Positions 1-37,557 of a stretch of DNA of 37,557 nt are shown one piece after another. The notes under the pieces were generated by a model. It saw only the letters and a list, made by a program, of their open reading frames with translations, was not told the DNA's origin and did not search any database. Source of the stretch: Gemmatimonadota bacterium (lineage in GTDB: Bacteria; Gemmatimonadota; Gemmatimonadetes; Longimicrobiales; Gaopeijiaceae); NCBI GenBank assembly GCA_003248075.1, contig QJYK01000023.1:1-37557 (forward strand). Reading direction: 5' to 3'. A program made the position numbers and the translations under genes. The number at the start of each line of letters is the position of its first letter. Position 1 is the first letter of the stretch.

Positions 1-2
1 AG

Positions 3-1181
3 GGGGCGCCCACGGACCAGCGTACCGACGTCTGGTCGTTCGGGGTGGTGCTGTTCGAGATGTTGGCCGGGCGCCGACCGTTCAGCGGGAGCTCCCCGGC
101 CCACACCCTCGCCAGGATCCTGGAGCGCGATCCGCCGTGGGAGGCGCTGCCGGCGGACATGCCGCAGTCGGTGATCGGCTTGCTCCAAGGCTGCCTGACG
201 CGCGACGCGGACACCCGGCTCCGGCACATCGCGGAGGCCGCCGCCGTGCTGGAGCGCGTGGTGCCCCACCGGGCCGACTCGTCGGAGATTCCGCCGGGTG
301 GCCAGGCGGCTCCGGAGGAACCGCCCAGCACCGCATCGCTTCAACGGCTGGAACAGGAGATCCGCTTTTGCACGGCGTCGGACGGGGTCCGCATCGCCTA
401 CGCGACCGTGGGGAGCGGCCCCGTCATCGTCAAGGCGGCGAACTGGCTGAACCACCTCGAATACGACTGGGGCAGTCCGGTGTGGCGGCACGTATTTCGC
501 GAGCTGGCCCGCGACAACATGCTGGTACGCTATGACGAGCGCGGGAACGGGCTGTCGGACCGCGACGTGGAGGATCTCAGCTTCGGCGCGTTCGTGCGCG
601 ACCTGGAAACGGTCGTCGACGCGGCGGGCCACGAGCGGTTCGCCCTGTTCGGGATCTCGCAAGGCGCGTCGGTGTCGATCGCGTATTCCGTCGCCCATCC
701 GGAGCGGGTGTCACACCTCGTCCTGCTGGGGGGGTACGCTCTTGGCCGCAGCAGGCGCTCACCGGAGGCCGCGGAGCAGGCCGATGCCATGCGCACCCTG
801 ATGCGACTGGGCTGGGGGCAGGACAACGACCAGTTCCGCCAGCTGTTCACCTCGTCCATGATCCCCGGCGCCACGCGGGAGCAGATGCAGTGGTTCAATG
901 ACCTGCAGCGCATGACGGCGAGCGCGGCAACCGCTGTGCGTTTGCGCTCCGCGTTCGATGGTATCGACGTGTCGGAGCTCCTGGGCCGCGTACGGGTGCC
1001 CACGTTGGTGCTCCACGCGAGGGGTGACGCGGCCGTTCCCTTCGAGCAGGGAAGGATGCTCGCCAGCAGGATCCCGGGGGCCCGCTTCTGCACGCTCGAG
1101 AGTCAGAACCATCTCCTGCTCGAGGGCGAGCCGGCCTGGGCGCGCTTCCTCATGGAGTTCAAACGCTTCCTGGGGACCTAG
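3..1181 (+). CDS. Ser/Thr protein kinase (C-terminal lobe) fused to an alpha/beta hydrolase, partial at left edge
   Basis: The frame is open from the first bases of the window, so the 5' part of the gene is missing. The first about 90 residues are the end of a eukaryotic-type kinase domain: DVWSFGVVLFEML is subdomain IX and the Arg in DTRLRHI is the subdomain XI Arg. After a Pro/Glu-rich linker comes a complete alpha/beta hydrolase domain. Its nucleophile elbow is GISQGAS (Ser codon 657-659), the acid is the Asp of RGDAAVPF (1026-1028), and the His lies in SQNHLLLEG, so the catalytic triad looks intact. The hydrolase part starts 'SDGVRIAYATVGSGP', a form often fused to signalling domains such as LuxR or cyclases. 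I infer a soluble signalling protein in which phosphorylation and hydrolase activity or ligand binding are linked; the substrate is unknown. The stop is one base before the dioxygenase start, so it probably leads the operon that follows. Confidence 0.85.
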   Translation, partial: GAPTDQRTDVWSFGVVLFEMLAGRRPFSGSSPAHTLARILERDPPWEALPADMPQSVIGLLQGCLTRDADTRLRHIAEAAAVLERVVPHRADSSEIPPGGQAAPEEPPSTASLQRLEQEIRFCTASDGVRIAYATVGSGPVIVKAANWLNHLEYDWGSPVWRHVFRELARDNMLVRYDERGNGLSDRDVEDLSFGAFVRDLETVVDAAGHERFALFGISQGASVSIAYSVAHPERVSHLVLLGGYALGRSRRSPEAAEQADAMRTLMRLGWGQDNDQFRQLFTSSMIPGATREQMQWFNDLQRMTASAATAVRLRSAFDGIDVSELLGRVRVPTLVLHARGDAAVPFEQGRMLASRIPGARFCTLESQNHLLLEGEPAWARFLMEFKRFLGT

Positions 1182-1182
1182 C

Positions 1183-2001
1183 ATGGGCAGACTCGACATC
1201 CGTCCGGTCACTCCGACCATCGGCGCCGAGATCCATGGTGTCGACCTGGCAGACCTTCCCATGGAGGACTTCGAGACGATCCACGGGGCGCTGGCGAAGC
1301 ACCAGGTCCTGTTCTTCCGCGATCAGGACATCTCGGTCGAGGCCCACAAATCGTTCGGCGCCCGATTCGGCGAGCTCGCCGTGCACCCCAACGACCCGGG
1401 GCTGGAGGGCCACCCCGAGGTCATGATCATCCACGCCGACGAGACGTCGAAGCGCGTCGCGGGCGAGATGTGGCACTCGGACGTGTCGTGCTCCCTCGAG
1501 CCACCCATGGGTTCCATCCTCCGGATGTTCGTCGTCCCGCCGAATGGCGGCGATACGCTTTTTGCCAGCATGTATGCTGCGTACGACGCGCTGTCGGATG
1601 GGATGAAGGCATACTTGGACGGCCTGACCGCGGAGCACGACGGCGGGCCCTACTACCGGGAGGTGAATCGGATCATCGGGCGCGGTGACGGCGGCAAGAG
1701 CTATCCCAGTGCCGAGCACCCGGTCGTCCGCACCCATCCGGTCACGGGTCGGCGCTGCCTGTTCGTGAACTCGATGTTCACGACGCGACTGGTCGGCGTG
1801 CCCCGGGCGGAGAGCGACGCGATACTCGCCCACCTCTTCGACCACGTGAAGAACCCGCTCTTCCAGTGCCGGTTCACGTGGCGACCCCACTCGGTCGCGT
1901 TCTGGGACAACCGCTGCACCCAGCACTTCGCCGTGTGGGACTACTACCCCCACGTACGTTCGGGCTACCGCGTGACGGTGAAGGGGGAGCGGCCCGTCTG
2001 A
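1183..2001 (+). CDS. TauD/TfdA-family Fe(II)/2-oxoglutarate-dependent dioxygenase
   Basis: This is a 272-residue protein. I start it at the ATG one base after the upstream stop, where the family's N-terminal pattern 'IRPVTPTIGAEIHGVDL' begins. It would hydroxylate or oxidatively cleave a small substrate while converting 2-oxoglutarate to succinate. The Fe(II) facial triad is visible as H98 and D100 in WHSDVS and H248 in CTQHFAVWDYYP. R259, 11 residues after the distal His, matches the 2-oxoglutarate-binding Arg of TauD. The length matches TauD. The substrate (taurine, an aryloxyacetate, an alkyl sulfate or something else) cannot be told from sequence. It lies between the kinase-hydrolase gene and the ArsM-like methyltransferase gene, so it may act on the same substrate as the latter; that is inference. 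It ends with TGA, which shows that UGA works as a stop codon in the neighbouring gene. Confidence 0.92.
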   Translation: MGRLDIRPVTPTIGAEIHGVDLADLPMEDFETIHGALAKHQVLFFRDQDISVEAHKSFGARFGELAVHPNDPGLEGHPEVMIIHADETSKRVAGEMWHSDVSCSLEPPMGSILRMFVVPPNGGDTLFASMYAAYDALSDGMKAYLDGLTAEHDGGPYYREVNRIIGRGDGGKSYPSAEHPVVRTHPVTGRRCLFVNSMFTTRLVGVPRAESDAILAHLFDHVKNPLFQCRFTWRPHSVAFWDNRCTQHFAVWDYYPHVRSGYRVTVKGERPV

Positions 2002-2097
2002 AGCGGCGGACTGCCCTTGCCTGGCCGCGTCGGCGCGGCAATGATGCCCCACCCACCGACGGGCCCCGCCGAAACATCCACCGATACGGAGCCGTGC

Positions 2098-2898
2098 ATG
2101 ACCGACGCCGTCGAAGCTCAAGCGTCCCTGGAGGGGGCGCTCAAGGACGAGATCATCCGGATGTACGAGGAGATCGCCGAGAACCCGGACGCGGAGTTCC
2201 ACTTCTTCCACGGGCGGGAGGCGGCGGAGTTGTTCGAGTACGAGCCCGAATGGCTCGACCGCGCCCCGGCCGGAGCCGTCAGGTCGTTCGCCGGGGTCGG
2301 AAACCCGCACTTGCGGGCCGCCTTCAAGACCGGAGAGACCGTGCTCGACCTCGGGAGCGGTGCGGGGCTCGACTCGATCATCGCGTCCTGGGCCGTCGGT
2401 CCCGGGGGACGCGTCATCGGCGTGGACATGAATCCGTCGATGTGCAGGAAGGCCCGCGAGCACGTCGCGGCCTCCGGCTCCGACCTCGAGTGTCACGAGG
2501 GGGTCATGGAGTCGATCCCGGTGCCCGACGCCTCGGTCGACGTCGTGATCTCGAACGGCGTGATCAACCTGTCGTTCCGCAAGCGTCGTGTGGTGGAGGA
2601 GCTCTTCCGCGTGCTCAAGCCCGGCGGACGCATCTCGATCACGGACATCGTGAGCGGAAAGCAGCTGTCCCAGAAGATCGTGAACGACCCCAACCTGTGG
2701 GCTTCCTGAATCGGAGGCGCTCTCCTGGAGGGAGAGATGTTCCGGCTCCTCGAAGAGTCGGGCTTCACGAGGGTGAAGACGGCGGTCGTGCCACGCTTCC
2801 GCTTCCGCAAGGCCAGCACCCAGAGCTCCGCCGAGTCCTACGGTGTGAAGGCGGTGATGATCACGGCGACCAGGCCCGGGGGTGGCCCGGCGACGTAG
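2098..2898 (+). CDS. ArsM-like SAM-dependent methyltransferase, predicted selenoprotein (in-frame TGA = Sec204)
   Basis: The ATG at 2098 follows an ACGGAG Shine-Dalgarno. Residues 82-93 (VLDLGSGAGLDS) are SAM motif I, D110 is the ribose-binding acid, VISNGVINL is motif IV and RVLKPGGRISITDI is motif V/VI. This order matches arsenite methyltransferase (AS3MT/ArsM) relatives. Codon 204 is TGA (2707-2709) in the context WAS-TGA-IGGALLEGE. Relatives have WxxCIxGAL there, and this Cys is an As(III)-binding catalytic residue in ArsM. The same frame continues for 62 codons (FRLLEESGFTRVK, then AESYGVKAVMITATRP, the usual C terminus) to TAG at 2896, overlapping the MFS start. A hairpin follows the TGA. 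The second ArsM thiol, in SNCVINL, is Gly here, so the substrate may not be arsenite. If UGA is read as stop, the product is 203 residues and lacks the active-site region. Read without Sec it would be called a truncated gene or pseudogene. Confidence 0.82.
2707..2709 (+). other. Candidate selenocysteine codon (UGA) in the methyltransferase
   Basis: This TGA replaces a Cys codon that is conserved in ArsM-like proteins. A single TGC-to-TGA difference would give the usual WASCIGGA. Family sequence resumes at once in the same frame, with no indel. By hand count 55 of the next 62 codons end in G or C, which is like real coding sequence here. A nonsense mutation at this one position cannot be excluded from one sequence. 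Confidence 0.8.
2711..2745 (+). promoter_or_regulatory. Candidate bacterial SECIS hairpin
   Basis: The hairpin begins two bases after the in-frame TGA. Its lower stem pairs TCGGA (2711-2715) with TCCGG (2741-2745), with one G-U pair. A symmetric 4x4 internal loop follows. The upper stem is a perfect 6 bp, CTCTCC (2720-2725) with GGAGAG (2731-2736), closing a 5-nt loop TGGAG (2726-2730). The loop starts 17 nt after the TGA and its second base is G. From memory, bacterial SECIS elements lie directly 3' of the UGA, with the apical loop about 16-37 nt away and a G in its first two positions. This one fits. SelB binding is inferred, not seen. Confidence 0.65.
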
Positions 2899-4168
2899 GG
2901 TGACGAAGCGACCCACGATCGAGCTGGGGCTGGGAGCCAACGCCAGCCAGTTCTGGCTGCTGGTCCTCGTGAACGCGCTCGTGGGCTCGATGGTGGGCCT
3001 CGAGCGCACCGTCCTGCCACTCCTCGCCGAGGCTGAGCTGGGAGTCGCCTCGAAGAGTGCCGCCCTGTCGTTCATCGCGACCTTCGGCGCGGTGAAGGCG
3101 GTCGCCAACTTCTCCGCCGGTCGGCTGGGAGACCGTTACGGGCGCAAGCCGGTGCTCGTGGCGGGATGGCTCGCGGCAGTGCCTGTCGTGCCGCTGGTGA
3201 TCTGGGCGCCGTCCTGGTCGTGGATCGTGCTCGCCAACGTGCTCCTTGGCGTCAACCAGGGGCTGGCGTGGTCCACGACCGTGATCATGAAGATCGACCT
3301 GGTCGGGCCCAGTCAGAGGGGGCTCGCCATGGGGTTGAACGAGTTCGCCGGCTACATCGCGGTGGCGCTCGCGGCGCTGCTCAGCGGGGTCGTCGCCGAG
3401 GCGCACGGGCTCCGTCCCGAGCCCTTCTACATGGGCATCGCCGCCGTCGCCGTCGGGTTGGGACTCTCGGCCGCCCTGGTTCGGGAGACGCGCGGACACG
3501 CCGAGATGGAGGCGGCTACCCTCCGAGCGGGGCAGCGCCGGGACGGGATGGCGGCGATCCCCACGACTGGGCAGGTCTTTCGATTGGGTTCGTGGCGCCA
3601 TCCGGCGCTGTCGAGCGCCAGCCAGGCGGGCCTGGTGAACAACCTCAACGACGGGCTGGCATGGGGCCTGTTTCCGCTCTTCTACGCCGCGGGCGGACTC
3701 GATGTCGCCTCCATCGGCGTCCTGGCTTCGACCTATCCGGCCACGTGGGGCATCCTCCAGCTGTGGACGGGGGCGCTTTCGGACCGCTGGGGGCGCAAGT
3801 GGTTGATCGTCGGCGGGATGCTGCTCCAGGGCCTTGCGCTCGCTGGTATCGCGATGGCCCGGGGGTTCTGGCCATGGCTCGGTGCCTCCGTGCTGCTCGG
3901 TACGGGCACCGCCATGGTCTACCCTACGCTGCTCGCGTCGGTCGGCGACGTGGCCCACCCCACCTGGCGGGGTTCGGCGGTCGGCGTTTATCGTCTCTGG
4001 CGCGACAGCGGATATGCCGTGGGCGCGCTGGTGGCCGGTGGGCTGGCCGACGCATTCGGTATGCCCGTAGCCATCGGTGCGGTGGCGTCCCTGACCGCGC
4101 TTTCCGGCGTGCTCGTAGCCTGGCGGATGCCTGAGACCCTCACGACGCGCGACGCTCCCGTGCGGTGA
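2882..4168 (+). CDS. MFS transporter, about 12 membrane helices
   Basis: This 428-residue major facilitator is read from GTG 2882. An in-frame GTG at 2900, directly after the upstream TAG, would give 422 residues, and neither has a clear Shine-Dalgarno. The two six-helix halves are visible. The MFS A-motif appears as GRLGDRYGRKP after helix 2 and again as GALSDRWGRKW in the second half. Helix 4 to 5 contains the distinctive NQGLAWS and MKIDLVGP. A cytoplasmic charged loop (about residues 198-230) separates the halves. It is probably a drug/proton-type exporter in the inner membrane. Its start overlaps the readthrough end of the methyltransferase by 17 nt (or lies 1 nt after it), so the two are probably translated together. 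I infer that it exports the methylated or oxidised product of the operon, but the substrate is not known. Confidence 0.9.
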   Translation: MARRRRVTKRPTIELGLGANASQFWLLVLVNALVGSMVGLERTVLPLLAEAELGVASKSAALSFIATFGAVKAVANFSAGRLGDRYGRKPVLVAGWLAAVPVVPLVIWAPSWSWIVLANVLLGVNQGLAWSTTVIMKIDLVGPSQRGLAMGLNEFAGYIAVALAALLSGVVAEAHGLRPEPFYMGIAAVAVGLGLSAALVRETRGHAEMEAATLRAGQRRDGMAAIPTTGQVFRLGSWRHPALSSASQAGLVNNLNDGLAWGLFPLFYAAGGLDVASIGVLASTYPATWGILQLWTGALSDRWGRKWLIVGGMLLQGLALAGIAMARGFWPWLGASVLLGTGTAMVYPTLLASVGDVAHPTWRGSAVGVYRLWRDSGYAVGALVAGGLADAFGMPVAIGAVASLTALSGVLVAWRMPETLTTRDAPVR

Positions 4169-4180
4169 GGTCTGGCCCGC

Positions 4181-4771
4181 TCAGCGTGCCCGCGAGCTCC
4201 AGCGCAGTCCGGCGCGCAGCCGGAGGAGGGCGGGCCTCTCGGCCAGGTCTGGTCCGCTCGCGGCAGTGCGTGCGAAAGCCAGCTCGCCAACCCTTACGAC
4301 GTCTCCCCCGAGGTCGAGCGACCACCCTTCGTCGAAGGCGAGTCGGAGGCCGGCTCCCCCTCCGTACGCCGCCGCAGAAGTGGTCCGCTCGGGCTGACCC
4401 GACCCTCTGCGCATCTGTGCGTTGAATGCGATGCCGGCGAGCCCGCGCGCGTACAAGGCCAGAGAGCCCACAGCAGCGCCCACCTCGGGTCCGACGCCCA
4501 CGAGCACGACCCGGTTGTCTGCCCTCTCGAAGGGACCCTCCTGGGCATCCAGCGGCATCAGCATCCCGTCGGCCCGCAGCCGCAGGACCGACGTGAGGCG
4601 GCGCGAAACCACCGCATCGAATCCGATGCCGCCGTTCAGGAACTCGGAGCTGCCACCGACGAACAGGGTCGCGCTGACCGAAGCACCTACCGACCACGCT
4701 CCCTCGACCTGTCCGGCCGCGCTCGCCGGCGCGAGAAGCACCACCGCCAGGACGCCGAGCACGCCGTTCAC
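4181..4771 (-). CDS. Exported outer-membrane beta-barrel-like protein, unknown function
   Basis: The start is GTG at 4771, preceded by the strong Shine-Dalgarno GGGAGGAGA; the frame runs further upstream but without a signal. The 196-residue product begins with a hydrophobic signal peptide (NGVLGVLAVVLLAPASAAG, probable cleavage before QVEG). The mature part has alternating polar/hydrophobic strands rich in Gly and aromatic residues (SVGASVSATLFVGG, GFDAVVSRRL, VGPEVGAAVGSLALYARG, GGGAGLRLAF) and ends with a strand-like LRLRAGLRWSSRAR. This pattern suits a small outer-membrane barrel, but I cannot name a family. It lies 40 nt downstream of the membrane TPR gene on the same strand and is probably cotranscribed with it. 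It converges on the MFS gene, leaving only 12 nt between the two stops. Confidence 0.7.
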   Translation of the reverse strand: MNGVLGVLAVVLLAPASAAGQVEGAWSVGASVSATLFVGGSSEFLNGGIGFDAVVSRRLTSVLRLRADGMLMPLDAQEGPFERADNRVVLVGVGPEVGAAVGSLALYARGLAGIAFNAQMRRGSGQPERTTSAAAYGGGAGLRLAFDEGWSLDLGGDVVRVGELAFARTAASGPDLAERPALLRLRAGLRWSSRAR

Positions 4772-4811
4772 ATCTTCTCCTCCCCCATCCCTTTCGGTAG
4801 CGAAGAGCCGC

Positions 4812-7019
4812 TCAGCCCGGTGCGAGCTCGGCCAGCCGCGCGCGCGCGTCACCGACTTCGCGCAGCTCCGGATCGGCCCCACCCCAGAGCTCCAGGAACC
4901 GTTGATACGCCGCCCGCGCCTCCACGGTCCGCCCCAGCTCCTGCAGGACGCGGGCGAGGCGGTAGTGGGCGAGGATCCACTCCTCCTGGCTCTCGCGCGA
5001 CGTCTCCGATCCCTGAGCCCGGGTCACCTCCTCGAGCAGCGATGCCGCGCCCTCCTTCTCGGCGGCCGCAAGCCGCGCCTGCGCCAACGCCGAAAGGACC
5101 CGCACCGGTCGCCCGGCGGCCTGGAGCGATGCGGCAGTCTCGAGGTGCGCGGTTCCTTCGGCCAGGTTGCCGCGCGCGACTTCGACCTCGCCCCTCAGGA
5201 GCTCCAGGGCGGCCCGGTTGTCGACGTTGGGCTCGGCGCGGGCGACGGCGCTGTCCAGCAGCTCTTCCGCAGTGCCAAGCTCACCGTTCCTGGCGCCGAG
5301 GACGCCCACTGTGACCAGCAGGATCGAGGGCATCCAGTTCCGGAGCGCCAGATCGCGCGCCGCGCCGATCTCCTGCCTGGCTGCTTCGCCGCGCCCGAGC
5401 CTAAGGTACGCAGCAGCCAGGAACGCGCGGTCGCGCACCTCGCTGATCGGCGAGTGTCCGGCCTGGTGGAGCACGATCGCCTGGCGCAGCAGGTCGGACG
5501 CCTCGACGTACCTGCCCGTGTACGCCCGAAGCAGGGCCATGGACCGGAGGCCGCGTGCCCGGTTCGTCGGTGTTCCCGCCAGCATGAGCCCGTATAGCTC
5601 CTCGGCGTCGGCGAAGCGGCCCAGCAACACCAGGTCGTGCCCGTACTCCTCGTTGAGGACCGCGTTCCCGCGCAGATCGGGCTGCAGGCGGAAGGCCCGC
5701 TCGTACAGGGGCACGGCGGCTTCCAGGTCGCCCTGGCCATAGTGGAGGGTGGCCAGGTTGGCCCATGCGTTGGCGTCGAGCGAGTCGAGGAGGATGACCT
5801 TCTGATAGGCTTCGATCGCTTCCTGGTCGCGGCCCAGGCGGAGAAAGACGTAGCCGAGCCGGCTCCACGCGACCGGATCCTGGGGCATGAGGCTCGTGAG
5901 GGCCCCGAACCACCCCGCGGCGGCCTCCCGGTCGCCCCGCCACTCCGACACCGTTCCCTGGATGGCGAGCCGCTCGCGCTCGGTCACCCCCTCCAGGTGG
6001 GCCAGCGCCTTGTCGAAGGCCGAGTCCGCCCGCACCCGGTCGTTCTGGTTCCAGCGGTACCATTGTCCGAGGGACGCCTGCGCCAGCGCGAAGGTGCTGT
6101 CCAGCTCCACGGCACGGCGATAGAGCACGCCGGCCTCGCCGCCGTGTCCCGCCGAGCCCTCGCGGACCCCCTCCGACCACGCCTTCAGGGCCTCCAGGGA
6201 GACCGTGGTGGCTTGCCTGAGTCGGATCGGGGTCCGCACCATCGAGCCCAGTGTCTCTCCCAGCTCGCGCCGTATCTCCCGCGCCAGCCGATCGACGGCC
6301 TCCAGGACCTCCTCGGGCGAGGAGGCGGTCTCGGTGAGCGAGGACACGGTCTGCTCGGTGGCCGGGTCCACGAGGCGGGCCCCGAGGACGTATCGGTTTC
6401 CCATCCTGCGGAGCGACGGGATGACGACGGCACCGGCGCCCAGGCGCACGGCGAGCTCGATGGACGTCGCCTCGTCGAGGGGCGCGTCCTCCGGGCGTCT
6501 CATCTGACGAAGCCCCTCGCGGATGCGCGGAGCGGCGAGCAGGTTCACGCGGGAGGACTGGGCGAGCGACAGTCGGATGCCCTCGTCGAGCGTGCCGTCG
6601 AAGATCGTGTCCCCCGTCTCGTTCCGGAGATGCGCCACCAGCACCCAGGCACCCTCGGCCAGGGCCATCGCACCCTTGGGGAGCATCACCCATCCGATGG
6701 CTCCGAGTGCGAAGACGATGGCCGCCGTCGCCAGCAGAGGCCACCCGGTGGGGGATCGGGATGGGGATGCCCCTCCGTCCACCGCGTCCTGGGGAACCAC
6801 CTCGAAGGCCCAGGAGAGTCCGATCGCCACGGGGAAGCCCATCAGGGCGACCAGCACCACGAAGCGTAACAGGGAAGGCGGGAGCCCCAGGGCGGGAAAC
6901 GCGATGTCGGCCGCTTGCCAAACGACGAAGACGGCGGCCCCGTAGGCGGCCGTCGTCTGGTAGACCTTCCTGCGCTTCAGCTCGTCGAGGAACGAGCCGG
7001 TCTCGGTGTCCACGGACAT
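4812..7019 (-). CDS. Membrane-anchored FlgO-like/TPR protein
   Basis: This is a 735-residue protein from ATG 7019, with GGGAGAGGG upstream. Residues 10-21 (FLDELKRRKVYQ) are a basic cytoplasmic start. Three membrane helices follow (about 22-44, 48-72 and 93-113). Residues about 126-260 resemble the FlgO-like domain found in many TPR signalling proteins (VAHLRNETGD, then a strand-rich segment on system degradation and scoring). The rest (about 270-730) is TPR repeats, for example AWSRLGYVFLRLGRDQEAIEAY and AWANLATLHYGQGDLEAAVPLYE. Related proteins usually carry a kinase or a CadC-like DNA-binding domain at the N terminus, and this one has neither. It is therefore probably a scaffold or partner protein at the inner membrane. 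It is divergent from the MarR gene, with 231 nt between them. Confidence 0.85.
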   Translation of the reverse strand: MSVDTETGSFLDELKRRKVYQTTAAYGAAVFVVWQAADIAFPALGLPPSLLRFVVLVALMGFPVAIGLSWAFEVVPQDAVDGGASPSRSPTGWPLLATAAIVFALGAIGWVMLPKGAMALAEGAWVLVAHLRNETGDTIFDGTLDEGIRLSLAQSSRVNLLAAPRIREGLRQMRRPEDAPLDEATSIELAVRLGAGAVVIPSLRRMGNRYVLGARLVDPATEQTVSSLTETASSPEEVLEAVDRLAREIRRELGETLGSMVRTPIRLRQATTVSLEALKAWSEGVREGSAGHGGEAGVLYRRAVELDSTFALAQASLGQWYRWNQNDRVRADSAFDKALAHLEGVTERERLAIQGTVSEWRGDREAAAGWFGALTSLMPQDPVAWSRLGYVFLRLGRDQEAIEAYQKVILLDSLDANAWANLATLHYGQGDLEAAVPLYERAFRLQPDLRGNAVLNEEYGHDLVLLGRFADAEELYGLMLAGTPTNRARGLRSMALLRAYTGRYVEASDLLRQAIVLHQAGHSPISEVRDRAFLAAAYLRLGRGEAARQEIGAARDLALRNWMPSILLVTVGVLGARNGELGTAEELLDSAVARAEPNVDNRAALELLRGEVEVARGNLAEGTAHLETAASLQAAGRPVRVLSALAQARLAAAEKEGAASLLEEVTRAQGSETSRESQEEWILAHYRLARVLQELGRTVEARAAYQRFLELWGGADPELREVGDARARLAELAPG

Positions 7020-7206
7020 GCTCGGGCCCTCTCCCGCCTGGAAGATGCAACCGGGTGGGACGAATCGGCAACGGCCGCGACCAGGTCGCAGGAGATGCCC
7101 GCGGGGGCACGCCGGCGTCCTTCCCGACGTTCGATGGCGCGGGGCGCGCCGCGCGTCGCCGGGGCGGCTCGAAACGGGCGGCTTGCCGCTCCGGCCGCGC
7201 GGATAT

Positions 7207-7227
7207 ATATGTGTGCGTCACACTTAT
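7207..7227. promoter_or_regulatory. Dyad operator at the marR-like promoter
   Basis: GTGTG (7211-7215), spacer CGT, CACAC (7219-7223) is a perfect dyad. It is extended outward by ATA (7207-7209) and TAT (7225-7227) after one mismatched position on each side. The right arm overlaps TATGAT (7225-7230), a good -10 hexamer 20 nt before the MarR start codon. The size and position suit autorepression by a MarR dimer. The ATATATAT at 7203-7210 could also serve as a -10 for the leftward TPR gene, so both genes may be controlled here. Confidence 0.55.
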
Positions 7228-7250
7228 GATCTTCCTCGCCCAGAGCCGAC

Positions 7251-7778
7251 ATGACCCCCGCAACGCACTCGTCCGACCACCTGTTGAACCTGACGGGTGC
7301 ATTCCTGGATGTGTGGGCGGATCGGGTGCGGTTGGCGGTGGAAGGCGAGGTGGGCGCTTCGGGGTCGGGCCCGGCCGCGCTCCTCGCGCTGGCCACCTGG
7401 CCGGATCGCTCCGTGGACTTCCTTGCAGGGGTGCTCGGACTCACGCACTCCGGGACGGTACGGCTCGTCGACCGCCTTTCGGGTGAAGGGTGGGTCGAGC
7501 GTCGCGCGGGCATCGACGGGCGCACCGCGGCGCTCCGGCTCACGCGACGCGGAAGCACAGTGGCCAAAGCCGCGCGAAGCGAGCGCCGGAGGGTGCTGTC
7601 CGAGCTCGTCGCGGAGCTGGACGACCAGGAGAAGGCGGTGTTGGGCGCGGCCATGTCGCGCGTCCTCCGCGGGCAGCCGCGGACCCGGACGGAGGCCCGG
7701 CGAGCGTGCAGGCTTTGCGACCATTCGGTGTGCGAGGGACCGGCGTGCCCGGTGTCGATGTCCGTCGGCGGGGCGTGA
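7251..7778 (+). CDS. MarR-family transcriptional regulator with C-terminal four-Cys motif
   Basis: This is a 175-residue winged-helix protein. The core runs from the dimer helix (LLNLTGAFLDVWADRV) through the recognition part LTHSGTVRLVDRLSGEGWV to the wing (RRAGIDGRTAALRLTRRG). The last 25 residues carry C153, C156, C161 and C166 (CRLCDHSVCEGPACPV), a C-x2-C-x4-C-x4-C cluster that could bind a metal or sense oxidants or thiol stress. This tail is seen in some MarR relatives but its ligand is not known to me. The upstream region has a dyad over the -10 box, so autoregulation is likely. Its probable targets are the PLP genes that follow, the first of which starts 38 nt downstream. No strong Shine-Dalgarno precedes the ATG. 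Confidence 0.88.
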   Translation: MTPATHSSDHLLNLTGAFLDVWADRVRLAVEGEVGASGSGPAALLALATWPDRSVDFLAGVLGLTHSGTVRLVDRLSGEGWVERRAGIDGRTAALRLTRRGSTVAKAARSERRRVLSELVAELDDQEKAVLGAAMSRVLRGQPRTRTEARRACRLCDHSVCEGPACPVSMSVGGA

Positions 7779-7816
7779 GGTCATTCCAGAGACCAGTGGC
7801 GGAAGAGGAGAGGCGA

Positions 7817-9067
7817 ATGGATCGACGATCGTTCATGGCGACGGGAATCGGCGGTGCTCTGGGGATGGGTGCCTGGGCCGCCGCGCCTCGAGGCTCGCGG
7901 CCCGGCAACGCGCAAACCGCGCGCGCCCTGTTCCCGAGGGCCGAGCAGGAGGTCTTCCTGAACGGGGCGGGCGGCACACCCCTTTCCACCTTCGCCGAGT
8001 CCGGGATCGCCCGTTACCTGGACTTCATCCGACTCGGCCCTGCCGAGGGGCGGGGTGCCTACCGCGAGCGGGTGTGGAACGACGTCCGCGGCCTATTCGC
8101 GTCCCTGATCGGTGCGAAGGAGGCGGAGGTCGGTTTGGTCGGGTGCACCAAGGCGGGGGAGCAGCTGGTGATCGACCACCTGACCGCGCTGCGCAGCGGT
8201 GGAAACATCGTCACGAACGACCTCCACTTCTCCGGATCGCTCCACAACCTCGAAGGGTTGCGTCGCGCGGGAATGGACGTCCGCGTCGTGCGCGCGGATG
8301 CGGCGCTCCACGTCCCGATCGAGCGAATGGCCGACGCCATCGACGACCGGACCGCGTTGGTGACAGTGTCCCTCGTTTCCAACGTGACCGGGCGCATCGA
8401 GCCGGTTTCGGACCTCGCCGGGGTGGCCCACCGGCACGGCGCGCTCGTGTTCGCCGACATCATCCAGGCGGCCGGCGCCATCCCGATCGACGTGCGCGCG
8501 CTGGACGTGGATGTCGCCGCCTGCTCGGCGTACAAGTGGCTCTTCGGCATCCACGGCGCGGGCTTCCTGTACGTGCGGGAGGAGCTACAGGGCACCGTGC
8601 TGCCCGACCACCTCTTTCCTGGCCACGTCCGCAGGAACTACGTGCCCTGGATCGAGGGCGCCGCCCTGGAGGGCGTGGGTGACTATACCTACGAGGCGCC
8701 CTCCAGCGCCGCCCGCTATCAACCTGGGCACGTCAGCTACCTCGGTTACGCAGCCGCGTACGAGGGGCTCCGCTTTCTGCTCGACGTCGGCGTCGAGCAC
8801 ATCCAGCGGCACTCCACCGCTCTGGTGACCCGTCTCCTGGACCAGATCGACGTGGACCGTTGGCGCGTGCTCACGCCCGAGCCCGACCGGGTGCCCATCC
8901 TGTCCTTGCGCCCCCCGGCCATGGAGGGTCTCGTGGACCGCCTGGCGGCGGCTGGCGTGGTGGTGAGCGTGGGCGGTGACATGGAGCGACTCATGAGGGT
9001 CTCGCCGGCGATCTACAACGACGACACCGACATCGATCGGCTCGCCGAGGTGATCCGGAGCGCATAG
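7817..9067 (+). CDS. Tat-exported class V aminotransferase-fold PLP enzyme
   Basis: I start this at ATG 7817, after GGAAGAGGAGAGG. The longer open frame upstream lies over the MarR gene. The 416-residue protein begins with a twin-arginine signal (MDRRSFMATG, then a hydrophobic Gly/Ala stretch to about residue 33). The fold type I core follows. K240 in SAYKWLFG is the Schiff-base Lys, D214 and Q217 in ADIIQ pair with the PLP ring, and SLVSNVTGRIEP lies in the middle. The family includes cysteine desulfurases, Sec lyases, kynureninase and isopenicillin-N epimerase-like enzymes. Sequence alone does not choose between them, and no desulfurase active-site Cys loop is visible. Export of a PLP enzyme by Tat, already folded with cofactor, is plausible. 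It follows the MarR gene by 38 nt. Confidence 0.85.
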   Translation: MDRRSFMATGIGGALGMGAWAAAPRGSRPGNAQTARALFPRAEQEVFLNGAGGTPLSTFAESGIARYLDFIRLGPAEGRGAYRERVWNDVRGLFASLIGAKEAEVGLVGCTKAGEQLVIDHLTALRSGGNIVTNDLHFSGSLHNLEGLRRAGMDVRVVRADAALHVPIERMADAIDDRTALVTVSLVSNVTGRIEPVSDLAGVAHRHGALVFADIIQAAGAIPIDVRALDVDVAACSAYKWLFGIHGAGFLYVREELQGTVLPDHLFPGHVRRNYVPWIEGAALEGVGDYTYEAPSSAARYQPGHVSYLGYAAAYEGLRFLLDVGVEHIQRHSTALVTRLLDQIDVDRWRVLTPEPDRVPILSLRPPAMEGLVDRLAAAGVVVSVGGDMERLMRVSPAIYNDDTDIDRLAEVIRSA

Positions 9068-9084
9068 ACGCTTTCCGCGCTGCA

Positions 9085-9100
9085 CCCGGCGACAGCCGGG
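9085..9100. terminator. Weak hairpin after the class V PLP gene
   Basis: CCCGGC (9085-9090) and GCCGGG (9095-9100) form a 6-bp GC stem with a GACA loop, 18 nt after the stop codon. No T-run follows, so it may only attenuate transcription or may have no function. Confidence 0.3.
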
Positions 9101-9196
9101 GGCGGGGACCGGCGAGGTCGCGTGGACGGGGGCTCGTGGGTCGCGGTACTGTAGACGACCGATGGTTGACCATCACCGCCTCCTCCGATACCGACC

Positions 9197-10309
9197 ATGA
9201 AGGATGCCACCAGGGTGATTCGCGCCGGGCAGCCCGCACCCGAGCAGGGCCGTCCACTCGCACCCGGTCCGACGTTCGCGAGCATGTACCATCTGAAGGG
9301 AGACCCGAGCACCTCCGAGCTCACGTACGGTCGCTTCCACAATCCGACCTGGAGCGGATTCGAACGGGCGCTCGAGGAGCTGGAGGGCGGTCCCTCGGTC
9401 TCGTTTGCGTCGGGCATGGCCGCGGTGGCGGCGGTCCTGGGCGTCTCCCTCCGTCCAGGCGACACCCTCGTGCTGCAGGGCGACGGCTACTACTCGGTGC
9501 GCGTCGTGGCGAACGAGCAACTGGCGCCCCTGGGCATCCAGGTACGGACGACCGACCACGTCGACCGACCGCTCGGCGGTCTACTGGACGGTGCCCGCCT
9601 CGTGTGGATCGAGACGCCCAGCAATCCAGGCCTCGGCATCTGCGACGTGCGCGCGTTGGCCCAGGAGGCGGGGGCCGCCGGAGCGCTCCTGGCCGTGGAC
9701 AACACGACGGCCACCGCGCTCCTGCAAAAGCCTCTGGCGCTGGGCGCCGACTTCTCGATCGCCTCGGACTCGAAGGCGCTGGCGGGTCACGGCGACCTCA
9801 TCCTCGGCCACGTGAGCGCGCGCGATCCCGCTCTGGTGGAGGCGCTACGCACCTGGCGCACCCGCATGGGCGCGATCCCCGGGCCCATGGAGGTCTGGCT
9901 GGCCCACCGCTCCATCGGCACCCTGGACGTTCGGCTCGAGCGGATGTGCGCGAACGCCTATCGGGTGGCCTCGATGCTGGCCGCGCGCGCCGACGTCACG
10001 GGCGTGCGCTACCCGGGCCTGACCACACATCCCGGACACGACATCGCTCGGCGTCAGATGGCCGATTTCGGCTGCGTGGTGGGTTTCGATCTCGCGACCG
10101 AGGCGCGCGCCGACGCCTTTCTACGCGAATGCCGACTGGTGGACGAATCGACGAGCTTCGGGGGATTGCACACGACCGCGGAGCGCCGTGCCCGTTGGGG
10201 TGGAGACACGATCGGGCCGGGGTTCATCCGCATGAGCGTCGGGTGCGAGGACGCGGGAGATCTCCTGGAAGACCTCACGCTGGCCCTCGACGCCTGCGCG
10301 CCCAGCTAG
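9197..10309 (+). CDS. Cys/Met-metabolism PLP-dependent enzyme (cystathionine gamma-synthase/lyase family)
   Basis: This is a 370-residue cytoplasmic protein with a cystathionine-family core. YGRFHNPT (44-51) holds the Tyr and Arg that reach the neighbouring subunit's PLP. FASGMAAV is the phosphate-binding loop, GYYSV the ring-stacking Tyr, ETPSNPGLGICDV and AVDNT (D168) the PLP-ring region, and K193 in SDSKALAGHGDLILG the Schiff-base Lys. The family's usual SATKYIGGHSD is altered to SDSKALAGHGD, so it is a divergent branch. Possible reactions are gamma-lyase, gamma-synthase, or sulfhydrylation of an activated homoserine, and the sequence does not decide. It follows the exported PLP enzyme with a 129-nt gap containing a weak hairpin, so it may have its own promoter. 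No strong Shine-Dalgarno is visible before the ATG. Confidence 0.87.
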   Translation: MKDATRVIRAGQPAPEQGRPLAPGPTFASMYHLKGDPSTSELTYGRFHNPTWSGFERALEELEGGPSVSFASGMAAVAAVLGVSLRPGDTLVLQGDGYYSVRVVANEQLAPLGIQVRTTDHVDRPLGGLLDGARLVWIETPSNPGLGICDVRALAQEAGAAGALLAVDNTTATALLQKPLALGADFSIASDSKALAGHGDLILGHVSARDPALVEALRTWRTRMGAIPGPMEVWLAHRSIGTLDVRLERMCANAYRVASMLAARADVTGVRYPGLTTHPGHDIARRQMADFGCVVGFDLATEARADAFLRECRLVDESTSFGGLHTTAERRARWGGDTIGPGFIRMSVGCEDAGDLLEDLTLALDACAPS

Positions 10310-10327
10310 CCCTGCGGCTCGACGGGC

Positions 10328-11493
10328 TCAGCCGGCCGGTCGGGTCGTCGCCAGGAAGTTGCCGACCCAGCTCCCCACGACGCTCATGATCACCGAGGCG
10401 CCGACGAGATAGCCGGCGATGGACACCCCGGGCACCGCGGCGACGACGATCGGCATCGCGGCGACGGCCGTGAACCAAGCCATGGCACGGCGTGGCCGTC
10501 CTGCCGGACAGTGGAATACGGCGGACATCGGGACGATGAGCGCTGCGGCGCCCAGCGCGACCACGCCGGCGCGCTCGCTCCTCGTGATCGCCGCGACGGC
10601 GGCCATGGAGAGCGCGCTTCCCATGGTCCCCGCGACCCAGTGGGCTGCCTGCCGACGGGCTCCGCGGATCAGCGGGCGTGTCGAGACGTCCAGCCAGAGC
10701 ACGAAGTCCGACAAGGGGCGCACCGTCCAGCTCAGCAGAACGAACCCGACCCAGGACGCCATGAGCGGGTACGTGACCGGAGCCAGCGACGGATCCGCCT
10801 GGGTCGCGTCGCGGAGGGCGGCGAACAGGATCAGACCCGCCGCGATGATCCCCCAACGCAACCGCGTCGGAAGGCGATCGAACCAGAGGAAGAAGCGGAG
10901 GATGATCCGGTAGATCGCGTTCTGCGCTTTGGTCGCTTCGATCAGCCCCGACCTCGCCCACTCCGAGGTCGGGTCCAGCGTGAGCGCCTGCTCGAAGTGG
11001 GTCACCGCGTCGGTCGCGGCCCCCCCCTCGAGCGCTGCCCACCCCTGGCCCGTGCGTACCCAGCTCGACGCGGGGAAGCGCTTGAGCAGGGACCCCAGCG
11101 AGGACGCCCATCGGTTCGACCCATCCCGGTTGCGCAAGGCCACGATCCGAAGCGCCTGACATCCTTCGTCCGCCGGATCGACGGCCAGGCCGGCGTCCGC
11201 GGCCGCGATGGCCTCGGGCCACCTCCCACGGCCGAAGTGGACGTGGGCGAGCAGGGTGTAGCCCAGCACGTGCCAGGGTGCGAGCTCGAGACAGCGCAGG
11301 GCCGCGGTCTCGGCCTCCTCGTAGCGACGAGCGTCCTCCAGGACCGCACCGAGCGTCCAATGGGCGAAGGCGGCCCCAGGACCGTTCCGTTTTTCGGATC
11401 CCGGTCGATGATCTCGTCCAGGACGCCCGCCGCGTCCGAGAAGCGGCCATCGTCGAAGAGATCGAACACGTCGAGATCCGGCTCATACTCCAT
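10328..11493 (-). CDS. TPR-membrane protein gene interrupted by a one-base frameshift
   Basis: The start is ATG 11493 after GGAGGCGCGA. The first frame gives [18 protein letters not shown] and then [13 protein letters not shown]. From about 11390 the natural continuation moves to another frame: [14 protein letters not shown], then [18 protein letters not shown], then [19 protein letters not shown]. This is a TPR array, followed by four or five membrane helices ([50 protein letters not shown]) to [10 protein letters not shown]. The switch coincides with a run of five T (11390-11394; A on the coding strand), and one more A would restore a single 388-residue frame. A sequencing or assembly slip is the simplest explanation; a real mutation is the alternative. 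If split, only a shortened protein from a later start could be made. It converges on the Cys/Met PLP gene, 18 nt away. Confidence 0.7.
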
Positions 11494-11586
11494 TCGCGCC
11501 TCCGTAGCGTGTCGCAACTTCCTTTTCGAGTCTACCGCCCGGTGGTGCCCGCATGCCACCTTTTGGCCACGCCCGTTCCTACCCAC

Positions 11587-12642
11587 ATGACCGCGGACGC
11601 CATGCAGCTCGGCATCTACACCTTCGTCGAAGTCCCCCTCGACCCTGAAACGGGAAGTCCGGCGCACACCGAGGAGCGCATGCGACACCTCCTCGAGGAG
11701 ATCGAGCTCGCCGACCGTGTCGGGCTCGACGTCTTCGCCGTCGGGGAGCATCACCGGCCCGACTACGCGTCGTCGGCTCCGGCGGTGATTCTCGCCGCGG
11801 GGGCCGCCCGGACCCGTCGCATCCGTCTGTCGAGCGCCGTGTCCGTGTTGAGCTCCGACGACCCCGTGCGCGTGTTCCAGAGCTTCGCCACCCTGGACCT
11901 CCTGTCGGGCGGTCGGGCCGAGATCATGGCCGGCCGGGGCTCGTTCATCGAGTCCTTTCCGCTCTTCGGCTACGAGCTGGACCAGTACGACGCCCTCTTC
12001 GCCGAGAAGCTCGACCTCCTGCTCGCGCTGCGCACGAGCGAACGGGTCACCTGGGAGGGCCGTCTCCGACCCTCGCTGTCGGGGCAGGGCGTGTACCCGC
12101 GGCCCGTGCAGGACCCGCTCCCCGTTTGGATCGCCGTGGGCGGCACGCCCCAGTCCGTCGTGCGCGCCGCCACGCTGGGGCTCCCCCTGGCGCTGGCGAT
12201 CATCGGCGGCGCGCCGGAGCGATTCGCACCGTTGATCCATCTCTACCGTGAGGTCGCAGGCAGCGCGGGGCGTGACGCGTCGGCACTTCCGGTGAGCCTC
12301 AACATGCACGGCTTCATCGCGGATACGGCGGAACGGGCAGCGGACGTGCTCTATCCGCCCTACGCGGAGGTCATGACCCGCATCGGGCGCGAGCGGGGAT
12401 GGCCGCCGACGACGCGCCGTGACTTCGACCTGGCGATCGGACCGGGTGGCCCGGTGGTCGTGGGCGATCCGGAGGCCGTGGTCGAGAAGATCCTCCGATT
12501 GCACCACATCTTCGGAAACGAGCGCTTCCTGCTCCAGCTCACAGTGGGCCCGACCCCGCACGAGGACGTCCTGCGCGCGATCGAGCTGTTCGGCACCGAA
12601 GTGGCTCCGTCGGTCAGGGCCGAGCTGGGAAGCGGGGTCTAG
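11587..12642 (+). CDS. LLM-class flavin-dependent monooxygenase (luciferase-like)
   Basis: The 351-residue protein starts at ATG 11587; a second in-frame ATG at 11602 ([10 protein letters not shown]) is where relatives usually begin, and neither has a clear Shine-Dalgarno. It is a bacterial-luciferase-type TIM barrel that would use reduced FMN and O2. Typical segments are [22 protein letters not shown], read here as [13 protein letters not shown], then [56 protein letters not shown] and [12 protein letters not shown]. These match the Atu2307/SP_0267-like subgroup known from many genomes without an assigned substrate. Its stop TAG (12640-12642) shares one base with the GTG start of the next gene, so the two are translationally coupled. 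It is divergent from the frameshifted TPR gene. Confidence 0.88.
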
Positions 12643-13955
12643 TGAGCGGCGCCCGTCAGCGCTCCGAGCCGACACGCGCCCGTCGGCGACGCCCGGCGGT
12701 CCTTGCCGTCGGGCTCGTCGTTGGGCTGACCGCCGGCACCGCTACAGGCGCCGGCGCGCAGACGCCGGAGCTCGGCGATCCGTCGACCCCGGCACCCGGC
12801 TCGGAGCTGCGCGTCTGGCTCGTCACGATGGGCCCGGGACCGGCGGTTTGGGAGCGCTTCGGCCACAACGCCATCCGCGTGCTCGACACCCGCACGGGAC
12901 GCGACGTCTCGTACAACTGGGGAATCTTCGACTTCCGCCAGGCGGATTTCATTCCCCGCTTCCTGCGCGGCGAGATGTTGTACATGATGGCGGCGTTCTC
13001 CACGGGTCCCATGATCGAGGCGTACTCGCGCTCGGGCCGGGAGGTGGTGTTCCAGGAGCTGGACCTGAGCGCGTCCGAGAAGAGCGAGCTGCTCGAGCTG
13101 GCGGAGCTCAACGCCCTCCCAGAGAACCGTGAGTACCGATACGACTATTTCGTCGACAACTGCTCGACCCGGGTGCGCGACCTCCTCGACCGCGTGACGG
13201 GTGGAGTGCTGTCCCAGCGCTTTCGTCGCGAGCCGGGCACCAGCTACCGGTGGCATACACGCCGCCTGACACGCGTCGACGTCCCGCTTTTCACGGGCAT
13301 GGACCTGCTCCTCGGGCCGCCGGGCGACGAGCCGATCGCGGTCTGGGAGGAGATGTTCGTGCCGATGGTGCTGCGCGACGCCCTCCGCGCCGTGAGCCGT
13401 CCGGGGTCCGACGGGGTGGCGCGGCCCCTGGTCCTGTCCGAGGACGTCGTGCTGACCGCCCGGGACAACGTCGAGCCGCAGGCCCCGCCGCACTGGCTCG
13501 TCTTCTACCTCCTGCTCGGTATCGCGATGGGAGGCGTCCTCGCCTGGGCGGGCAAGCGTGTGGCTCGTGGCCGGTCGAGGCTGGCCGCCTCGGTCCTGGT
13601 GACCGGCGGCGCCATCTGGAGCCTGCTGGGCGGCATCGCCGGCGTGCTTCTGGTGGCGGTGCTGTTCACCGAGCATTGGGCCATGAGGTGGAACACCAAC
13701 CTGTTCCCGTTCAATCCGCTCCACCTCGCGCTCGTCGCGCTCGTGCCGCTGTCGGTGCTCGGGCGCGCCCGCCGCGGTGCAGAGCGCGTGGGGCGAGTCG
13801 CTCTGTGGATCACGCTGGTCGGCGCGGTTGTGTCGATGCTCCCCGTCCAGCAGAACGGCATCTTCGTGGCTTGGGCGCTGCCCACGCAGGCGGGACTCTG
13901 GTGGGCGCTTCGGGTCCTGGCCCGCGCGGACGCCGAGGCCGGCGGGCGACCCTGA
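12642..13955 (+). CDS. DUF4105 exported/membrane protein
   Basis: The GTG start overlaps the previous stop by one base (TAGTG). The 437-residue product has a basic N terminus and a signal anchor (AVLAVGLVVGLTAGTATGAG), then a periplasmic DUF4105 domain. The likely catalytic residues of this papain/NlpC-like fold are H75 in WERFGHNAIRV and C174 in YDYFVDNCSTRVRDLL, with the typical SYNWGIFDF between them. From about residue 285 there are five membrane helices (WLVFYLLLGIAMGGVLAWAG, SLLGGIAGVLLVAVLF and later ones). The domain is related to the N-terminal domain of lacto-N-biosidase-associated proteins (Lnb_N), but its chemistry is not established. It could be a periplasmic peptidase or amidase. 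Its stop lies inside a strong hairpin. Confidence 0.88.
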   Translation: MSGARQRSEPTRARRRRPAVLAVGLVVGLTAGTATGAGAQTPELGDPSTPAPGSELRVWLVTMGPGPAVWERFGHNAIRVLDTRTGRDVSYNWGIFDFRQADFIPRFLRGEMLYMMAAFSTGPMIEAYSRSGREVVFQELDLSASEKSELLELAELNALPENREYRYDYFVDNCSTRVRDLLDRVTGGVLSQRFRREPGTSYRWHTRRLTRVDVPLFTGMDLLLGPPGDEPIAVWEEMFVPMVLRDALRAVSRPGSDGVARPLVLSEDVVLTARDNVEPQAPPHWLVFYLLLGIAMGGVLAWAGKRVARGRSRLAASVLVTGGAIWSLLGGIAGVLLVAVLFTEHWAMRWNTNLFPFNPLHLALVALVPLSVLGRARRGAERVGRVALWITLVGAVVSMLPVQQNGIFVAWALPTQAGLWWALRVLARADAEAGGRP

Positions 13956-13971
13956 CGTCGCCCGCCGGCCT
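13936..13971. terminator. Long GC-rich bidirectional hairpin between convergent genes
   Basis: A perfect 15-bp inverted repeat runs from 13936-13950 to 13957-13971, with a 6-nt loop (CCTGAC). The core arms are CCGGCGGGCGAC and GTCGCCCGCCGG. The loop contains the TGA stop of the DUF4105 gene, so the left arm is coding. It sits between two convergent genes, 9 nt before the stop codon of the leftward TonB receptor gene, and can serve both strands. There is no T-run, which is usual for terminators in very GC-rich genomes. Confidence 0.65.
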
Positions 13972-13979
13972 GCCGAGGG

Positions 13980-16760
13980 TCAGCGCAGCCGATACTCGAG
14001 GCGCGCGACGACCTGGCGCCCGGTGGTCGGAACGCCCACGAACGAGCGGTACGGAGAGTCGAGCACGTTCATGACGCCCACGCGCACACCCAGGTCCCGC
14101 GTCAGGACGCCCTGGTAGCCGAGCGACACGTCGACCAGCGCCGCGTCGGCGACGCAGGCTTCCACCAACGGCCCCGACCGACCCAGGCACGCGGTACCCT
14201 CATAGTCCCCCGACACCACAGGGAATCCGCTGTGGTAGCGGAGGCGCACCTCTCCGGAGAGCGGCAGCGCCCGGGGGTCGACGCCGAGGGCGAGTGAACC
14301 CCTCAGCTCGGGGGCGTTGAGGGGCACCAGGCGACCGTCGACGTCGAAGTGGTCCTTGCTCATCCAGGAGAGGCTTCCTGACACGCGGACCTCGCGCGCT
14401 ACCTCGAGCTCGGCCCCCAGGTCCACGCCCCAATAGGTCAGCTCTCCGTAGTTCTCGTACGTGGCGATCAGCTCGGCGCCCTGAGCCGCGACGTCCTCGG
14501 ACGACAGGACCGCCAACGGCACGGGCGCCAGCCCGGCGGCGATGGCCTCGGCCTGAGCCGCCGGGATCCCGTTCGAGACCAGGAAGGCTCCCAAGCCGGC
14601 CCCGTCGAGGGCCAGGAGCGGCGTCCGCACGAGCAGGGGAGACGTGAAGTTGTCCTTCCGTGTCCGCCACAACGCGGTCTGCACGAACAGCCTTTCGCCC
14701 AGGAGCCCGCGATAGCCGACCTCGAAGGTGGTCGTCCGGGTCTCGGCCAGGGGGCTGACGTCCTCCACCGACCCGGCGACGAGGGGTTGAAGGGTTCCGG
14801 TGGCGGGGTCCAGCGCGTTGATCCCAACCGCGTTGCCCGGGTCCAGGGAGCGCAGGTACGCCGCGGTGGCGGCGTCGATGGCGCCCTGGGCCTGGAGGAG
14901 CCCCACGCCGTACTGCCACATCACGGAGGACGAGACCGGGAGGAGCTGCGACGGGCCGCCGAGCGACATCGGCGTGAACGGCGAGCGCATGCCCTGGAGC
15001 CCGCCCTGGTCGTCGTGGAAGCGGATGCCTTCGCGGCCCGTCCCACGCGCCCGCACCCGGTATCCCAGGTCGCCGAGCACGTCGGGAGCACTCCCGGCAG
15101 AGAGGTCGAGGAAATAGTTCGTCGGGGTGGGCGTCGAGAAGCCCCGCGCCCAGGACGCGCTGAAGCTGTGCCCCTCCGCCGGCGTCAGCACGATTCCGAC
15201 CCGAGGCGACACCACGGGGTCCGCGATCACGTTCGACTCGTCGTAGCGGAGCGTGGCCACCAGGTCGAGCGGCTCGGCCAGCGTCGTGCGGGACTGCACG
15301 TACGCGCCCCACTCGGTGATCTGGTCGTCGGCCTCGAACTGGCCGTGGATCGTTCCGCCGGTCTTCGGCGTCGTGCGCGACCAGTCGCCGCCGTACGTGA
15401 TCTCCTCACGCCCGTCGGCGATGGAGAAGCCGTGACGGACCTGGGCGCCGAACAGCCGCGACCGGTCCACGAGCGAGGCGCCGTCGCGGAGCAGGTACGT
15501 CTCGCCGGCGTCGCTGGCGTTCAGGAACGCCTGTGCGAAGAAGGCACCGCTGTGCAGCCGCCCCTGGACGTAGTCGTAGTGCCAGTCCCCGGCCTGGGCC
15601 GCTCCCAGGGGGGTCAGCTCGATGCCGGTCGTGGACGTGCGACCCGACTGGACGATGAGCGTGTCTCCGTCACCGAGCGCCCAGTCGAGACGGGCATCGG
15701 CGTTCCAGCGATCGATGTCCCGGTCCCTGATACCGACGCGCCCCATGCGGATGGGGATCTGGGAGCCCGGGACGCCGATGTCCTCGAGGCTCTCGATGAA
15801 GCTCTGCGGGTCCGTCTCCACCTGCTCGCGGATGGCGATCTCGACGGGGTCGTCGTACGAGAACTCCTGTCCCTGGAGACGCCGGGCGGAGACCTTGAAG
15901 CCCAGCCGGTCGCCCAGGCGTTGGGACGTGCGCAGCTCGGTCTGGAACACCGACTGGGTGCCGCCCGAGATCGACACCGTGGTCTCGGGCAGCCCGAGCG
16001 GGGAGCGCGTCAGCACGTTCATCACGCCGTTGGCCGCGTTCGGTCCGTAGATCACCGCCGAAGGCCCGAGGATCAGCTCGATCCGATCCATGTCCGCCGA
16101 GGCGGTGGGCACGAAGTGGGTGAAGTTCGCCCGGAGCGAGGGGATGCTCGCGTTGCGGTAGTCCACCAGGTAGCGCAGCGACCCGCTGAAGATGTTGTTG
16201 AAGCCGCGGAAGGTGACCACGCGACCGTCCACGCCGGTGTCGACCATGTGCACGCCCGGCTCAGTCTTAACCGCATCCGTCGGGTTGGTCGTCGCGCTGC
16301 TCCGGAGCTTCGCGTTCTGGACGACCCGGGCCATGCCCGGATTCTTGTCCACGGATCCGCGACCCCCGGGGCCCACCCCGGTCACGAAGAGCTCCTGCTG
16401 TGGGTGCACGATCCACTCGACGACCAGGTCGACCGTGCTCGCCCTGCCCGGAGTGGCCCTGACCTCCTGGCTCTCGGCGCCGGCCCACCCCACGCCGGCC
16501 TCGACGCGGATCCGGACGGACCCGGGGGGCACGGACACGGAGTAGCGCCCTTCACGGTCGGTCACCGCCCATCCCACGGCCCTGTCGCCGGCGAGGGCGA
16601 TCAGCTCGACCTGAGCGAAAGGCCTTCCTGTGTCGTCGGTGATGTGGCCCGTGACGACGGCGCGTGCCTCCTGTGCAGCGGCGGTCGCGGGGTCGAAGGG
16701 CTGCAGTGCGGCCAGGGCCGCCAGCAGGACCGTTGCGAGTCGATAGGATGCCCAGCGCAT
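13980..16760 (-). CDS. TonB-dependent outer-membrane receptor with carboxypeptidase-like N-terminal domain
   Basis: I start at ATG 16760, which has CGGGAGGGCACC just upstream and is followed directly by the signal peptide (RLATVLLAALAALQPF to about TAAAQ); the frame also opens at 16805. The 926-residue protein has a carboxypeptidase-regulatory-like beta domain (about 30-115: VTGHITDDTGRPFAQVELIA, then TDREGRYSVSVPPG). The plug follows (DAVKTEPGVHMVDTGVDGR, then RIELILGPSAVIYGPNAANG, ending NVLTRSPLG). The rest is a barrel of about 22 strands, ending VGVMNVLDSPYRSFVG and VARLEYRLR. It would import a large substrate across the outer membrane using TonB energy. The substrate is unknown and no obvious Ton box is seen. 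DinB-like and TPR genes lie upstream on the same strand, 142 nt away. Confidence 0.93.
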   Translation of the reverse strand: MRWASYRLATVLLAALAALQPFDPATAAAQEARAVVTGHITDDTGRPFAQVELIALAGDRAVGWAVTDREGRYSVSVPPGSVRIRVEAGVGWAGAESQEVRATPGRASTVDLVVEWIVHPQQELFVTGVGPGGRGSVDKNPGMARVVQNAKLRSSATTNPTDAVKTEPGVHMVDTGVDGRVVTFRGFNNIFSGSLRYLVDYRNASIPSLRANFTHFVPTASADMDRIELILGPSAVIYGPNAANGVMNVLTRSPLGLPETTVSISGGTQSVFQTELRTSQRLGDRLGFKVSARRLQGQEFSYDDPVEIAIREQVETDPQSFIESLEDIGVPGSQIPIRMGRVGIRDRDIDRWNADARLDWALGDGDTLIVQSGRTSTTGIELTPLGAAQAGDWHYDYVQGRLHSGAFFAQAFLNASDAGETYLLRDGASLVDRSRLFGAQVRHGFSIADGREEITYGGDWSRTTPKTGGTIHGQFEADDQITEWGAYVQSRTTLAEPLDLVATLRYDESNVIADPVVSPRVGIVLTPAEGHSFSASWARGFSTPTPTNYFLDLSAGSAPDVLGDLGYRVRARGTGREGIRFHDDQGGLQGMRSPFTPMSLGGPSQLLPVSSSVMWQYGVGLLQAQGAIDAATAAYLRSLDPGNAVGINALDPATGTLQPLVAGSVEDVSPLAETRTTTFEVGYRGLLGERLFVQTALWRTRKDNFTSPLLVRTPLLALDGAGLGAFLVSNGIPAAQAEAIAAGLAPVPLAVLSSEDVAAQGAELIATYENYGELTYWGVDLGAELEVAREVRVSGSLSWMSKDHFDVDGRLVPLNAPELRGSLALGVDPRALPLSGEVRLRYHSGFPVVSGDYEGTACLGRSGPLVEACVADAALVDVSLGYQGVLTRDLGVRVGVMNVLDSPYRSFVGVPTTGRQVVARLEYRLR

Positions 16761-16902
16761 GGTGCCCTCCCGAGTGCGTGCCGTGGCGCGCCGCAGCCGG
16801 CGCATGAATCGACGACACGATGGGGGAAGGGTCGCATGCGGCGCCCTACGTCGGGATACGTAGATCGGCCCTGTGCTCGACGTAGGGGGACGCGCGTCGC
16901 CC

Positions 16903-17400
16903 TCAGCGCCCGCCCCGCTCCTGGTACCAGAGCACCAGGTCGGTCCCGGGTGGGACCCGCCCGAGCATCCGCAGCATCATCGCCAACTGTCCGCGGTGAT
17001 AGGTGCCGTGGTTCGCCACGTGGCGGAGAAGCTCGTGGAGCGGCTGGCTGTGGCGCTCGCCGCTCATGCGGGCGTAGGAGAGCTCCTGGCGTACAGTCGT
17101 CTCATCGAGCGTGGCCAGATACTCCTGTTGCTCGGCCCACAGCCGGTCCCATCGCGCGCGCACCGCCGCCACGCTGTCCAAGCTCTCGGATTCGGGAAAG
17201 GCGGTGGGGGAGGATCCCTTCCAGCGTGACAGCCAGACCCACTCGGCGCCGAGCAGGTGCACCAGCGTCTTCTCCACCGTAGGAAACGAGCCGCCGAGCT
17301 CGCGGGCGTACTCCTCGGCCGAGAGGCCGGCGAGGGCGTCCAGGAAGCGCAGGTTGGCCCACCGGTTGAACGCGTACAGGGCGCGCAGCTCCTCCAGCAT
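16903..17400 (-). CDS. DinB-family four-helix protein
   Basis: The start is ATG 17400 after GAGGAGCG; the frame is open further upstream but over the neighbouring gene. The 165-residue protein matches the DinB/DUF664 four-helix bundle. Its three metal-binding His are seen in TLVHLLGAEWVWLSR and in RHVANHGTYHRGQLAMMLR (the last two His in HGTYH). ALYAFNRWANLRFLDAL is the typical first helix. Family members are metal-dependent thiol transferases (bacillithiol or mycothiol type) or have no known reaction. The activity here is unassigned. It lies 20 nt after the exported TPR gene and is probably cotranscribed with it. Confidence 0.88.
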   Translation of the reverse strand: MLEELRALYAFNRWANLRFLDALAGLSAEEYARELGGSFPTVEKTLVHLLGAEWVWLSRWKGSSPTAFPESESLDSVAAVRARWDRLWAEQQEYLATLDETTVRQELSYARMSGERHSQPLHELLRHVANHGTYHRGQLAMMLRMLGRVPPGTDLVLWYQERGGR

Positions 17401-17420
17401 GGGGGGACGCTCCTCGTCGG

Positions 17421-19043
17421 TCAGTAGCGTGATGCCCGGATCCAGTGGTCCGCCCGGGCCCAGGCATCCTCGAACTCGGCGTGCACGGCCTCGGCCTCGG
17501 TGTCCTTTCCCTGATCGCGGAGCGCCCGCTCGAGCCCGAACAGCGACCAACCGTTGTGCGGGTGGTCGTCCAGCGACAGCCGGTAGACCGTCTCGGCCTC
17601 CGAGGGTCGGTGCGCCTCGAGCAGGGCGGCGCCGAGCCAGTGGCGCGCCGTGAAGTTGAGGGGCTCGGGCTCGTCGTAGCGGAGCCCGTCCTCCAGGTCC
17701 ACGGCCTCTTCCAGGACCCGCACGGCCCCGTCGAGGTCCCCGTCTCCGCGTAGAGTCTCGCCCTCGAGGATGTCGGCCACGACCCCCAGGAGCTCCCTGG
17801 CGGGATGACCACGGAACTGTTCGTCGGGGTGCTCGTCGATGGCGCGGCGCACCTCGCCCAGCAGCCTGCGCGCTTCAACGGCGTTGCCGGAGCGCAGCTG
17901 CGCATAACCCTGAGCGAAGTCCCAGAAGCCCCGGAAGATGGGCCCGTCCGGCGCGTCGTCCATCGCCAGGATCTCGTCGAAGCGACCGAAGCGGAGCAGG
18001 GCGAGCGCATGGTAGAATTGCCCCCCGTCCATCATCTTGCCGTAGTCCTTCCCGGCCTGGATGGCCACAGCGCCCTGGCCGTCCATCGACGCGGCGAAGA
18101 GCAGCATGTGCAGGTTGTGGGACGGGTAGATCGCGAAGCCTTCGCCGACCTCCGCTTTCAGGTCCGAATGCCAGGCCTGGATGTTGGCGTGCACCGCGTC
18201 GCCCCAGCGTCCCACACGGTTGTAGGTGTGTGAGGGCATGTGGTTGATGTGGCTCGCCCCGGGAATCGAGTTGCCCAGGAGGTCGGCACACGCTTCCGCC
18301 TTCTCCGGCCGCACCGTGGGCTCGGTGGCATGGACGTACAGATGGCAGGCGCCGGGGTGGGAGATGTCCCGAGCCAGGACCTCCTCCAGGACCTGGTGCA
18401 CCTTCTGCACCGCCGGGTCGTGGATGTCCTTACGGCCGCGTCGCTCCTGGAGGAGCATTAGGGACTCGCCGTAGAGGGTCCCTACGTCCAGGTCCTCCGG
18501 ATAGCGCTCGTACACGTTGGCGATGGCCTCCGACCAAGCCTCGTCCAACTCCCGGCGGCGATCGGGGTCGTGGGTCGGCTCGTAGCGCACGGTCATCGCC
18601 TCGATCAACGCGCGCTCGACCGGTGTGGCGTGGTCGCCCGACAGCGCTTTCGCCTGCTCGATGGCGTGAAAGGCGCGGGGGGCGTCGTCCGGACCCATGG
18701 GGCCGTTCAGATACGGGCCCCAGGCCCACGCCTCACCGAACCAGCACATCGCGCACGCGGGATCTGCCCGTTCGGCCTCGCGGAACGAGCGGGCGGCATC
18801 GAGCGGCGCGAAGGCGTACAGCAGCTGGATCCCCTGATCGAAGAAGTCCTGCGCCTCGGTCGATGAGGTCGTGATCGGCCTGCTGAACGGACCCAGCCCT
18901 GCGTGCGCCAACGGCATGGGCTCGGAGAAGCTGGGTGGATACTTGGGCGCCTGGGCTCGGGCGGTGTCGGGGGCCGGCAACAGGATCGATGCGGCGAGAA
19001 GCGTGGCGATGGGGAGGGAAGGGCGGCCGTCGATACATCGCAT
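17421..19043 (-). CDS. Exported TPR protein with CxxC and His-rich motifs, unknown function
   Basis: I start at ATG 19043, followed by a signal peptide (SLPIATLLAASILLPAPDTARA, cleavage near residue 30). Upstream in-frame codons lack signal features. The 540-residue product begins with TPR-like repeats. C97 and C100 occur in DPACAMCWFGEAWAWGP. Later come GACHLYVHATEP and SHINHMPSHTYNRVGRWGDAV, which concentrate His residues in a short stretch. The same motifs recur in a widespread but uncharacterised family of periplasmic TPR proteins. CxxC plus clustered His suggests metal binding, possibly copper or haem, but no CxxCH is present. It heads a leftward run with the DinB-like gene and perhaps the TonB receptor. 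The divergent neighbour is the second Tat-exported PLP enzyme. Confidence 0.85.
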   Translation of the reverse strand: MRCIDGRPSLPIATLLAASILLPAPDTARAQAPKYPPSFSEPMPLAHAGLGPFSRPITTSSTEAQDFFDQGIQLLYAFAPLDAARSFREAERADPACAMCWFGEAWAWGPYLNGPMGPDDAPRAFHAIEQAKALSGDHATPVERALIEAMTVRYEPTHDPDRRRELDEAWSEAIANVYERYPEDLDVGTLYGESLMLLQERRGRKDIHDPAVQKVHQVLEEVLARDISHPGACHLYVHATEPTVRPEKAEACADLLGNSIPGASHINHMPSHTYNRVGRWGDAVHANIQAWHSDLKAEVGEGFAIYPSHNLHMLLFAASMDGQGAVAIQAGKDYGKMMDGGQFYHALALLRFGRFDEILAMDDAPDGPIFRGFWDFAQGYAQLRSGNAVEARRLLGEVRRAIDEHPDEQFRGHPARELLGVVADILEGETLRGDGDLDGAVRVLEEAVDLEDGLRYDEPEPLNFTARHWLGAALLEAHRPSEAETVYRLSLDDHPHNGWSLFGLERALRDQGKDTEAEAVHAEFEDAWARADHWIRASRY

Positions 19044-19115
19044 GGAGAGGCTCTCGGATCGGGTTCGCAAAGTGCCCAATGTGGGGGTGTCGGGTGGCGC
19101 AGGGCCAGGCGTCTT

Positions 19116-19136
19116 CGCGGGGCGCGACGCCCCGCG
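19116..19136. repeat. Inverted repeat in the divergent intergenic region
   Basis: A 9-bp perfect stem (19116-19124 with 19128-19136; core GCGGGGCG/CGCCCCGC) with a 3-nt CGA loop lies in the 193-nt space between the leftward TPR gene and the rightward PLP gene. It may be an operator or just a GC-rich hairpin. I see no convincing -35/-10 pair nearby. Confidence 0.35.
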
Positions 19137-19236
19137 CTTCCCCGACTGGCGGTCACCGGCGACCCGGTCTCATCTTGGGCCGGCACGTCGAGCGCGGTAC
19201 GGCAGGCCAGGAGCGTTCCCGGATCGAGGAGGGGTG

Positions 19237-20520
19237 ATGCCCGCGAACCCAAGCACGCGCCGCTCGTTCCTCAGGTCCCTGGGCGTGTCGGGCGTCCTGG
19301 GACCCGTGGCCGCGAGCCTCCTTCGTGTCGACCAGGCGCTCGCCGACGAGCTGAATGGCCTCGCGGCGCGCCGATGGGTCCCGGAGGGTCTGTCCGACCG
19401 TTACATGATCGATCCCGGGGTCACGTACCTGAACCACGCGAGCATCGGAACCATGCCGCGGGCCGTGCACGACGCCCGCGTCGAGTACTCCGCAATCTGT
19501 GAGTCGAACCCCCACCTGTATGTGTGGGGTGGCGCGTGGGACGGGATGGTCGAGGAGGTCCGCGCCCGCGCTGCCCGCTTCCTCGGGGCCTCGCTCGAGG
19601 AGGTCGCGATCACGCACAATACCACCGAGGGCTTCAACACGCTGGCGTACGGACTTCCCCTCGGGCCGGGCGACGAGGTCCTGTTCAGCTCGCTCAACCA
19701 CGGCGGGGCGAGCATCCCGTTCGAGCACGCCGCGAAGGCACGCGGCTACACGGTGCGACGCTTCGACTTCCCGATCGACGACGTGCCGCGGTTGGACGTG
19801 GCCGACGTGGTCGAGCTGCACCGTCGCGAGATCCGCCCCGCGACCCGCGTCCTGGTCTTTCCGCACGTCGACAACATCGTCGGTCTCCGGCACCCGATGG
19901 CCGAGCTCGCCGCGATGGCCCGGGCGCAAGGGGTCGACGTGGTGGCGGTGGACGGGGCGCAGGCGCTGGGGATGATCCCCGTCGATGCGGCGGCGAGCGG
20001 TGTGGACGCCTACTCGGCGAGCCCCCACAAGTGGCTCCAGTCGCCCAAGGGGCTCGGGCTGCTGTACGTACGCGCGACGCTGCGCGAGCGGCTCAGCCCG
20101 ATGTGGGTGCGCTACGGCGTTTCCCGGTGGGGCGGTACGTCGCGCATGTACGAGGACTACGGCACACGCAACTGGCCCGAGGTGCTGTCGCTGGGCGACG
20201 CGATGGACTTTCAGGACGCGCTCGGCGCCGCCGACAAGGAAGCGCGCTATCGGCGCCTGTTCGCTTCCATGCGCGAGCGTACGAGGGGGGCGGCCCTGCG
20301 TTGGAACTCTCCGGAACGCTGGGAGATGGGCTCCGTGCTCGTGTCGGTGGGCTTCGCCTCTCCTGCAAACGCGCTGTCGGATCGGCTCTACCAGGAGCGC
20401 GGGATCGTTCTGCGGGCGTTCCAGGGGGGAGGCCTGAACGCCTTCCGGGTCTCGCCGAACGTGATGAACACCGAAGCGGAGCTCGACGAGCTGTTCGGTG
20501 AGCTGGAGCGGGCCGGGTGA
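19237..20520 (+). CDS. Tat-exported class V aminotransferase-fold enzyme (isopenicillin-N epimerase-like)
   Basis: The start is ATG 19237 after GAGGAGGGG; the frame is open upstream but the Tat signal fixes this start. Residues 8-34 are a twin-arginine signal (TRRSFLRSLGVSGVLGPVAA). The 427-residue enzyme has NHASIGTMPR (substrate end), THNTTEGFNTLAYGL, VAVDGAQALGMIPVD (Asp and Gln that bind PLP) and SASPHKWLQSPKGLGLLYV (Schiff-base Lys). These are typical of the CefD-like part of the class V family. Possible reactions include beta-elimination, C-S lyase or epimerase chemistry on an amino acid; none can be chosen. Its last codons overlap the GTG of the following VOC gene (GTGA), so both are probably made and exported together. 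Confidence 0.88.
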   Translation: MPANPSTRRSFLRSLGVSGVLGPVAASLLRVDQALADELNGLAARRWVPEGLSDRYMIDPGVTYLNHASIGTMPRAVHDARVEYSAICESNPHLYVWGGAWDGMVEEVRARAARFLGASLEEVAITHNTTEGFNTLAYGLPLGPGDEVLFSSLNHGGASIPFEHAAKARGYTVRRFDFPIDDVPRLDVADVVELHRREIRPATRVLVFPHVDNIVGLRHPMAELAAMARAQGVDVVAVDGAQALGMIPVDAAASGVDAYSASPHKWLQSPKGLGLLYVRATLRERLSPMWVRYGVSRWGGTSRMYEDYGTRNWPEVLSLGDAMDFQDALGAADKEARYRRLFASMRERTRGAALRWNSPERWEMGSVLVSVGFASPANALSDRLYQERGIVLRAFQGGGLNAFRVSPNVMNTEAELDELFGELERAG

Positions 20521-21602
20521 GCGCACGGCCGGGGAGCGCGGCGTGCCGGCGGCGCCGCGCCCTCATGCTGGCCTTGGCGGCCCTCGGCTGCCTCCGCTAT
20601 GACGGAGAGCCTCCCGACACGACCGACCCGGGCCCGGCGCCGGGCGTGCCCACGCTGCACCACGCACATCTCAACTCGATCGACCCGGACGCGGCGATCG
20701 AGTTCTATCTGAGGCTCTGGCCCTCCGGGACCCGTGAGGAGATCGCCGGACATCCTGCGTTCGTGGCGGAGATGGCGCTTCTGTTCAACCGCGTGGACAC
20801 GCCGCCGGCCGGCGGCTGGAGCCCGGCGCTCGAGCGGTCGGACCCGCAGAGCGCGTTCTGGCACATCGGCGCATTCGTGAATACCACGGGCCTCCTGGAG
20901 CGCCTCGCGTCCGAGGGCGTCGATGTGCTCCCGCTGTGGACGGGCCCCGACGACCCGCGCGGGGTCCCGCGCTCGGGCCTCACGCCGTACGCCGGTATCG
21001 TCGGCGCGAGCGCCCTCGCAGACGCCCAGGCGGCGCCGCCGCGCGAGGGCGGCTTCGGGTACCTGCACGGACCGGACGGGGCGATCGTCGAGCTCACGGG
21101 ATCGGCCCGCACGAACCCGTCGTTCAGCCATGTCCATCTCTTCCACGAGCAGCCGCGCTGCGCAGCGAACTGGTACGTCGAGCACCTCGGCATGTCGATC
21201 CCGCCGCGACGGGACCCCGGGACGCGAGACACGATCCCGGTCGAGCGCTGGCCCGACTGCGCGTCCGAGCCTGTCGGGGAGGCGGGATGGCCGTCCCTGG
21301 AGCACCGCGGAACGCTCCGGTCGCCCAACGGGTCCGTGCGCTTCGCCAACGGCACGATCGGCTTCTATCCCCGTCAGTGCCGTGACGGCCGGTGCGGAGC
21401 CGGCGACGGTCCGCTCGTCCCCTCGGCGGGGCAGGTCCTCGACCATGTGGGCTTCCGCGTCGACGCGATCGGCCCGTGGATCGCGCGGCTGCGGGCCCAG
21501 GGCGTAACGCTCCTGGACGGTCCCTACGAGTTCGGCGAGGGGCGCGGCGTCCTGGTCGAGGGGCCGGACGGCCTGGGGATCGAGCTCGTCGAGCTGCCTT
21601 AG
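20517..21602 (+). CDS. Secreted two-domain VOC (glyoxalase/dioxygenase-fold) protein
   Basis: The GTG start overlaps the upstream TGA by 4 nt (GTGA). The 361-residue product has a basic N terminus and a short hydrophobic stretch (ALMLALAALGC), so it is probably a lipoprotein or secreted. Two VOC modules follow, HHAHLNSIDPDAAIEFYLRL to GYLHGPDGAIVELTG and FSHVHLFHEQP to GVLVEGPDGLGIELVELP. Each has the paired betaalphabetabetabeta pattern with His/Glu positions suited to a metal site (H49 or H50 and E106-like in module one; HVHLF and IELVEL in module two). Members include glyoxalase I, extradiol dioxygenases and resistance proteins, and the activity here is unknown. Coupling to an exported PLP enzyme is unusual and suggests a shared extracytoplasmic pathway. 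Confidence 0.8.
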   Translation: MSARPGSAACRRRRALMLALAALGCLRYDGEPPDTTDPGPAPGVPTLHHAHLNSIDPDAAIEFYLRLWPSGTREEIAGHPAFVAEMALLFNRVDTPPAGGWSPALERSDPQSAFWHIGAFVNTTGLLERLASEGVDVLPLWTGPDDPRGVPRSGLTPYAGIVGASALADAQAAPPREGGFGYLHGPDGAIVELTGSARTNPSFSHVHLFHEQPRCAANWYVEHLGMSIPPRRDPGTRDTIPVERWPDCASEPVGEAGWPSLEHRGTLRSPNGSVRFANGTIGFYPRQCRDGRCGAGDGPLVPSAGQVLDHVGFRVDAIGPWIARLRAQGVTLLDGPYEFGEGRGVLVEGPDGLGIELVELP

Positions 21603-21670
21603 ACCGTCCGACAGCCGTCGACCGACCGGACGCCGCGGATCGGGCGGTGCGTGCGGCACTCCGGCCTACC

Positions 21671-21690
21671 GCGGAACCTCTCCGTTCCGC
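21671..21690. promoter_or_regulatory. Inverted repeat and probable promoter ahead of the PadR gene
   Basis: GCGGAAC (21671-21677) and GTTCCGC (21684-21690) form a perfect 7-bp dyad with a 6-nt centre. Downstream lie GTAC-C-GTAC (21695-21703) and TATATA (21705-21710), a plausible -10 with 33 nt to the GTG start. The dyad could be the PadR operator or a terminator stem for the VOC gene that ends 68 nt before it. Confidence 0.45.
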
Positions 21691-21743
21691 CGGCGTACCG
21701 TACCTATATAGAAGACTCTGTACCCTTCGGGATTAGGACGGTC

Positions 21744-22057
21744 GTGGCGAAGCCCGTGCGCATGACGTACCTGACCGCGGTCGTGCTGGAAGCGGTGGCC
21801 TCCGGACACCGATACGGCTTCGACATCATGGACGCCACGGGGATTCCGGACGGGACGGTGTACCCTTGCCTGCGTCGTCTCGAGAAGGCGGCGCTACTCG
21901 CCGCGCGCTGGGAGGACGCCGGGGAGGCCGCCGCGAAGAACCGTCCGGCCCGCAAGTACTACCGCCTGACCGCGGAGGGCACCGAGGCCCTACGGGGGGC
22001 TCGTGCGCGCTTCCCGGGGGTGGCGCGCACGTTCGCGAGTGCCGCGAAGGCCGACGC

Positions 22058-22061
<4 letters not shown>
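21744..22061 (+). CDS. PadR-family transcriptional regulator
   Basis: I use GTG 21744 (AGGA 7 nt upstream). An ATG at 21762 (MTYLTAVVLE) is possible. The 105-residue protein is a short PadR: winged helix LTAVVLEAVASGHRYGFDIM, then GTVYPCLRRLEKAALLAARW, and the wing ARKYYRLTAEGTEALR. Such short PadR proteins are typically found directly ahead of ADOP permease genes in Acidobacteria and Gemmatimonadota, and control them. Here the stop overlaps the TTG start of the permease (TTGA), so the two form one operon. The inverted repeats just upstream are likely autoregulatory sites. Confidence 0.88.
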
Positions 22062-24703
<2,642 letters not shown>

Positions 24704-24764
24704 ACGCCTCGGCCCGGACGGCGGAGGTGCCCGACGGCGTGCGCACGCTCTTCTGTCGGGAATG

Positions 24765-24791
24765 GCCGGGGGGCTGGCGCCTCGCCCCGGC
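24765..24791. terminator. GC hairpin between the ADOP permease and the PQQ enzyme
   Basis: GCCGGGG (24765-24771) pairs with CCCCGGC (24785-24791) across a 13-nt loop, 61 nt after the permease stop. There is no T-run. It suits a weak terminator in the 139-nt gap. Confidence 0.3.
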
Positions 24792-24842
24792 GAGGACGAC
24801 CGTAGCCCCCTCTCCACGCCGCTCCCTCACGCCGAGGCCCGC

Positions 24843-26798
24843 ATGTCCAACCCCACCCGTGCCGTCGGCGCCATCACCGCCATACTCACGGTCGCGTGCG
24901 GCGAGCCTGGCGGCACCGTCCGCACCGCGGGGTCCGATACCGGCGACTGGCCCCACTACGCCCACGACCTCGCGGCCACGAAGTACGCTCCTCTCGACCA
25001 GATCGACCCCTCCAACGTCTCGCAGCTGCGTGTCGCGTGGAGCTGGGAATCCGCGGACTACGACCTCCCGGAACGGTTCCCGGGCGTCGAGGTGAACCCC
25101 AACTATCAGGCCACGCCCATCAAGATCGGCGCGCGGCTGTACGTGCCCACGAACATGGGCCAGGCGGTCGCCCTGGATCCGGAGACCGGACGCGAGCTGT
25201 GGCGTTACGACCCCTATGCCTCGGGTCTGCGGGGTCGTCCCGGGGGACGCGCCAGCCGAGGCGTCGCGTACTGGTCGGAGGGAGACGGGGAGCGCGTGTT
25301 CCTGCTTTCCGGCCCGTACCTGGTGGCGCTCGACGCCGCCACCGGGATGCCCGTGCCGGAGTTCGGGGGCGGTGGTGCCGTCGACCTCGCGGACGACCCC
25401 GACCAGCGGGTCGAGACGTTCGAGTGGACCTCGGCGCCCATGGTCGTGCGCGACGTGGTGATCGTGGGGGCCACGGCGATGACGCCGACTCGCAACTGGA
25501 AGACCGCGCCACCGGGCTACGTGCGCGCCTACGACGTGCGCACGGGTGCGCTGCGCTGGCGCTTCAACCCCATCCCCGAGCCCGGTGACCCGGCCATCGA
25601 GACCTGGGCGGACTCGTCCTGGGCATACTCGGGAAACGGGAACGTCTGGACGCTCATGAGCGCGGACGAGGAGCTGGGACACGTCTATCTGCCGCTCAAG
25701 ACGACGACGAACGACTGGTACGGTGGACATCGCCTGGGGGACAACCTGTACGGGGAGAGCGTCGCCGCGGTGGACGCGGAGACCGGAGCGCTGCTCTGGC
25801 ACTTCCAGATGGTCCACCACGGGCTTTGGGACTACGATCCGCCGGCCGCGCCCAACCTCCTGGACGTGGTCGTCGACGGGCGCCCGGTCAAGATGCTCGC
25901 CCAGGTGACGAAGCAGGCCTTCGTGTTCGCCTTCGACCGGGAGACCGGCCGGCCGGTCTGGCCGATCGAGGAGCGGCCCGTCCCGGCGTCCGACGTGCCG
26001 GGTGAGGTGGCGGCGGCGACCCAACCGTTCCCCACGCGCCCCGCTCCCTTCGACCGTCAGGGCATCACGACCGACGACCTGATCGACTTCACGCCGGAGC
26101 TCCGTGCCGAGGCGGAGCGCATTGTTTCCGGCTTCGTGTACGGTCCGATGTTCACACCGCCGTCCGTGAGGGACGACCGTCCGGGCGGCACGCAGGGGAC
26201 GATCCTCATGCCGGGATGGGTCGGTGGGGCGAACTGGGGCGGGGCCGCGGTGGATCCGGAGACGGGCGTGCTCTACGTCCCGTCGGTGACCTCGCCCAAC
26301 GTGACCGCGCTGGTCGCGCCGAACCCGGACAGCTCCGACTTCAACTTCGTGCGGGGCCTCCCCAGGGAGGTGCCGATGCCCCGCGGGCTCCCGATCCTCA
26401 AACCGCCCTACGGTCGCATCACCGCCATCGACATGCATACGGGTGAGCACCTGTGGATGCGCCCCAACGGGCCCGGGCCGCGCGACCATCCGGACCTGCG
26501 TGGGCTCGACCTGCCGTGGCTCGGGCAGCGCGGGCGCGCCGCGCCCCTGCTCACGAAGACCCTCCTGTTCGTCGGCGAGGGCTCCGAGGCAGCGCTGTCC
26601 ATCCTGTCGGTCGCAGGAGGAAAGGCGTTCCGGGCGTGGGACAAGGCGACCGGGGACCTGCTCTGGGAGGTGTCCCTGGAGGCCGGCACGTCGGGGGCGC
26701 CGATGACCTACCTGGCCGGGGGCAGGCAGTATGTCGTGGTGGCCATCGGCGACCGGGCCACCCCCGGTCGACTCGTCGCCTTCGCGCTCCCGGACTGA
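24843..26798 (+). CDS. PQQ-dependent dehydrogenase (quinoprotein, lipoprotein)
   Basis: I start at ATG 24843, where a short lipoprotein signal (ITAILTVACG, Cys about 19) begins. The frame runs further upstream without a signal. The 651-residue protein is an eight-bladed quinoprotein propeller with repeated W-type blades such as VALDPETGRELWRYDP, VAAVDAETGALLWHFQ and GGAAVDPETGVLYVPS. DWPHYAHDLAATKYAPLDQI at the start and NPNYQATPI are typical. The vicinal Cys pair of methanol-type enzymes is absent, which fits the membrane glucose dehydrogenase-like group. It would oxidise a sugar or alcohol in the periplasm and pass electrons to a quinone or cytochrome; no partner cytochrome gene is adjacent. 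It is convergent with the small membrane protein gene (8 nt). Confidence 0.9.
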   Translation: MSNPTRAVGAITAILTVACGEPGGTVRTAGSDTGDWPHYAHDLAATKYAPLDQIDPSNVSQLRVAWSWESADYDLPERFPGVEVNPNYQATPIKIGARLYVPTNMGQAVALDPETGRELWRYDPYASGLRGRPGGRASRGVAYWSEGDGERVFLLSGPYLVALDAATGMPVPEFGGGGAVDLADDPDQRVETFEWTSAPMVVRDVVIVGATAMTPTRNWKTAPPGYVRAYDVRTGALRWRFNPIPEPGDPAIETWADSSWAYSGNGNVWTLMSADEELGHVYLPLKTTTNDWYGGHRLGDNLYGESVAAVDAETGALLWHFQMVHHGLWDYDPPAAPNLLDVVVDGRPVKMLAQVTKQAFVFAFDRETGRPVWPIEERPVPASDVPGEVAAATQPFPTRPAPFDRQGITTDDLIDFTPELRAEAERIVSGFVYGPMFTPPSVRDDRPGGTQGTILMPGWVGGANWGGAAVDPETGVLYVPSVTSPNVTALVAPNPDSSDFNFVRGLPREVPMPRGLPILKPPYGRITAIDMHTGEHLWMRPNGPGPRDHPDLRGLDLPWLGQRGRAAPLLTKTLLFVGEGSEAALSILSVAGGKAFRAWDKATGDLLWEVSLEAGTSGAPMTYLAGGRQYVVVAIGDRATPGRLVAFALPD

Positions 26799-26805
26799 GC
26801 GCGGG

Positions 26806-27405
26806 TCACGGGGTCGGGCGGGCGAACCTGCGGCGCACCGCCATGTACGCGAGCCCCGCCGCCAGACACACCGGCAGGAGCACCAGGAAGAGACCGAGCA
26901 CGGGGCCGCGTCCGCCGAAGAAGGCCATGGATCCCCCGAGGAAGAAGTCCAGCGCGAGCGCCGCTACAGCGCACGCGAGGACGGCTCGGAGATCTCGCGC
27001 GAGCGCCCAACCCGCGAAGGCACCCACCGGGACGCCGAAGAGGGAGATCCAGATCACCGGCAGAGCCGCCCGGAAGCTGGCGACTGGGGGGAATGGACCC
27101 AGAAGGAGGCCCGCGATCTCGTACGGCACCAACGTCGCCCACAGGATCGCCCCGAGCGCCAACCCGCCCAGCTCGTCGGAGCGCACCGGGCGTCGCGCGT
27201 GCACACGGCGCACCGCCCAGGCCAGCGCCGCGGCGAACGCCAGCACGTGGACGAGACCCTCGAGGAAGACACTCGGGACGTTGGCGATCCAGAACGTGTG
27301 GAAGACCCCGAACGTCAACATCCCGAGCAGGCCGGCGACGGTCCCGGCGGCGAAGTCGACGCGGAACGGTGGTGTAGGCGTCTGGCCGACACCCACCGGG
27401 CTCAT
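26806..27405 (-). CDS. Small integral membrane protein, six predicted helices, unknown
   Basis: The start ATG (27403-27405) overlaps the TGA of the upstream peptidase gene (ATGA), so translation is coupled. The 199-residue product has six hydrophobic segments (GTVAGLLGMLTFGVFHTFW, FLEGLVHVLAFAAALAWAV, LALGAILWATLVPYEIAGLL, VIWISLFGVPVGAFAGWALA, AVLACAVAALALDFFLGG, PVLGLFLVLLPVCLAAGLAY) and a basic C-terminal tail. I recognise no family. Its tight coupling to an exported S9 peptidase suggests a linked role, for example in handling its products. Confidence 0.7.
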   Translation of the reverse strand: MSPVGVGQTPTPPFRVDFAAGTVAGLLGMLTFGVFHTFWIANVPSVFLEGLVHVLAFAAALAWAVRRVHARRPVRSDELGGLALGAILWATLVPYEIAGLLLGPFPPVASFRAALPVIWISLFGVPVGAFAGWALARDLRAVLACAVAALALDFFLGGSMAFFGGRGPVLGLFLVLLPVCLAAGLAYMAVRRRFARPTP

Positions 27406-29654
27406 GGCTCGCGACGTCCGGGAGCCGGCTGGCCGACACCCTCGTCTGTCACCCGCGCCCCCGCGTTCCACAGCCGGCGCCTCAGAAAGTCGTCCGTGGC
27501 ACCGAAGGCGGTGAGCCAACGCTTGAAGAGGAGCGAGTCGTGGACGTCGTCCGGGAAGACGATCAGCTCGAAGGGGACGTCGCGCTGGCGCAGCAGCTGC
27601 ACCAGGCCCACGGTCTGACTGAAGTCCACGTTGCGGTCGTCGTCGCCGTGGATGAGGAGCACCGGCGAAGTCCACGAGTCGATGGCCGCGATCGCGGACG
27701 ACCGGTACGCGACGCTTTGCCGGTCCGTGGGGTCGCCGTACAGGTGCACGCCAGCCATGTCCACACCGGCGCGGAAGACGTCGGAGTTCCGGGCCAGCGC
27801 CTGCGCCGTGAGGATGCCACCGTACGAGAGCCCCCAGAGGCCCACACGGTCGGGATCGACGTCGGGTCGCGACTGGAGGTACTTCCCTGCGGCGAGAATG
27901 TCCTGGTACTCGGTGTTCCCCTCGCGGCCGCGCCCGGGTGCTTCCCGGAACTCACGGCCATAGCCGATGCCGCTCCGGTAGTTGACCGACATGACGACGT
28001 AACCCTGCGACGCCAGGTACTGATTGATGCCGTACGCCATGTGGTAGAAGTGCATGTAGTGGTACCCGAGCAGCATCTGCCGGCGCGACCCTCCGTGGAT
28101 GAAGATCACGGCTGGCCTCCGCTCGCCGGACCGCAGGTCCGGTGGCAGGAAGAGCTGGTTGTGGAACTCGAGCCCGTCCGGTGCGGTCAGCGTCACGTTC
28201 TTTGGGACCACGTGCGCGGCGGCCGGAAAGTCCGCCGACAGGGCGGTGATCACCCGGGCGGACCCGCCGCGCGCGGGGACGACCGCCACCGACTGAGGGC
28301 GCTTGGCATCCGCGTACAGCACGGCGACACGATCTCCGGATGCCAGAGCGGCCGGGTACGTCTCGATGCCGCTCCCCTCGGTAAGCTTACTGGCGCGGCC
28401 ACCCGAGACCGGAACGCTCCAGAGGTCCCGATGGTCGATGTCGTCCACGTTCGATGCGTAGAACAGCGTCGACCCGTCGGAGGAGAAGGCCACCTGCTCG
28501 ACGAAGCCGTCGCCGGGCGTGAGCTCCAGGGGCGTCGCTTCGGGGCTCTCGACGGAGATCGAGAACCAATGCCGCCAGTTCTCCGGCTCGGCCTCGAAGA
28601 CGATCCGGTCTCCGGCCCAGTGGATCTGGCGGATGTCGTTGAAGCCACGCTCGTCCGGCGGCGCCGCCCACAGCCGGCCTCCTTCGCCTGTTGTCGCGTC
28701 GGCGATCCAGATCTCCAGCGCGTGTCCGCCCCGGAACCGCGAATCGAACAAACCGGCGGGCGGAGCGTCGGCCGAGTCGGCCGCGGACCCTCCGGGGCGA
28801 CGGCCGCCACCTCCGAATCGACCGGCGGAGGGGTCCGCGCCGAACGCCAGCCCGGGCCGACGCAGATACGCGATCCGGGTCCCGTCGGGCGACCACGTCG
28901 GTGACGAATCGCGGTCGACCCCGGGCGCCAGGTAGGTGATCGCCGGACTGCGCGCATCGTAGACGCCGATGAATGCATGATCGTCGCGACGGCTGACGAA
29001 CGCGACCCGAGAGCCGTCCGGGGACCAGGTCGGGTCCGTGTTGTCGCCGTACGCGCGGAAGAAGGGCTCGCCGTTCGGCTCGCCGGCGCGGAGCCCGGAG
29101 CCGATCGGCGCGCGCTGGATCTGTCCATCCCGTGCGAAGGCGATCCACCGGCCGTCCGGTGAGAGCGCGTAGTCGCGTACGTCCGCCACGCGCCACGCGT
29201 TGCCACCCGACGTCGCGACGGCCCATACCGCGCGCTCGCCGCCGCGGGGGTCGGAGGTGGGGTTGGCGATCCACCCGTCACGATTGGGAGCGTGCCCGCG
29301 CACGAACGTGACCAGCGCCCCGTCGTCCGTGATGCTCAGCTCGGTCAGGTCGATGCCGTCGTCTTCCAGGAAGCCCGTCAGGCGGACGGGAGTGAAATCC
29401 GGAGGCGTCGCCGTATAGACGTTGCGCATGCCACGCTGGTATTCGATCCACGCGATGCGATCCGTGGCGTGGGCCGAGACCAACTCGTAGGGGAAGCCGG
29501 GGCCGAGGATCTGCTCGATGGTGGGCCGGCTCTGGGCTCGGGCGCCCCACGGCGCGAGGAGGACCGCGGTCGCGATGATCGCGAGCCTGGCGCGGCCAGA
29601 TGCCTGCGGACGGAGGGGGTCGGAGCGGCGGGCGTTCGGGTCGGTGGTACGCAT
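27402..29654 (-). CDS. Exported S9 peptidase, dipeptidyl-peptidase IV-like
   Basis: The start is ATG 29654 after GGAGG; the frame opens earlier but the signal peptide (RARLAIIATAVLLAPWGARA) decides. The 750-residue protein has an N-terminal beta-propeller (about 50-480) with TolB/WD-like repeats such as YALSPDGRWIAFARDG, PTWSPDGSRVAFVSR and AFSSDGSTLFYASN. A C-terminal alpha/beta hydrolase domain follows, with S610 in GLWGLSYGG, D673 in HGDDDRNVDF and H705 in DDVHDSLLF. This is the full prolyl oligopeptidase triad. It would cleave short peptides in the periplasm, probably with N-terminal dipeptide release if it is DPP-IV-like. A Gly/Ser-rich insert (about 278-300) sits in the propeller. It is coupled to the small membrane protein and divergent from an ADOP permease. 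Confidence 0.93.
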   Translation of the reverse strand: MRTTDPNARRSDPLRPQASGRARLAIIATAVLLAPWGARAQSRPTIEQILGPGFPYELVSAHATDRIAWIEYQRGMRNVYTATPPDFTPVRLTGFLEDDGIDLTELSITDDGALVTFVRGHAPNRDGWIANPTSDPRGGERAVWAVATSGGNAWRVADVRDYALSPDGRWIAFARDGQIQRAPIGSGLRAGEPNGEPFFRAYGDNTDPTWSPDGSRVAFVSRRDDHAFIGVYDARSPAITYLAPGVDRDSSPTWSPDGTRIAYLRRPGLAFGADPSAGRFGGGGRRPGGSAADSADAPPAGLFDSRFRGGHALEIWIADATTGEGGRLWAAPPDERGFNDIRQIHWAGDRIVFEAEPENWRHWFSISVESPEATPLELTPGDGFVEQVAFSSDGSTLFYASNVDDIDHRDLWSVPVSGGRASKLTEGSGIETYPAALASGDRVAVLYADAKRPQSVAVVPARGGSARVITALSADFPAAAHVVPKNVTLTAPDGLEFHNQLFLPPDLRSGERRPAVIFIHGGSRRQMLLGYHYMHFYHMAYGINQYLASQGYVVMSVNYRSGIGYGREFREAPGRGREGNTEYQDILAAGKYLQSRPDVDPDRVGLWGLSYGGILTAQALARNSDVFRAGVDMAGVHLYGDPTDRQSVAYRSSAIAAIDSWTSPVLLIHGDDDRNVDFSQTVGLVQLLRQRDVPFELIVFPDDVHDSLLFKRWLTAFGATDDFLRRRLWNAGARVTDEGVGQPAPGRREP

Positions 29655-29812
29655 GGGAGCCTCCGGCGGTGCGCGACGACCCATCACCGTAGGGGTCGGG
29701 GGGCGGGCCGGCAACGCCGCCCATGGCTCGTGGATCGGTAGGCGAAACCGCCTGCCCGCTCCCCTCGTCGGGTCCCGCAGACCCTTCCGTCCGAAGCGAG
29801 AGAGGTGCGCCC

Positions 29813-32284
29813 GTGGAAACGCTGCTGCGCGACGTTCGCGCCGGCCTGCGATCGGCCTGGAAGGAGAAGACGTTCAGCACCACTGTGCTGGTGACGCTGG
29901 CGGTCTGCATCGGAGCGAACGTCGCGATCTTCGGTGTGGTCCACCGGGTGCTCCTCGAGCCGCTTCCGTTCCGCCAACCGGACCGGCTGGTCACGCTGTA
30001 CAACGTCTACCCGGGTGCGGCGGTGGGCAGAGGCGAGAACGGCTCCGTGGATTTCTTCCAGCGGCGCGAGCACGTGACCGCCTTCGAGGAGGTGGCCCTC
30101 TACCAGGGCTCGGGCAGCACCGTGGGTGAGCAGGGAAGCACCGAGCGCATCTCCTCCATGCGGGTGACGCCCTCGTTCTTTCCGCTTCTCGGAGTCGAGG
30201 CTGCCCTCGGGCGCACCTTCACCGAGGACGAGATGGAGGTCGGCAACGAGTACGAGGTCGTCCTCACGCACGCCTTCTGGCTGGAGCGCTATGGGGGCGC
30301 GACGGACGTGGTGGGCCGCGAGCTGCGCGTGGACGCCCGTCCCTACGAGGTGGTCGGCGTTCTTCCCACCGGCTTCGTCATGCCGACCAGGCCGGAGACG
30401 CGATTCTTCATGCCCCTGGCCTTCGACGAGCGCGCACGCCAGATGGACGCGTGGCACTCGAACAACTACTCAATGATCGCGCGCTTGGCGCCCGGGGCCA
30501 CCTTGGAGCAGGCGAGGGCTCAGAACGAGGCGCTCAACCAGGCGCTGATCGACGAGTGGCCGGTCCCGAACGGCAGGCAGCTCCTGGAGGACGCAGGGTA
30601 CCGTACGGTGGTCGAGCCGACCCAGGACGATCTCGTCCGGGATGCCCGTGCGCCGCTCTACCTGCTGTGGGCGGGTGTCGGCTTCGTCCTCCTCATCGGC
30701 TGTGTCAATGTCGCCAACCTGATGCTGGCCCGGGCGCACGATCGCGCCGGAGAGGTCGCGACACGCCTCGCGCTCGGTGCGCCCCGCGCCCTGGTGGCTC
30801 GGCAGCTCCTCACGGAGGCGGTGTTGCTGGGAGTGCTCGGAGGCCTGGCGGGGATGGGGGCGGGGGCCGTGGGCATCCGGTTGCTCAAGACCATCGGGGC
30901 CGCGGACCTGCCCATGGGCACCGAGATCGGCGTGGACGGCACGGTGGTGGCGTTCACGCTCGCGCTCGCGGTGGGAGCGGGACTGCTGTTCGGCGCGATC
31001 CCGATGGCCCAGGTGATGCGGGGTGATCTTTCCCCTGTGTTCCGCACGGACTCGCGCACGGGGACCGCGAGCCGGCGCGCCGTCCTGCTGAGGAGCGGGC
31101 TCGTGACGGGCCAGGTCGCGCTGGCGTTCATCATGCTGATCGGCGCGGGGCTCATGCTCGTGAGCTTTCGGGCCGCGCTGACGGTGGACCCGGGCTTCGA
31201 CGCCGACGATCTCCTAACCGCGTACGTGTCGCTCCCTTCGGTCCGCTATCCCGACGCGCAGGCCAGGCGGACGTTCGCCGACGAGCTCCTGCCCCGCCTG
31301 AGCGCCATCCCGGGCGTGGCCGCGGCGAGCGCGACCGCCCAGCTCCCGTTCTCGGGCGACTTCTCGAGCAGCGTCGCCATGCCGGAGTGGTACGTTCCCA
31401 AGCCGGGCGAATCGCTGCTCTCGCCGCTGTCGAGCTTCGTGGCACCCGGCTACTTCGAGACCATGGGCATCGAGCTGGTGGAGGGACGAACGCTCGAGGA
31501 GTCCGACGGCCCCGAGTCGACCAACGCGATCGTGCTCGACGAGTGGCTCGCCAAGCGGTATTGGCCCGACCGCAGCCCGCTGGGTGACCGGATGCTCTAC
31601 GGCGCGGTGCCCGGGATGGACTCCATACCACCCGAGAACCTGTACACCATCGTCGGGGTGGTGAAGACCATTCGGCACAACGATCTGACGGCTCCGGCGT
31701 CGCACCACACGGGCGCCTACTACTTCTCGATCCGACAGCGGCCGCGTTCGTTCCTGACCCTCGTCGTGCGCGGCGCGGGTGACGTGACGGGGCTCACCCC
31801 GGCGATTCGCCAGGTGCTGTCCTCCATCGATCCCGAGCTGCCCCTGTTCGGCGTTCAGACCATGCAATCCCGGATCGACGCGTCCCTCGCCGCTCGGCGT
31901 ATCCCCCTCCAGCTGATGGGCGTATTTGCTGCGGTCGCGCTCTTCCTGGCAGCGGTGGGCATCTACGGCGCCCTGGCCTACACGGTATCTCAGCGCAGCC
32001 GTGAGATCGGCATTCGCATGGCCATGGGGAGCACGCCGCGTGACGTGTTCCGATCGGTCGTCGTGCAGGGAGCCCGGGTGACCCTGGCCGGCCTCCTCAT
32101 CGGAGCGGGCGTCGCCCTGGGGCTGACCCGCCTCATGCGTTCGCTCCTCTATGGCGTCGAGCCCGCGGATCCGAGGGTCATGGTGTCCGTGGCCCTCATC
32201 CTGGGCGCCGTGGGCCTGGCCGCCTGCGTGCTACCCGCGCGGCGCGCGACCTCCGTGGATCCGGTGAAGGCGTTGACAGGATAG
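29813..32284 (+). CDS. ADOP-type duplicated permease (MacB/FtsX family), without PadR
   Basis: I start at GTG 29813, after GAGAGGTG. The frame reads back to 29723 without features. The 823-residue protein starts with the permease core directly: VETLLRDVRAGLRSAWKEK, then TVLVTLAVCIGANVAIFGVV, VLLEPLPFRQPDRLVTLYN, VLLIGCVNVANLMLARA, RLALGAPRALVARQLLTE and a second half ending LYGVEPADPRVMV and CVLPARRATSVDPVKALTG. It lacks the N-terminal cytoplasmic region and the PadR partner of the other ADOP gene. As with other orphan permeases, no ATPase gene is adjacent. Function is inferred to be envelope transport or export only by family. It lies divergent from the S9 peptidase with 158 nt between, which may hold a shared promoter region. 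Confidence 0.92.
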   Translation: METLLRDVRAGLRSAWKEKTFSTTVLVTLAVCIGANVAIFGVVHRVLLEPLPFRQPDRLVTLYNVYPGAAVGRGENGSVDFFQRREHVTAFEEVALYQGSGSTVGEQGSTERISSMRVTPSFFPLLGVEAALGRTFTEDEMEVGNEYEVVLTHAFWLERYGGATDVVGRELRVDARPYEVVGVLPTGFVMPTRPETRFFMPLAFDERARQMDAWHSNNYSMIARLAPGATLEQARAQNEALNQALIDEWPVPNGRQLLEDAGYRTVVEPTQDDLVRDARAPLYLLWAGVGFVLLIGCVNVANLMLARAHDRAGEVATRLALGAPRALVARQLLTEAVLLGVLGGLAGMGAGAVGIRLLKTIGAADLPMGTEIGVDGTVVAFTLALAVGAGLLFGAIPMAQVMRGDLSPVFRTDSRTGTASRRAVLLRSGLVTGQVALAFIMLIGAGLMLVSFRAALTVDPGFDADDLLTAYVSLPSVRYPDAQARRTFADELLPRLSAIPGVAAASATAQLPFSGDFSSSVAMPEWYVPKPGESLLSPLSSFVAPGYFETMGIELVEGRTLEESDGPESTNAIVLDEWLAKRYWPDRSPLGDRMLYGAVPGMDSIPPENLYTIVGVVKTIRHNDLTAPASHHTGAYYFSIRQRPRSFLTLVVRGAGDVTGLTPAIRQVLSSIDPELPLFGVQTMQSRIDASLAARRIPLQLMGVFAAVALFLAAVGIYGALAYTVSQRSREIGIRMAMGSTPRDVFRSVVVQGARVTLAGLLIGAGVALGLTRLMRSLLYGVEPADPRVMVSVALILGAVGLAACVLPARRATSVDPVKALTG

Positions 32285-32335
32285 CCGGGCACCGCCGACC
32301 GTGGGGCCCGAACGCGCCTTCCGCCCGGAGCTCCC

Positions 32336-33811
32336 ATGACGCGCAGCCGATTCCCGTCCGCCCCGCCCGTCACGGTGGGAGCCGTCATCGCCCTCACCGG
32401 CATCGTTCCGCTGCCGCTCTCCGCCCGGCAGGTCCTCGCCGGCGCCGACGGATCGCAGTTCGTCGTGCGCGGTGGACTCCTTTGGGACGGAACCGGAGAC
32501 GGCGCACGTCCCAACCCGGGGGTCCTGATCGCGAACGGGACGATCATGGCCGTGGGGGTGGACGTGTCCGCGCTGTCCTCCGACGTCGCTCGGCTCGATC
32601 TACCGGACGACGCGTTCGTCATGCCCGGCCTCTTCGATCTGCACGCCCACTACGCCGTCGACCTCTTCGGCGAGGGCCGCGTCGACGAGTACACGGTCAA
32701 TCCGGTGCTCTTCCTCGCGAACGGTGTGACCTCCACCTTTCCGGCCGGTGAGGTGGATCCGGCAGAGGCGCGGCGGGGCCGCGAGCGGATCGCCCGCGGA
32801 GAGATCCCGGGCCCGAGGATCTACAGCTCGGGGCCGTACTGGGGGACCGCACGCCCCGGTTGGCGTCCGGACGCGATGACGCCGGACTCGATCCGGGCCG
32901 AGGCCGAGTACTGGGCGCTCCACGGCGCACGGGGCTTCAAGGCCAAGGGCATCCGCCCCGAGCAACTCCGCGTGATCATCGACGTGGCCCACGAGCACGG
33001 CCTGACCGTCACCGGGCACCTCGACTCGGGGTTCCGTGGGAGCGTGAACCCTGCGGACGCGATACGGATGGGGATCGACCGGATCGAGCACTTCCTCGGC
33101 GGGGAGGCGCTTCCCGCGGCACGGTCGGCCTACGCGTCGCTGGAGGCGCTGGACCTGGACGACGTCACGGCCGCGGCTCAGATCCGCGACCAGGCCCTCC
33201 TCTTCCTGGACCACGGGGCCTACTTCGACGCAACGCTCAGCGCCTACGGGTACTTCGCCGACCGGGAGCCGGAGGTGTTCGGGTACTGGGCGGACGAGCT
33301 GGGCTTCCTGACGCCCTATGCGCGCTCCGTGGTCGAGTCCCGGCTCCCGCGCGCGCCCCTGGAGCAGTTCAGGCGCATCTATTACGTGAAGAGGCGCACC
33401 GTGAAGGCCTTCTACGACGCGGGCGGGGGGGACCATCTGACCCTCGGGACGGATCACCCGAGCTGGGGCGAGTTCTGGAGCGGCTTCGGCGCCCACCGCG
33501 AGCTCCATGCGATGGTGCGCGCCGGCATCCCGAACGCGGCCGCGCTTCGCGCCGCCACCATCAACGCCGCCCGCGCGTTCGGAGTCTCGGGGCGACTGGG
33601 CACGGTGGAGCCGGGAAAGTACGCCGACCTCCTGATCCTCCGTGGCAACCCGCTCACGGACATCAGGGCCACCAGGAGCGCGTACCGCGTTGTGAAGGCC
33701 GGCCGGGCCTACGATCCCGTGGCGCTCTTCGAGTCGGTGAGGGGGAAGATGGGGCCCGCCAGCGTCGCAGAGGCGGACTGGTGGAAGGGGAACACGCGGC
33801 TCGGCCGGTGA
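32336..33811 (+). CDS. Exported metal-dependent amidohydrolase
   Basis: The 491-residue protein starts at ATG 32336 (GGAG upstream) and has a short signal-like segment (VTVGAVIALTGIVPLPLSA). The amidohydrolase core has the metal ligands in order: HAH (103-105) in FDLHAHYAVDL, K202 or K204 in GFKAKGI (possibly a carboxylated Lys), H228 in VTGHLDS, H252 in DRIEHFLGG, and D373 in LTLGTDHPSWGEF. N- and C-terminal strands (RGGLLWDGTGDGA; GTVEPGKYADLLILRGNPL) form the typical beta-sandwich. This group includes prolidase- and imidazolonepropionase-like enzymes, and the substrate cannot be called. The stop overlaps the GTG of the next gene (GTGA), so it is coupled to a small membrane protein. Confidence 0.9.
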   Translation: MTRSRFPSAPPVTVGAVIALTGIVPLPLSARQVLAGADGSQFVVRGGLLWDGTGDGARPNPGVLIANGTIMAVGVDVSALSSDVARLDLPDDAFVMPGLFDLHAHYAVDLFGEGRVDEYTVNPVLFLANGVTSTFPAGEVDPAEARRGRERIARGEIPGPRIYSSGPYWGTARPGWRPDAMTPDSIRAEAEYWALHGARGFKAKGIRPEQLRVIIDVAHEHGLTVTGHLDSGFRGSVNPADAIRMGIDRIEHFLGGEALPAARSAYASLEALDLDDVTAAAQIRDQALLFLDHGAYFDATLSAYGYFADREPEVFGYWADELGFLTPYARSVVESRLPRAPLEQFRRIYYVKRRTVKAFYDAGGGDHLTLGTDHPSWGEFWSGFGAHRELHAMVRAGIPNAAALRAATINAARAFGVSGRLGTVEPGKYADLLILRGNPLTDIRATRSAYRVVKAGRAYDPVALFESVRGKMGPASVAEADWWKGNTRLGR

Positions 33812-34356
33812 GCGCGCTGAGCGAGGCCGACCTCGCCGTGGTCCTGGAGGCGCTCGAGGAGCTGCGGGCGGCGCCGCCTCCCCGGGACCTGGCGCCCATC
33901 GGCTGCGTGATGGGGCTGCCGGGGGTGCTGCTCCTCCTGGTTCTGCCGATCGCCGGGAGAAGGCTCGGCATCACCAACGGGGCCGCGGCGGTCGTCGCCG
34001 GCGTGGGGATCGTCCTCCTCCTTTTCGGTCTCGCACTCTGGTACGCGTCGCCGGGCCAGGCGCGTGCGCATGCGGTCGCAGCATCGGAAGCGGCCCTGCG
34101 CAGGCTCGAGGCGTGGGACCCGCGCACCGGCGCGCGTGAGGAGGCCCTGCGGGCCGCGACCCTCCTGGTACGCTCGGGCCATGCCATCCACGGGGGTTCG
34201 CCCGCGCGGGTCGTGGACACCGACGAGGCGCGGCGGAGGCTCGGGCCCATGACGGTCCTGGTCGAGGACGTCGAGGAAGCCCTCGTGGACGCCGGCGGCG
34301 CGCTGCGACTCTTCACGCCGGCGGACCGGCCGGAGGGCGTGGGCGATGCCGACTGA
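33808..34356 (+). CDS. Small two-helix membrane protein, unknown
   Basis: The GTG start overlaps the amidohydrolase stop by 4 nt (GTGA), giving 182 residues. Two membrane helices lie near residues 28-50 (GCVMGLPGVLLLLVLPIAG) and 59-81 (VVAGVGIVLLLFGLALWYA). A soluble C-terminal region follows (VAASEAALRRLEAWDPRTGA, then VLVEDVEEALVDAGGALR). I recognise no family. The overlap suggests it is produced in fixed ratio with the amidohydrolase. Confidence 0.65.
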   Translation: MSALSEADLAVVLEALEELRAAPPPRDLAPIGCVMGLPGVLLLLVLPIAGRRLGITNGAAAVVAGVGIVLLLFGLALWYASPGQARAHAVAASEAALRRLEAWDPRTGAREEALRAATLLVRSGHAIHGGSPARVVDTDEARRRLGPMTVLVEDVEEALVDAGGALRLFTPADRPEGVGDAD

Positions 34357-34440
34357 CGCGACGCGTGCGCCGAGGACGTCGGGGGCACAGATTCACCACC
34401 CGTTCGTGCTTGCCGTCCTGCCCCAACGCCGAGGACCGAG

Positions 34441-35703
34441 ATGGACTCCGCCGACCCTCCACGCGGCCGCCTGTCGCGACGCGCCTGGCTGACCACCACC
34501 TCCGGCGTCGTGGCCGCGGGGCTCGTGGGGACGCGCTTCGACGCCGTCGATCTGTCGGCGCGGCAGGTACCGGCGCAGGATCCACGGTCGATCCCGGGTC
34601 GGCCGCCCTCCGAGCTCGGCTCGAGAGCCCCCGGTGAGCGCCCCCGACGCCTACCCGGTCCGCAAGTGCCCTCCTCGTCATCCCGCTCTCCGCTGCACGA
34701 GCTGGATGGAATCATCACCCCGGCGGACCTCCACTTCGAGAGACACCACGGTGGCGTGCCCGAGATCCGTCCGGACGGTTACGAGCTCCTCGTCCATGGG
34801 ATGGTCGATCGCCCCACGGTCTTCACGCTGAGCGACCTGCGTCGCTTTCCCGCCGTCTCACGTCTCGCGTTCCTCGAGTGCTCGGGCAACGGGAACGGCA
34901 CGCTCCGGCGTGATCCCTCACCGGAGTCGACGCCTCAGGAGATCGACGGGCTGTTGAGCACGAGCGAATGGCTGGGTGTGCCGTTGTCGACGCTCCTGCG
35001 CGAGGTGGGCGTGCGGCCTACCGCGTCGTGGCTGCTGGCCGAAGGGGGAGACGCCGCCCTCCTGGCGCGCTCCATCCCGTTGGCGAAGGGGATGGACGAC
35101 GCCCTGGTGGCGTATGGTCAGAACGGCGAGGCGACCCGTCCGGAACAGGGCTATCCCGCCCGGCTCTTCCTTCCCGGCTGGGAGGGGAACACGAACGTGA
35201 AATGGCTGCGTCGCATCGAGGTGTCAGATCGGCCGACGATGACCCGTGAGGAGACATCCCGCTACACAGACCCCCTGGCGGACGGGACGGCGAGACAGTT
35301 CAGCTTCGCCATGGACGCCAAGTCGATCATCACGTTCCCCTCCTTTCCGTACGCGCTTCCGGACCGCGGCTGGTGGGAGGTTCGGGGCCTGGCCTGGAGC
35401 GGTCGCGGCCGCATCACGCGGGTGGAGGTGAGCGCCGACGGGGGCCGGAGCTGGGCGGATGCGCGGCTCCAGGACCCTGTGCTGCCCAAATGTACCACGC
35501 GCTTCCGGCACCTCTGGCGGTGGAACGGGAGCCAGGCCTTCCTCATGAGCCGTGCCACGGACGAGACCGGGTACGTACAACCAATGTGGGACATGTTGGT
35601 CGGCGCGCGCGGTGCGGGGACCTCCTACCATGCGAACCACGTCCGCACCTGGAAGGTGGCCCGGACCGGCGAGGTGACGTTCGCCCAGGGAGAGCTGGCG
35701 TGA
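34441..35703 (+). CDS. soxC: SoxC-like sulfite oxidase-family molybdoenzyme (Tat-exported)
   Basis: The 420-residue protein starts at ATG 34441 after GAGGACCGAG. It has a Tat signal (LSRRAWLTTTSGVVAAGLVG) and a Pro/Arg-rich linker to about 85. The Mo-cofactor domain follows, with HELDGIITPADLHFERHHGG and the Mo-binding C147 in FLECSGNGNGT. GWEGNTNVKWLRRIEV is a typical SoxC/SorA segment. The C-terminal dimerisation domain (about 290-410) includes WSGRGRITRVEVSADGG. It would oxidise sulfite or a sulfane-sulfur intermediate in the periplasm. The gene overlaps a cytochrome c gene (GTGA), the arrangement of soxCD. The rest of the sox cluster (AXYZB) is not in the window, so calling it true SoxC is an inference. 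Confidence 0.85.
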   Translation: MDSADPPRGRLSRRAWLTTTSGVVAAGLVGTRFDAVDLSARQVPAQDPRSIPGRPPSELGSRAPGERPRRLPGPQVPSSSSRSPLHELDGIITPADLHFERHHGGVPEIRPDGYELLVHGMVDRPTVFTLSDLRRFPAVSRLAFLECSGNGNGTLRRDPSPESTPQEIDGLLSTSEWLGVPLSTLLREVGVRPTASWLLAEGGDAALLARSIPLAKGMDDALVAYGQNGEATRPEQGYPARLFLPGWEGNTNVKWLRRIEVSDRPTMTREETSRYTDPLADGTARQFSFAMDAKSIITFPSFPYALPDRGWWEVRGLAWSGRGRITRVEVSADGGRSWADARLQDPVLPKCTTRFRHLWRWNGSQAFLMSRATDETGYVQPMWDMLVGARGAGTSYHANHVRTWKVARTGEVTFAQGELA

Positions 35704-36422
35704 GGCGGGCCGGGCTGGCGGCGGCCGGGCTCGCCGTCCTGGCGGCGCTGGCGGCCTGTGGGGCGCCGGACGGAAGCCAGGAACGGGATCGGGCGGAGGA
35801 GCCTGCCCGCACGGAGGGTGCGACGCCGGGAGCGGGTGCCACCGTGCCCGTCGAGGCGGATGGCTCGTGGTCGCTCCGGCTCGCCGACGTCTCCGAAGGC
35901 CCTGCGTGGCCCCTTCCCGCCGGCTCGCCCGAGCGTTTCGGCCTGGGCACCGCGGCCGGGGCTGGGCGGATCGCGCCCTGGGACCGTGACGTCAGGCCCG
36001 ATGGCACAGGGCTGCCCCCGGGGTCCGGACGGGCTGCCGACGGCGAGAGGGTGTGGATCGCCAAGTGCTCGGCATGCCACGGCCCGACCGGGACGGAGGG
36101 ACCGAATGACCGCCTGGTCGGTCGTGAGCCCCGCGAAGGCTTCCCATTCGGCGCGGAACCCCGTGCGGGGCCTCGCACGGTGGGCAACTATTGGCCGTAC
36201 GCCACCACGCTCTTCGACTACATCACGCGCGCGATGCCGCAGAACGTGCCAGGCTCGCTCACGGCCGACGAGACCTACGCGGTGATCGCGTGGATCCTCG
36301 CGAGAAACGAGATCGTCGCCGACGATGTGGTCATGGACGCGTCGACGCTGGCCGCCGTGCGCATGCCGGCCGCCGGGCGGTTCGTGCCGGACGACCGGAG
36401 GGGCGGGCCGGAGGTGCGCTGA
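35700..36422 (+). CDS. soxD: SoxD-like cytochrome c lipoprotein
   Basis: The GTG start overlaps the SoxC-like stop by 4 nt (GTGA). The 240-residue product has a lipoprotein signal with lipobox LAAC (C20), an acidic/Pro linker, and one class I cytochrome c domain. Haem attaches at CSACH (C123, C126, H127). The likely axial Met is in ITRAMPQNVPGSL, and ETYAVIAWILARNEI is the usual C-terminal helix. It would accept electrons from the SoxC-like subunit on the periplasmic face. Full SoxD has two haem domains, and this has one, closer to the short SoxD or SorB-type partner. It converges on the M20 gene at the right edge, with a hairpin over both stops. Confidence 0.85.
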   Translation: MRRAGLAAAGLAVLAALAACGAPDGSQERDRAEEPARTEGATPGAGATVPVEADGSWSLRLADVSEGPAWPLPAGSPERFGLGTAAGAGRIAPWDRDVRPDGTGLPPGSGRAADGERVWIAKCSACHGPTGTEGPNDRLVGREPREGFPFGAEPRAGPRTVGNYWPYATTLFDYITRAMPQNVPGSLTADETYAVIAWILARNEIVADDVVMDASTLAAVRMPAAGRFVPDDRRGGPEVR

Positions 36423-36450
36423 CGCCTCCGGTGACCGACCCGGTCAGCGC
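36416..36450. terminator. Convergent inverted repeat over both gene ends
   Basis: GCGCTGAC (36416-36423) and GTCAGCGC (36443-36450) form a perfect 8-bp stem with a 19-nt loop. The arms contain the TGA of the cytochrome gene and the stop codon region of the M20 gene. There is no T-run. It may end transcription from both sides. Confidence 0.45.
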
Positions 36451-37557
36451 ATGACCGAGGCCCGGTAGTCGAGGGGCGGGTCCCGGTCGCCCAGGAGCGG
36501 CTCGTAGCGGAAGTCGTTGCCCCGCCGCTCCAGGAACTCCGCGCGTATCGCCGCGACCTTCGACGGGTCGGAGAAGAGGTCCACAGCGGTGAGCGCGAGG
36601 GTCTTGGCCGCGACCATCATCCCCTTGGCGCCGATGGAGGTGCCCCCGGCCGCGATCGCCTGCCAGGAGTGCGCGGCGGTCCCGGGGACCCAAGTGGCCG
36701 TGGACAGCGTGCCGGCCGGGACCATCCAGCTCACGTCGCCGGCGTCCGACGACGCGTAGGTGCGCGCCCACTCGAACGGCTGGATGTCCGCCGCGGTCTC
36801 TACGGCAGGGTCCGCGGGCAGCGATCGCTTCAGGGTTTCGGCGAAGCGCCACTCCTCGTCGTCGTAGAGCACCCCGCCGACGGTCTTCAGGTTCTCGTAG
36901 ACCACTTCCTGGAGGGCGACCACCGGGAGGCGTGAGTACGCGCCACCGATCACCTCGTATTCCATCGAAGTGCCGGTGCCCTGGGCGGCTCCCTCCGCCG
37001 CCCTGACCAAGCGGTCGAAGATCTCACGCACGGTCTCCGGCTCGGGGTGCCTCACGTAGTAGTACACCTCCGCGAAGTCCGGCACGACGTTCGGGGCGCT
37101 CCCGCCCGACGTGATCACGTAGTGGATGCGGGTCTCTTGCGGCACGTGCTCGCGCATGAGGTTCGTCATGAAGTTCAGGGCCTCGACGCCGTCCAGCGCG
37201 GAGCGCCCCCGCTCCGGAGCCCCTGCCGCGTGGGCCGACAGGCCCGAGAAGCGGAACTGCGCCGACTTCACCGCGAGGTTCGAGCCGGGACTGGCGTCGT
37301 TCTCGTCGCCCGCGTGCCAGGCCAGCACCACGTCCACGTCGTCGAAGAGCCCGGCCCGGACCATGTAGACCTTCCCCGAGCCGCCCTCCTCGGCCGGCGT
37401 GCCGTACAGGCGAATCGTGCCCGGGCTCCCCGTGCGCTTCAGCCACTCCGCCGCGGCGAAGGCGCCGGCCGACGAGGCCGTCCCGTACAGATGATGACCG
37501 CACGCGTGGCCGGCTCGCTTCCCGTCGATCGGCTGCCGGACCGGGACGCGGTCCTGG
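36444..37557 (-). CDS. M20-family amidohydrolase/peptidase, partial at right edge
   Basis: The frame is open to the last base of the window, so the N terminus is missing; 371 codons are seen. The metal site begins at once: GHACGHHLYG carries the first His ligands (the His pair of M20D AbgB-like enzymes) and TPAEEGGSGK the catalytic Glu and a metal-binding Glu. VVLAWHAGDEN supplies a further His. LSAHAAGAPERGRSALDGVE begins the dimerisation domain, and PGTAAHSWQAIAAGG near the C terminus holds the last His ligand. The protein resembles the aminobenzoyl-glutamate hydrolase B group, and would hydrolyse an amide-linked amino acid. No signal peptide can be judged, since the start is outside. Confidence 0.88.
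   Translation of the reverse strand, partial: QDRVPVRQPIDGKRAGHACGHHLYGTASSAGAFAAAEWLKRTGSPGTIRLYGTPAEEGGSGKVYMVRAGLFDDVDVVLAWHAGDENDASPGSNLAVKSAQFRFSGLSAHAAGAPERGRSALDGVEALNFMTNLMREHVPQETRIHYVITSGGSAPNVVPDFAEVYYYVRHPEPETVREIFDRLVRAAEGAAQGTGTSMEYEVIGGAYSRLPVVALQEVVYENLKTVGGVLYDDEEWRFAETLKRSLPADPAVETAADIQPFEWARTYASSDAGDVSWMVPAGTLSTATWVPGTAAHSWQAIAAGGTSIGAKGMMVAAKTLALTAVDLFSDPSKVAAIRAEFLERRGNDFRYEPLLGDRDPPLDYRASVMR

Follow-up and report, generated by a model that had tools for sequence, protein, structure and literature searches.

Overlapping genes for a PvdN-like PLP enzyme and a two-module VOC protein, both probably exported, in a Gemmatimonadota genome

VOC enzymes have been described chiefly from the cytoplasm; their metal ligands sit on first or last strands, and VOC-fold antibiotic-binding proteins bind small molecules without catalysis. 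The best structural match of the VOC protein considered here, maize monomeric glyoxalase I, is reported to have one functional and one cryptic site (PMC5412262). Among solved class V PLP enzymes the closest is PvdN (PDB 5i90; NF051467), a periplasmic pyoverdine-tailoring enzyme that reportedly decarboxylates its substrate, yielding a quinonoid with which oxygen subsequently reacts (PMC7497351). We analysed a 37,557-nucleotide stretch of DNA, referred to as the window, from a Gemmatimonadota bacterium (Gaopeijiaceae; contig QJYK01000023.1), in which a gene for a PvdN-like enzyme overlaps one for a two-module VOC protein.

Layout of the locus and the PvdN-like enzyme

The original prediction had joined a class V gene to a VOC gene through a GTGA overlap, and both genes were found at the coordinates given beforehand (19237-20520 and 20517-21602), with their frames confirmed. 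The features of the locus are as follows.

19227 to 19232, plus strand: AGGAGG, likely ribosome-binding site of the class V gene (read from sequence)
19237 to 20520, plus strand: class V PLP enzyme, PvdN-like, 427 residues (PF00266, 151.8 bits; best solved match PvdN)
19255 to 19344, plus strand: twin-arginine signal region, TRRSFLRSLG plus hydrophobic stretch (motif in 20 of 21 homologues)
20517 to 20520, plus strand: GTGA overlap of VOC start and class V stop (sequence)
20517 to 21602, plus strand: two-module VOC protein, predicted to be exported, 361 residues (PF00903, 38.3 bits; model pLDDT 91.5)
20517 to 20591, plus strand: putative export signal up to lipobox-like C25, ALGC (16 of 17 family members have a hydrophobic stretch there)
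20646 to 21101, plus strand: VOC module 1, with H49, H116 and E192 (model strands; conserved in 17, 14 and 17 of 17)
21120 to 21599, plus strand: VOC module 2, with H205, H207, H310 and E356 (model strands; conserved in 17, 17, 17 and 15 of 17)

ATG 19237, four bases 3' of AGGAGG, opens the class V gene, which ends with TGA at 20518-20520; the VOC frame has its GTG at 20517, one base ahead of that stop, which gives the four-base overlap GTGA. Because the genes overlap, co-translation here is very likely, and the overlap probably ties the translation of one to that of the other; it is the sole sign at the locus of coupling between them. Upstream, on the opposite strand, lie genes for a TPR protein, a DinB-family protein and a TonB-dependent receptor, and downstream, on the same strand, those for a PadR regulator, a MacB/FtsX permease and a PQQ-dependent dehydrogenase (24843-26798, plus strand; PF01011, 625.8 bits; start lipoprotein-like by eye). 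Scanning 18900-21900 revealed no promoter-like or terminator-like site, a result that is weakly informative in GC-rich DNA, and a search of a plasmid collection gave no match.

The class V protein matches PF00266 with 151.8 bits against a cut-off of 21.5, placing it in the aminotransferase class V fold, and PvdN is its best solved match by profile (E 1.8e-55). PvdN was also the first Foldseek match (TM 0.73, 26% identity) of the class V model, whose mean pLDDT of 72.0 makes it weaker than the VOC model. K265, D239 and H264 are identical in all 7 aligned class V sequences (an alignment of 7 of the 21, among them a sequence from the same genus that is 36% identical), and K265 would, by its position, be the catalytic PLP lysine. 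At the N-terminus, MPANPSTRRSFLRSLG, a twin-arginine motif is carried within STRRSFLRSLG; the pattern R[RK]xF[LM] is present in 20 of 21 class V homologues, the window's included, and the remaining one reads DRRSFVKSLA.

The likeness to PvdN thus extends to the fold and to the N-terminal twin-arginine signal, but the window enzyme scores 115.5 bits on NF051467, below the cut-off of 650, and the annotated genes around it are not pyoverdine genes. By analogy with PvdN, it may act in the periplasm on an amino group carried by a peptide or small molecule. With SufS-type cysteine desulfurases it shares the class V fold and a TIGR01979 match of 119 bits, but the cut-off there is 475.1 and the window enzyme is predicted to be exported. 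Its sole cysteine is C88, and it therefore lacks the persulphide cysteine that SufS has near the C-terminus; a cysteine desulfurase was ruled out by the score and the missing C-terminal cysteine.

Other members of both groups in this genome carry comparable N-termini. A second class V PLP enzyme is encoded in the window itself (7817-9067, plus strand; PF00266, 128.2 bits), with the twin-arginine start MDRRSFMATG. It counts among the twin-arginine frames found when signals were read in the 17 strongest of 23 PF00266 matches: five fit the motif by pattern, and a sixth (L132) has a variant by eye. Three of 13 distinct PF00903 frames (15 matches) look exported, namely the window VOC protein, one with a twin-arginine motif (L118, G000:C245:8070-8372) and one judged by eye (L123, G000:C256:2031-2387), the latter two being further VOC-fold proteins with export-like N-termini. 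Class V and VOC members with predicted export are not rare in this genome.

Conservation of the pair and the usual site of the class V gene

Both family profiles were run against all six-frame open reading frames of 50 or more residues in the flanks of 16 related VOC loci and 20 related class V loci, the latter comprising 19 close ones and a more distant one from a same-genus genome. At E 1 or better, the 16 VOC loci yielded no class V match and the 20 class V loci no VOC match. Of these, 15 and 19, respectively, can be read on the side that counts, whereas in L080 (VOC) and L109 (class V) the contig stops short of the would-be partner's position. A conserved class V-VOC operon was rejected on this absence of adjacency. 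The original prediction had named a lack of conservation of the pair as what would refute it, and the pair is not conserved in relatives; its proposal of a coupled pair processing one metabolite did not hold up, with a partner in 0 of 16 and 0 of 20 loci. Because it is not conserved, the gene pair as such matters little.

Among the 395 genomes of the phylum, close class V homologues (1e-90) occur in 19 and VOC homologues (1e-20) in 14, this one included. Both genes are found in four genomes, all of one family, and are adjacent only in this one, as G019, G202 and G258 carry each gene on a separate contig. Leaving this genome aside, co-occurrence amounts to three genomes against 0.59 expected (P 0.017, relatedness uncorrected), and since all four genomes belong to one family, common descent may explain the excess. 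In the only other same-genus genome examined there is no VOC match and no close class V gene, only a 38% homologue.

These data bear on the idea of a true two-step extracytoplasmic pathway, newly assembled in this lineage, in which the PLP enzyme would yield a carbonyl or phenolic product for conversion by the VOC protein. The GTGA overlap, the export signals on both proteins and the mild co-occurrence across the phylum speak for such a pathway, but there is no adjacency elsewhere; of the 14 genomes with the VOC gene, 10 lack a close class V gene, and of the 19 with the class V gene, 15 lack the VOC gene. We consider such a pathway quite unlikely. The reading that we prefer, with a probability of roughly 70%, is that of two exported enzymes of separate history that are neighbours in this lineage; ordinary neighbours in a local arrangement, rather than a joint pathway, are most likely.

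The class V gene has a recurrent setting of its own. In the class V set of 20, a rho homologue adjoins it in at least 10 loci, and genes resembling hutI and hutF lie nearby in at least seven and at least six of the loci in the same tally (one member of each checked by Pfam). Gene calling was rough, missing the central gene in 3 of 20 class V loci and 5 of 16 VOC loci, and neighbour tallies are consequently lower bounds. This genome encodes a rho homologue (74% identity) on contig C241 and a hutI homologue (55%) on contig C339, and the last 142 bases of C339 are the first 142 of C241, a join that rests on this overlap and could be an assembly branch point. To one side of the joined stretch hutF and hutI match the relatives' genes, as do, to the other, SRPBCC-like, GDSL-like, ABC and FtsX genes (these four names assigned by eye), and across both stretches no class V match is better than E 0.75. 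The usual rho-hut site thus appears to be present without the class V gene, on evidence that is strong if not final, and the class V gene sits at another place in this genome than in half of the related loci, here preceding the VOC gene. Two rho-like genes were seen in this genome: that on C241 (L148, G000:C241:701-1846, 74%) and one that is 51% identical to the query (L150, G000:C226:163-1245), which may be a paralogue or contamination, the genome's estimated contamination being 4.65%.

Export signals and distribution of the VOC family

The N-terminus of the VOC protein, MSARPGSAACRRRRALMLALAALGC, reads as basic residues followed by a short hydrophobic segment and a cysteine compatible with a lipobox. 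In the 60-residue segment ahead of the conserved HH..LNS motif, a hydrophobic stretch was found, independently of the start codon, in 16 of 17 family members, one of which (L080) is cut by a contig end. Using a loose pattern, a lipobox-like cysteine follows it in nine of the 17, the window's among them, and in the other seven signal-bearing members the end resembles an ordinary signal-peptidase site by eye. The seventeenth member, L019, follows a metallo-beta-lactamase domain within a frame of 777 residues, of which it makes up the C-terminal part; this acidobacterial fusion frame (L019:4666-6999, plus strand) also contains an internal start with a signal-like stretch by eye.

Fifteen of 17 members have four cysteines in the mature part; the remaining pair of members, in which the loop holding C288 and C293 is missing, have two. 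Such even numbers fit disulphides outside the cytoplasm. We weighed whether the VOC protein could instead be cytoplasmic and its N-terminus no signal. The GTG start and the shortness of the hydrophobic stretch leave room for this, and the next in-frame start, an ATG at codon 17, would drop the basic residues; against it, 16 of 17 family members show a hydrophobic stretch in the corresponding position, longer in the homologues, and the cysteine counts are as given above. A cytoplasmic location is accordingly judged highly improbable.

Under the preferred reading of two exported enzymes, export of both proteins is supported because the signals recur in homologues: both are probably exported, and the VOC signal is probably of the lipoprotein type (ALGC). 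The Tat signal on the class V enzyme and the separate signal on the VOC protein, as originally predicted, are thereby upheld by their recurrence in 20 of 21 and 16 of 17 sequences, whilst the term 'secreted' is borne out as to the export-type signals and is better worded as exported and probably membrane-anchored. The PLP enzyme would fold with its cofactor in the cytoplasm and then pass to the periplasm by the Tat route; the VOC protein would leave via Sec and probably be anchored as a lipoprotein.

The VOC family spans 43-59% identity and occurs in Gemmatimonadetes, Acidobacteria and Acidimicrobiia. Outside Gemmatimonadota this distribution comes from a single search of named contigs, where six homologues were found (Gemmatimonadetes; Acidobacteria, one of them Vicinamibacteria; Acidimicrobiia). 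The sets analysed exclude the VOC gene of G207, which is split over two contigs, weak VOC matches with E above 1e-5, and L001-L003, L015 and L017, which duplicate the window, L070, L071, L073 and L076 as second or shorter copies.

The neighbours of the VOC gene vary, since in L016 its stop overlaps by four bases the ATG of an amidohydrolase gene (L016:2198-3436, plus strand; signal-like start) and in L019 it is fused to the metallo-beta-lactamase-fold domain. Across the 16 VOC loci no common partner was found beyond a c-type cytochrome (at least 5 of 16) and a PQQ-dehydrogenase homologue (at least 2 of 16, plus the window), the latter seen near the VOC gene in L018 and L019; genes for both are common in these phyla. 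At the level of titles and abstract openings, the literature gave no description of an exported two-module VOC family, nor did that on twin-arginine class V aminotransferases at the same level.

Candidate metal sites and comparison with known VOC proteins

The VOC protein matches PF00903 with 38.3 bits (cut-off 20.6), and E values of 0.01 or better were obtained for all 17 family members. The structure, predicted with confidence (mean pLDDT 91.5, pTM 0.84), comprises four beta-alpha-beta-type units, in keeping with the tandem beta-alpha-beta-beta-beta fold of the VOC superfamily and bearing out the two VOC modules of the original prediction. H49, E192, H205, H207 and H310 are invariant across the 17 members; E356 is kept in 15 (Lys or Ala in two) and H116 in 14 (Thr in three). 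In the model, H49, H116, H205, H310, E192 and E356 are each placed on the first or last strand of a unit, and largely conserved His and Glu at VOC metal positions make metal binding plausible. With the units arranged as in the best structural matches, unit 1 would pair with unit 4 (H49, H310, E356) and unit 2 with unit 3 (H116, E192, H205). The clefts' His/His/Glu sites would then hold a divalent metal, and could catalyse an isomerase, lyase or ring-cleavage step.

The substitutions at H116 and E356 mean that neither candidate site is intact in all members, and they raise the alternative of an exported, non-catalytic VOC protein that binds a small molecule and shields or sequesters it. This seems unlikely: the other five residues are invariant, and in every member checked, one or both candidate sets are complete if the units pair as proposed above.

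The preferred reading, of separate exported enzymes that have become neighbours, leaves the exported two-module VOC family as the only part with some novelty, a little-studied and modest variant. Such a VOC family, bearing export signals in three lineages, paired cysteines and conserved residues where metal ligands sit, would extend the range of places in which the fold is at work, and it offers a clear assay target. A more ambitious version is very doubtful, namely that these proteins form a hitherto undescribed family of two-site VOC metalloenzymes outside the cytoplasm, stabilised by disulphides and either periplasmic or lipid-anchored, acting there on small molecules in Gemmatimonadota, Acidobacteriota and Acidimicrobiia and here recruited to the product of the PvdN-like enzyme.

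With phmmer, the VOC protein had no match among solved structures up to E 1, and its likenesses emerge from the model. VIA-align ranked maize monomeric glyoxalase I first (PDB 6bnx, 5d7z; Z 19.7, rmsd 3.3 A over 246 residues), which shares the two-module VOC fold but is 15% identical, and the window protein differs in its predicted export signal; membership of glyoxalase I was rejected at 17 bits against 120 on TIGR00068. GLOD4 follows (PDB 3zi1; Z 18.1, rmsd 3.0 A over 225 residues), a human protein with 12% identity. 2,6-Dichloro-p-hydroquinone 1,2-dioxygenase (PDB 4huz; Z 18.0, rmsd 3.1 A over 232 residues), of a type that cleaves rings with Fe(II), is alike in fold only, with 10% identity and, again, the predicted export signal setting the window protein apart. 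Then come 1zsw (Z 17.9) and 3oaj (16.9), after which scores fall to 12.7. Foldseek aligned the model with maize glyoxalase I, GLOD4, 1zsw, 3oaj and 4huz at TM 0.46-0.51 (rmsd 5.0-7.8 A), as against TM about 0.22-0.28 (rmsd mostly 18-21 A) for catechol-type extradiol dioxygenases. This gap in whole-chain TM and rmsd suggests that the modules of the VOC protein are arranged more like those of glyoxalase I, GLOD4, 1zsw, 3oaj and 4huz than those of the catechol-type extradiol dioxygenases.
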